A DNA stretch of 64,000 nt from Sipunculus nudus. Its lineage: Eukaryota; Annelida; Sipuncula; Golfingiida; Sipunculidae. The position numbers and the translations under genes are program-made. Below the pieces are notes generated by a model, which worked only from the letters and a program-made list of their open reading frames with translations, made no database searches and was not told the DNA's origin. Location of the stretch: positions 42,450,456 to 42,514,455 of the forward strand of contig CM049318.1 of assembly GCA_026874595.1 (NCBI GenBank), given 5' to 3'. The first letter of the stretch is position 1. Every line of letters starts with the position of its first letter. Of this stretch, positions 1 through 64,000 are shown in pieces.

Positions 1-240
1 CATGCATGCGTTTGCCGCGGGGCAAGTCCTTTTCCCTGTGAGCGTTTTGTATGCGTTTGCCGCGCGGCAATCGCATGCCATCCTGATACAACTGAACGGA
101 CTTAAACACACGAGTACGGGGAAACCCCCAAATGTGACGTCATTGAGGCGGGATTCCCATGCGTTTGCCGCGCGGCAAACGCAGAAATCCAGCACTGCTG
201 GATTCCAAAACTGACGCGTGCGTTTGCCGCGCGGCAATCG
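1..240. repeat. Cluster of GC-rich palindromic motifs
   Basis: Four copies of a GCGTTTGCCGCGCGGCAA-like motif lie at about 8-25, 53-70, 161-178 and 220-237. The core TTGCCGCGCGGCAA is a perfect 14-bp palindrome at 57-70, 165-178 and 223-236. At 161-182 the palindrome extends to 22 bp. The motif is far richer in GC than the AT-rich DNA that follows, and a degenerate copy reappears at 3571-3616. It could be a terminal or subterminal repeat of a mobile element that begins before the window. The open frames here arise from the motif and are not convincing genes. Confidence 0.75.
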
Positions 241-257
241 CATACATGGAAATAGCG

Positions 258-323
258 ACAGCTTGTCACCCCAAACGTCGATTTTAGATGTACTGAAGAC
301 GATGGGGTGACAGTACAAGCTGT
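258..323. other. Inverted repeat / hairpin
   Basis: The segment ACAGCTTGTCACCCCA at 258-273 pairs with TGGGGTGA (303-310) and CAAGCTGT (316-323), with a five-base bulge (CAGTA) on the 3' side and a loop of about 29 bases. It sits just inside the GC-rich palindrome cluster, so it may belong to the same element end. No function can be assigned. Confidence 0.6.
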
Positions 324-1398
324 TGGGTTCGCATCAATTCTAGTATGTGCAGATGTGCACGCCATTTCTGACACTACTTTTTCATTTTCATCTACTTATC
401 GAACTGTCATTTTCCTGAGTTAAGACAAAAAGTGACGTTATTCTGTTGGGGAAAATAATAATTATTACATCCACGGTTGACTTACGTGCATTCGTGCAGC
501 AGTTTTTAATTCTGAGGCTGGTTTTACTCGAAAAAACTCGTCTCCACGTCTGTCAGCGGGAGAACCATAACTTCCGGTAGGGGATTTCCAAACGGCTATG
601 TGTAAAACTCGGAAGTCCGAAGTCGGAAGCAAGGAATTTTTTAAAACAATGATCGAAGCATAATTAAAATGCTACTACATCAATGGAAAGTACCTTTTTA
701 TTTTTATTGATAGAATAAGGTCTTTTCTAACATTATGTAAAAAATCAAAGTTATCCATCCGAAATTATAGACTATTTTTTGCTCGGAAATGCCCGGTTAT
801 GGGCCAAATGTGTAAAACTCGGAAGCCAGTAATGGCTAATGCACTGGTCATCATATCGTCAGCAAACGTGTCAAGCATTTTCAGTTTCTTCAATATCATA
901 TATTTTTCATAAACTCAATCTGTTTTGTAAAATTCATGATGCTGTTTTTTTTTATAATATATTATATTGATATTTTATTTCATTTTGTAAAACAAGATTA
1001 TTTTAACTCATCAATATTTTACGCTGTTACCGTATTTTATGTTGGTCGAAAAATGAAAAAAATAAAAGTTTGATAATATTTTATTCACGTTACTAATGTG
1101 CCCCTATAAAAATCACCCTGATAATATCATAGAAACTTAAACAGAAAATTTGACAGAACCAAAAAACGTCCAGTTAATGTTTTTACAAGTTGTTTCGAAC
1201 AAAATATTTTATTTTTAATGTATAAATTGAAAAACCTTTTCCTCTTCCATTGACCAAAAAATTTCATCAGCATTATGAATCTCTTAAACTCTTATCTATT
1301 ATGAAATATTTTTTTATGCCAAATTATATTTTACATTTCATTGTCCGGTTGCACACATTGATATTTTTTATATATATTATGTAAACAAAATTGTAATT
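324..1398. other. AT-rich DNA without recognisable gene
   Basis: AT-rich and rich in stop codons on both strands. The only structure I see is a GTGTAAAACTCGGAAGTC-like motif at 599-636 and a shorter repeat at 810-828. The first resembles, in reverse complement, the segments at 3205-3245 and 15543-15585, so a reversed fragment of that dispersed repeat lies at about 598-700. Confidence 0.5.
598..700 (-). repeat. Reversed fragment of dispersed repeat Y
   Basis: The order of short blocks GTGTA, ACTCGGAAGTC, GAAGTCGGAAGC, AAGGAATT and AAAATGCTA matches the reverse complement of the repeat at 3118-3325 and 15448-15661 (closest to 15500-15590). Similarity is patchy, so this is an old or partial copy. 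Confidence 0.4.
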
Positions 1399-2700
1399 TC
1401 TTATCGAGATCCTTGTAATCGTACAGTAATATGAAGTTGAAGGGGGCACATTCTGGTTAGATGCCCTTATCATGCACATATTATAACGTTTGAGAGTGAA
1501 ATCAGTTGCAAACATACTTTGATATATTAATAAATATCCATATATTTGAAGTTGAAATGTGATGTTGAAACATCAGGAGTTAAATTGTTATAATATAAAT
1601 ATCAAGATTGATAAAGTTTAAAAATAAGAGTCAAAAACTTGTAAAAGAATTAATTTTAGTTTAAAAAAAATATTTGCTTAAATTTACAAATCCATCAGAT
1701 TTTATAATAACACATGTATTAGTATGTTATATATTATCTGGACTGTTGTTTCCCTTTTCTAAGATATAAATTTAACATTTTTTTTAAATATCGTTGAACT
1801 CTAACATATTGAAAGACATGTATGTTTGTTCCAGCGATGACCTACTGGGATATATTGAATTTTTATATTTGTTCAACGTATGGAAAATATATTACTGTTT
1901 TTATTTTGAATGACATCGTAATTTATAACGGTATTTTTAATGCCGTATTAGGGTTAATTATACCATATTTATTTTTCAGTGGTGCATCCATAGAGGGCGC
2001 AAGCCCGTTCAGACGTAATATCTCTCATTTTATCGAGTTCTTTTCCCATTTATTCGTAATCAATTTTCATTTTTTTCCGGATTACTTTTTTTATTCCCTA
2101 GCAATTCATTATTATATTTATTACTTTCCAATTCATAAGTTGGTGATTTACTCCACTGAGAGAGCATCCAAATATTTACTAGTATATTGAGAGAGGAAGT
2201 CCTTCCGTTATCACACTTTCCTCGGTAATAACACCGACGAATTCCAATCCCCCCCCCCCCCCCCCCATCGCATTACCGTGTGAGTCATGCACGGTCTCCC
2301 CACAGAGCTCAGCTCGGGGTGGGATCGACCGTGAAAAATCTCACGGCTCCTCGGTTGATTCTCAGACTCGCACACTGTGCTCTACTGTCCGAGCCTGTGC
2401 GCTCACAGATCACAAATGTCGGTAAAATGCAAAGATTGTCATAAGACTTAAACATATCGATTATTTTACAACGAGTACTACATTTAAATACTAGTAGTGA
2501 CATTTGCCAGTTATAAATGTATAGACGCGCATTTCATCATTGACATTAACATGTTACGAACTTTTGAATATTTGGACTTTCCAGTTTTCACCGTCATTTT
2601 ACAGAAATATAAATATTAAAGCCCAACAACTTAATGTTTGAATACATTGTTCAAAAACATTTAGAAGAATAGTTGCGGAACAGAAAATCCTCATAATCTT
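1399..2700 (+). repeat. Dispersed repeat family X, longest copy
   Basis: The first part (1399-2187) is closely matched by 8288-9090. Shared landmarks are TTCTTATCGAGAT, a CAGTTGCAAA segment, TACTGGGATATATTGAAT, GGTGCATCCATAG and TTGGTGATTTACTCCACTGA. The later part (2310-2700) matches 13728-13925 and, more distantly, 55190-55665. A poly-C run (2249-2266) separates the two parts. The 122-codon frame at 1822-2190 is broken or altered in the second copy, so I treat it as non-coding. The segment near 2310-2400 recalls the head of a SINE, because the related copy at 55.4 kb carries a B-box-like GGTTCGAGTACC on its minus strand; this is inference. Confidence 0.75.
2249..2266. repeat. Poly-C homopolymer
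   Basis: About 18 consecutive C inside repeat family X. It is a likely length-polymorphic or error-prone site. Confidence 0.9.
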
Positions 2701-2734
2701 GAGATGGGGTGAAATATATTACGTGAAAATACAC

Positions 2735-2736
<2 letters not shown>

Positions 2737-2806
<70 letters not shown>
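2737..2806. repeat. (AT)n microsatellite, ~70 bp
   Basis: Uninterrupted AT dinucleotides immediately after the end of repeat family X. Confidence 0.97.
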
Positions 2807-2810
<4 letters not shown>

Positions 2811-3117
2811 TTTACAAATAAAAAAAATTAAGAACCTATAGTTTTCCGATTATGTATCATGTATTGTATTATACACTCATTAAAAGCAGAATCATGCATA
2901 AGCAGTTTTAATATATGCATGCAACTATAATTATAATGAAACTGCATTCGGGCTGTGGCTCTTAACTGACTACAAGTTAACCAGTGCGTCTCTGTGACTT
3001 CCGAGTTATACACATTGGATAACATCCAAGCACTTCTGACTGACTTCTGAGATGGCTTCTGAGCACAAAATCTTCCATAACGTTCAGATTAAACAATGGA
3101 TAACTATTATTCTTCAC

Positions 3118-3537
3118 AGAATAATAATAAAGATCTTATTCTATCGGGGGAAAAACAAAACGGTATTGAAGCGTTAGCATTTTGTATATGCTTTAAACTG
3201 CTTTCGTTGGTTTCCGGCTTCCGGCTTCCGACTTCCAAGTTTCCGTACACGACCGCGCCATGACACATTTAGTTTTGAATGAGAAGTACCGCTTCACGTG
3301 AATCGGTGCCACAGTGATGAAAGGAGGTAATAAATGTAATTATTTTTGTGTAACAACACTTTTTCTTTGATATTAAGCACCTATATTACGACTATATAAG
3401 CCTGTGATGCCAAATATTACCAGACAGGAAATACTTTGATCCGACCCTTAGAATGGGCGTTCTGTTGTGACTGCCATCATGACTCAAGGCCCTATCAGTT
3501 TATTTCCGAAGGCCTGAGTGTCATGTTGTCATGGCTA
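3118..3537 (+). repeat. Dispersed repeat family Y, copy 1
   Basis: Positions 3118-3325 match 15448-15661 closely (AGATCTTATTCTATCGGGGG, GTTAGCATTTTGTATATG, CCGACTTCCAAGTT, CCGCTTCACGTGAATCGGTG). Positions 3508-3537 (GAAGGCCTGAGTGTCATGTT and onward) match 30 bases of the 75-bp unit amplified at 15662-16912. This copy is therefore a version of the element in which that segment is single-copy. No coding potential is seen. Confidence 0.75.
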
Positions 3538-3570
3538 ACATGGAAATAGCACATGACTTTTTAACTAGTT

Positions 3571-3616
3571 GGATTTTCGCCGCGCGGTACCCGCGCGGCA
3601 AACGCTTGCAAACGCG
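3571..3616. repeat. Degenerate GC-rich palindrome
   Basis: CGCCGCGCGG, TACC and CGCGCGGCAAACGC recall the motif cluster at 1-240. Both places are followed by a similar GTACATGGAAA / ATACATGGAAA sequence. The motif could mark the other edge of a ~3.4-kb unit or simply be a second solitary copy. Confidence 0.55.
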
Positions 3617-3950
3617 TACATGGAAAAGCACCCTTAATCGGAAACCCTCTGCTATTTACGGACAGAACGCAAAGTCCAACAGCTGTTAGTTAACATATAT
3701 AAACAAAAAATGTATAAAAATAATTACATGTTGATAATTCACTTTTTTCCAAGTGAAATTTACAGTACCCCATTTCCGAATTTGAGGTAAATAATGGAAA
3801 CGCTTATCTTAAGTGGGTAACGTAGACCGCTGTACGAACGGTTTGTGGGGCATAGATTTGAGCATGTTAATAAACTGAACAGAGCTCCTTTATATCTTCT
3901 TCAAGTTCGAAATGATTTTGTAGATATTATATGGGCCCTGTTTCAAGGGT
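3617..3950. other. Unique DNA, no gene seen
   Basis: AT-rich, with stops in all frames. No repeat, RNA or promoter is recognisable. Confidence 0.5.
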
Positions 3951-5012
3951 GACAGAGGGACATGTCCAAATCATATTGTTATGGATGGAGACGAGGGACA
4001 CTGCTAATTCATATTGTTAGGGATAAGGAGAGAGGGACATGTCCAAATCATGTTATTAGGGATAAGGACGGAGAGGGGCATGTCCAAATCATATTGTGAG
4101 GGATGGGGTCAGAGGGACATGTTCAAATCATACTGTTAGGAATAGGGACAGAGGGACATGTCCAAGTCATATTGAAAGGAATTGGGAAAGAGGGACACGT
4201 CCAAATTACATTGTTAGGGAGCGGGATAGAGGGACATGTTCAAATCATATTGTTAGGAATAGGAACAGAATGATAGGTCCAAGTCATATTGAAAGAAATC
4301 GGGAAAGAGGGATACGTCCAAATTACATTGTTGGGGATGGGGCAGAGGGACATGTCCAAATCATATTTTTAGAAATAGAGACAGAGGAACATGTTCAAGT
4401 CATATTTTTAGGAATAGAGACAGAGGGACATGTCCAAGTCATATTGCTAGAGATGGGGACAGAGTGACATGTCCGCATCATATTTTTTGGGGTGAGGACA
4501 GAGGGACATGTCCAAATCACATTGTTAGGGATGAGGACCGAGGGACATGTCCAAATCACATTGTTAGGGAACGAGGACAGAAGGACATTTCCAAATCATA
4601 TTGTGAGGGATGAGGACAGAGGGATATGTCCAGATCACATTGTTAGGGATGAGGACAGAGGAACATGTCCAAATCATATTGTGAGGGATGAGGACAGAGG
4701 GACACGTCCAAATTGCATTGTTAGGGATGAGGACAGAGGAACATGTCCACATCAAATTGTTAGGGATGAGGGCAGAGGGACATGTCCGAATCACATTGTT
4801 AGGGATCAGGACAGATGGACAGGTCCACATCAAATTGTTAGGGATTGGGACAGAGGGACATGTCCACATCAAATTGTTAGGGATGAGGACAGAGGGACAT
4901 GTCCAAATCACATTGTTTGGAATTGGTCAGAGGGACATGTCCACATCAGATTGAAAGGGATGAGGACAGAGGGACACGTCCAAATTACATTCTTAGGAAT
5001 TTGGATAGAGTA
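3951..5012. repeat. Minisatellite A, 39-bp unit, ~27 copies
   Basis: The unit runs roughly AGAGGGACATGTCC, then AAATCACATTGTTAGGGATGAGGAC (split here at the natural join). Because 39 is divisible by three, open frames appear on both strands (4096-4467 and 4492-5058 plus, 4564-4911 minus). Substitutions change residues freely and indels shift frames between neighbouring units, so these are by-products and not genes. Each typical unit holds the 10-bp palindrome GGACATGTCC. Units are more diverged at the left end (3951-4450) and more uniform at the right. Confidence 0.95.
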
Positions 5013-5216
5013 CTTATTGTTTCACACACTTTTTAAGGGACTGAAAAGCATACTTTAATTTTCAATATATAAATAATAGGATATGGCATGTTACAAATGG
5101 CATTATTGAATCGTTATAATTTTTTTACATAAACGTAGGTTGTTCAGTGCTCAAACCAAATGTAATTATGACAAATAATGTTGAAGTATATTTTGTTACA
5201 GGTGCTCTTTTTATTG
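5013..5216. other. Spacer between array A and LTR-like repeat
   Basis: AT-rich unique sequence. Nothing is recognisable. Confidence 0.4.
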
Positions 5217-5465
5217 TGTGACACGGGCGTACCTCCTGTTGTGGCACTCGTGTCTGGCCGCGTATTACATTTTATGTTTAATCCGTACTGGTTGAACTCT
5301 CATTGTCATGTTTAGCCTTGGGTTTTCACGCCTGGTCGTGCGTCACGTGATGAGCCTGGTATGTAGATATACACAGAGAATTCTTGAAACGCGTGTTTAC
5401 TGTGATTGCGCAAGATCTTATAGACTTTTCGAGGAGTGGAATATTCTCGGCTTGGGGTGTGAAGG

Positions 5466-5474
5466 TATATAAAG
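5466..5474 (+). promoter_or_regulatory. TATA box of the LTR-like repeat
   Basis: TATATAAAG is at the same relative place as TTATAAATAG in the 30.8-kb copy and a weaker GTATGTAAAG in the 54.2-kb copy (read on its minus strand). Conservation of the position across three diverged copies supports a real promoter in the parent element. Confidence 0.5.
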
Positions 5475-5807
5475 GGACTGTGTTTTAGAACGGATACGCA
5501 GAAGCGTATGTCAGATTCTAGGACCTTTCTCCGACTAATGCGGCAATAATAGACTTTCAAAGACTTTCTCCTGGATTTTATGCATTTGGACTTCAGTTTA
5601 CTTTCTGGGTTGTTGCAAGAACTTTCCACTGGACTGTCATTCTCCAAGAGATTACATTTAAAGGACTTATCGTTGTGATGGTCTTGGTATCCAGGTATTG
5701 TGCACATACATTATTTTCTCTGTGATTGTATTGATTTGTTGTGATACAGTTGTTTTACTGAATAATTGTATTGATTTAGTGTATTGTAATGTTAGGGTTG
5801 TTTTAGG

Positions 5808-5813
5808 AATAAA
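5808..5813 (+). terminator. Poly-A signal of the LTR-like repeat
   Basis: AATAAA is followed within 100 bp by a conserved block (TTTATTCATTCCCCTAG). It is the expected place for a polyadenylation signal in an LTR. Confidence 0.4.
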
Positions 5814-5971
5814 TTATAGTTATTTGTTAACAAAAAAACACTGACTTCTTTATTCATTCCCCTAGACATTTCACGCTGCCTAGTGTTACAAAATCTGATT
5901 CGTTTTTATCTCCATTACAAACTTTGTGTTCATCACGCATACGTGATCTGTTTATATTAGGTTCCGTAACA

Positions 5972-8287
5972 ATATACATATTGTCCCCTTATATTTATTA
6001 GCAGTTGAGGCTTAAGTGAACTTATTCAATATTTGGCTCAAAAACGTTTTGTGGGCGAACTTTTTTTGGTCCAATATTTTCCTCTTTTTTTGTTGTTTTC
6101 TTTTTTTGTTCTGCCCGCGTTTGTGTTACATCAGAAATAGGAATGATTTTCAAAATCTGCCCTTTGAACACATGTAGATTTCAGCTGAAATATAAAGTTT
6201 TGACCTTGGCCTATTTTCCAAGGTCGTACACGGCCGATTTCCATTATCGCTCAGTTGCGGGCGTCGGAGGAGGCCTCCAGGGATAGCTCCTTCAGATCAT
6301 TATAAGCCATATGATCTGCTACCACATATTGACTATCCAAGTGAAACGCATGAAAGATCAAAATTAACCCAAAAAAGTACACTCTTTAGTCATTAACACA
6401 TTAGTACTGGAATAACCGCTATAACAATTACTTTAACGGAAAACAAGGTGATAATGATATATATTATTCATGCTAACTGCATTCTGAGAATTGAGGTCTA
6501 TTTAACAACGTATACCTATTTAAGCTAGATCTCTAATATATCTGATTTTGAAAAATAATCCTTGGGCTCCGTAACAGTTGTAGGTGATATATTTGTACCT
6601 GATATTTATTTTTGACCGTTGCCTTACTTCCATTATATATGTCAAATTCGGCTGATATGCGTACGAACTAAGGACAGGGGAAGTAATTGCCCCAACATAA
6701 ACGTTTTTTACCAATCATGCATTTTAATTGTATCTAGAATCAAGTAATGTGTAAATTCTTTTAAAAGATATTCCCCTTTACCAGGCTTCTGCTTTGTAAA
6801 TAACTCATGACTTATCCCTCCCCCCCCCCCCCCCCCACCTGAAAATGATGTTCAAAAACCTGTGTAGCTGGATTAACAAAGTTTTGGTCACAGTAATAGT
6901 CACATTTAATAGATTTGCACCTGATATTTATTTTGAGCCTTCATCTAATATTCCCTCTACACAGCCTATATCCGAGTTATTCTTGCGACCAACTGGCGGT
7001 TTCAGATATATATCTTGTTTTTAATAACTTTCAGTTGTATCCCTAATAAGGGAGACGCCTAAAAATCCTCGGTATGTGATGGATCGTATATCAAGTGCTT
7101 TTCCAGTTTCAGCGACATCATTATAACGCGATTCACCAAGCCTGGGTCCTTGTGTTTATGTATTTCTTTGTGTGAAAACAACACTTTTATGAAGCAATCC
7201 CAATTACCTAATGAGACCAAGAAAAAGCCACAACTTGAGAATCAAAATAGCACCATCAGGATGAACACGTGCCAGGAATGCAAAATTAAATGAAATTTAA
7301 GTGGAGTGATTAATTAATGACAGAGCAACGCAACCAGGAATTGCTTTTTGGAAAATGAAAGTCAGCGAAGGCCTGCGCGTGCTCGGCATACGGGTTGAAT
7401 CAAAGGCTCGCGTAAGCGACAGTTTACAACATGGTTCAGACTATGATGCGGACCACAGTGTCCTAAGAATTATAAGTATATAGTCATGCACGAACTGAAT
7501 AAGTCGTGAGTAGAAAACATGTTACTTTGTATAGCCGCGTGAGATCCTTGCGGGTGTTATTGGTCACCAACATAGTGCGGGGTCTCGGCCTGCTGTGTCT
7601 GACAAATTATAGCCCGCTTTCAACTTCCAAGATTCTGGCGCCGAATCAAGACGAACTGATGCCATAATAATTCGGAGGGAAGTCATTGGGTGCAGTAGAT
7701 GGACATTCATGGACATTCGGTTGTGCTCATAACAAGGTCTTGCAGACAAAAAAAATTCTGTTTAATAATAGAAGCTGATACCAGCAACTATTAAGTCCTA
7801 CTATCGAGCATTCCGACTATAGTCCGGCGATTACCAGGCCTAAGAAAAAGCATCCTATCTGTTAATTTTGTTTCTGAGGATAAAAATATAAGAATAAAAT
7901 TAAATTAGTGAGTATACACGGAATATTCAGATGCATGGATTTTTATAAAGATAAAACATTACTATATAGCAGATGTAGAATGGAAATAATTAATATTTGT
8001 AATTTAAATATTTATCTTATTGGTAAATATCTAACTTGATTGATAACGGTCTGGTTCCATTATTGCATGGTTTCGTCATTTTTATGAGAAATTTCAAGCA
8101 ATGTATCTTAGATGAGCAACAGGTTCAATAGAAATGCCTATATCTCGCAGCATCTTTAAGACACCCGGTCACCTCTATAGACAGACTTTTACTTGAAGCC
8201 CTAAATGTTGTACGTGTCGATAAAGATGATATATGGTTATTTATCAAAGATTTTACATTCAACGATCTCCTCTGTACACAAAATTTT
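5972..8287. other. Unique AT-rich DNA, no gene seen
   Basis: Over 2.3 kb without a convincing frame; the longest open frames are about 60-65 codons and match nothing I know. A poly-C run lies at 6820-6836. The segment 7330-7480 is somewhat richer in CpG but shows no coding signature. Confidence 0.5.
6820..6836. repeat. Poly-C homopolymer
   Basis: About 17 consecutive C in unique DNA. Confidence 0.9.
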
Positions 8288-9090
8288 AAATTCTTATCGA
8301 GATTATTGTAATCGTACAGAAATCCGAAGCGAGCACATTCTGTTTTGATGCCCTTATTATGCACATATTATAACGTTTGAGATTGAAATCAGTTGCAAAT
8401 ACACTATAAAATATTATCAAATATCCATTTATTTGAAGTTGAAATAAGATGTTGAAACATCAGGGATGAAATTTTTATAATATAAATATCAAGATTGAAA
8501 AGTTTAAAGAAAGAGTTAAAAAGTTGAAAAAGAATTAATTTCAGTTTTAAAAAAAATTATTTGCTTAAATATACAAGTCGATCAGATTTTATAATCACAC
8601 GTGTATAAGTATGTTATATATTATCTAGACTGTTGTATCCCTTTTCTAATATATATTTAAACTTTTTTTTTAATATCGTAGAACTCTAATATATTGAAAG
8701 ACATTTTGTTAAAGTTTTGTGTGATAAATGTATGTTTTTTCCAGCAATGACTTACTGGGATATATTGAATTTTCATATTTGTTCAACGTATGGAAAATGT
8801 ATTTTTTTATGTTGAATGACATCGTAATTTATAACTGTATTTTTAATGCCGTATTAGGGTTTATCATACCATATATATTATTCAGTGGTGCATCCATAGG
8901 GGGGCGCAAGCCAGTTCAAGACGTAATGTCTCTCATTTTATCTAGTTCTTTTCCCATTTATTCGTAATCAATTTATCAGATTACCTTTTTATTCCCTAGC
9001 AATTTCATTATTATATTTATTACTTTCCCATTCATAAGTTGGTGATTTACTCCACTGAAAGCTCTAGAGCATCCAAAAATATACTAGTAC
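8288..9090 (+). repeat. Dispersed repeat family X, partial copy
   Basis: Colinear with 1399-2187 and clearly homologous through its whole length with substitutions and small indels. The frame at 8728-8967 corresponds to that at 1822-2190 but diverges through an indel before GGTGCATCC, which argues against coding. The part of the family represented at 2310-2700 is absent here; CpG-rich unrelated DNA follows instead. Confidence 0.8.
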
Positions 9091-9359
9091 TGCCTGTAAG
9101 TACAGTACTGTAAGTACTGCCTCCGTACGTCAACGTGGCAATCGCACGGAGATCGTGCGTTACAATCACGTTGTAAGCATGTACAACTCACCACGTGCGC
9201 TTAGTACGATGCACGCAAAGGCTCACGAGCCACGTACTCACAGCTTGCGCAACCGTGCGTTGACGCACTCCCTCCCTACTCTTGCCACTCCCCACGTTTT
9301 CAGAAAAACGTGGCAGCCGTGGCCTCCCCAAAAAAACGTACGGACTAAAAACAATAAGA
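9091..9359. other. CpG-rich segment with small hairpin
   Basis: This stretch is unusually rich in ACGT, CGTGCG and GCAC words compared with its surroundings, and holds a short hairpin (CACGTTTT / AAAACGTG near 9292-9311). Frames of 79-100 codons overlap on both strands and are not recognisable. It may be a fragment of a mobile element. Confidence 0.4.
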
Positions 9360-9790
9360 ACGTAACTGCCGTTATCCACACAGTTTTTATTCCCCCCCCC
9401 CCCCCCTTGTTGCACGGCCAGGCCCAAAATTTACAACTTAGACGAAATTTTACTTAGTTGAAGGGGAATTATGTGAGCATAATTTGGGTCCATTTAAATA
9501 AAAATGGCACCTTAACAGAAATTTACCTTTATTCGTGGCAAATGTAACAATTGTCTCTGTTTGCATATAAAATTAAAGGTACTTGCATGATAAAAGATTA
9601 TGTACGTTTTTGTAGAGTGTATTATGTAGGGTGTACATACGAACGGACATATTGTCACATGCATGGAAAACAAACTGGTCTCTCAAAAATACTTATATAT
9701 GATTATAGGGATTGGCGGGGTCGAAAAGCATTACAGAGAGCTGAGTCATCCCCCGGCCCCCCTTCCCATGTTTTTCATGCAGTCATTACA
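9360..9790 (+). repeat. Inverted-pair family Z, left part
   Basis: Two blocks match the reverse complement of 13380-13730. Block 9360-9530 shares CCGTTATCCACA, TTTACAACTTAGACGA and CATAATTTG. Block 9735-9790 shares GAGCTGAGTCATCCCCCGGC and TTTTTCATGCAGTC. The order of blocks differs from the other copy, so a rearrangement or tandem copy is implied. A poly-C run at 9392-9406 interrupts the first block. Confidence 0.7.
9392..9406. repeat. Poly-C homopolymer
   Basis: About 15 C inside a family Z copy; the copy at 13.45 kb lacks it, so it arose by expansion here. Confidence 0.85.
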
Positions 9791-9795
9791 TAAAT

Positions 9796-9826
9796 GTATC
9801 CGCAAAAAACGAAGTTTTGCGGATAC
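9796..9826. other. Perfect 12-bp hairpin
   Basis: GTATCCGCAAAA (9796-9807) and TTTTGCGGATAC (9815-9826) are exact reverse complements separated by a 7-base loop. It lies at the left edge of the insert described for 9791-11262. Confidence 0.9.
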
Positions 9827-9989
9827 TATGTTTTTGACCGGGTTCCGCCGCTGCCGCCGCCACGTTCGTTTCCGGAGAACTCCTCTGAGACTACTGGACG
9901 GCTTTTTCCGAAACTTACACAAATATCGGGTAACATGAGAACTGGTGTCTAACCAAGTGACCTTGACCTCTGACCTTTTCTCTCTGCCA

Positions 9990-11115
9990 AGCGTCCGTTT
10001 GTGCGTCTGTTTGCACACATAAACCCACATATCTCGGGAACCGTATGACCGATCAGGAAAATTTTTTTACACAAATGTAGCCCTGGGATAGCTTTATAAC
10101 ATACACAAAAAGGTGGCGCCACCTGCAACCATGTCTGCACAGTGTCCATCTGTTTATCTGCCCTGGGTTAAAATCACTCATATCTCTGCAGTGGTTTGAC
10201 TAATTCACCTAAAATTAGGCATGCGTATACATCCTAGATAGCTTTCTTGATTTTATGACAGGTGGCGCCACCTACATTCACGTTAACGCTGCAGACATCC
10301 AAGCTCATACTTCGGGAACCGTTTGACCAATCAGGAAAAAAAAAAATTTACACAAATGTATCCCTTGGATAGCTTTATAACATACACAAAATGGTGGCGC
10401 CACCTGCAGCCATATTTGCACAGCGTCCATCTGTTTGTCTGCCTTGGGTTAAAGTCACTCATATCTCTGCAGTGGTTTGACCAAAATACCTGAAAATCGG
10501 CATGCGTATACATCCTGGATAGCTTTCTTGATTTTATGACAGGTGGCGCCACCTACATTCATGTTCACGCTGTAGACATCCATGCTTATATCTCCGGACT
10601 CGTTCAACCAATCAGGAAAATTTTTTTACACAAATGTAGCCCTTGGATAGCTTTAAAACATACACGAAAATGGTGGCGCCACCTGCAGCCATTTTTGCAC
10701 AGCGTCCATCTGTTTGCCTGCCTTGGGTTTAAATCACTCATATCTCTGCAGTAGTTTGACCAAATTACCAGTTATTCGGCATGCGTATACATCCTGGATA
10801 GCCTTCTTGATTTTATGACAGGTGGCGCCACCTACATTCACGTTCACGCTGCAGACATTAATGCTTATATCTCCGGACTTGGTTGACCAATCAGGAAAAA
10901 AATTAACACAAATGTAGCCCTTGGATAGCTTTATAACATACACAAAAATGGTGGCGCCACCGGCAGCCATTTTTGCACAGCGTCCATCTGTTTGTCTGCT
11001 GTGGGAAAAAATCACTTATATCTCTGCAGTAGTTTGACTTTTCCTCATGAAATTTTGCATGTGTATACATCTTGGATAGTTTCTCGTCCAAATAACAGGT
11101 GGCGCCACCTACAGT
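9990..11115 (+). repeat. ~279-bp tandem repeat, four copies, with GGTGGCGCCACC palindromes
   Basis: GCTTTATAACATACAC-type anchors recur at 10091, 10372, 10650 and 10928, giving periods of 281, 278 and 278. Each unit has two palindromic sites, ~150 and ~130 bp apart in alternation. The eight sites are at 10111-10124, 10260-10273, 10393-10404, 10541-10554, 10672-10683, 10820-10833, 10950-10961 and 11097-11110. All retain GGTGGCGCCACC although flanking bases vary. Each unit also repeats TCATATCTCTGCAGT and a GTTTGACC phrase. Frames of 60-94 codons here are incidental. Confidence 0.92.
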
Positions 11116-11254
11116 CATGTTTATGTGGCAGAGATCCATTCTAATATGTAACACATGTAACTCTGTTTCCCCTTGCCACTCAATTCATGCCTCACTTCAC
11201 CCGTCCTTCTCTGATAATGGCGGATACACGTAGTCGCTTGTCGACTACCCGTAT

Positions 11255-11410
11255 TCTAGTTTGTCAAACGTTATCTAACTGTGGACTTCCATATGTGGCC
11301 GCAATTATTCATAGACTTAGAATGTATTATTATTATTTACTACTTGTCTTATTTCACTGGTTTGTTATTTGTTAATACTCTGTCTATATCAGCATCGTCA
11401 TCACAATTTT
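11255..11410 (+). repeat. Family Z, right part
   Basis: GTGGACTTCCATATGTGGCC, TTTGTTATTTGTTA and CTATATCAGCATCGTCATCA match the reverse complement of 13540-13680. This block resumes family Z after the insert. Confidence 0.75.
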
Positions 11411-13379
11411 TTTAGGAATTAGGTGATACACAGGAAACAATCCTTTAAATTTTGAAGACGACCCTGATCACCACCATGAGATTTCTCTATCACTACCAAC
11501 ATACAAGGCCCATGGTATTTTTTCTGGCGCCAACCATGGAGTTCGTTTACCGTGAAACACATTTTCTATGAAAAACACAGCACAGTTTGATGAAAATCCT
11601 GGCAGAATCAGTGGTATTTGACTACTTTCTTTTTTAATGATATCCGGGTAATGTATCTGTCCGGCTCAGATCACATATATGCTCCAACCTCTTCCAAAGC
11701 TTTTGTAAAAGGATAGTGGCACTGTGCCACCAGTACATGGATAAATATCTTTTGAGACACTGAAACTCAGTAAATGGATAAAAATGTCTCTGAGAAGGGT
11801 AGGAACACAGTTACACATATGGGAAGGGTAGGAACACAGCGACACAGCTTAGACAGGTGGATCTCGGAATCAACTATAGTATGTCTCAACCTGACTGACA
11901 TGCACTCGGTCCTCCATGATTTAGCTGAAGCATGTATGATATTCTGCGGGCTTCCATCACAAAAATTTCATGGGAAATAATTTCTTGACCAATTCCAGAA
12001 TAGACGGCTGGATAGACAACAGGTTTCAAGTCCAAGACCTGTAAAGATTCGTTTATTTCATTAATAAAACACATTAGTTCTTTAAAATAAGGAAAGCTTT
12101 AACTTGCACCCTAATAAGCAGACTCTCTTATTCAAATTCAGAACTTGAAGTGCAAACAAAGAGGAATGCTGAAAAATATATAATTACAAACCAGACCTTG
12201 TTTATTGAAATAAGACTGTTTAGCTGAGGTACGAATTTAACAACATTATTCAATAAGGCAGACAATGCATTTTAATTCTCATAATTTTTTCATATTGTAG
12301 TAAGGAAAAGAATGTGTAAGGTGACATATTCCATAATCATTTTTTCTTCCCTTATGCATGCCACCCACAGCATTGGCTGTACGTTAATCTATATATAGTT
12401 GAATTTTACTAAACGTGAGCTTAACTGAAATATTCTCGATATCCGTGTCCCAACCGATAGCCATTTTTCCCTTGTGCTTAGAGCCCCCCTCCCCTATGTG
12501 ACCATTTACATGCATAGGTACCTACTACAGTCCAATGTCGTGATCTTTTTTTTATTTTCTTGGGGGAAATGTAACTTAGTCATCCTAGTGCATTAATTGA
12601 TGGATTATTAAATGCATATGAGTGATTAATGAGTGATTTTTAGCCATAGGCTGTTCACGGCAACTCATTATGTTGTCTGCCTTTGTAAGTCTCTTAGAAA
12701 CAAGTAAATCCCTGAATTTGCGATATCATCTCACAGAACAATATTTGATATCGCTAATTATGTCACGTGTTTCTATAATATGTGCCAACTTAATATTATA
12801 CAATTTATTGCATTTAACCATCGTGTTTTCTGTGTGCATACATGGGAATACATTTATATGATGCCGATTTGCGCTCATTCATTTTCTTTAGTTCAAAGAT
12901 TCAGAAATACTATTTTTTCCCAAATTATGCATGATGCATAACACCGACGGCACCGACGGGGGGGGGGGGGCATTTTATAAAACTCTAACGCATTGTCATC
13001 ATCATTTATATAACATGAATTTCGGCGCTGAAGGTTTCAGGAATTCCTGAAATATTTGGTAACAGAAATGACGTCAGAACCGGGTGTTCATTCACATCAG
13101 TTGTCATATGTTGCTATTGACTAAAATTGTATGTTTCCATAATACCATTTAATAAAATTCAATTATATCTATGCTCAAATGGGTCACCTTCTTCTAAAAA
13201 GCTGTTTATTTTAATATAAAATCTAAAGTAATAGTCTTTTTTGGTTTAGCTACAGAAAGTGGAGAAATGAGTTCAGCATGCACAGGCAAGTTGACATAGT
13301 TGGCGTTCGCATAGCAGACAAATCATCCATATTAATATGCTGCTGATGGCAACATGATGCCGATGGGAGATTGCAGCAG
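11411..13379. other. Unique DNA, no gene seen
   Basis: Contains a small imperfect direct duplication (GAAGGGTAGGAACACAG at ~11794 and ~11823) and a G13 run at 12958-12970 preceded by a short ACCGACGG duplication. Frames of 60-70 codons match nothing I know. Confidence 0.45.
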
Positions 13380-13730
13380 TACCATTTTAATTTAATTGGA
13401 CTCAAATTATGTTCATAAATAAATTCTCGTCTAAGTTGTAAATATAGGGCCTCGTCGTGAAACAAGGAAGAAAATAAAAAAAATTGTGGATAACGGCACT
13501 TTCGCGTTTATATGAAGGCCATATATTGGTAAATAAAATGATGAAGATGCTGATATAGATAGAATAAACAAATAACAAACCAAGGAAGTAAAACATTAAA
13601 CTATACATCCCTAGTCTGTGAATGTAAGCGGCCACATATGGAAGTCCACATAAGATAACCTTTGACAAAATATGTAAAGACTGCATGAAAAACATGGAGA
13701 AGGGGGGCCGGGGGATGACTCAGCTCTCGG
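13380..13730 (-). repeat. Family Z, uninterrupted reversed copy
   Basis: Reverse-complement match to the blocks at 9360-9530, 9735-9790 and 11255-11410. It lacks the ~1.47-kb insert and so serves as an empty-site comparison. The minus-strand frames 13402-13695 and 13601-14098 run through it, but equivalents in the other copy are broken. Confidence 0.75.
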
Positions 13731-13925
13731 CCGATATTCAGACTCACGCACTGTGCTCTGCTGTCCGAGCCTGTGCGCTCACAGATCACAAAAGTCGGCA
13801 AAATGCAAAGATTGTCATAAGACTTAAACATATCAATTATTTTACAACGAGTACTACATTTTAATAGTGACTTTTTGCAAATTATAAATGTATAGACGCG
13901 CATTTCATATTTGACATTAATAGTG
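13728..13925 (+). repeat. Family X, partial copy
   Basis: Close match to 2368-2560: CACACTGTGCTC, TGTCCGAGCCTGTGCGCTCA, AATGCAAAGATTGTCATAAG, ACAACGAGTACTACATTT and TATAGACGCGCATTTCAT. It abuts family Z on the left and the HAFTGCD-family remnant on the right. Confidence 0.85.
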
Positions 13926-14437
13926 CAGCAGATAGCTGAAACAATCTTTCGAATGGTGATACAAGCACCAAATTTGGCAAAAATACTTCTTACACATTGC
14001 ATTTTTGAAAAAGTACGCTGGCCACTTGAAATTAAAGACGGCTGCCCATTTTTTTCAAGATGGCCGCCATGTAGAAAAAAAAATGGGATATTTACCACAG
14101 AATCTCACCACTTTGATCAATCTGGATGATCTTGGTGTCTAAAAGTAGGTTTTTGACTACGGGAAAGTTAAAAATTCACTTCTTAACCTTCTAAGGAGCT
14201 CCTTTTTATCATTTTTAACAAAAAGGTAAAATATATATATAGACTAGGACATATTCTACGAAATATTTGAATTATTAGAATGTAAAACTGGAACTTTTTT
14301 TTATTTTTTTTTCGGTGTAGGTAACCGCCTCCATTTTTATTGCTTGCTTAACTAGGCTATATACATCAACAAAATTAAATTCAATCAGTCCATACGAGGT
14401 TAGGCATGCCTGTCATCCAGATGAATTTAAATTTGGC
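13926..14437 (-). other. Probable 3' untranslated part of the HAFTGCD/CXC-family remnant
   Basis: It lies directly downstream (minus strand) of the CXC segment. The TTCAAGATGGCCGCCATGTA phrase at about 14056-14075 and the TACAAGCACCAAATTTGGCA phrase near 13957 are of a kind I associate with 3' ends of this repetitive family. That association is from memory and should be checked. No coding frame is recognised. Confidence 0.35.
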
Positions 14438-15447
14438 CTAAACCTCACATTTGCAGCTACATAGCCTGGTACAGGTAAGACTGAATCGGTAGCATTTGCA
14501 CCTTCCACGGCATTCCGACTTACATCCACACTTGGTCAGCTGTTGGCAACTATCTGCAATAGGTGGAAGTGTTGTCCAGCAGACGTAGTGTTGACTGACT
14601 CCATATGCAGCCTGCTTGATAGGCAGCACGCTTTGCATGCTGAAGTAGTGCTGACCTCTTTGGAGGAATAGCGTCGTAAGACCTCTGCTTCCGAGCAAAC
14701 ACGTCCAGCCTGGCATCATCAACGTGCAACTGTACTGAACCTGTCATACATTGTCACCACAAACTTCTCCAGAACCTCCAGATCATCATCATCGTCATCT
14801 ACAGTTGGTGGGTACTGGCTGAGCCTGGCAAACACACCAGAAGCCTCAACATACACGTCCCAGGTTTGCCATGCTGATTTCTTCCCTGTGCTGCGGAATC
14901 CTGACACAAGATCGCAACCAGTGAAGGCATGAAAGAAGAGTATTAATTTGCTTTTTTTCCGGTCCAATGGAGTGAAACAAGTCATGTACATGAAATCATC
15001 TCAGGTTTAACCCTTGTCCAAAGGCCATCCACAACTGCAGCAGACCAGTATCTTGAAGAAGAGGCAGAACACTGATTGCTATGACGAGGTCATCTGTGTC
15101 AGTGGCTTTCACCATTAATATCTTGCCCCCCCCCCCCTCTAGATGGATCCCTGGCGTGTACAAAGATGCATGTGTCTGCTTCCTCATGACTACATGGTGC
15201 AATCCATTCAAAGCTTAGCTTGTGGTTGCTGGCAACATCTTGTTCTTTGGTCACAATGACCAAGTTGGGTGTAGACATCTGTGCAATCTTGTCAGCCAGG
15301 AACCTGAACAGCTCAGTTTTGTTGTCACTGTCTCGCAGGAAGTTCCGCCAGTTTGAGGGGTTTTTGCCCTTGCTTGTCACTCTTTGTCTTACTCCACGTC
15401 CACGCTTTGACCTGGTTTCAACCTTGAGACTGGATGGCTGGTCTTCA
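14438..15447 (-). pseudogene. Broken copy of the invertebrate HAFTGCD / CXC-domain repetitive protein family
   Basis: Read on the minus strand, pieces of one protein family appear in order in different frames. First, NWRNFLRDSDNKTELFRFLA and then PCSHEEADTCIFVHA (15099-15447). After a frame shift at the C12 run (15126-15137) comes VKATDTDDLVIA and LLQLWMAFGQGLNLR. After a second shift near 14995 comes FFHAFTGCDLVSGF, GKKSAWQTWDVY and EVLEKFVVTMYDR. After a third near 14747 comes PPKRSALLQHAKRAAYQAG. After a fourth near 14590 comes WTTLPPIADSC and then a cysteine-rich CXC-like tail (CGCKSECRGRCKCYRF...CSCKC). I recognise this arrangement from many uncharacterised predicted proteins of molluscs and cnidarians. 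The acidic motifs EEAD, DTD and TGCD resemble the spacing of PIN/FEN1-like nucleases (inference). At least four frame disruptions make it a pseudogene. The N-terminal portion is missing, cut off at 15447 where repeat Y begins. Confidence 0.8.
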
Positions 15448-15661
15448 CAGAATGATAAAAAAGATCTTATTCTATCGGGGGAAAACAAAACGGTATTGCA
15501 CCGTTAGCATTTTGTATATGCGTTAAACTGCTTTATTTATAAAACAATTCCTTGGTTTCCGGCTTCCGACTTCCAAGTTGACATACACGACCCTGCCATG
15601 ACACCTTTAGTTTTGAACGAGAAGTACCGCTTCACGTGAATCGGTGCCACAGTGTTGAAAG
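15448..15661 (+). repeat. Dispersed repeat family Y, copy 2
   Basis: Near-identical over long stretches to 3118-3325. It starts at a TCTTCACAGAAT phrase shared with 3113 and continues without a break into the 75-bp minisatellite B. It truncates the coding remnant at 14438-15447, so insertion or recombination at this junction is likely. Confidence 0.85.
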
Positions 15662-16912
15662 ATGGTCTCACACTTCTCTTCTCGTACAACATGGTTTAAT
15701 GGTGAAGGCCTGAGTGTCATGTTGTTATGGCTAGTGGAACTCTCACACTTCTCTTCTCGTACAACATGGTTTAATGGTGAAGGCCTGGGTGTCATGTTGT
15801 TATGGCTAGTGGAACTCTCACACTTCTCTTCTCGTACAACATGGTTTAATGGTGAAGGCCTGAGTGTCATGTTGTTATGGCTAGTGGAACTCTCACACTT
15901 GTCTTCTCGTACAACATGGTTTAATGGTGAAGGCCTGGGTGTCATGTTGTTATGGCTAGTGGAACTCTCACACTTGTCTTCTCGTACAACATGGTTTAAT
16001 GGTGAAGGCCTGGGTGTCATGTTGTTATGGCTAGTGGAACTCTCACACTTCTCTTCTCGTACAACATGGTTTAATGCTGAAGGCCTGAGTGTCATGTTGT
16101 TATGGCTAGTGGAACTCTCACACTTCTCTTCTCGTACAACATGGTTTAATGGTGAAGGCCTGAGTGTCATGTTGTTATGGCTAGTGGAACTCTCACACTT
16201 CTCTTCTCGTACAACATGGTTTAATGGTGAAGGCCTGAGTGTCATGTTGTTATGGCTAGTGGAGCTCTCGCACTTCTCTTCTCGTACAATATGGTTTAAT
16301 GGTGAAGGCCTGAGTGTCATGTTGTTATGGCTAGTGGAACTCTCACACTTCTCTTCTCGTACAACATGGTTTAATGGTGAAGGCCTGGGTGTCATGTTGT
16401 TATGGCTATTGGAACTCTCACACTTCTCTTCTCGTACAACATGGTTTAATGGTGAAGGCCTGGGTGTCATGTTGTTATGGCTAGTGGAACTCTCACACTT
16501 CTCTTCTCGTACAACATGGTTTAATGGTGAAGGCCTGAGTGTCATGTTGTTATGGCTAGTGGAACTCTCACACTTCTCTTCTCGTACAACATGGTTTAAT
16601 GCTGAAGGCCTGAGTGTCATGTTGTTATGGCTAGTGGAACTCTCACACTTCTCTTCTCGTACAACATGGTTTAATGGTGAAGGCCTGAGTGTCATGTTGT
16701 TATGGCTAGTGGAGCTCTCACACTTCTCTTCTCGTACAACATGGTTTAATGGTGAAGGCCTGATTGTCATGTTGTTATGGCTAGTGGAGCTCTCACACTT
16801 CTCTTCTCGTACAACATGGTTTAATGGTGAAGGCCTGAGTGTCATGTTGTTATGGCTAGTGGAGCTCTCACACTCCTCTTCTCGTACAACATGGTTTAAT
16901 GGTGAAATCTAG
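15662..16912. repeat. Minisatellite B, 75-bp unit, ~16.7 copies
   Basis: Anchors TCTCACACTT recur every 75 bp (15666, 15741, 15816 and so on). Units differ by only a few substitutions (GAGTGTC/GGGTGTC, CTTCTC/CTTGTC, GGTGAA/GCTGAA). Since 75 is a multiple of three and the unit lacks stops in two frames, both strands are open for over 400 codons (15607-16845 minus, 15662-16912 plus). The repeat peptide on the plus strand has 25 residues (HFSSRTTWFNGEGL and SVMLLWLVELS). The substitutions mostly change amino acids on both strands, no start context or neighbouring exon is seen, and the unit is homologous to non-coding 3508-3537. I therefore do not call a gene. Confidence 0.97.
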
Positions 16913-19103
16913 TTAGAACCTTAGTGTCTTAACGACAGGTGATGCCTTCTGGATTATTCCGTACATATCCAACCTGAAATCCAGAAGGCTTAATAATAAT
17001 ATACCGTACTTATCGTATAGATTTTTTTAATAATCAATATTTTAATTCATAAATCAATTCGTACATGCATATATCCACATAGGAATTTGCAAAAATGCAA
17101 TGAAAAGATGGAATTAAGGTTTGATAGGAAAACAATTCTAATGCAAGAAAAGAAAAAAAAATACTATGATTCTTCTATTAATCATAAGACAGATAAAAAA
17201 GACTTCATGAGAAACTATAGGTATGCATTTTACAGAGAACATATACAAATTTTATAAAATTTTACAATGCTAAGAATTGTTCCCATAATTCCAAAGTCTT
17301 CTTCCTTTTGTTCATCATGTGCTATTTAATGTTCGATTTTAATATATGCTCGCAGAATAGACATGATATATTCAATCTGGAATTTCCCCACATATTCTAT
17401 TAGAATATAACAGTCCATGGTACAATCATTTTACATATAAATAAAGAAACAGGATAAATAAAGGTTCAGGAATAATTTATCAAGGCGCCTAATAACTGCG
17501 TTTAAACAAAGCACAGTTCCAGTTTTTTTTTTTCAAAATCTTTCATAAAATTCACTCCGACCTTTGATGCGCTCTTTACTTCTGCAAGAATGAGCTTCAG
17601 CCGTTATGACTTCGAGCTGTATAACTGCCAAAAAAATCGCAAAAAAATGGTATATACATGTATAGGGATGTATGTATAGCAAATTGTGTGAGGTATATTT
17701 CATATATGAAGCAACATGCTTACATAAAGAACTCGCACACATGCATAATTACCCCGTTGCTTAAAACCTAGAGCTTTCAATGTGTCCGCATGGTTTAATC
17801 GATTGGTGTAAGAAACGATTTGTAAACACTTCCTGTAAATGATTCATAACGTTTTGATTGAAGTGCGTTCCCGTTTGGAAATGCCATTTGAACTCACAAT
17901 TTGCACAGAAAACGTTTTAAACGATTTACATTTGCTGTGTGAAAAGGGAGTCATTTATTCGCATGACCTAAAACATCTTAAAGCTGGGTTATTTTGAAAC
18001 GATATTAAGATGCCAGTCTCAATATAAGCTAGTTTTGGCAGTCATGAAGGCGTGATTAGGTTTAACAAGTTAATGGATGTTATAATATCTGTATCCGATA
18101 ACGGTCCTTTGTGATTCTACTGAATATCCACAGTTTAAGAAATAGCAAAACGCGCCTCAAGTAGTCAATCAAAGTTGTCAAAGAAAATATCCAGGTTCAA
18201 TCAAATTACCATGAAATAACTGCTTTTGTAGAGTGAAAAATGTAGAATTATGTATTAAGTGCACAGTGTAACTGTAGCAAGTATATTGTGTGGCACTGAT
18301 CAAAAGAGAAACCTAACTTAGCATTCCACGTACAAACATTGTAACCAAAAGTTACTTTATTTGAAATGATAATTCCAAATAATATATGTTACAGATTACC
18401 AAATAAGAGAACAGTGGCATTTATTTTTTTTTAATTTACTATAATCGGTATAATCGGACTTTCAGCGGCAAGTTACATTCTGATATCAAGATGACATTTC
18501 AATGACATGTTATGGGCCAATATCAGCTCTTACTTGTTCTTCCTGCTACACCGCTCTTTACCAACAACATTTCATATGTTGAAACGATTATTGGTTCGAC
18601 TTTCAGTTGTAAGTCCTTAGCCACCATACCACATGACGGTCTATTTTGCCATTTTTGCCGCCCATTAATGTTATTAGGATGGTTAAGTTTATTGGGCGGA
18701 TGGAATGAATGAGAAAAGTGTTACAGCCTTTTATTGAGCGTAGGTATACCCTCGACTATATTTTTTTTGTCTTATACAAAATGCTCTGTCCTCAGGCAAA
18801 TCGAACGTTCGTATACCATGGGAAAGTCTCGTGTGGTATAGAAACAGATGTCCGCCACACTCTTTTTTTACATGGTTTGATACCAAGTCGTTTATTTTTC
18901 CTTCTTGTCCGGCCGCGGTACACAATTCAATAGACCAGATTTGTCTTGTCTGCATTCAAACTTAGAAACAAGTGCACAGGCCCTAAATAAGAGCCAACAG
19001 TGTAACCAGCCATCCACAAAACATTTCTATAGAATTTACATGATTTCTATCTTACTCTGCGTATATATGAATGAACTCAAGGTAACTTCTGTAAAGAAAA
19101 AAT
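16913..19103. other. Unique AT-rich DNA, no gene seen
   Basis: About 2.2 kb with short frames only (66-75 codons), none recognisable. No tandem repeat or inverted repeat stands out. Confidence 0.5.
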
Positions 19104-22100
19104 CTAAAAACGCCTCTGTGACGGATGTATGAGCTTGTTTATCTTATAACGCCTCTCTGACGGATGTATGAGCTTGTTTATCTTATTAAGCCTCGCTGAC
19201 GAAAGTATGAGCTTGTTTATCTTATAAAGCCTCTCTGACGGATGTATGAGCTTGTTTATCTTATAAAGCCTCTCTGACGGATGTATGAGCTTGTTTATCT
19301 TATAAAGCCTCTCTGACGGATGTATGAGCTTGTTTATCTTATAAAGCCTCTCTGACGGATGTATGAGCTTGTTCATTTAATAAAGCCTCTCTGACGGATG
19401 TATGAGCTTGTTTATCTTATAAAGCCTCTCTGACGGATGTATGAGCTTGTTTATCTTATAAAGCCTCTCTGACGGATGTATGAGCTTGTTCATTTAATAA
19501 AGCCTCTCTGACGGATGTATGAGCTTGTTTATCTTATAAAGCCTCTCTGACGGATGTATGAGCTTGTTTATCATATAAAGCCTCTCTGACGGATGTATGA
19601 GCTTGTTTATCTTATAAAGCCTCTCTGACGGGTGTATGAGCTTGTTTATCTTATAACGCCTCCGTGACAGATGTATGAGCTTGTTTATCTTATAAAGCCT
19701 CTGTGACGGATGTATGAGCTTGTTTGTCTTAAAATCCTCTGTGACGGGTCTTTGAGCTTGTTTATCTTATAACGCCTCTCTGACGGATGTATGAGCTTGT
19801 TTATCTTATAAAGCCTCTGTGACGTATGTATGAGCTTGTTTATCTTATAAAGCCTCTCTGACGGGTATATGAGCTTGTTTATCTTATAAAGCCTCTGTGA
19901 CGAATGTATCAGCTTGTTTATCTTATAAAGCCTCTCTGACGGATGTATGAGCTTGTTTATCTTATAAAGCCTCTCTGACGGGTGTATGAGCTTGTTTATC
20001 TTATAACGCCTCCGTGACAGATGTATGAGCTTGTTTATCTTATAAAGCCTCTGTGACGGATGTATGAGCTTGTTTGTCTTAAAATCCTCTGTGACGGGTG
20101 TTTGAGCTTGTTTATCTTATAACGCCTCTCTGACGGATGTATGAGCTTGTTTATCTTATAAAGCCTCTGTGACGTATGTATGAGCTTGTTTATCTTATAA
20201 AGCCTCTCTGACGGGTATATGAGCTTGTTTATCTTATAAAGCCTCTGTGACGAATGTATCAGCTTGTTTATCTTATAAAGCCTCTGTGACGGATGTATGA
20301 GCTTGTTTATCTTAAAACGCCTTTCTGACCTATGTATGAGCTTGTTTATCTTATAAAGCCTCTCTGACGGATGTATGAGCTTGTTAATCTTATAAAGCCT
20401 CTCTGACGGGTATATGAGCTTGTTTATCTTATAAAGCCTCTGTGACGAATGTATGAGCTTGTTTATCTTATAAAGCCTCTGTGACGGATGTATGAGCTTG
20501 TTTATCTTAAAACGCCTTTCTGACCTATGTATGAGCTTGTTTATCTTATAAAGCCTCTCTGACGGATGTATGAGCTTGTTTATCTTATAAAGCCTCTCTG
20601 ACGGATGTATGAGCTTGTTTATCTTATAAAGCCTCTGTGACGGATGTATGAGCTTGTTTGTCTTAAAAATCCTCTGTGACGGGTGTTTGAGCTTGTTTAT
20701 CTTATAAAGCCTCTCTGACGGGTGTATGAGCTTGTTTATCTTATAAAGCCTCTGTGACGGATGTATGAGCTTGTTTATCTTATAAAGCCTCTCTGACGGG
20801 TGTATGAGCTTGTTTATCTTATAACGCCTCTCTGACGGATGTATGAGCTTGTTTATCTTATAAAGCCTCTGTGACGGATGTATGAGCTTGTTTATCTTAT
20901 AACGCCTCTCTGACGGGTATATGAGCTTGTTTATCTTATAAAGCCTCTGTGACGAATGTATGAGCTTGTTTATCTTATAAAGCCTCTGTGACGGATGTAT
21001 GAGCTTGTTTATCTTAAAACGCCTTTCTGACCTATGTATGAGCTTGTTTATCTTATAAAGCCTCTGTGACGGATGTATGAGGTTGTTTATCTTATAAAGC
21101 CTCTGTGACGGATGTATGAGGTTGTTTATCTTATAACGCCTCTCTGACGGATGTATGAGCTTGTTTATCTTATAACGCCTCTCTGACGGATGTATGAGCT
21201 TGTTTATCTTATAAAGCCTCTCTGACGGATGTATGAGCTTGTTTATCTTATAAAGCCTCTCTGACGGGTATATGAGCTTGTTTATCTTATAACGCCTCTG
21301 TGACGGATGTATGAGCTTGTTTATCTTATAAAGCCTCTGTGACGGATGTATGAGCTTGTTTATCTAATAAAGCGTCTCTGACGGATGTATGAGCTTGTTT
21401 ATCTTATAAAGCGTCTCTGACGGATGTATGAGCTTGTTTATCTTATAAAGCCTCTCTGACGGATGTATGAGCTTGTTTATCTTATAAAGCCTCTCTGACG
21501 GATGTATGAGCTTGTTTATCTTATAAAGCCTCTGTGACGGATGTATGAGCTTGTTTATCTTATAAAGCCTCTGTGACGGATGTATGAGCTTGTTTATCTT
21601 ATAAAGCCTCTCTGACGGATGTATGAGCTTGTTTATCTTATTAAGCCTCTCTGACGGATGTATGAGCTTGTTTATCTTATAAAGCCTCTCTGACGGATGT
21701 ATGAGCTTGTTTATCTTATAAAGCCTCTCTGACGGATGTATGAGCTTGTTTATCTTATAAAGCCTCTCTGACGGATGTATGAGCTTTTTTATCTTATAAA
21801 GCCTCTCTGACGGATGTATGAGCTTGTTTATTTTATAAAGCCTCTCTGACGGATGTATGAGCTTGTTTATCTTATAAAGCCTCTCTGACGGATGTATGAG
21901 CTTGTTTATCTTATAAAGCCTCTGTGACGGATGTATGAGCTTGTTTATCTTATATAGCCTCTCTGACGGATGTATGAGCTTGTTTATCTTATATAGCCTC
22001 TCTGACGGATGTATGAGCTTGTTTATCTTATAAAGCCTCTCTAACGGATGTATGAGCTTGCTTATCTTATAAAGCCTTTCTGACGGATGTATGAGCTTGT

Positions 22101-22739
22101 TTATCTTATAAAGCCTTTCTGACGGATGTATGAGCTTGTTTATCTTATAAAGCCTCTCTGACGTATGTATGAGCTTGTTTATCTTATAAAGCCTCTGTGA
22201 CAGATGTATGAGCTTGTTTATCTTATAAAGCCTCTGTGACGGATGTATGAGCTTGTTTATCTTATAATGCCTCTCTGACGGATGTTTGAGCTTGTTTGTC
22301 TTTTAAAGCCTCTCGGACGGGTGTTTTAGCTTGTTTATCTTATAAAGCCTCTCTGACGGATGTATGAGCTTGTTTATCTTATAAAGCCTTTCGGACGGAT
22401 GTATGAGCTTTTTTATCTTATAAAACCTCTCTGACGGATGTATGAGCTTGTTTATCTTATAAAGCCTCTCTGACGGATGTATGAGCTTGTTCATCTTATA
22501 AAGCCTCTCTGACGGATGTATGAGCTTGTTTATCTTATAAAGCCTCTCAGACGGATGTATGAGCTTGTTTATCTTTTAAAGCCCCTCTGACGGATGTATG
22601 AGCTTGTTTATCTTTTAAAGCCTCTCTGACGGATGTATGAGCTTGTTTATCTTATAAAGCCTCTCTGATGGATGTATGAGCTTGTTTATCTTATAAAGCC
22701 TCTCTGACGGATGTATGAGCTTGTTTATCTTATAAAGCA
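19104..22739. repeat. Minisatellite C, 39-bp unit, ~93 copies
   Basis: The unit is GCCTCTCTGACGGATGTATG followed by AGCTTGTTTATCTTATAAA. Most units differ by 0-4 bases. Variant units (TAACGCC, GTCTTAAAAT, GACCTATG) occur in repeated order: 19631-19980 is reproduced at 19981-20290, a 350-bp block (nine units, one with a 1-bp deletion). Minus-strand frames of 60-90 codons (for example 19104-19376) are by-products of the 39-bp period. The array ends cleanly in unique DNA on both sides. Confidence 0.97.
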
Positions 22740-23382
22740 TTTTTCCAGAATTATTAAGTACACACACAAACTTTACTCGCACATAATTGTTGGTATGGCC
22801 TTTGCAGTATGATATCAGAAATATCATCAAATATTTCAGTCACAAACCATTTACGACAGACAACGATACAGTGTACCATTCACCACGCACAATGATGGGT
22901 CCACAGTCTAATGGGCTGCGCTAAACTTCTTATGTACAGAAATTTTGCCTCAGTTTGATCGGCTTTGTTTGTTCGGACTAAATTCCTATAGTTGTGATGT
23001 TTCTTATATTAAACCCTTGGGGGGGGGGGGGGAGAAGCCAAAGTTTCCAGAAAGAGACATTCCATGAAGGCTATTTTAATTTGTAAAAATATGTTTGCAG
23101 GACAGGTTTCATTTTGAGAGTGATCGAAGAATTATCATTTTCGTTCAGTGACAACACGTGACTAGAGGACTGAACCATTCAAATTTAAAATAAATAACTC
23201 AACCAGTTATATCTATTCCTCAATAAGCATTCCTCAAAACACGATTCACATCACTTATTTTAGAATTTATATACAGGCAAAACGATGAAAAAGGCTGCAG
23301 AATCCATCTTGACCACGAAATTCCAAAATTTGAAAAGTACCTCCTTTGTGGCGGAGAAACATCTAGATATATACATGCATAT
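22740..23382. other. Unique spacer with G14 run
   Basis: No gene seen. A G homopolymer lies at 23019-23032. Confidence 0.5.
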
Positions 23383-23703
23383 AGGATAAAAAATCCTACA
23401 GTAAAAAGATCCTACAGATGATAGATAAAAGATCCTACAGATGATAGATAAAAAACCTACAAATGATAGATAAAAACTCCTACAGATGAAAGATAAAAAA
23501 TCCTACAGATGATGGTAAAAAGATCCTACAGATGATAGATAAATGATCCTACAGATGATAGATAAAAAGATCCTACAGATAATAATTAAAAGATCCTACA
23601 GATAATAGATAAAAGATCCTACAGATGATAGATACAATAATCCCACAGATGTTAGAAAAAAATACTAAAGATGCTGGATAAAAAGATCCTACAAATGATA
23701 GAT
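23383..23703. repeat. Minisatellite D, ~23-25-bp unit, first block
   Basis: The unit is approximately GATCCTACAGATGATAGATA plus a short A run. The variable length of the A run explains the irregular period. The array is cut at 23704 by the insert and resumes at 24093. Confidence 0.93.
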
Positions 23704-24092
23704 ATATATATATATATATGTGTGTGTGTTTGTGTGGATAGAGATACTTTTAAAAATTACACAGGTCAGTATGCATGGGCCCCTTTAAAAAATGCCAGTC
23801 TTGAGGGGTCCCATAAGCTCGGGAGAACATATATTTACGTGACACCAGCCACCCTGGCCGGGAGTTACTCCCGGCTTTAACCCATTTTGCAAACATCATT
23901 TAAAAATAACTCTGTGTTTAAAGATCGAATTAGCGAAATATGTTAAGGACTAATACATGGGTATACGTGCTTTAATTATTGTATAACAAATTGAGCATGT
24001 GTGATACGGTCCGCTTGTTAATCCTTAGTCCCGGCTTTTTCCGGAACCCGGGTACTCCCGGCTCCTGGCCGGGAGTCCCGGCTTTTACCCAG
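23704..24092. other. Insert splitting minisatellite D
   Basis: It begins with (TA)n(TG)n microsatellite (about 23703-23737). It also contains two similar GC-rich blocks in direct orientation: CTGGCCGGGAGTTACTCCC with GGCTTTAACCCA (about 23854-23884) and CTGGCCGGGAGTCCCGGC with TTTTACCCA (about 24067-24092). GCCGGGAGTTACTCCCGGC at 23857-23875 is a perfect 9-bp-stem palindrome around one T. Further CCCGG words lie at 24028-24066. No coding frame is recognised. Confidence 0.65.
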
Positions 24093-25082
24093 TACCATAA
24101 AAAATCCTACAGATGATAGTAAAAGATCCCACAGATAATAATTAAAAGATCCTACAGATGATAGTAAAAAGATCCTACAGATAATAATAAAAAGATCCTA
24201 CAGATAATAGATAAAAGATCCTACAGATGATAGATACAATAATCCCACAGATGTTAGAAAAAATACTAAAGATGATGGATAAAAAATCCTACAGATGAAA
24301 GATAAAAAATCCTACAGATGATAGTAAAAAGATCCTACAGATGATAGAAAAAAAAGACCCTACAGATGATAGATAAAAAATCCTACAGATGATAGTGAAA
24401 CTTCCTACAGATGATAGATAAAACCTCCTACAGATGATAGATAAAAAATCCTAAAGATGATAGTGAAAAGATCCTAGAGATAATAGAAAAAAACAATCCT
24501 ACAGATGATAGATAAAAAATCGTACAGATAATAGTAAAAAGATCCTACAGATGATAGATAAAAAACCTACAAATGATAGATAAAAACTCCTACAGATGAA
24601 AGATAAAAAAACCTACAGATGATAGTAAAATGATCCTACAGATAATAGATAAAAGACCCTACAGATAATAGATAAAAGATTCTACAGATAATAGATACAA
24701 TAATCCCACAGATGATAGAAAAAAAATACTAAAGATGATGGATAAAAAATCCTACAGATGAAAGATAAAAAATCCTACAGATGATAGTAAAAAGATCCTA
24801 CAGATGATAGATAGAAGATCCTACAGATGAAAGATAAAAAATCCTACAGATGATAGTAAAAAGATCCTACAGATGAAAGATAAAAATTCCTACAGATGAT
24901 AAATAAAAAATCCTACAGATGATAGTAAAAAGATAATACAGATGAAAGATAAAAAATCCTACAGATGATAGATAAAACTTCCTACAGATGATAGATAATA
25001 CTTCTTACAGATGACAGATAAAATCTCCTACAGATGAAAGATACAAAAATCCTACAGATTATAGATAATAAAATCCTACAGA
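24093..25082. repeat. Minisatellite D, second block
   Basis: Same unit as 23383-23703. A run of units (AGATACAATAATCCCACAG followed by an ACTAAAGATG unit) present near 23630-23665 recurs near 24230-24275 and 24690-24735, which shows block amplification of several units at once. Confidence 0.93.
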
Positions 25083-25104
25083 TGTCATTTTAATTATATA
25101 ATTC

Positions 25105-25508
25105 AGTGTTTGCCAATGGATACACTCTTTCTAAGTAACACGGTACAAGGTCACCATTATTTGACTGTGGATTCTGTCTTTGTCTACAGGTATATTCTGT
25201 TAATGTTACACGGTTTACGGTCAACATTATTTGACTGTGGATTCGGTCTTTGCCTATGGGTATATTCTTTCTGTGTGAGGCGTGCACGGTCAACATTATT
25301 TGACTGTGCATTTTGTCCTTGTCTATGGGTATATTCTGTCCATGGGACACGGTGAACGGTCAACATTAAATGACTGTTGATTCGGTCACTGTCCATTGAT
25401 ATATCCTGTCTATAGGACACGGTATACGGTCAACATTATTTGACTGTATATTTGGTCTTTGCCTATGGGTGTATTCTTTCTAAGGGAGACGGTGCACGGT
25501 TGATATTA
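25105..25508. repeat. Minisatellite E, ~70-bp unit, ~6 copies
   Basis: TATATTCT-type anchors at 25191, 25261, 25330, 25400 and 25470 give periods of 69-70. The unit contains CACGGT, GGTCAACATTATTTGACTGT and GGTCTTTG. GTCAA and TTGAC within the unit form a short inverted repeat. Frames of about 80 codons on both strands are incidental. Confidence 0.92.
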
Positions 25509-28500
25509 TTGGTGGGTATTAAACAAATATTTTAAAATTTCAATGTTTATGTTTAAACCTCGCTCTTGTCGATTTTGTTCGATCGTGTGTAAATCAAGTT
25601 CACTCCCGCACTATGATATTATAATAGAAGTCTCACCGAGGGGGACTGGCAACCATCAATATCACCATAATAATCCGAAATATGAGAAAGAAAATATACT
25701 TTTTTTCAAATGGTAGACAAAACCATTATGTAAGAGTAATACTATTACCACCTCCATAACCACCATCATCTGTTTACTGTTCTTTATCACTTTATCCTCA
25801 TAATTACTTTCATTAACCTTAATTAATTAAATTCAAAATAATTGTCCATTGACAATATAGGCTACAGCAACTTTTGCATGAGCCATTCTGTGTAGTGTTT
25901 TTAACGACGAGCTTATCAGGGGTAGGAATATTGTCTGGAGATTGCGTTTAACCGCGTTCTCGGGTCTCCCACCGAGCCTGGTATGGGCTGGAATCCAGTT
26001 GCCAATCAATCTATCTAAAAATAATAGACATCCGACAGTTTAAAGATGCCTCCCTGCGTGCCTTCCGTGAGAGAACATTCACAGTAATGAAAGTAATTAA
26101 TGACTATTGCTATTCCTGCGACAGAATGAAGAATTCTCATTAGCGGCTGCCTCCAATACATCTCCGTTATCTCAGGAAAAATTGTACTCTCCGTAATTAG
26201 TACGCCAACAAAAAGGAGAAAATAATAAAATCAATTGACACAGCGCGATTCCTTAAGATCATACCAATGGCCACCTTCTGAGTTTAGTTAGTGCTTGAAT
26301 AGACACATAAGAAACATTAGTGCAACACGCGCGTGGTACACCGCATCGCCTTCACCTGGCACCAGCATATAAACCATGCAAACGGTTCAATAATATAAAA
26401 ATAAAACCCTCCCGACGACCCTTCCTTAAGGTCCCATACCCTGACCAATACCTATTCACATCATGTACGTCAACAAAGAAAGTTGAATTAAATACCTTAG
26501 TGGTTTCAGTACAAGTATCCCCCGGTAGATATTAGAGATTTAAGAACAGACAACATTTCAGAACAATACATGAAATTATTCCTGAGAAATGCGGTCTTTT
26601 CAATGAATTATAATAATAATTAGCGATGGTTGCACTCACCCGTTTTCACCTAACTTCTCTGTGGCCAGGCCTCAGAAATGCCCGCGTATTTTTCTTGAAC
26701 TATTGCGCACGATGCCAAGTGTGTCCTAAGGGAGTAACTTTCAATATTTCCTATTATTTCGCAAAGGAGCTACAGCAGCATTATATATCAGAAATACAGC
26801 TAGCTACAACGGACCTGTCCAAAACCATGAACGGGTTATATGCTAGTAAAATTTTAAAAAGGCCTCGTCTTATGTTTTCAAGACTTATTAGAACTGCGTA
26901 AAAGTGAAATCATTGTAAGTGGCACAACAGGCCTTGAAGTACAGATTTTTTTTTTATAAATAGTGAAATATCGCAACATTCGATGTAGCTATTTGATTGT
27001 AAACTATTCACCCATTCTTTTGAAATCCAGTGTTCAATATGATTTACATAAACAAAATACAAATTAAAGTGTCACTCTCACAGTGAAGGTCGGGATCTCA
27101 ATTTAAATTGGTTCGTCCTCTAGCCCATTTCGCTGAAAAATGAAAACAAAATTATGAGTACACATAAAACTGTAGTGTTCAGGTGAAACATTTTTATTTG
27201 CAGTTGACCCCTCTTTGTTCCGTTGTAAGTGGATAATGATATGAAAATCTGGATTTCACGGAATGAAAAAAAAAAACACTTTTATGCCAGTCAGTAAACA
27301 ATTGATTTTCAGTTTTCACTCATATGAATGTTATATCCAATTTAATTCGATCTGGCATGATTTTTAAACACTCTCATATTTCTTCAAAATAAAATCTTGA
27401 TTTCAAGTTTTTATCAATTTTTTTTAAAATATACCACTTGATCAATAAATGCTTAAAATATCTAAAATATATATTGCACCACCTAAGAGACAGCATCAAA
27501 AGTTTCTAGTGAAGTCTGTTACTAGATAAACTGATTGATTTACCACAAAGCCTTCTCGTACGGGGAAATAGATATTTTCAAACAATCTGAAGTAAATGAT
27601 TTTTGGTTGAAAATGCGTGCATGATTATTTTTGTTTTTATTGTGGAATTACTTCAGTGCCTCTTATCCTTTTGATGTGTTTAACCAGGTAGTGTCTGCTT
27701 TATATTTGATCCCGGATGTCTAGGTATTACACAATGTAAATGCAGTGCTACAGTCTCCTCATACCGTGTCTTATTATTAGCAGGAAACGTGCTATATTTT
27801 CTCACTTGCTTATCAAATTAAATTACGAAAAAAGTTTATTTTATGAAGATGGTGCCTTTACTTTTAGAGATTATATAAAATTAATTGTTTTTATTTCATA
27901 AAAAGAATCTTTTCCTATCCCGGACTCCTACGTGACTTTACACAATTAAACTTGTTTAAATATCCTATATGTACGTTATGTATATTGTCTACACAATTCA
28001 TGCTTGACTAAGACAGGTGTCCACGGTAAATAACCATATCATTTGTGGGTCATTCAAGAGAGAACTACTTAATACTTTTTTTCTTTTATTAAATTTGAAC
28101 ACTTCTTGTTTTTATGTTTAGTTATACAATTATAACATTCAATATGTATGTATAAAGACAAAAAAGGTTTTCTTGTAACTATGAGGGTTCCTGGGTGCAC
28201 GCCCTTCTTGCCCCGCCTCTGTTTGTCTCAATCAGAATATCAATCAGTTTTCGCAGATCACAAGAATGAATTGATACTTTAAAGTGAACCAATTTAAGAG
28301 GTTATGGTATCGAGGATATAGTGAAACTCAACACTTAAGGGAACTTATAGATTAGCCATAAGCGTGTTCTTGATGGGCCCCCTTATCAGTTTCACTCATT
28401 AAATCTGCTCTTTGATGTTCAATATGTGACACGCCGTCTGCTGGTGATTTGGAATCACTCTGCAATATCTCTTCTGAACTCTATGACCTGCAACACAGGC

Positions 28501-28892
28501 CATTGCACCATGTACATAGACGAGACCACGTATGGTCAGACAGCCTGGGACGTTCGTACTTTTATTTGTTGCAATGTAAATAATTTAATGAGCACTGTCA
28601 GAATCAGTGAAATTCTCACTATATTATATGTATTACCTTTCGCTATATTTTGTCTAAATGATCTCACTATATCATACTTATTAGTTCTCACCATATTCTA
28701 TTTTGAGCCACCACTATACTTAAATTGCTCTTACAGTATTATTTCTATTAGCTTTCAGTATATTTAAATTGCCCTGACTATAATATGTTAATCAGCTCTC
28801 AGTATATTTTATTTATTAGTTACCAAAACACACAAACTGCTCTTATTTTAATCATTATCCGCTCTCCCTATATATTTTCGAACTCTCACACT
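25509..28892. other. Unique DNA, no confirmed gene
   Basis: About 3.4 kb. The segment 25930-26300 is more balanced in composition and rich in TAATTA / TAATGA words (homeodomain core sites), so it could be a conserved non-coding element. An open frame at 26626-26901 (91 codons, plus) has no recognisable domain. From 26930 to 28380 the DNA is AT-rich with nothing identifiable. Confidence 0.4.
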
Positions 28893-30064
28893 CGTTCATT
28901 TATTATGAGTATGATTCCTGATACAGACATATTACAGAGTCACGATGATACATTTATTATGAGTATGATTCCTGATACAGGCATATTACAGAGTCACGAT
29001 GATACATTTATTATGAGTCTGATTCCTGGTACAGACATATTACAGAGTCACGATGATACACTTATTATGATTATGGTTTCTGATGAAGGCATATTACAGA
29101 GTCACGATGATACATTTATTATGAGTATGATTCCTGATACAGGCATAATACAGAGTCACGATGATACATACATTATAAGTATGATTCCTGGTACAGGCAT
29201 ATTACAGAGTCACGATGATACATTTATTATGAGTATGATTCCTGATACAGACATATTACAGAGTCACGATGATACACTTATTATGATTATGGTTTCTGAT
29301 AAAGGCATATTACAGAGTCACGATGATACATTTATTTTGAGTATGATTCCTGATACAGGCATATTACAGAGTCACGATGATACATTTATTATGAGTATGA
29401 TTCCTGATACAGGCATATTACAGAGTCACGATGATACATACATTATAAGTATGATTCCTGGTACAGGCATATTACAGAGTCACGATGATACACTTATTAT
29501 GAGTATGATTCCTGATACAGGCATATTACAGAGTCACGATGATACATACATTATGAGTATGATTCCTGGGACAGGCATATTACAGAGTCACGATGATACA
29601 CTTATTATGAGTATGATTCCTGATACAGGCATATTACAGAGTCACGATGATACATTTATTATGAGTATGATTCCTGATAAAGACATATTACAGAGTCACG
29701 ATGATACACTTATTATGATTATGGTTTGTGATAAAGGCATATTACAGAGTCATGATGATACATTTGTCATGAGTATGATTCCTGATAAAGGCATATTACA
29801 GAGTCATGATGATACATTTTTTATGTGTATGATTCCTCATACAGGCATATTACAGAGTCATTGTGATACATTTGTTATGAGTATGATTCCTGATAAAGGC
29901 ATATTACAGAGTCATGATGATACATTTTTTATGAGTATGATTCCTCATACAGGCATATTACAGAGTCATTGTGATACATTTATTACGAGTATGATTCCTG
30001 ATAAAGGCATATTACAGAGTCACGATGATACATTTATTATGCGTATGATTCCTGATACAGGCAC
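28893..30064 (+). repeat. Minisatellite F, 54-bp unit, ~22 copies
   Basis: The unit reads GAGTATGATTCCTGATACAG, GCATATTACAGAGTCACGAT, GATACATTTATTAT. It gives an 18-residue repeat (SMIPDTGILQSHDDTFIM) inside an open frame at 28785-30200 (471 codons). Differences between units are mostly amino-acid changing (D/G, G/D, K/E, H/C) with few silent ones, which argues against selection on a protein. The flanks look non-coding. Higher-order order is visible: the pair of units with ACTTATTATGATTATGGTTT recurs at 29060, 29276 and 29708. Confidence 0.95.
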
Positions 30065-30814
30065 CTTAAAAAGCGGTAACTATAAAAAAGGAAACATCAG
30101 AAGTTATCAGAGATATTTGATAGAACAGCAGATAAGTATTCAAGTCAGTCACCTGCAGGACACAAGTTGCTCTTGTGGTTGGAACATTTTGTCCCGCTGA
30201 CAATAGAGTACGATCTACATCAGAGTGCCGCACTGTGAGGCTCTAATTGGATGCAAAAGATTTCGTCATTTTTTACAACGCCTCATCACCTTCCATGTAC
30301 GCTGTCACTTGAAATAAATCGGTAGATATATCTGTATACAAACAACACCTAACATGTGCGAGAAAGTTCAACTTATTTATAAATCCCCGCATGAACAAAA
30401 GCGTGTTGGTTACCCGGCGCAGCTTTACGCTACACAAAAATTGTCCTGTTAACAAGTCTGACATTAGCGAGCTTACAACCCGCTTACTGGCTGTCAGAGT
30501 GCCGTTACATCCTTCAGCGGGGAACGCACTATCAGCCTCTATGAGGATGCAAATATTTTCGTCATGTCTGATATCGCTTCGTTGCCTATAGGCACGTTGT
30601 CAATTGACATAAACCGGACTGGCCGTTAGCTTTTTTTATTTTTTTGCATTATCTATTTTGTAGTGTTGCATGTATCTGTTTTGTTATGCGCAGGGTTTTG
30701 GGTAGGCATTCTGATTCGTGTTAAGCGCAAACCCAGTGCGCTGCTATAAATAACCGCATCTGCTGAACTCTCCCGGAGAGTAAACACATCGCTCGCTCGT
30801 CTGGTGTAGTCTAG
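30065..30814. other. Spacer with short duplicated phrase
   Basis: A segment around 30222-30300 (CAGAGTGCCG, GATGCAAA, TTCGTCAT, CGTTGTC-like) is imperfectly repeated near 30494-30605. No gene is recognised. Confidence 0.4.
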
Positions 30815-31351
30815 AGGGATCCAGAATGGAAAATTCTGGGCTTGAGGTGAAAAAGTTATAAATAGGGGTGTGTTAAGAGGGGAGAAGGAGATAAAAATTC
30901 CAGCGGAAACGGAAGAGTGTGAGTCAGTTTGTGGACCTTACCGATAACTGCAGTGGTTTCAGATATTTAACGGACTTAATACAGATTTAATACGGACTGT
31001 CTCCAGTTTGTCTTTGGATTATTACTACTTACTTGGATTATTGGTTTTAAACTACTCGTGTTGAGCTGTGACAGTGGTGGTATCCAGATATCAAAGCTAG
31101 GATCCGGACACTCTGGTACTATTCATTTTATTTGTTATGCCTTGTAATTGTATTGATTAAGTGTATTGTTATGTTTGGATTGTTTTAAGAAAAAAATATA
31201 ATTATTTGTTAACAAAAAACCACTGACTTCTTTATTCATTCCCCTAGATATTTCACGCTGCCTAATGTTACGGAATCTGATCTTTTTATCTCCATATCAA
31301 AATGTGTGCTGATCACGATTACGTGATATGTTGTTATTAGGTTCCGTAACA
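30815..31351 (+). mobile_element. LTR-like dispersed repeat, copy 2 (5' part lost or diverged)
   Basis: Matches copy 1 from AATGGAAAATTCTGGGCTTG onward to the shared end ATTAGGTTCCGTAACA. It keeps a TATA-like TTATAAATAG (about 30858) and the TTTATTCATTCCCCTAG block. The expected TGTGACAC start is not found, so this copy is truncated or too diverged at its 5' end. Confidence 0.65.
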
Positions 31352-31857
31352 TATGAACTTCTAACAACGTGTAATATGAGCGATAAAAAGATCCTTGTAA
31401 ACTCGGCATATTGATTAACCGCTCCGCATGTCTGTTGAATTTCTGGTTGCATTAATATAAGCATGACTCGCACGGGTTACTGGACGAAGCCAACTTGTAC
31501 GTGATACAGGATATGACTTGTTACCATGGAGACGTAGTTTCAGTTTGGGTTTTGAGTTCACATGTATTATCCAGTATTAATTCATCATTCGTAATATAAA
31601 GATTATTGGCTGTTTACCACAAAATGAATGCAAGATGATGGAAGACAACTGCGATGCATTCCTCGATATTGCTTGTATCACGAATCAAGTAGGCTTACAA
31701 GATCATTTATCAGTGCCTACTAAGTCGGGTTGTCACGGCTACTTGATACCATAAAGATGTATCTACACTTTAGTCTGTGAGCTCACATGTATCATTTTGT
31801 GTTAATTCATAATTTGTAGCTTAATGTTCAGACAACCGACGGTTTACCATGATGTCA
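31352..31857. other. Unique spacer
   Basis: Imperfect internal resemblance between 31485-31620 and 31735-31860 (CGGGTT, TTGTACG/TGTCACGG, GAGTTCACATGTAT / GAGCTCACATGTAT, AATTCAT) suggests an old tandem duplication of about 245 bp. No gene is seen. Confidence 0.4.
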
Positions 31858-34048
31858 TGGCTTCCCGGGCTGGCGGTACATTTGAGTACTCTGTTCACGG
31901 ATTCCTGGGCTGGCAGTACGTTTGAGTCCTGTGTTTACGGCTACCTGGGCTGGCGGTACGTTTCAATACTGTGTTAACGGCTACCGGGGCTGGTGACATG
32001 TTTGAGTCCTGTGTTCACGGCTACACGGGCTGGCGGTACATTTGAGTCCTGTGTTCACGGGTAACCGAGCTGGCGGGACGTTTGAGTCCTGTGTTCACGG
32101 CTTCCCTGACTGGCAGTACGTTTGAGTCCTGTGTTTTCGGCTACACAGGCTGGCGCTTCGTTTGAGTCCTGTGTTCAAAGCTACCCGGACTGGCGAGACG
32201 TTTGAGTTCTGTATTCACGGCTACCCGGGATGGCGGTACGTTTGAGTCCTGTGTTCACGGCTACCCGGGCTGGCGGGACGTTTGAGTCCTGTGTAAACGG
32301 CTACCCTACTGGCGATACGTTTGAGTCCTGCGGACTGGCGGTTCTTTTGAGTACTGTGTTCATGGCTACCCTGGCTGGTGATACTTTTAAGTCTGGTGAT
32401 TACAGCTATCCGGGCTGGCAGTACATTTGAGTCCTGTGTTCACGGCTACCCGGGCTTGTGATATATTGGAGTCCGGTGTTTACAGCTACCCAGGCTGGTG
32501 CTACGTTTAATTCCTGTATTCACAGCTACCCGGCTGGCGGTTCTTCTGAGTACTGTGTTCACGGCTACCCTGGCTGGTGATACATTTGAGTCCTGTGTTC
32601 ACAAATACCCAGGTTGGCGGTACATTTAAGTCCTGTGTTACGGCTACCCGGGCTGGTGGTACGTTTGAGTCCTGTGTTCACGGCAACCCTTGCTGGCAGT
32701 ACGTTGGAGTCCTGTGTTCACAGCTACCCGGGCTGGCGCTACGTTTGAGTCCTGTGTTCACGGCTACCCGGGCTGCTGGTACATTTGAGTCCTGTGTTCA
32801 TGGCTACCCTGGCTGGTGATACATTTGAGTCCTGTGTTTACAGCTACCCGGGCTGGTGGTTCTTTTGAGTCCTGTAATGGCTACCCTAGTGGCGATACGT
32901 TTGAATCCTGCGAGCTGGCGGTTCTTTTGAGTACTATGTTCACGGCTACCCTGGCTGGTGATACTTTTGAGTCTGGTGATTACAGCTATCCGGGCTGGCA
33001 GTACATTTGAGTCCTGTGTTCACGGCTACCCGGGCTGGTGATATATTGGAGTCTGGTGTTTACGGCTACTCGGGCTGGCGGATCTTTTGAGTACTGTGTT
33101 CACGGCTACCCTGGCTGGTGATACGTTTGAGTCCTGTGTTCACAACTACCCGGGTTGGCGGTACAATTAAGTCCTGTGTTACGGCTACCCGGGCTGGTGG
33201 TACGTTTGAGTCCTGTGTTCACGGCTACCCTGGCTGGCAGTACGTTTAAGTCCTGTGTTCACAGCTACCCGGGCTGGCGCTATGTTTAAGTCCTGTGTTC
33301 ACGGCTACCCGGGCTGCTGGTACATTTGAGTCCTGTGTTCACAGCTACCCGGGCTCGCGGTTCTTTTGAGTCCTGTGTTCACGGCTACCCGGGCTGGTGA
33401 TACATTTGAGTCCAGCGATTACACCTATCCGGACTGGCAGTTCATTTGAGTCCTGTGTTCACAGCTACCTGGGTTGGCGGTACATTTGAGTCCTGTGTTA
33501 CGGCTACCCGGGATGGTGGTACGTTTGAGTCCTGTGTTTACGGCTACCCTGGCTGGCAGTACGTTTAAGTCCTGTGTTCACAGCTACCCGGGCTGCTGGT
33601 ACATTTGGGTCCTGTGTTCATGGCTACCCTGGCTGCTGGTACATTTGAGTCCTGTGTTCACAGCTACCCGGTTGGCGGTTCTTTTGAGTCCTGTGTTCAC
33701 GGCTACCCTGGCTGGTGATACATTTGAGTTCGGCGATTACAGCTATCCGGACTGGCAGTACATTTGAGTCCTGTGTTACGGCTACCCGGGCTGGTGATAC
33801 ATTTGAGTCCTGTGTTTACGGCTATCCTGGATGGCCTACGTTTGAGTTCTGTGTTCACGGTAACCCAGGCTGGCGGTACGTTTGAGTCCTGTTTTCAAGG
33901 CTACCAGGGCTGGCGGGACGTTTGAGTCCTGTGTTCACGGCTACCCGGCTGGCGGGACGTTTGAGTCCTGTGTACATTGCTTCTCGTGCTGGCGGGACGT
34001 TTGAGTCTTGTGTTCATGGCTACCCGGGCTGGTGATACGTTTGACTCG
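31858..34048. repeat. Minisatellite G, ~40-bp unit, ~55 copies
   Basis: The unit is TTTGAGTCCTGTGTTCACGG followed by CTACCCGGGCTGGCGGTACG. Units vary in length by 1-2 bases and by substitutions. A multi-unit block starting at the CGGTTCTTTTGAGTACTGTG variant (~32338) is repeated about 583 bp later (~32921), and a similar series recurs from ~33660, indicating higher-order amplification. Frames of 64-97 codons are incidental. Confidence 0.95.
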
Positions 34049-35338
34049 GGCCCCTATTAGTCGGCGTATAAGTGTGTGATTCACATGAAAACGATTAAAG
34101 ATATCAATTGCTGAAACTCATCGGGGCCATGTTGTCGAGGGGGGGAGGGACCACCAAGCCTTCTTTGTCAATAAAGAGCATTGCAGTTAGTAATTAACCC
34201 CGCGTGGACTTACCCTTGAGAGATTACTGAGAACTGGTCTTGTTGCTTCATCTCAGAATTCATGCATCAACACCTGAGGAAACTAAAACAGTAAACAGGC
34301 CCGTGAAAGGGGATGAGTGTCTGAAGTGAATATATTTCATCATATTCGAGAGCATTGGAAGAATGGATGCTTCCGAAAACTCCGGACACTGAAATGTATG
34401 AAAACATACAGGTTTTTATAATGACGAAATCGGAACCAAAACTGCGTCAACCTTTCTTTGCCTCAAGAACCACTTAATCTGTAAATGCGAGCGAACGTCA
34501 AAACACATCCCCAGGAAACACGTAGACGGTCAAGCAGAGAGATGATGATCTACCCACTGCCGTACTTGGTAGACCCCTTCTGTCCTTGTGGCGTGTCTGA
34601 GTAACAGATGTCTTTAAAAGAAGTGAAGATTGCCGTGTTTGCACATTTGGGGTTTCCTAAGCCCTCCTTGCAAAAGTCATTTACGCTAAGAAAGACTGAT
34701 TTCTGATGGTTATGTGGTAGACAAGGCTGTTTTCCGCGTTTTTAAACTAGGGTTGGCTTGGCTGGTCCAGGGGGACACAAGAGGTGAACATGAGATGAAC
34801 AGCCCTGCATATTCTTATACCAACAGTTAGCGCAGGACTGCCTTAACACACTTCGAACCATACTAACCTAGACCTGTCTAGTAGGGTATACTGTGGCACA
34901 CTTGTTAACTACATTAATTGTTTCATGAGTTAATCTTCACCAAAAAAATCCATACAGGTCATCTCAAGTAACATTATCAACATTGCATCTTATGTATTTT
35001 TTTTTTATTTAGGAAAATAACCCCTAATACTATAACAAATAACCCCTAATAATATAACTCATGACTCATTTTGTGTCCTATTGGCAAATAGATCACCTAA
35101 TGAGCAGAAGGCTGTCTGAATCTTTTAAAGGTTTGTTGTCTCAACATATAAATCCCTGTAAGCCTAGTTTTCACTACTTCAAGGGTCAGTCTGATTATTC
35201 CCCTGACATTTTTTTTTTACTTTCGTTTCATCCTTTATTATATTGAACTATAAATCAGGCACCAAATTACTTGAATGTAAAGCTTGTACGTCTGTTTCCA
35301 TGGAATTATTTCTAGATTTACTTCTTTGTAGCACCTAC
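34049..35338. other. Unique DNA, no gene seen
   Basis: Mixed composition with a short G-rich run (34138-34150). Frames up to 61 codons only. Confidence 0.5.
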
Positions 35339-35350
35339 ATGCGAGATTCT

Positions 35351-35617
35351 TTATTTATCAAGCCTCTTCATCATAGGATGCCAAGAAAGTAACTGCTGGT
35401 GTTCCTCCCAGTGTAATGCAGGTTTACGAGGGTGTACATGCCACAGAACATGAAGACCTTTCTTCGTACCATAACCGTGTTGGGGCAGACAGGTGTACAG
35501 TTTATCTGCCGTGAGGCAAAAATATACATTTGCTAAAGGAAGAAAATGCTCAAATAGTACACACACCGGTGGGGTGAATTTCATAATTATGCTTGATAAA
35601 TAATAAAGAAATGACAT
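35351..35617 (-). CDS. Weak candidate terminal exon, unknown product
   Basis: A minus-strand frame ends in the residues HPMMKRLDK and stop, and its last codons overlap an AATAAA signal (GATAAATAAAGAATC read on the minus strand). Upstream in the same frame is a good 3' splice-site context: a pyrimidine-rich TTTTCTTCCTTTAG followed by the segment NVYFCLTADKLYTCLPQHGY. Amino-acid composition after that point (many His, Leu, Trp, Cys) looks protein-like, but I recognise no domain and found no upstream exon with a matching donor. It may equally be chance. If real, coding would begin near 35540 on the minus strand and the earlier part of the frame would be intron. Confidence 0.2.
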   Translation of the reverse strand: MSFLYYLSSIIMKFTPPVCVLFEHFLPLANVYFCLTADKLYTCLPQHGYGTKKGLHVLWHVHPRKPALHWEEHQQLLSWHPMMKRLDK

Positions 35618-37282
35618 TGATTAAAATGCATGGAACATACACCCGCACACTTAGCGCTGGTATCAAGAATATTAATTTGTAACTCTGGCTGGGGCAGTCT
35701 CAGGAAGCTGAAACTGTCGATAGTTTTCTATGGAACTGTTGGAGGACAATTGATGCTCGGATGCGGGGATGAAATATCGAACATCCCAATCAATGTTCAA
35801 ATCATGCACGGACCACAAAATGGAAGCCATGCATGGAACGTAGAGAGCAGAGTAGATCTTTACTGAATGGATGTAATTCCGGCTGGCCAACCCGACCGCG
35901 TGTCGCCTTCCCGCAGTGCCGGCAGCCTAACCCCCTTGGTAAAATATAGATCAGGCTTTAGAAGCTATAAATATGCAAGAATGTTATGTTTTGTTGATTG
36001 TTCTCTTACTGTGTCCTGGTGTTTTGAGCTTGGTGCTCTACATGAACCCCCTTCCAAAGCAGATGATCCCGGTGATTAGATCAAATAAATACATTATAAT
36101 TCTTTGTTGTATTACTTATTCATAGTCTCACTGAGCGACCCGGTTATAAAGATAAGAATGAAAATCCATTCATTAAGATAGAAAGAGGTACCGACAGTGG
36201 CCCAGTCGGCTCATTCTATTTAAATACATAAAAACTACCAGGCAGTCACTGACTGATTCAGTATATTGTTTGCTATAAAACTCTGTTATGAATCATAACA
36301 TACACATCATATCCCAACAACCTACGCGTTTCAGGTAGATCGCCATTGTTTAACATACATTAGGGATCGAGTGCAATCCAACATCCCGGGATAAACGAGG
36401 ATAATACATACGAGCTGGACGCTACGTGTATTAATTCACCAATGTAGGTCGATGAAACTGGCCGGAGCTGGGCTATCTTGGGAAACAAACAAAAATATGT
36501 AGAAAGATTCCAATCACCTATTTTATAAAGATCCAGCGACGGTTGTTCTAGTGAATGTCCATTCTTTAACTTTACGAATAAAGTATTTTTGACAGAGGAG
36601 GCACAGCAATTTTACGATGTCAGTACTGCCTCTACAGAAGGTTCTCCTTTACTAAAGTTATTGAAACGCTCATATATACATGGACATTTTAGTATATGAA
36701 CATTTCGGGCATTTCTTTTCAAGCTTTGAAAACTGTAAAATAAAAAAAAATATTCTTAATATACTTTAAGGGTTCCAAACACTGAAATACCGAAGATGCC
36801 CAGTGGTAAACATGTTTTCTTCTCAGTTTCATTAATACTGATTTTGCTATCCAACATCAGTCAGCAAAACGTTATTCAGCATTCCTCAAGATGCTCTTTA
36901 GTTTATATGGGCAGTTGCAGCGACCTTTTGAACTCTAACCTTCCAACCGATATGTAAATAAGGTCAGGGTAAGAGTGCTGTGACCTTCAGTAATGAAGAA
37001 CACGGCCAGAAGTCCGTGGCCCGTTATTACTGATCCCAGGAACACGCCCAGAACATCCCCGTGAACGAGGTCAGGCGTGTCCCAGCTGGCCGTGTCCTGA
37101 GACCTGGGTCACATCAATCAATAGTGAGAGGGAAGAATGCCTACTTTAAGACACGCCATGGGCCTGTCCATGTCGAGGGTGACATACGGAAACAAAGACA
37201 AAACATGTTAGACAAACAGATGGGCGGGTGGGATGAAGGCTGGAGCAACTATCATCTAATGTGTATATAACATTTATACTTA
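35618..37282. other. Unique DNA, no confirmed gene
   Basis: Overlapping open frames of 70-78 codons on both strands at 35630-35890 are unrecognised. The segment 36900-37240 is of balanced composition, with AAGGTCA / TGACCTT words (nuclear-receptor half-sites), and may be a regulatory or conserved non-coding element. Confidence 0.4.
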
Positions 37283-37617
37283 AGGCCAAAATAAAAAAAG
37301 GTATGGTTCTCAGGCACTTTTTTCAGAAATCAATGCGGGCGGGCGCTTTTTTATGTTAAATTTTTTGGTATGTTTCGATGAAAATGTCAAATAATAAGGG
37401 AAAAGCATGAAAATAACAGTTTTATATTGCTAAATAAGTAAAAGCACGACAGAACAAAAGAAATTGTATGGTTTTATCTTCTTGAAAGAAATGTCGGAGA
37501 GGCAGCAGCTCAAAATTGGAAAGTTTTTATTGAAAATCAAAATAAAATTTTTTGATGCGGGGGTTTAAAATTGATGCGGGAGGTGCCTGAGAACCATACC
37601 TTTAATTTTTTTGGCCT
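37283..37617. mobile_element. MITE with ~37-bp terminal inverted repeats
   Basis: The left end AGGCCAAAATAAAAAAAGGT continues into ATGGTTCTCAGGCAC. The right end, read in reverse complement, is AGGCCAAAAAAATTAAAGGT followed by ATGGTTCTCAGGCACC. The ~335-bp interior is AT-rich with GATGCGGG words near both ends, and no frame. This matches the form of a miniature inverted-repeat transposable element. I cannot define the target duplication with certainty, because both flanks are A/T-rich. Confidence 0.88.
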
Positions 37618-38324
37618 AAATTGTGTTATCTTGCTTTCTCAATCCCTTATTTTTAACTGAATGTGACTCATTCTTTGCTCACCCTTCCATCCGTTGTCAA
37701 CTCGGAATCCATCCATCTCCCTTCAACGTTTTTGTGATTATTTTTAATCTCATAACGTTCATTATGCAGCACAACAGTGTACAAGACCCTTTAACGGAAA
37801 TAGACAAGCAAGGGCGATCTTACCATTTGAGCACAAGACAAAACTTATCTCTATTTGGGTCATCTGGTTTCCTCCCATGTTCTAAGTGGCTAAATATATT
37901 ATCTTACTTTTGGATCTATACATCTGGAAATAAGAATGTGTGTGTATGTGTGTGACTCGTGCATGTGGGTGTGTGAGTTTAAGAGCGACAATACGTTTCA
38001 ATCATTATGTAATGCAATGTATGCCTGTCCCGCTTGTGACGGTCAATTTTTCTCTTCAAGGGTGTCAACCCAAAAATACGACCACGCATACAATTCTCAA
38101 AATACATAACATCACAGAATAGCGACAAATCTTTCTGAAATAGAAACACATCTAGGGAAGAAATATTTTAGATACACTTACCATATTATTATATAATTTA
38201 TTGCTAAAATGTTTTATTTTGCTATATACACGTCCACGTCTCACAATTTAAACGCTTTCGGAAAAAGAGGATTACCACCGCAGCCACAAATGTCTTGATA
38301 TCAACAGCAAAGCGCAAAATTTCC
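37618..38324. other. Unique spacer
   Basis: A 110-codon plus-strand frame (37623-37955) has no recognisable domain and ends in a TGTG-rich stretch. I see no gene. Confidence 0.4.
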
Positions 38325-39008
38325 AAGAGATGCTAAGGGTTCGACCAATAAACATCGTCCTATCAGACTTCTCTTACAGACGCGGAGGGATCGACCGATA
38401 AACATCGTCATATCAAACTTCTCTTAGAGACGCGGAGAGATCGACCAATACACATCGTCATATCATACTTCTCTTAGAGACGCGGAGGGATCGACCAATA
38501 AACATCGTCATATCAGACTTCTCTTAGGGACGCGGAGTGATCGACCAATTAACATCGTCATATCAGACTTCTTTTAGAGACGCGGAGGGATCGACCAATA
38601 AACATTGTTTTATCAGACATCTCTTACAGACGCGGAGGGATCGACCGATAAACATCGTCATATTAGACTTCTCTTAGAAACGCGGAGGATCGACCAATAA
38701 ACATCGTCATATCAAAATTCTCTTAGAGACGCGGAGGGATCGACCAATAAACATCGTCATATCAGACTTCTCTTAGAGACGCGGAGGGATCAACCAATAA
38801 ACATCGTCATGTCAGACTTCTCTTAGAAACGCGGAGAGATCGACCAATAAACATCGTCCTATCGGACTTCGCTTACAGACGCGGGGGATCGACCGATAAA
38901 CATCGTCATATCAGACTTCTCTTAGAAACGCGGGGGATCGACCAATAACATCGTCATATCAGACTTCTCTTAGAGACGCGGACGGTTCAACCAATAAACA
39001 TCACATAA
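38325..39008. repeat. Minisatellite H, 50-bp unit, ~13.5 copies
   Basis: The unit is GAGGGATCGACCAATAAACA, TCGTCATATCAGACTTCTCT, TAGAGACGCG. Anchors TCGACC recur every 50 bp (38341, 38391, 38441). It runs directly into array I, and the two units align (see array I). Confidence 0.95.
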
Positions 39009-40330
39009 CAATCTTCAAGTAACCCCATGGGATCTACCAACAAAACCACCACTTCCAAGAAACGCCAAGAGATCTATACCAAAAAACACCACATCATAAT
39101 TTTCAAGAAACGCCAAGAGATCTATACCAAAGAACACCACATCATAATCTTCAAGAAACGCCAAGAGATCTATACCAAAACACACCACATCATAATCTAT
39201 AAGAAAAACACCAAGAGGTCTTACAAAAAAACACCACATCATGGCCTTCAAGAAACGCCAAGAAATCTATACCAAAAAACACCACATCATAATCTTCAAG
39301 AAACGCCAAGAGATCTATACCAAAACACACCACATCATAATCTTCAAGAAAAACACCAAGAGGTCTTACAAAAAAACACCACATCATGGCCTTCAAGAAA
39401 CGCCAAGAAATCTATACCAAAAAACACCACATCATAATCTTCAAGAAACGCCAAGAGATCTATACCAAAACACACCACATCATAATCTTCAAGAAAAACA
39501 CCAAGAGGTCTTACAAAAAAAACACCACATCATGATCTTCAAGAAACGCCAAGAGATCTATACCAAAAAACACCACATCATAATCTTTAAGAAACGCCAA
39601 GAGATCTATACCAAAACACACCACATCATAATCTTCAAGAAAAACACCAAGAGGTTTTACAAAAAAACACCACATCATGATCTTCAAGAAACGCCAAGAG
39701 ATCTATACCAAAACACATCAAAATCTTCAGGAAACGCCAAGAGATCTATACCAAAACACACCACATCTTAATCTTCAAGGAATCTCAAGGTTTCGAGCAA
39801 CCATCATAATCTTCAAGAAAAACACCAAGAGGTCTTACAAAAAAACACCACATCATGATCTTCAAGAAACGCCAAGAGATCTATACCAAAACACACCACA
39901 TCATAATCTTCAAGAAACGCCAAGAGATCTATACCAAAACGCACCACATCATAATCTTCAAGAAAAACACCAAGAGGTCTTACAAAAAAACACCACATCA
40001 TGATCTTCAAGAAACGCCAAGAGATCTATACCAAAAAACACCACATCATAATCTTCAAGAAAAACACCAAGAGGTCTTACAAAAAAACACCACGTCATGA
40101 TCTTCGAGAAACGCCAAGAGATCTATACCAAAAAACACCACATCATAATCTTCAAGAAACGCCAAGAGATCTATACCAAAACACACCACATCATAATCTT
40201 CAAGAAAAACACCAAGAGGTCTTACAAAAGAACACTACATCATGATCTTCAAGAAACGCCAAGAGATCTATACCAAAAAACACCACATCTTAATCTTCAA
40301 GGAATCTCAAGGTTTCGAGCAACCACCGCC
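39009..40330. repeat. Minisatellite I, ~48-bp unit, ~27 copies, with 145-bp three-unit order
   Basis: The two main unit types are AATCTTCAAGAAACGCCAAG-AGATCTATACCAAAACAC-CACATCAT and a diverged AAAAACACCAAGAGGTCTTA form. They alternate in a 145-bp higher-order unit (anchors at 39241, 39386 and 39531). A longer block ending in GGAATCTCAAGGTTTCGAGC occurs at ~39776 and again at ~40298. Unit I aligns with unit H (AGAAACGCCAAGAGATC against AGAGACGCGGAGGGATC; ACCAAAAAACACC against ACCAATAAACATC), so H and I share an ancestor. Frames up to 176 codons are by-products of the repeat. Confidence 0.95.
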
Positions 40331-40969
40331 GCCATATTGCACTTCTCCGAGACACACTGAGAGTCTGATTGAAATATAGCCTTCCATCATGTCGCCTGTA
40401 CAAAAAGGACATCATCGATTCTTGAACCATCGTTTTTTTGCATATTTCAGCAGCTGGTATAAGCAGTTTAAGGTATAGTTTAATATATTAAAGCAGTATT
40501 AAATCGCTTTTGCCAAACATAATCGTAATATTGTTTCTATGTCCTTTTTAATATTGTTTTAGAAATATATCCATACTACTACAAAGAATGATATAGTAAA
40601 CTAAAATAGATGGTGACCTGTACTCAGTTATGGTCAATGTGACATGGTGCAATTCAGAAGAATGATAAACTTTCAGTTTATTCCAGTTGAAATAGCAACG
40701 TATTCCATATTGTTGACGAAAACTACCCGTCTGGGAAATGCTCCATTTCCATCACCTAACGGGTCCAGATAAACAATGACTGAATAATTGTTTGTCCGAC
40801 TGCGCATGCGTGGAAAGGCGCTAAATAGGGTTGGCCGAGGGACAGTTAATGATAACAGCGGCAAAAGATGGGCGTTCATGCCCAACCAGTTAGCAGTCAG
40901 TCGTTACCCCAGAAAACCAACGCCAATGCCGCAGTGTTTACACAGTTTTAAAATGGACAAGTAAGATCG
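40331..40969. other. Unique DNA upstream of candidate promoter
   Basis: AT-rich to about 40660, then more balanced and CpG-containing. No frame is recognised. Confidence 0.4.
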
Positions 40970-41282
40970 TTCAACAGATATATATACATGATACTGGGGT
41001 TATTTTTGAATGATTCTCCGACGCACAGCAGCTCGTCCCGTCTCACTTTTAAATCCACGCGGACTGGATGATGCAGACTGGGATTGGAAAGTAATTAAGC
41101 TACACGGGAGTGTGGGACAGTAATATGAGCCCCGTCAGTCGCCGCTCGCTCTGCTAGTGGGAGCTGCGGATTCCTGCCGCATCTGATTTTTGTTTCATCT
41201 GTTCCACGTGACTTGTCATTTGATGTGTAAACCCGGTCACCGGAGAGGATCTACACGCGCTTCTGGCACCGCCACAATCAGG
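40970..41282 (+). promoter_or_regulatory. Candidate promoter and non-coding first exon with splice donor
   Basis: A CpG-rich island in AT-rich surroundings contains a TATA-like word (ATATATATACATG, 40979-40991). It ends in GCCACAATCAG|GTAAGTGTATG, whose CAG|GTAAGT is a near-ideal metazoan 5' splice site at 41281. No long open frame crosses it, which fits a 5' untranslated exon with coding exons beyond the window or in unrecognised DNA. Downstream DNA is AT-rich and intron-like. This is inference from sequence signals only. Confidence 0.35.
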
Positions 41283-41696
41283 TAAGTGTATGACCGTCTG
41301 TAATAGGCTGGACTATCTGGCTTTCACAGCGCTCAAGGTCTGCTGACCGCCAGTTCCATTCGCTCCTCACGAGAAATATATGCTCAAAGTTTAGTTTTCA
41401 TATTTTATACACACGCATTTATTATAATCATCTTTCGACGTGCAACTATAGGCTTATCAACGTGTCTGTCTGTCCGACTGTTTGTTTGTCCATCTGTTTT
41501 CTCAGACATGTCTGAAGGCAAAGTTTTCAAACTTAGTCAAAATGCTATGCAAAATGTTGAGAGCATCAAAATATTTCTCTGCTGAGGGAGGTATATTTTT
41601 TCAAATCCTGAAATATATTACGTTGTAATAATAAAAAGGGCAATATAATTTACATAATTAATATACTATGTAGGCTTTTTTTACTAACACACACAC

Positions 41697-41746
<50 letters not shown>

Positions 41747-43211
41747 CTAAGTGACCCATGCCAAATATATTACAACTTGTTATATTTAAAAAAGGTTTCA
41801 TGTATGGGTAAATTCTATACCAGCCTTAGATGTATAATAATCTATAGTGAACTCAGAATCGGAGTTGTATGTGTGTATCATAATATCTGGCAGCCGCCAA
41901 CCCAATATTGGCGCCCCCTGTTCACGAATTTCTTGATCCACCACTGGCTTATTAATCTAGAGAGGTAAAGATTTCGCTTTTGGTACCATGTAATATGCTT
42001 TCAGTGACTTAAGTGCAAGTCTCGTCAGATCTCATGATATCTGCTGTCAAACGAGAACAGGCAAGAATTATTAGAATATCCGTATAACTCTGTCACTTTT
42101 TATATCAGAGAGCTCTTCCGTTTGATAAGCTCTACCCAATCTTGTCTAGTCTCACCCTAGTTGTACAGAAACGAGAATTTTATGATTTCGTTTACAGTTG
42201 TCCGCTGGACAGGGCTGCCGACCATATCATGATTACATCTTGTTGTATACTTCAGGGATATTAGTCGCTGCTCCATATACAATATATTATTACACACGAC
42301 ACACCCACACACACACTTTGACTATCTCATAAAACTTTCAGTACGTATATTGACAAGCAATGTTAACGCGAGTCCACAATACACGGAGCGAGAGAGAAAA
42401 AAAGGTCATTCTAACCTTTCTATTTCCGCGCGTTTATTTCCATTTTGTTCGGCTTGGTTAACGTTTCTAGCGGTACAGAATAGCAGGTTTTATCTGATTA
42501 GCACAGGTTAGAGGTTCTCTCATCAACTTTGAACTCAAGGCAGACGTAATGAGACGATGTTTAATCAATATATCACAGTAGTACAGGTTGGCACCATGCA
42601 CATACACTAAAAATATATCGAAACAGCAGGCTACTGGAGAACTCACTCGAGACTCGAAACCCAAGACTTGAGACCTGAGACCCCCTCTCGGTGCCATCCC
42701 ACAATACCTGTACTCTCTAGAGGTGCGAGTGAGTACCTGTGCGAAACGGGGGCTACAAGGCTGATGCTGGAATCATTATCTGCCCCAGTCAGAGTAAATG
42801 TGTGTTTCTTGTTTTCACTTAAATGGATATAAATCTAAAACTACTATACGCTCAGCAATAAATAAAATCTTGCCAGATAGCTCGCCGAACACTTTATCAG
42901 TGATTCTAATTGTTACGTAATTACGAATTAAAGTTAACTTGTAATGTAAAATAAACTTAGATTATTCCACGGGGATTTGAATTTATTAACTGAAAAATGA
43001 TTAATGACTGGAAAATGAAGTAAGGTAAGGTATCTTGGCCTATATGTACATAAAGAGAACAGAGGGGCTCACCTGATAATCTATTATTCGAAGAAATATA
43101 AATAAGGACCTGCTTACAAATGAAGAAATATACTTGAACAGATATACTCTTACTCAGAGGTAAAATCCATGGTCAATGAGTCATTTGACTGACAATTTTC
43201 AGCCCGGTACA
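41283..43211. other. Unique, intron-like or intergenic DNA
   Basis: Contains a TGTCTGTCTGTCCGACTGTT-like run (41463-41500), an (AC)n(AT)n microsatellite at 41688-41744 and a GAGAC-rich patch (42645-42685). No coding exon is recognised. Confidence 0.45.
41688..41744. repeat. (AC)n(AT)n microsatellite
   Basis: A short AC run followed by about 44 bases of TA dinucleotides. Confidence 0.95.
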
Positions 43212-46005
43212 GACTCATTACTTGAGTGAAGTCACTGTTATATCATGTAGGTTTTTGTTTATTACTTTAGTGAAGCCACTGTTATATCATCTAGGTTTCT
43301 TGATTATTACTTTAGTGAAGACACTGTTATATCATCTAGGTTTCTTGATTATTACTTTAGTGAAGCCACTAATATATCATCTAGGTTTCTTGTTTATTAC
43401 TTTAGTGAAGCCACTAATATATCATCTAGGTTTTTGTTTATTACTTGAGTGAAGCCACTGTTATATCATCTAGGTTTCTTGATTATTACTTTAGTGAAGC
43501 CACTAATATATCATCTAGGTTTCTTGTTTATTACTTTAGTGAAGCCACTAATATATCATCTAGGTTTTTGTTTATTACTTGAGTGAAGCCACTGTTATAT
43601 CATCTAGGTTTCTTGATTATTACTTTAGTGAAGCCACTGTTATATCATCTAGGTTTCTTGTTTATTACTTGAGTGAAGCCACTGTTATATCACCTAGGTA
43701 TCTTGATTATTATTTTAGTGAAGCCACTGTTATATCATCTAGGTTTCTTGATTATTACTTGAGTGAAGCCACTGATATATCATCTAGGTTTCTTGATTAT
43801 TACTTTAGTGAAGCCACTGTTATATCATCTAGGTTTCTTGTTTTTTACTTTAGTGAAGCCACTGTTATATCATCTAGGTTTCTTGATTATTACTTTAGTG
43901 AAGCCACTGTTATATCATCTAGGTTTCTTGATTATTACTTTAGTGAAGCCACTGTTATATCATCTAGGTTTCTTGTTTATTACTTGAGTGAAGCCACTGT
44001 TATATCATCTAGGTTTCTTGATTATTACTTTAGTGAAGCCACTGTTATATCATCTAGGTTTCTTGTTTATTACTTGAGTGAAGCCACTGTTATATCATCT
44101 AGGTTTCTTGATTATTACTTTAGTGAAGCCACTAATATATCATCTAGGTTTTTGTTTATTACTTTAATGAAGCCACTGTTATATCACCTAGGTTTCTTGA
44201 TTATTACTTTAGTGAAGCCACTAATATATCATCTAGGTTTCTTGTTTATTACTTTAGTGAAGCCACTAATATATCATCTAGGGTTTTGTTTATTACTTGA
44301 GTGAAGCCACTGTTATTTCATCTAGGTTTCTTGATTATTACTTTAGTGAAGCCACTGTTATATCATCTAGGTTTCTTGATTATTACTTTAGTGAAGCCAC
44401 TAATATATCATCTAGGTTTCTTGTTTATTACTTTAGTGAAGCCACTAATATATCATCTAGGTTTTTGTTTATTACTTGAGTGAAGCCACTGTTATATCAT
44501 CTAGGTTTCTTGATTATTACTTTAGTGAAGCCACTAATATATCATCTAGGTTTCTTGTTTATTACTTTAGTGAAGCCACTGTTATATCATCTAGGTTTCT
44601 TGTTTATTACTTGAGTGAAGCCACTGTTATATCATCTAGGTTTCTTGATTATTACTTTAGTGAAGCCACTAATATATCATCTAGGTTTTTGTTTATTACT
44701 TTAATGAAGCCACTGTTATATCACCTAGGTTTCTTGATTATTACTTTAGTGAAGCCACTAATATATCATCTAGGTTTCTTGTTTATTACTTTAGTGAAGC
44801 CACTAATATATCATCTAGGGTTTTGTTTATTACTTGAGTGAAGCCACTGTTATATCATCTAGGTTTCTTGATTATTACTTTAGTGAAGCCACTGTTATAT
44901 CATCTAGGTTTCTTGTTTATTACTTGAGTGAAGCCACTGTTATATCATCTAGGTTTCTTTATTATTACTTTAGTGAAGCCACTGTTATATCATCTAGGTT
45001 TCTTGATTATTACTTTAGTGAAGCCACTGTTATATCATCTAGGTTTCTTGATTATTACTTTAGTGAAGCCACTGTTATATCATCTAGGTTTCTTGTTTAT
45101 TACTTGAGTGAAGCCACTGTTATATCATCTAGGTTTCTTGATTATTACTTTAGTGAAGCCACTGTTATATCATCTAGGTTTCTTGTTTATTACTTGAGTG
45201 AAGCCTCTGTTATATCATCTAGGTTTCTTGATTATTACTTTAGTGAAGCCACTGTTATATCATCTAGGTTTCTTGTTTATTACTTTAGTGAAGCCAATGT
45301 TATATCATCTAGGTTTCTTGATTATTACTTTGGTGAAGCCACTGTTATATCATCTAGGTTTCTTGATTATTACTTTGGTGAAGCCACTGTTATATCATCT
45401 AGGTTTCTTGATTATTACTTTGGTGAAGCCACTGTTATATCATCTAGGTTTCTTGATTATTACTTTGGTGAAGCCACTGTTATATCATCTATGTTTCTTG
45501 ATTATTACTTTAGTGAAGCCACTGTTATATCATCTAGGTTTCTTGATTATTACTTGAGTGAAGCCACTGTTATATCATCTAGGTTTCTTGATTATTACTT
45601 TAGTGAAGTCACTGTTATATCATCTAGGTTTCTTGATTATTACTTTAGTGAAGACACTGTTATATCATCTAGGTTTCTTGATTATTACTTTAGTGAAGCC
45701 ACTAATATATCATCTAGGTTTCTTGTTTATTACTTTAGTGAAGCCACTAATATATCATCTAGGTTTTTGTTTATTACTTTAGTGAAGCCACTGTTATATC
45801 ATCTAGGTTTCTTGATTATTACTTGAGTGAAGCCACTGTTATATCATCTAGGTTTCTTGATTATTACTTTAGTGAAGTCACTGTTATATCATCTAGGTTT
45901 TTTTATAAATACTTTAGTGAAGTCACTGTTATATCATCTAGGTTTCTTGATTATTACTTTAGTGAAGTCACTGTTGTATCACCTAGGTTTCTTGTTTATA
46001 CCACT
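43212..46005. repeat. Minisatellite J, 45-bp unit, ~62 copies
   Basis: The unit is CACTGTTATATCATCTAGGT, TTCTTGATTATTACTTTAGT, GAAGC. It yields a 15-residue plus-strand repeat (TVISSRFLDYYFSEA) in frames up to 330 codons (44834-45826). Units with a 1-bp deletion (GGTTTTTGTTTATTAC) break the frame repeatedly and variants (GTT/AAT, GAT/GTT, TTT/TTG) are amino-acid changing, so no gene is called. A block of about 12 units starting at ~44148 is repeated ~538 bp later at ~44686. Four consecutive TTTGGTGAAGCC units (45330-45475) show recent local amplification. Confidence 0.97.
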
Positions 46006-48693
46006 TCGCGAAGGAAAGATCCATTTTGTGACCAGAATTGTGACGATTCCGAAAAACATGGCGCCAGCGGTCCGCAGATTTGAACATCCGTATAGAGTTT
46101 GAAATATGGACTAATATGTCACATTTATGAGAAAAACACTCCGATAATGCAGTGATTTAGGCGTGTTGTTTTTATACCAGGAGAGCAGAGACTCACATTC
46201 ACCCGGTATCGTGAGGCGGCCAGAACCACGGCCTGATTTAAACTCCCTTTATATTGTAATTTACAAACAGTTTATCACAGATTAAATCTCATAAACAGTG
46301 GCAAAATTCGTCGGAAACAACAGTAAACTGTTATTTTGCATCACCAGTGACGTATTCGGAAACATCAACACTCGTATTAATAAAGTAAGGGATACTCTGA
46401 AATGAACTCATTGCCTTCTTAATGATATGTATGAATGGGCTATGATATATAAATTCACAGCACCCCTTATAATAAAACAATATCACCTTCCTTTTGTAAA
46501 GTTAGATATAAAAAATATTTTATTATATAACATTTAATTTATATAAAAATCATTTAAAATTATACTGTATTATATTGTTTCATCATTGGCTCAACTGTCA
46601 GTTTGGTTAGTCGTTTTACCAATATATGGTATTTAACTATCTATTACACTCAACATCATGGTCCTGGCGTTCTGTACATTCTAAGTTTATGAAGACTCTT
46701 ATTTTTTTACAAGAGAGATTAAGACTTTTAATATCTCCATTACGTAATCTAGTGAAACCATTTTCACACTTTCGGTCAAATCCTACCCACAAGACTGGGA
46801 CCCTGCGGTTTTGGGATTGTGTGAGACAGAACCATTGCTAAACGATGCACCGGGTATTCTAATACTTTAGAAACGTTGATAGACGTGTAATAAAGTGCAA
46901 ATGCAGTCAAAAAATGAATTATACTTTTTCAAGACATGTTTCATGCACATGGATTTTTGAATGGACCTGATGGAAGTATCTTTTGTTAAACATGTGTGCA
47001 ATGTAAATAGAAGGCCTATTGAGGAATTTTAAGGTACGCTGTAGTAATTCTAATCACCGGCTCCCAGCCGTCCGACATAGCATACCTGGGAGAGGTTTTA
47101 GTAGAAACGACCCCTGGTAGAAGGGTGCTTTTTTCACTCTTAAGGAATCACTGGTCACAGCTCATGCGCGGCTTGTTGATCCATGCATACTGTATTAATC
47201 AGAATTTATAACTACTCAGTGTAACGGGTATTACACCTGGTTCATTACAGCATATGTACGACTTATCTTCGACGTAGGAGAATGAGAAAATGACATACCC
47301 AAGTAAAACAGAGAACTTATTCAAGGCCTCTAGAAAAACCACGTGTCGACATTGTGTGGTCCAATGTGCATACTATAATGTGTATTAAGAAAAATCCAGA
47401 ATAATTTGCCGGGGAATATTGATTCCGTTTCTGGCTGCACACATATCTAGACCAAATCAAAAGCGACTACTCATAATACATAACACTATATTATGAAAAT
47501 AGCGAATGTAAACAATTATTTTTACGTCATGTTTTAATTATTCACAATTTTTGAAGCACCAGTCATATTCAAGCGATGGAACTTTTTTTCATGTTGTTAA
47601 TTAATCCCCGAACACCCTGGCACTTGGCATGACGTGCAGAAATCTGGGGTTGGTGTCATATGTGAAACGTTGAAAAGCCTTAATGAGCGTGTTCAGGGTA
47701 TTGATCACGGCCGGGAAAACGAAGTTAGGTAGCCGGGCTGCAATTAGAGAGCGCGATGCTGATCAAATATTTGCAAGAGGTATGAACCAGTCCTGTCAGC
47801 GGAACTGACAATAGGATTTAAAAGGCCGCTCCCAACCTTGTTTAATGAACTTCATCATTCTTGGTGTGTGGATGCTAGGGACGAAAACACACACATATAC
47901 AAGTACATACTTCTTTACCATTTGTTCCGCGAAGAGCTCCATTTTTGAGAAATGACATTCATTTATATCTTGCTCAACGGACGAACTTTGTTTTCAGTGC
48001 GTTGGTTTTTGCCCATAAAATTTATCAACTGAAGATATGATTTCAAGCTCAAACTTACTCAATAAAGTATGTTATCACGTGAGTCGTACAACAAAAGGAA
48101 TACTGGGATAGGCAATCACTAGGTTACCGTATAGAAAAATAACTCTCAATATCAATGATTTTTTATGGGAGGATTGAACCATTGATTGTTGAATGTTGTT
48201 TGTTACAGCAGTATATAACCTGTGGGCTCTATTCAGGAATATGGACCTAAATTTTGATGTAACATTGCACGCAACAGATGCAAAGGATATTGCCATGACA
48301 CGTCGATTCACTTTGTAAATTGAGGACATTTTCATACATGTTTTATGTCATGTGCGACACTGCCTTCCTTTGTTTATTATGGCTTAGTGTTTCTATTGGC
48401 GACTTAGCATCTGGTCAATATGTTTAATCAGTTACTGTAGATATATGGACGCCAGCCACACCTGTTACACGACAGGCAATCACCGCTCCAGCCGACTGGG
48501 TCGGTTAATCCTTCAATGGGCTCGGTCAATGTTTAAAATTGTGTAGTGTTTTACATGAGAGGCAGATGTTGGTGCAGTTGTAAATGCATTCTTGGAGTTT
48601 ACTCAAATCTTAGGCAAAAGTATGTTTTCAACACACTTAGCAAAAGAGACTGAAATGCAAGCGGCTTTTTTAAACTATGCAGCAGCTACAGTT
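46006..48693. other. Unique DNA, no confirmed gene
   Basis: AT-rich with short frames. The segment 47590-47850 has balanced composition, with GATCA, TAATGAG and CAATTAGAGAG words, and could be a conserved non-coding element. Nothing can be assigned. Confidence 0.4.
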
Positions 48694-48755
48694 AGACCCA
48701 GTTGTGGCTCTGTTGTAAACACATCTGTGTTTACAACAGAGCCACAACTGGGTCT
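48694..48755. other. Perfect 30-bp inverted repeat with 2-base centre
   Basis: The 30 bases starting AGACCCAGTTGTGGC at 48694 are exactly complementary to those ending GCCACAACTGGGTCT at 48755, around a TC centre (48724-48725). The palindrome is flanked by a direct repeat, CAGCTACAGTTA (about 48682 and 48758). No decay between arms is visible, so it is recent or a sequencing/library fold-back artefact. Confidence 0.95.
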
Positions 48756-49423
48756 ACAGCTACAGTTAACTGACGGTTGTGCTGCTCAACCTTTGTCCGG
48801 CAATTTTTCTCTGTAGCCACGTCTAGGATATGCACGTGTTCTGTCTTGAGGTATCCTGAACGATGCCACGTGTGTCTGGATAGAGAGGGGACCATTTTCT
48901 TTATGTGAGGTCTAGTAATAGATGTGCGTGGTCTCTGTTTGATGATGTGAGGTTTAGCTTTGGCTGTTTGTGACTTCTGGTCAGAATGGGGTCTGTTCAT
49001 TAGCCTCATCTGTACTATTATCGACAAACCGTTATTTTGTCCTCCTTATTTATTTGTTCAATTAACAAATCAATTTCCGAGCGGGTACAGAGGGTCAGCT
49101 AGACGTCTATTTATGTGACGCTGGTCAGCTGAAGCAGCTTTTACATACTGAAAGGGGTTCATTCCCAGTCCAGATTAATATCAGACACTAGCGGCAAGCT
49201 TCGATCCTGTGGCCTCAATTATCAGTATAGAATCCGATAGAAAATTGAAACAGATTACTGTATACCGGGTCGATTAAACGCTCTCAAGGTGCCTCCATCT
49301 GCTGAAGTATACTTGTTAACTGTAAAGCGGTAGTTGATATGTACAACATTAAACAAATGGTTTCATTAACCCAAATACATCCAGTTGAAACATTTTGGTT
49401 GGAGGCTGAAGAATATTATGATA

Positions 49424-49425
<2 letters not shown>
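48756..49425. other. Unique DNA
   Basis: A 98-codon minus-strand frame (48731-49027) overlaps the palindrome. It is basic in composition and unrecognised, and I do not call it. Confidence 0.4.

Positions 49426-49489
<64 letters not shown>
49426..49489. repeat. (AT)n microsatellite, ~64 bp
   Basis: Pure AT dinucleotides directly upstream of minisatellite K. Confidence 0.97.
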
Positions 49490-49491
<2 letters not shown>

Positions 49492-49524
49492 TATTCCCGG
49501 TAAGGAATATTGGAGTACCGGTAA

Positions 49525-50205
49525 TGTGGCGGGTTTAGAGAGGGCGCAGGAGGCGCGCGTCCCCTCTTTTTGTGACGGGTTTAGAGGAGGCGCAGGAGGC
49601 ACGTGTGCCCTCTTTTTGTAGCTGGTTAAGAGGGGGCGGAGGAGGCACGCGTGCCCCCTTTCTTGTGGTAGGTTAATAGGGGAAGTGCAGGAGGCGCGCG
49701 TCCCCTCTTTTTGTTGCGGGTTTAGAGAGGGTGCAGGAGGCCCGCGTCCCCTCTTTTTGGGACGGGTTTAGAGGAGGCGCAGGAGGCACGTGTGCCCTCT
49801 TTTTGTAGCGGGTTTAGAGGGGGCGGGGGAGGCACGCGTGCCCTTTTTTGTTGCGGGTTTAGAGAGGGCGCAAGAGGCGCGCATTTCTTCTTTTTTGGGA
49901 CGGTTTAGAGGAGGCCCGTTTGCCCTTTTTGTAGCGGGTATAGAGGGGCGGAGGAGGCACACGTGTCCTCTTTTTGTGGCGGGTTTAGAGAGGAAGTGCA
50001 GTAGGCACGCGTCCTCACTTTTTTGTGACGGGTGTAAAGGAGGCGCAGGAGGCACGCATGCCCTCTTTTTGTGGCGGGTTTAAAGAGGGCGCAGGAGGCG
50101 CGCGTACCTTCTTTTTGTGACGGGTTTCGAAGAGGCGAAGGAGGCGCGCGTCCCCCTTCCTGTGACGGGTTTAGAGGAGGCGCAGGAGGCACGAATCCAC
50201 TCTTT
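49525..50205. repeat. Minisatellite K, ~46-bp GC-rich unit, ~15 copies
   Basis: The unit is GGGTTTAGAGGAGGCGCAGG, AGGCACGTGTGCCCTCTTTT, TGTAGC. Anchors GGGTTTAGAG at 49531, 49577, 49718 and 49764 give a 46-bp period, with some shorter units. The unit is strongly strand-asymmetric (purine-rich first half, pyrimidine-rich second half). Its centre, GGCACGTGTGCC, is close to a palindrome. Frames near 95 codons on both strands are incidental. Confidence 0.93.
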
Positions 50206-50369
50206 TCGACCTTAAAATCTGGGAATTAGAATATTATACGCTTAATACCCTAAAAGAAGCGCCAGATTATGCGTCCCGAACCACTGTTTCCCTGTTCCCC
50301 TTGCGTGGCAGTCATGCATAAAGTCTTTTAGTACTGCGAGTGTTGACACACTTGTTTACCGGTCACAGG

Positions 50370-50410
50370 GTGTGGAGCCCCATTTTTCTAAGATTCTGAA
50401 TCCGCCCCTG
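50370..50410. mobile_element. Remnant end of the GGATCCGCCCCTG-type MITE
   Basis: AGATTCTGAATCCGCCCCTG (about 50391-50410) resembles the right end of the element at 62837-63035 (its complement CAGGGGCGGATCCAGGATTT). The other end is not found nearby. Confidence 0.5.
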
Positions 50411-51160
50411 GTCGTAGCGGAAGTCTGCGTAGCCTCATGTCAGTGCACAGTTGTCGTTTCACTCCGCGACTTTAAAGGTGCCCAATCGCCTACCTTTTAA
50501 ATAAGAATTTATGTGATTTATGGCTTTCATTGTGTTTATATTAATAATCTAAGGGTAATTTTTGTTGCACAAAGTTCTAATAAGGCCTTTGTGAAGGATG
50601 TGTAAACTTGTTCATCAACAACATGTTTGTAAACACAGCAATGTTGACAAACGGGAAAAACATGTAACCTAAGGTGGTAGGTTGAATATATGCGGAGGTA
50701 GAAAGGTTACTTGTTGCAAAACACCATTTGCATAGTTCTGGCTTACCTGACTTGCTCCAAGATGCCCATGTTGATTTTGTTTTGTTTATTTTTGGCGGGC
50801 CGCAACATATTATAAACACGTTGATATAAACAAAAACAACAACCTGCGTTGGGTGATATCCACGTTTTCTGGCCTATTTTTTATGAAAGCTCCAAGGGAT
50901 TATCTTTAGTTTATAAAGGTCAGATAGGTGATTGGGCCCCTTTAATTGCCAAACAGGACTCTCCTCATTTTTGCACAATTCATCGACGATTTTCAATTTT
51001 GAAAATTACTGGCGGTCAACATAATGACGGCATATATTACACGTGGTGTTTTTTTAAATAATGATGTCTACGAGAACATCACAAATTTGCTTTGAGTTAC
51101 AAAGTTGTTGAGAAATAATTTTAATTACAATTTAGGTTGACGAAAGGCTCACATCCCGCC
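50411..51160. other. Unique DNA with an orphan C-type monomer
   Basis: AAGGCCTTTGTGAAGGATGT and GTAAACTTGTTCATC (about 50582-50616) align with one 39-bp unit of minisatellite C over most of its length. Otherwise no gene or repeat is seen. A 70-codon frame at 50849-51061 is unrecognised. Confidence 0.5.
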
Positions 51161-51420
51161 TCTAAGGTATAAAAACCAGGCCTAAAGTGCCGGTAGATAC
51201 CCGTGTATGTTCACAGCTGCATCGTTTGTATTCATTATTGCTTCGTTTGGCAAACTGGCGAAGGCCCGAACATCATTAAACATAATTAATATAACATAAC
51301 AGGCGATGCTAATAATAAAGTAGGAGTCTGACCGCCATATTGTCGTGAGGATCGGAACATTTTTCTGATTGGGCTAACTACAAAGGGGAAACTTCTGTAT
51401 GACAACATCGTTTGTAAAAG
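51161..51420 (+). promoter_or_regulatory. Weak candidate core promoter
   Basis: AAGGTATAAAAACCAGGC near 51167 is a good TATA-box context, and the DNA after it is less AT-rich. No exon or splice donor of quality follows within view, so the call is speculative. Confidence 0.2.
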
Positions 51421-51819
51421 GACAGTATTCATTTTCTGAAAGTAAATTGAAACGAAAGTGAGTGTGATGGATGGAACACCGGAGGAGAACAGGAGTGGGG
51501 AGTGTCAACTAGTGGCTCATTAATAACGGTCTTTTCCTGATTAATTAGACATTCTATGACGATATTAATTATCCATTGTTACTTATTTTTTCCAGCTAGA
51601 ACCCTATCTGAAACACGCAATGTTAAAATGGTTCCATGGATGGTTCCTTGGTTTCAACGGTATAATTCTATAATCAGCACACTGGTAGTTTTATCTAGTG
51701 AACTTGGTTCTATCAGATTCACACGGAGATTCACTCTGTTATCTTGAATTTCACATATAGGATACAGATTTTCTAATCGGAGTTTATATAAACAATGTTG
51801 GTTTAATTTTATGTCCAAT

Positions 51820-51820
<1 letters not shown>

Positions 51821-51865
<45 letters not shown>
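51821..51865. repeat. (CT)n microsatellite
   Basis: About 45 bases of CT dinucleotides in unique DNA. Confidence 0.97.
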
Positions 51866-51868
<3 letters not shown>

Positions 51869-52034
51869 TTGTATCGAAGTTACAAAAACTACGCTCCGAT
51901 CTACACAATGGATCAGAAACAGTTTTATTATTGTTGCTTTTGTACAGAGAGAGAAATATATTCCAAGTGTATTTACAGTACTTCCATTCGCATGTAATCC
52001 AACCTGCATATTACTTTCAGTTGTAATTAAACGA

Positions 52035-52669
52035 ATCTATTTAAGTATCAGTACTTACAGTTGTTGACCATCCATTGTATTTAAATATCAGTATTTCCAG
52101 TTGTAGATCTTCCATTATATTTAAATATCAGTACCTCCAGCTGTAGACCATCCATTGTATTTTAGATTAAATGCGTCAAGCTGTAGACCATCCATTGTAT
52201 TTTTATATCAGTACTACCAGCTGTAGGCCATCCATTGTATTCAAAATTAAGTGCTTTCAGCTGTAGACCATCCATTGTATTTAAATATCATTGCGTCCAG
52301 CTGTAGACCATCCATTGTATTTAAATACCAGTACTTCCAGCTGTAGACCATCCGTTGTATTTTTATATCAGAACTTCCAGCTGTAGACCAAGCATTGTAT
52401 TTAAAATTAAGTGCGTCCAGCTGTAGACCATCCATTGTATTTAAATATCATTGCGTCTAGCTGTAGACCATCCATTGTATTTAAATATCAGTACCTCCAG
52501 CTGTAGACCATTCATTGTATTTAAATTAAGTACGTCAAGCTGTAGACCATCCATTTTATTTAAATCAAGTGCGTCAAGCTGTAGACCATCCATTGTATTT
52601 AAATTAAGTGCGTCAAGCTGTAGACCATCCATTGTATTTAAATATCAGTACTTCCACCTGTAGACCATC
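52035..52669. repeat. Minisatellite L, 40-bp unit, left block (~16 copies)
   Basis: The unit is CTGTAGACCATCCATTGTAT followed by TTAAATATCAGTACTTCCAG. The last unit stops mid-unit at CTGTAGACCATC (52658-52669) where a transposable element begins. The missing remainder of the unit (CATTGTATTT) resumes at 56491. Confidence 0.96.
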
Positions 52670-52900
52670 TGTTACGGCCCATAATGTAATAACCGGCCCA
52701 TAATGTAATAACGGCCCATATTGTAATAAAAACGACCCATAATGTAATAATCATACCCTGCCCATATTGTAATAAAACTGACCCATACTGTAATAAAAAA
52801 CGGCCCATATTGTTATAAATACGACTCATATTGTTATAATCATACCCTACCCATATTGTAATAAAAAAGGGAAGTGGGAAAAACGGCCCATATTGTAATT
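52670..52900 (+). repeat. Left terminal inverted repeat with subterminal CCCATATTGTAATAA words
   Basis: About ten CCCATAWTGTWATAA words in one orientation, separated by ACGGC, AACGA and TCATACCCTG linkers. An oppositely oriented set (TTACAATATGGGTCGTTATT) also occurs at 53160-53275, so an internal duplication or a smaller derivative element may be present. Confidence 0.88.
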
Positions 52901-53277
52901 ATAATATGTTTAAGCTCAAGAATGAATCCCAAATCTAACAGGAGATATGTCGTTTGAGAATACCTTCTGAAATGACAGCCTTTTTAGTTCCTCATTGGTA
53001 TATGGGATGCAGTCATAATGGAAATCCAGTCAACATTTATGCTGTCTACGTATATTTAATCATAATCTTTTAAACTGCATTTTTTTTTACAATTTTGGCA
53101 TTTTTGCCCATTTAAGCCCCCACCATGCTGATTCAGTAAAGGTCGTTTTTTACAACAAAATAGACAATTTCTACTACAATATTGACCATTGTTACAATAT
53201 GGGTCGTTATTACAATATGAGTCGTAATATGATACGAGTCATAATATGATAACCGTCCCAAATTGTAAAAATGGTCA

Positions 53278-53287
53278 ATATATATAT

Positions 53288-53345
<58 letters not shown>
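53278..53345. repeat. (AT)n microsatellite inside the TIR element
   Basis: About 68 bases of AT dinucleotides with two short AAAT interruptions. Confidence 0.95.
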
Positions 53346-53347
<2 letters not shown>

Positions 53348-53596
53348 TATACTAACCAAAGAAAACCCCTAGCAACAGGCGAATGGGATTGGGTGAGGCA
53401 TATTGTTTAGATTCATTTTGTAAATGGCGACATTTTTTATTCATTTAAGGCAACGGCATTTACATAATGCTATGAATAGTAATTAGCAAAAATAGTAAAT
53501 AGCAATATACCATATGACTGACAAAGTAACTAGGGATCAAACTTTACTCCTTCCCTTTTCCCACGCATTTACTATTACCGATCATTTGCGGGTAAA

Positions 53597-53613
53597 GGGG
53601 GGGGGGGGGGGGG
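53597..53613. repeat. Poly-G homopolymer
   Basis: About 17 consecutive G followed by a G-rich stretch to 53690 (GGGGTGGAGGTGGGGCAGGG), which has G-quadruplex potential. Confidence 0.9.
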
Positions 53614-54183
53614 TAGGTGTTTGACCGTGAGGGGTGGAGGTGGGGCAGGGGTAGCGGGTTAGGGTGGAGAAGGCTGAGGGAGGCTTCCCTGCGATCGCTC
53701 GTCGATTGCAAACATCTGGTTTTTCATGGATTGTACAAACAGTTGAAATAATTACTGGGAGGCTCTCTCCATGGCTCAGATGGTGTCGTTCGGTAGTCTT
53801 TATAGGTCTTTATAGTTGTTCGTCGATTCTTTAGGTAGACACCTTGTTCGATTAAAAAAAAAATGTTTTTTATACTACTGAGTTAAACCTCTGAAGGATG
53901 GTTCCGGTATAAGGTATATATATTTTTTGTGGATGTAATCGCTTTTTGTGGATATATCTATCTCGGTTTGGAGCACACGCTAAGTGTAATTATATAATAT
54001 CCTGGTGTCAGGTAACTACCGCACCTGCGGGTCCTGGATGTGTAATCGTCCCCATTACTGAGTCATAACATTGAGGAACTGGCCAAATTTTGCATTCGTT
54101 TGTGGTACAAACGTGATACATGGCTGTAGGGCACAGCCTTCTTATTATGCAGAGCGCTCACCCTGGATGGGGGCCGACCATGA

Positions 54184-54938
54184 CAAATTTTGTAATGGAG
54201 ATGAAAAAAAAATCAGATTCTGTAACACTAGGCAGCGTGTAATGTCTAGGGGAATGAATAAAGAAGTCAGTGTTTTTTTGTTAACAAATAACCACAATTT
54301 ATTCTTAAAACAACCCAAACATTACAATACACTAAATCAATAAATTATACAGTAAAACAGCGGTATAACAACAAATCAATACAATCACACAGTAAAATAC
54401 ACAAAGTGCACAGTACCTGGATACCACCACCATCACAACGATAAGTTCTTTAAATGTATACTCTCGAGGAACGACAGTCCAGTGTAAAGCTCTTGTAACA
54501 ATCCAGAAAGTAAACTGAAGTCCAAATGCATAAAATCCAGGAGAAAGGCTGAAGAAAATCTATAATTGCCGCACTCGTCGGATAAGGTCCCAGAAACTGA
54601 CACACGCTTCTGCGTCCGCTGGAAATCTTCTCTGCTCTGCTGTTCTCCCTCGGCTCTAAAACACAGCCCCTTTACATACTCTTCACCCCAAGCCGAGAAT
54701 TTTCCACTTCTCGAACAGTCTTAAAGATCTTACACAACACAGTAACCGCGCGTTACAGAAATCATCTAGAAGAACACCGCTGTGTGTCTCTACATACCAG
54801 GGTCCACACGTGACTCACGACAAGGCGAGAAAGCCCAAGGCTAGCATGACAACGAGAGTTCAACCAGTACAAATTAAACTGCGAATGTAACAAACGGCCC
54901 GGCGAGGGTGTCACAACACGAGTTACGCCCGTGTCACA
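54184..54938 (-). mobile_element. LTR-like dispersed repeat, copy 3 (reversed, nested)
   Basis: The reverse complement begins TGTGACACGGGCGTAAC and follows copy 1 through GTACTGGTTGAACTCTC, CTCGGCTTGGGGTG, CTCCTGGATTTTATGCATTT, TTATCGTTGTGATGG and TTTATTCATTCCCCTAG to TCTCCATTACAAA. Beyond that point (below 54184) it differs from copies 1 and 2, so the shared 3' end is missing. It lies inside the TIR element. Confidence 0.75.
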
Positions 54939-55084
54939 CTAAAAGATTACTGTAACAATATGGAGCATCGTGTTATTACTCGGAGTTTCACGCCGTTGCC
55001 GGTGTCGGCATCCGGGCGATCTTTTAACCTGCTCTACCTTAGCTGTATCGAGCTCTATACTGCAAGCACTGGACCTACTTAGGA

Positions 55085-55085
<1 letters not shown>

Positions 55086-55180
<95 letters not shown>
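55086..55180. repeat. (AT)n(GT)n compound microsatellite
   Basis: About 49 bases of AT followed by 46 of GT. Alternating purine-pyrimidine DNA of this length can adopt Z-DNA. Confidence 0.97.
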
Positions 55181-55183
<3 letters not shown>

Positions 55184-55189
55184 TTCACA

Positions 55190-55665
55190 ATTTTCGTGAT
55201 TGATTTTCATTTTTCATATTTCTTTTTATTAATTAGCAATTAGATTTTATTTTTTTAACTGCAGTTTATTACTTTCAAATTCATTAGTTGAGGATGAGGA
55301 TATTTATGAACAGCTGCAGAACTACTGCAGAGTACCAGGCCTTGGTTGGGGTCGACCGTGAACACTCTCATGGCTCCTCTGGTGATACCGGTACTCGAAC
55401 CCGCGATATATGCACTAGGAGTCATGTGTGCTGTCGAGACCATGGACCCCCGGTAAAATGCAAAGTTTACCAAGATAATATTTTGCAAGTTATTAACGTA
55501 AATGCGCCTATACGCCTTTAATTTTAACATGTTGGACCGATTGAAATTTTGTATTCTAATTTTGAAGAAATATAAATATTAAATATTGAACCTCTCTACA
55601 GTTTGACTACATAACGCAAAGACATAAGGGAACAGTTTTTCAGGAACAGTAAATCCTCATTGTTT
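55190..55665 (+). repeat. Family X, diverged copy with tRNA-like B box
   Basis: Shares TTTATTACTTTC with AATTCAT (copy 1 at ~2120), GGTCGACCGTGAA with CTCCTC (copy 1 at ~2325), GTAAAATGCAAAG and AGAAATATAAATATTAAA. On the minus strand GGTTCGAGTACC (about 55391-55402) resembles an RNA polymerase III B box, so a SINE-like origin for this part of family X is possible. Confidence 0.6.
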
Positions 55666-56270
55666 GTGAAAATTGCCTCCAAATGTCCTCTTTACATTGC
55701 ATATTAAAAAAATATCCAAATAATGGAGGGAGGGGTATGGGAGTGGGATGCCCCCTCCCGTACCCTCCCCTTGAACCTGTTACTAACCTTAATGAAACCA
55801 TGGTTCACAATTGAATAAACAAAATCATATTATCATACACTAAAAGATAACGTATTAGAACAATAATAAAAATAATTATAATTATAATATATTTATATAT
55901 ACATATATACATATACACGTATATATAACGGTTTTCATAGTACCCATATATGCATCTTAGCGCCCCCCCCCCCCCTTTTCGAATTTCTGGATCCGCTACT
56001 AATTATGGCCCCCTACCCTCCCTCAATCCTGGCTTTATATATATATAAATTAACTTTTTCAAATACTTTATCACCCTATAACACTGATTCAACAAAAGGA
56101 TAACCATGAATCATGGCCGTATTTCGCTCATATTAGCTTGGTCACCGTTTTAAACAGATAGGCATTATGTCATCCAGTGGTTTTTCATACTTGTATGTTC
56201 ACTTACACATTCGTGTCATGAGAAGTCAATATATGAATTGTCTAAGTTAATTTGCATGGAATTTGAATTA
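55666..56270. other. AT-rich interior of the TIR element with C/G-rich inverted patch
   Basis: GGGAGGGGTATGGGAG (~55730) pairs with CCCCTCCCGTACCCTCCCC (~55751) as an imperfect hairpin. A C14 run lies at 55962-55975. TTTCTGGATCCGCTACT (~55984) resembles the right end of the 62.8-kb MITE. Confidence 0.5.
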
Positions 56271-56274
56271 TAAA

Positions 56275-56485
56275 ATTATTGGCCTTCTTACCCACCTGCG
56301 ATTTTATTACAATATAGGCCGTTTTACCCACTTGCGATTTTATTACAATATGGGCAAGGTGTGGTTATTACAATATTGGCCGATTTTTATTACATTATGG
56401 GCCATTATTACATTATGGGTCGTTTTTATTACAATATGGGCCGTTATAACATTATGGGTCGGTTATTACATTACGGGTCGTAACA
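56275..56485 (-). repeat. Right terminal inverted repeat
   Basis: Reverse complement of the left terminus, with TTATTACAATATGGGC and TTATTACATTATGGGTCG words. It ends CGGGTCGTAACA at 56485 next to the CCATC duplicate. Confidence 0.9.
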
Positions 56486-57150
56486 CCATCCATTGTATTT
56501 AAATTAAGTGCGTCAAGCTGTAGACCATCCATTGTATTTAAATCAAGTGCGTCAAGCTGTAGACCATCCATTGTATTTAAATATCAGTACCTCCAGCTGT
56601 AGACCATCCATTCTACTTAAATATCAGTACCTCCAGCTGTAGACCATCCATTGTATTTAAATATCAGTACCTCCAGCTGTAGACCATCCATTGTATTTAA
56701 ATATCAGTACTTCCAGCTGTAGACCATCCATTCTACTAAAATATCAGTACCTCCAGCTGTTGACCATCCATTGTATTTAAATATCAGTATCTCCAGCTGT
56801 AGACCATCCTTTGTATTTAAATATCAGTACTTCCAGCTGTAGACCATCCATTTTATTTGAATATCAGCACTTCCAGCTGTAGACCATCCATTGTATTTTA
56901 ATATCAGTGCTTCTAGCTGTAAACCATCCATCTATTTAAAAATCAGTGCTTCCATCTGTAGACCATTCATTGTATTTAAATATAAGTGCATCTAGTTGTA
57001 TCCATTCCACTGTATTTTTATACCAGTGCTTCCGGCTGTTCACCATGTATTGTATTTTATATCAGTTCTTCAAGCTGTAGACCACCTATTGTTTTTAATA
57101 TCAGTGCTTCCAGCTGTAGAGCCTCTACTGTATTTTAATATCCTCTAGCA
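56486..57150. repeat. Minisatellite L, right block (~16 copies)
   Basis: Same 40-bp unit as 52035-52669. Units become more diverged towards the right edge (56930-57150: CATCTATTTAAAAATCAG, TGTATTTTTATACCAG, AGCCTCTACTG). The left edge of the other block is likewise more diverged, as expected if the two blocks were once one array whose middle was most homogeneous. Confidence 0.96.
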
Positions 57151-58702
57151 TATACACTCCCCATATTACTCCCCAGTATCCAACAAACAAGGATCTGTCT
57201 GCGTGGAAGAACATTTTTTTAACTACTCATTGCTCGGGGTAGAGTCATATAATGTTTCCCTATATGTGAACATTGCCAGTATAGGCTGTATTAATAACTC
57301 CACTCGATTTTATTACAGACAACACTTGCAGCAGCAAAACACACAATAATAATCATTACCACTAATGGAAATTTCCGGGCGAGCTTTACTGGAGAACAAA
57401 CACATTCTACCTCCTCCGCTGGAGAGCCGGATCGCCGTATAACCAGACCATCCATGAAGCAATGGATAAGAAATAACCAGGGACAGAATTTCCGCCTTTT
57501 TCAGAGAGGGCCTGAAAATCTTGGCTTTGAATCTTGTCAGACAGCCGTACACGTGTTATTAGCGCCTGTTTAGAATAATTAGGGTACAGTTACGGACCTG
57601 TTCGCCTGGATGGCAGGCTGAAACAGGTCGTGGAATTAGGTGGCGTGAAAACGGAATAACATTTATGTCTAAAAAAGGAAGGAAAAAAAGGTCTTTGTCG
57701 TTAAATTTTCAGGTCGCCATGCATATATTATCCATATTGTTGCGGGTGTGTGTCCGGGGGGGGGGGGGGGGGGTTTGCGATCCTTCGACGATTTCTCTTT
57801 CTTTTTCTCCTTTCCTTTAGTGTTTAGACTTATACATATACTTGGTACTTTCAAATGAATACAGAGATTCCTGTCGATGTAAACAGAATACAGACACCTG
57901 TTTTTTTGTATTCAAAATACAGAGGCACCTGTTTACAGGACAATAATTGTCGACATAGAAGACAGAGAAACATAATTGTTTGTATAAGGGCGCCTGCAGG
58001 ATTTAAACTCAATCACTGATCTTCGCATTGTGCCGCTAGTCGAAAAATAAACTTGTGTGGTATATTTGGGGTTATTGTATCACTGTTTGGCCATGACAAA
58101 AAAAAAAATAAAACCCCTAATTATGTGAAAATTAGACCAGTCATCCCAAAATGACAGAACTGATAGACGCATGTACCGAAAATCAGGCTGGGGGGACATA
58201 ATGGACAGAGAATGACTTTTGGTAACAGGGGCTGCATGAATATAAAGTGTTGGCCATTTCGGGTTTGATATTGATCCTGAGACGTGACCTTTGGGCTGAT
58301 CGTGTAGGTGCGTCCTCCCTCCTCCGGACACGACTTACGGAGACCTAATTTGCAAGCATCTTACTAGGCAGATCTGCCTCCACTGGCTGTGTAGTTGTGA
58401 CTCTGGCTCCGGCAGTAGAGACCTATTATAGCTCATAATGGACCAGATCCCTTGTCTAGCCGACTGCAAAAGGACCAGTAACTGTTTAGTGATTAGCTAA
58501 TTCTCCACCACATGAATCACAATGGATCTGCTGAACGACCGGGCTGTACTGTCAGCTATAGGGCTGGGTATCGATCAGCCTTTTTGGTACAATACGTATT
58601 GCGATTCACTTAAAGGGATACCCGATACGTATTGACGAACGCTAATTTTTCATTGTGATTTTTTTTTTCAAAACTAAGTGTTCATATCTAATAAAAAGAC
58701 CA

Positions 58703-58703
<1 letters not shown>
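57151..58703. other. Unique DNA, no confirmed gene
   Basis: The segment 57300-57660 has balanced composition and TAATTAGG / TTATTAG words and may be a conserved non-coding element. A G18 run lies at 57756-57773. Minus-strand frames (57313-57552, 58080-58331; 79-83 codons) have no recognisable domain. Confidence 0.4.
57756..57773. repeat. Poly-G homopolymer
   Basis: About 18 consecutive G. Confidence 0.9.

Positions 58704-58778
<75 letters not shown>
58704..58778. repeat. (AT)n microsatellite, ~75 bp
   Basis: AT dinucleotides with one AAAT interruption. Confidence 0.97.
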
Positions 58779-58780
<2 letters not shown>

Positions 58781-58885
58781 CAAATCATTTCAAGCTGGCA
58801 TATTCATATCTTACACAAAGTTAACCTTCAGGTCGGACGAGCCCCCATTTTGATACGAAGATAAATTGTTCAGAGGAACATATGG

Positions 58886-58956
58886 GGCCGATCCGGGATT
58901 CGAACCCATAACGGTGGCGCACAAGTCCGGCGTACCAACCGCTTCGCAGGCAAAGC
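58886..58956 (-). repeat. tRNA-like fragment (degenerate tRNA or SINE head)
   Basis: On the minus strand, TGCGAAGCGGTTGGTA resembles a polymerase III A box and GGGTTCGAATCCC (B box GGTTCGAATCC, complement at 58897-58907) forms a good T arm. The D arm (GCGA/ACGC) can be drawn, but the 7-bp acceptor stem does not pair, so this is not a functional tRNA gene. It is more likely a tRNA-derived SINE head or relic. Confidence 0.5.
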
Positions 58957-59054
58957 AAGCTTCACTAGCGAGAAAGTTCGGTCCGCTTTTATTTCACCCC
59001 GTAACAAGACATGTTTGTTAATCTGTGCATGTGTGGCAAATAGACCAGTAAAGT

Positions 59055-59472
59055 CAGCCTTCCATCACCGATTTTTTTTGCCGGCCCATTCTTTATGACC
59101 GACCGGAAAAAACACAAGTCACGCCGGTCGGTGAGTGCCCGCATGTCTACCTATTTTTCCTGCAGATCACCAGATTTCTCCGGTCATTTTGGTCACTTCT
59201 TATTTCCTCTCCAGGATTGATATTCTCGTCAGAAAAAGATAAAAAGAAGGAAATTTAGGTTGTAAATCAGCCATTTTTTTTCGGTTCCGTCATCACATCT
59301 ACTGAAAAGAAATCGACCGGAAAATCCTTGACATTGTCACGAATTTTCTGCAGCCTATATTTCCTGCCGGCATTTTAAAAAACCCGGCCTGCAGCACCCT
59401 GACATTTACCGATCATACAGATTGTCCGGCCATCGAAAACTCGGCCGGAAAAATCGGTTGATGGGGGGACGG
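59055..59472. mobile_element. MITE-like element with imperfect ~50-bp inverted ends
   Basis: The left end (CCATCACCGATTTTTTTTGC, then CGGCC and ATGACCGACCGG) matches the reverse complement of the right end (CCATCAACCGATTTTTCCGG, then CCGAG and ATGGCCGGAC). The ~415-bp interior is dotted with CCGGTC, GCCGGC and GACCGG words. No frame. The target duplication is not clear. Confidence 0.6.
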
Positions 59473-62400
59473 CTTAATACTCTAAAACAGATTTATTTGT
59501 GTGCATGCATTTTGCTATGGTGCGAACAAGTTTACTTTGTTTTAATTACAAGAACAACCTGATTTTTACACACCAGCATTCTCTGCAATCTTTGATAAGC
59601 CTGATATCTGTCTGATGTTACACAAGTACTGAGGAAGGTTTTTTTTCATCAAATAAAGCTTAATACACCGATGTTATTTTCTTCTGGAACAAGAAAAGTA
59701 GCTTCCGTGATCCAGGTAACTCTTTGAATCACATTCCTTTGAAAGGTTGCACCGGACCTTATTTAAAACTGGCGAAAATTTCATATATGTGAAAATTCCT
59801 ATTTTGTCAGTATAACAAAAAATACACTCGCAAAAAAATACATCTGAGCAGTTGTTAAAATTTGTGTATTCAAAGGAAGTTGAAGCCTCTGTGACTTTTA
59901 TGAAAGAGATCTTGGTGGATTGGACTCTACGAGAAAAAACATAGAAGTTCAGTATACAACATGAAAAAGTATACGGGTCTGTATATATTGGACATGATAC
60001 AATACAGAATCACAGATGAATTTCAAATTCAATTAAAATTGGTCCTTAAAGTTCCCCAGACTGTTCACCTAGTGCACTAACATTATGCATGTGCAGCAGT
60101 GAGCCGTCAGCATTAAAACGAAATTCATAAAGCACTTCAAGTACACGTGCACTGGAATTTAAAAGGTTAATTTGATCTAAATGTTTATATACGATATTAC
60201 GAACGGAAAATTGTGATTATTAACAGCTGATGGAATATAAAGGCCACCTTTTTTTGAATATGATATGCAAGTTTTGTTATATTTTTCCGTTTGGTTCGTT
60301 GGTTGTTTGTCTGTTAGTATCTGTCTGGTAAGAGTTTTCTGATGAAATTCATAGCAGGGTTAGAATAATTCATTACATTTTTAGATACTCTGGACAACCG
60401 TACTTTATTTTTAATCACGGAGTTTGTACCATTGTCCCACAGGGTTACTCCATTGTCCCATGTAGAGGCGAATCCATTGATAGGTAATTGGACCCGCATT
60501 TGCAAAACAACTGGCCAGGTGATACCGTTTTATTGAATCCTGACATGGTGCCCAAAACAAGAATGCTTGATTAGGGGGATCCTGGCGGGGTATCCGGGTA
60601 TTCATCCGACTTCACACAGATTTAGTTTTTTTAGGAGATTTAATTTTAAAAAGTAAATTACACCTTGTAGAAAATTTGCATGAAACTATGCACAATAATA
60701 GCATGACCATGCAGTTATGCGAATTCTTTTAACAAAAATATTACTTTGACAATGTTTGTACATGATCCAATTTTGACACCAACTTTAATTCTTTAATTTG
60801 AAATAAATCAACAAAATGAAAAAAAAATAAACTTCTCATCTGAAAATTAAAGTCAATCCAAAATAATTATTTTTGAACATTATTTGTCAGCGATTTGCTT
60901 ATTGTGTCCCTAAATATTTAGAAAATATAGTCATTAAATCTTAGTATTTTATTTTGAATTGGAAAAATGAAATCATACGGATTATCATTTTGGTTAAAGT
61001 CCTTGAAAATTTCAACGACTGAGCAATGTCGGATAATTGTGCGACGATAGATTTTTAAAATAACACCGAGAACTATCTATTCTTAAAATGGAATGTGCAT
61101 TTTCCTATTATTGCACATACCGACAGGTAAAAAAACTATTTTTAAATTTATTACTAATAAAATTATAAAACTACGAAACTGGGTTGGGTGAGGTAATCAC
61201 AAGACTTTGCTGGGCTCCTTGAAGGTTTTAGGTAATAGTAATGCATCATTTTACTGTTGACTGGGATCGTGCAGTCTTCTAAGAGCCCATATAGGTTCCT
61301 GAGACTATGTTTCTGTGGCACATGGTTTCTTAGGTCAAGCCGCCAAGGTAACGTTATCGTCCTCACCATTTGGGTTCCCTGATGAGTGTCGTGCTGTTAT
61401 AGCTCCTCCAGTAGCCCTCTACTCAGAGTTGTTAAACTGTTCAATCAAGCAGAAGAAAAGAATACCTATAGTGTTAATTAAAAATTCATTTTGTTACCAA
61501 TTACAACAAAATATACACGGATAAAACAGAAGAAACATTATAATGATGTTTTCTATGCTTATATGCCCAGATCAACTAAAGCTTGGTATCACCATCTTAG
61601 TAGATTTAGTACATTTTTTTCAAAATGGTCAGTGGTTTGGACTTAGATGGCAGGAGTCATAATGTAATGATTATCGATTATCTAGTATGATCTTGATCAG
61701 TAAGAATGATTAAACGTCTTCTAGAACTAAACAAAGATTTAACTGACCTGTCCTTATATCGGGGAGGCATACATATAACTATTTATTTGATTTCTTCACG
61801 TTTTGGTGTTTTATACTGAAAGCTGGTAACATGTGGATCACATGTCTCCAGTGTGGAACGATTCCTCCAAATTAATGTAAATATATATAATGACTTTTAG
61901 ACATGAGGTATGATATCAAAATAATTGTTTTGATGAAATAATGCTCTTGTTTTCTTGTTTTTAAACAACTTTTAATCAATAAACTTTTACCAACCAAGAA
62001 AAATGTTATATTTAGTGCTTTCATTAAGAATATGCACTGGGAGATCACTCCGTCATTAGGCATCTCGGATAAATTGCTGTGAGTATATATAAGTAGGTAT
62101 TGTATCCGGACACCCTTTCGATACCAAGATTTTATGACGCAAACACCCCTAAAGGTTTACCAAATTACTCTAAATAAACAACAATTCATTTGCCGTTGCG
62201 TTTCAGATTAGGATTTCCCGGTCAGAGCAATCAGCACGTAGATGGCGTTTGGGTAAATTCTCTCTGCACCAATAGACACAATTCCCCGGAAATCTTCGTG
62301 TGCGTCATCTTAATGGGGATCTGGCAGTGGTTTTTCTAAAGGGTCTTGCGGCCCCTTTCATGTTAAGAAGAATTTAAAATACGGCGGGGTACAGAGTTCG

Positions 62401-62836
62401 AGTAAACGGTCGTGTACCGTGTGACGAAATCGGCCATGTTGATGGACATGCCTTTGGTGAAAAGACAGAACCCAGTGTTAAATCTGTCTGGCGCAAGGAG
62501 TATCAGGTTAACGTGTATTGATTCAGAAAAAAATTGTCTACTTCAGGATCGAGGATGATTTCAGAAATAGGAAACACCGAAGTGAAAGGATGACAATAAA
62601 AAGTAACTGAAAAGGAGTCAGAGCGGGATGGAGATATAGGTCCTCATTGATCACAGATGGTGGTCTGATATTATAATGTGTTATTATGATTCGAATTATT
62701 TAAACCCGTCAAAGTTGACAGATCTACATAGTTACTTCAATAAATGTGGTGAAAGCCTGGTCCCAAGCTGTTAAATACAAAGGTAACATACTGGTGCAGA
62801 CTGTCCTGTAGAACGCTATACAATGTGGACGTATAC
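59473..62836. other. Unique AT-rich DNA, no gene recognised
   Basis: About 3.4 kb with frames no longer than 69 codons. Overlapping frames at 61163-61524 on both strands are unrecognised. The segment 62190-62400 is of balanced composition and could be conserved non-coding DNA. Confidence 0.45.
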
Positions 62837-63035
62837 CAGGGGCGGATCCAGGATTTAGGAAAAAAAGGGGGGGTCCAACCCATGGGGACTTATGAAAATC
62901 CTAAAAAAAAGGTCATCATGTCTGGAAAAGGTGGGGTCCAGGCCGCAAAATTACGTCAAAAGCCCCTTAAAAAAGGTTGCTTCGGGTGAAAAAAGGAGGG
63001 TCCGGACCCCCTGGACCCCCCTTGATCCGCTTCTG
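62837..63035. mobile_element. ~199-bp MITE with GGGGCGGATCC termini
   Basis: The left end is CAGGGGCGGATCCAGGATTT. The right end in reverse complement is CAGAAGCGGATCAAGGGGGG. TAC flanks both sides (62834-62836 and 63036-63038), a possible 3-bp target duplication as in PIF/Harbinger-type elements. The interior has GGGTCC / GGACCC words that pair across the element. I recognise this general terminus from marine invertebrate genomes (memory). Single ends occur at ~50391 and ~55984. Confidence 0.8.
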
Positions 63036-64000
63036 TACACTCATTTATAAATATAATCAAATTGCCATAAAATACCCTCTCGAAAAAGTGAACATTCCAG
63101 GTTGTTATTTACTTAAAAAGTCAGGATTTATAACTGTTTAATATTATTCATGAAATCGAATTTCAGAGGATTTTGGATATAAAATACTTAAAAAATTTAT
63201 CGCTTTGAACCAAACCGAAATCAGCTTTTGATAACCCAACTCTATTGTGCTGTTATGAGTAGACACCGTAGTTGTTTCAATGTGATAACCAACCTCTCAT
63301 GATATTATACATTTTTTAGTTTCATGTGGCAAACCCATGATCTAATATGAATTTAGTAACAACAACTAAAAACAATATGTAATCGTGACATAGTCGCCAG
63401 CCTTGTCCAGCTGTCACCTGTAAGGACTCCATAGCATTCTCGTGTCTGGTAAAAACAGGGTCAGAGTAGAGCCCATCAAATGTCACACAGTGCTGAAAAC
63501 CAGACCTCTCTAGCAACTAGACCTGTATAGCTGAAATGTGGCTGGGTTATAAGAGTTGTTGTGAAATCTCACTTATTCTCGTTTGATGTCGCGAGATTTC
63601 ATGAGACTTTCAAATGTTACCCTCTCTTTCAAATGCTAAAACTCAACCTCTCTATCATAAAAAGTCGCCGAGTTACAAGTTTTCCCGTGGAATCTCGCTT
63701 GTTCTCGTTTGACGCCTAACGAAACAATGGCCGAATAGAAAACAAGCATTCTTTCTTCGGTCATGCATAACGTTTTGACCAAGTATGAAGATGGACTGAT
63801 AGACAAACAAATAGGCAGACATAAAGACACGACGATAAGCCGGAAGCTGGTGACTCTAATCACAATAACAGCTGTGGATGTTTTCTAGAGACCAATTTCG
63901 ACCAAAAGTTGTTACGAAAAAAAAGGCAGCGATACATTTTCAGGTGATAAAATTAATTTTCTTTACAGGTAAAATTCGCCTGATTTCTTTATATCACGTC
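63036..64000. other. Unique DNA with a diverged tandem duplication
   Basis: A ~58-bp segment at 63538-63597 (GGGTTATAAGAG, GAAATCTCACTTATTCTCGT, TTGATGTCG) recurs in diverged form at 63664-63721 (GAGTTACAAG, GGAATCTCGCTTGTTCTCGT, TTGACGCC), ~126 bp apart. Frames at 63322-63516 and 63636-63863 (minus) are unrecognised. Confidence 0.5.

Follow-up and report, generated by a model that had tools for sequence, protein, structure and literature searches.

Related transposon systems

Terminal sequences of the pattern TGTNR are given for the LTRs of Gypsy retrotransposons and for the DNA transposons Ginger1 and Ginger2 (PMC2836005). Target-site duplications are 4 or 5 bp in Ginger2 and 6 bp in IS3EU/GingerRoot and Polinton elements (PMC10045372). 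Duplications of 5 bp are published for protostome RAG-like (RAGL) elements (PMC7204232), and GC-biased 5-bp duplications for ProtoRAG, Transib and RAG (PMC8289069).

The locus compared with them here lies in a 64,000-nucleotide stretch of the Sipunculus nudus genome (assembly GCA_026874595.1, contig CM049318.1, positions 42,450,456 to 42,514,455 of the forward strand), referred to as the window; coordinates are those of the window. Positions 52670-56485 (+) are confirmed as a mobile element of 3,816 bp with terminal inverted repeats (TIRs), reading TGTTACG...CGTAACA, that carries a 5-bp duplication and sits inside a tandem-repeat array. The original prediction called the superfamily unclear, and it remains so: against the published values, Ginger1, Ginger2, IS3EU, Polinton and Transib/RAG-like elements each fail on at least one point among ends, duplication and target.

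Insertion into a minisatellite

The host is a 40-bp minisatellite whose left part occupies 52038-52669 and whose right part occupies about 56485-57142 (no strand assigned to either). The element is bounded by the target-site duplication CCATC at 52665-52669 and 56486-56490 (both +). The left junction reads ...GACCATC followed by TGTTACGGCCC, and the right junction reads ...GGGTCGTAACA followed by CCATCCATTG. When the flanks are fused with a single CCATC, an unbroken 40-bp array unit results, the exact empty-site restoration that had been predicted for a TIR element in a pre-existing minisatellite. The phase of the array is kept across the element, and 39-bp variant units are present to the left and right of the junction. 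Since these variant units occur on both sides, it is extremely improbable that there was no insertion and that array blocks of separate loci were misjoined in assembly around an unrelated repeat. No point in support of such a misjoin was found; the preserved phase, the 5-bp duplication and the same element structure in other genome copies also speak against it.

Structure of the element

The two TIR arms, 82 nt each (left, 52670-52751, +; right, 56404-56485, -), are 95% complementary. The inverted similarity extends, with gaps, to about 230 bp. The predicted ends are right, and the predicted ~200 bp of inverted copies holds in part, the ungapped alignment covering only the outer 82 bp. A 17-bp word, GGCCCATAATGTAATAA, occurs 22 times in the element with up to 4 mismatches, whereas 100 dinucleotide shuffles of it averaged 0.3 and never exceeded 2. 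Of these words, ten form a left subterminal array (52670-52901, +), all facing inward, nine form a right array (56268-56485, -), all inverted, and three lie near element positions 536-586. No stop-to-stop frame of at least 110 aa is present in the window copy, in line with the earlier view that no transposase is recognisable in it. Neither Rfam families nor tRNAs were found in the window.

An LTR-like repeat of 779 bp (54183-54961, no strand assigned) is nested in the element, with about 45 bp of one end missing relative to other copies. Its relatives in the window, at 5190-5927 and, in two pieces, at 30820-31307, have the opposite orientation to the nested copy. The original prediction placed the LTR-like copy as probably the third event, after the array and the TIR insertion. 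This order is contradicted by L032, a copy on C10 with different flanks that is 96.6% identical to the window element over 3,768 columns and holds the LTR-like insert in the matching internal place, with 97.9% identity over 942 columns. It fits the alternative allowed at the time, that the TIR element had captured the repeat beforehand. Because L032 carries the insert at the same position elsewhere, the insert most likely was in an ancestral copy and predates the jump into the array. L032 has no exact duplication and may therefore be rearranged, though at another site.

A dispersed and recently mobile family

With one mismatch allowed, the terminal 24-mer has 613 matches in the genome (301 + 312), and a reversed-pattern control has none. 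Among the first 100 of these matches listed there are 35 inward-facing TIR pairs, so the paired termini do recur at other loci, the absence of which had been named as grounds for rejecting the prediction. Of 28 two-ended copies, 23 are flanked by an exact 5-bp duplication (15 in a first set of 18 and 8 in a second set of 10), and the other five lack one. When different copies among the 18 were cross-paired, none of 306 combinations gave a matching duplication. All 18 start with TG at both ends, and 38 of the 39 ends read conform to TGTNR. With its inverted termini, fixed-length duplication and dispersed copies, the window element belongs to a high-copy TIR (class II) family, probably as a non-autonomous member. 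The genome check proposed in the original prediction yielded intact duplications and, in the copies read, no autonomous, transposase-bearing element.

At three different sites, 3.7-kb copies (L039, L040 and L043) share 99.5-99.8% identity across about 3,686 columns, with 35-54 gap columns, so the family has moved recently. L039 sits in another copy of the LTR-like repeat; its joined flanks align to the repeat without interruption across the junction, a second, independent empty-site restoration. One terminal and one subterminal pattern of the family gave no exact matches in viral contigs. Among the titles and abstract openings listed in literature searches, which went by topic and not by sequence, none describes the family.

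Target-site preference

GC content is 65% in the 23 exact duplications and 41% in the DNA flanking the first 18 copies. The targets share a palindromic preference, about ANRGCNGCYNT. In the symmetrised site (46 half-sites, positions chosen post hoc), T occurs at +/-5 in 33 (14.2 expected), C at +/-2 in 27 and G at +/-1 in 23 (8.8 expected for each). CCGG, CCGT or ACGG is contained in one of the 23 duplications and TATA in none.

Search for the transposase

None of the copies read shows a recognisable transposase, and no autonomous partner turned up; outside the window, copies were judged by visual inspection and by the length of their frames, Pfam being applied to only five peptides. An Ulp1-like ORF in copy L049 was rejected as the family transposase, its Pfam match to Peptidase_C48 lying under the cut-off (E 0.13). 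The DNA around this ORF has its own limits and inverted arrays, common to places without TIR-family flanks. In the genome it has 44 match rows with frames up to 675 aa. On C1-C4, 8 of 12 rows were measured, leaving out two second pieces and two rows past the listed part of C4; the closest TIR in the list, which holds the first 100 of 613, is 96 kb to 6.8 Mb away. The ORF was traced to another mobile element nested in L049.

On C4, two TIRs 21,949 bp apart are flanked by an exact duplication, GGCCC. Seven 200-bp samples of this copy were read, about 20.5 kb lying outside them. They include an integrase C-terminal piece (MLVIN_C, E 1.1e-8, over the cut-off), an RT/RNase H piece (E 1.8e-5, under the cut-off) and one sample that resembles gag on inspection but has no Pfam match. 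A 1,385-aa open frame on C9, read as Gypsy pol, includes a segment with 98% identity to the integrase piece. Judged on these samples, the copy was rejected as the autonomous element and taken as a TIR element with nested retroelement sequence.

Which enzyme mobilises the family

The TGTNR ends, taken with the 5-bp duplications, point to a DDE enzyme of the integrase type, like that of Ginger2/TDD, as slightly more likely than not; since no autonomous partner was found, this class is read from the termini and the duplication length alone. Like Ginger2/TDD elements, the family has TGTNR ends, a TIR of tens of bp and a duplication of 4 or 5 bp. It differs in its GC-rich target, metazoan Ginger2 using RTATAY, and in having no transposase found, where Ginger2/TDD encodes an H2C2 and DDE integrase-like protein; the subterminal word arrays are described here for the family side of this comparison. 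The ends also agree with Ginger1, and the 82-bp arms of the window copy fall within its TIR range of 40-270 bp, but Ginger1 has 4-bp CCGG/CCGT duplications, and no integrase gene of the family was found in the copies read. The 6-bp duplication of IS3EU/GingerRoot and Polinton contrasts with the exact 5 bp seen here.

Mobilisation by a Transib/RAG-like transposase would account for the length and GC bias of the duplications, and for RAG1 (PF12940) the genome gives 34 match rows, whose open frames reach 997 aa. It is nevertheless improbable, as the family ends in TGTTACG and not in the heptamer-like CAC, and the protostome RAGL consensus CACTWMCAAACKTYKBB is matched at 7-8 of 17 positions. The RAG1-like genes, which were largely rejected on this misfit, also show no co-location in the part tested: on C2 and C3 the distance to the closest TIR in the list is 45 kb to 8.3 Mb (9 of 10 rows, the tenth adjoining a measured one), a weak argument because the list holds the first 100 of 613 TIRs, all mismatch-free. 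About equally unlikely is mobilisation by an LTR retrotransposon integrase encoded in this genome, the TIR mimicking an LTR end. The family has TG...CA ends as in Gypsy-type LTRs and, in a comparison made post hoc, one end of the LTR-like repeat in L039 agrees with the TIR at 17 of 24 positions, including all of the first 8, and the end of the window copy at 5971 (-) at 16 of 24. However, three others of the 8,583 TG-starting 24-mers in the window reach at least 17, two of them inside the element, and the opposite end of the repeat agrees at 11 of 24. The terminal repeats of the family are inverted, not direct. The duplication around the LTR-like copy holding L039 is 4 bp long (GTAT), whereas those of the TIR family are 5 bp, and no exact duplication was found around the window copy at 5194-5971.

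Proposed mechanism

The element is likely a non-autonomous copy, and its high-copy, recently active family probably moves by cut and paste and is mobilised in trans. A transposase encoded elsewhere in the genome would bind the TGTTACG termini, and probably also the repeated subterminal words. It would excise the element and insert it where a GC-rich, loosely palindromic site is cut with a stagger of 5 bp, and repair of the gaps would then give the 5-bp duplication. The copy in the window most likely held its solo-LTR-like fragment already on landing in one 40-bp minisatellite unit.

Implications

The locus is a clean, legible nesting, an LTR-like fragment inside a TIR element inside an array, and the family supplies hundreds of insertions for measuring target choice. 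It is conceivable, if doubtful, that the family represents an integrase-type DNA transposon lineage not yet described, marked by TGTTACG ends, transposase-binding word arrays, 5-bp duplications and a palindromic, GC-rich ANRGCNGCYNT target, and that its ends may be recognised in common with those of an LTR retrotransposon in this genome. If the enzyme is a new transposase of the integrase type that targets GC-rich palindromes, the few DNA transposons known to be related to retroviral integrases would gain a further lineage, and shared end recognition would link such transposons to LTR elements in the present day.

Insertion in the minisatellite

The window lies at C13:42450456-42514455 in a 1.43-Gb genome of 153 contigs. 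Its 40-bp minisatellite is broken by a 3,816-bp element at 52670-56485, whose termini are 82-bp inverted repeats with a 95% match. CCATC is present as a duplication on either side, and joining the flanks rebuilds a normal array unit. When the array was cut into units, a 39-bp variant (AAATYAAGTRCGTCAAG type) was found at 52501, 52540 and 52579; one 40-bp unit follows, then the unit split by the element, itself of the variant type, and the 39-bp variant recurs on the right at 56518. Variant units on both sides of the junction are the pattern expected from a single split array. A 17-bp word (at most 4 mismatches) occurs 22 times in the element against a shuffle mean of 0.3, and 19 of the 22 words sit in its two ends in mirror orientation.

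About 15 minisatellite arrays lie in the window, their units ranging from roughly 23 to 280 bp; by hand sum they cover ~18.7 kb, 29% of the window (3951-4997, 15666-16906, 19112-22738, 28897-30063, 31855-34044 and 43217-45999, among others). At ~14438-15503 (-), frames with a cysteine-rich tail (CKCYRFSLTCTRLCSCKCE) and a frame next to them look by eye like putative pieces of another mobile element's protein.

Family size, duplications and target

The element's left 281 bp gave at least 44 genome matches (40 of 904 candidates scored) and its right 306 bp gave at least 40, all at 93% or higher (40 of 905 candidates scored). With one mismatch permitted, the terminal 24-mer matched the genome 301 times forward and 312 times in reverse; the reversed-pattern control gave 0 matches. 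Among the first 100 terminal inverted repeat (TIR) places listed, 70 make 35 inward-facing pairs with a median of 1,652 bp. Of these pairs, 25 span 1-2 kb, 9 span 2-6 kb and one measures 21.9 kb; within this sample the window copy exceeds the common form of the family in length. Three places that match a single internal segment, G000:C5:80393833, 80395703 and 80397553, are spaced ~1.85 kb and are possibly tandem copies; the sole one of the three inspected (C5:80397553, stretch L021) has one TIR.

Twenty stretches of ~10 kb and the window copy formed a sample of 21 copies, 20 of them picked because they resemble the window's left end, a choice that biases the sample toward non-autonomous relatives of the window copy. 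L042, one of two C3 copies with identical left flank (L013, L014), was counted once. Three copies (L034, L045, L047) have no right end inside the stretch and were excluded from the duplication count. An exact 5-bp duplication flanks 15 of the remaining 18, window copy included, and is absent in L032, L037 and L049. Right-end candidates were ranked by duplication and then by terminus match, a ranking that could favour duplications; in 17/17 cases the chosen end departs from the terminal 16-mer at no more than one position, and the window copy's right end differs from the terminus at 1 of 24 positions. Ten further pairs, the ~22-kb pair among them, gave exact duplications in eight, the exceptions being a 5.6-kb pair on C2 and a 4.55-kb pair on C1. 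Overall 23 of 28 two-ended copies carry exact 5-bp duplications, and cross-paired ends from different copies gave 0/306 matching duplications.

The 23 sites were symmetrised about the duplication's middle base into 46 half-sites. G is found at +/-1 in 23 and C at +/-2 in 27 (8.8 expected each from window composition), Y at +/-3 in 38 (23 expected) and T at +/-5 in 33 (14.2 expected from window composition); the p-values of 5e-6 to 3e-9 are descriptive because the positions were picked post hoc. The target is about 5'-ANR[GCNGC]YNT-3', the bracket marking the duplication, and individual sites are rarely palindromes on their own.

Coding capacity and the mobilizing enzyme

The window copy has no frame of at least 110 aa. 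Frames in other copies were assessed by length and by eye, with Pfam on five peptides only. By eye, the long frame of L047 is a putative LINE, a piece in L045 a putative Harbinger transposase and the long frames of L034 putative flanking host genes. Two candidates for the family transposase, a Ulp1-like frame in L049 and an integrase piece in the ~22-kb C4 pair, were rejected, both being traced to nested mobile elements. The second mobile family, nested at L049:1125-3230 between the TIRs, has inverted short-word arrays at its ends and the Ulp1-like frame, which reaches 675 aa at other places, with relatives at C10:6075721-6080264, C9:14263484-14268088 and C7:38151577-38156155.

The family is classed as a non-autonomous TIR transposon and is assigned to no superfamily. 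TGTNR, described for Gypsy, Ginger1 and Ginger2 termini (PMC2836005), is present at 38 of 39 family ends. Described duplications measure 4 bp in Ginger1 and 4 or 5 bp in Ginger2; those of Polinton are 6 bp long, and those of IS3EU usually are as well (PMC10045372). The family thus resembles integrase-type elements in its TGTNR ends and 5-bp duplications, but its target is neither the CCGG of Ginger1 nor the RTATAY of Ginger2 (PMC2836005). The TIR and one LTR end are alike at 17 of 24 positions, a likeness that is suggestive only, because three other window places, two inside the element, reach at least 17/24 among 8,583 TG starts. A RAG/Transib-type transposase as mover would fit the 5-bp GC-biased duplications, which are reported for such elements (PMC8289069, PMC7204232), and RAG1-like frames exist in this genome; however, the CAC terminus is absent from the family. 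An integrase-type enzyme is favoured at slightly better than even confidence. Such a transposase would act in trans, moving the family by cut-and-paste.

RAG1-like (PF12940) genome matches number 34 rows. Those at C2:3873420-3875147, C11:72623253-72624983 and C10:30493693-30495573 lack internal stops, with open frames that reach 997, 838 and 958 aa; that at C7:53207119-53208999 has one stop and a score near that of C10. This genome may hold intact or recently active RAG-like transposons.

Order of events and age of copies

The insert that holds the nested LTR-like repeat (54183-54961) is found at the same internal place in L032, with 97.9% identity, and is absent from eight other copies aligned across that place. 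About 100 bp past the LTR-like end are likewise common to the window copy and L032 and absent from the eight, so the insert is larger than the LTR-like repeat. Because it is shared with L032 at the same place, the insert entered an ancestral copy before the array insertion. The original prediction had the TIR element arriving after the array, which stands, and the LTR-like copy probably third unless the TIR element had captured it; the shared insert contradicts the third place. At the window locus the fragment went into an ancestral TIR element, which later inserted into an existing array; fragment and array both predate this last insertion.

The inserted repeat is a fragment: in other copies it starts ~45 bp farther outward, with TGTTACGRAACC, and finishes CCTGTAACA. 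Further solo-LTR-like copies lie in the window at 5194-5971 (-), a 778-bp copy that lacks an exact duplication, and at 30820-31307 (-). The repeat is probably a solo LTR of Gypsy type. Upstream of the window, at a distance of 8-12 kb, the L039 TIR element lies inside another copy, which is 790 bp minus the splitting element and has GTAT flanking both sides. This is a second clean empty site, the flanks aligning within the LTR-like repeat with a gap-free junction.

The window copy seems to be older: its two TIR arms differ by ~5%, and L032, its closest relative among 20 compared, is 96.6% identical over 3,768 columns. L039, L040 and L043 are 99.5-99.8% identical over ~3,686 columns, and such near-identity at separate sites points to recent movement of the family.
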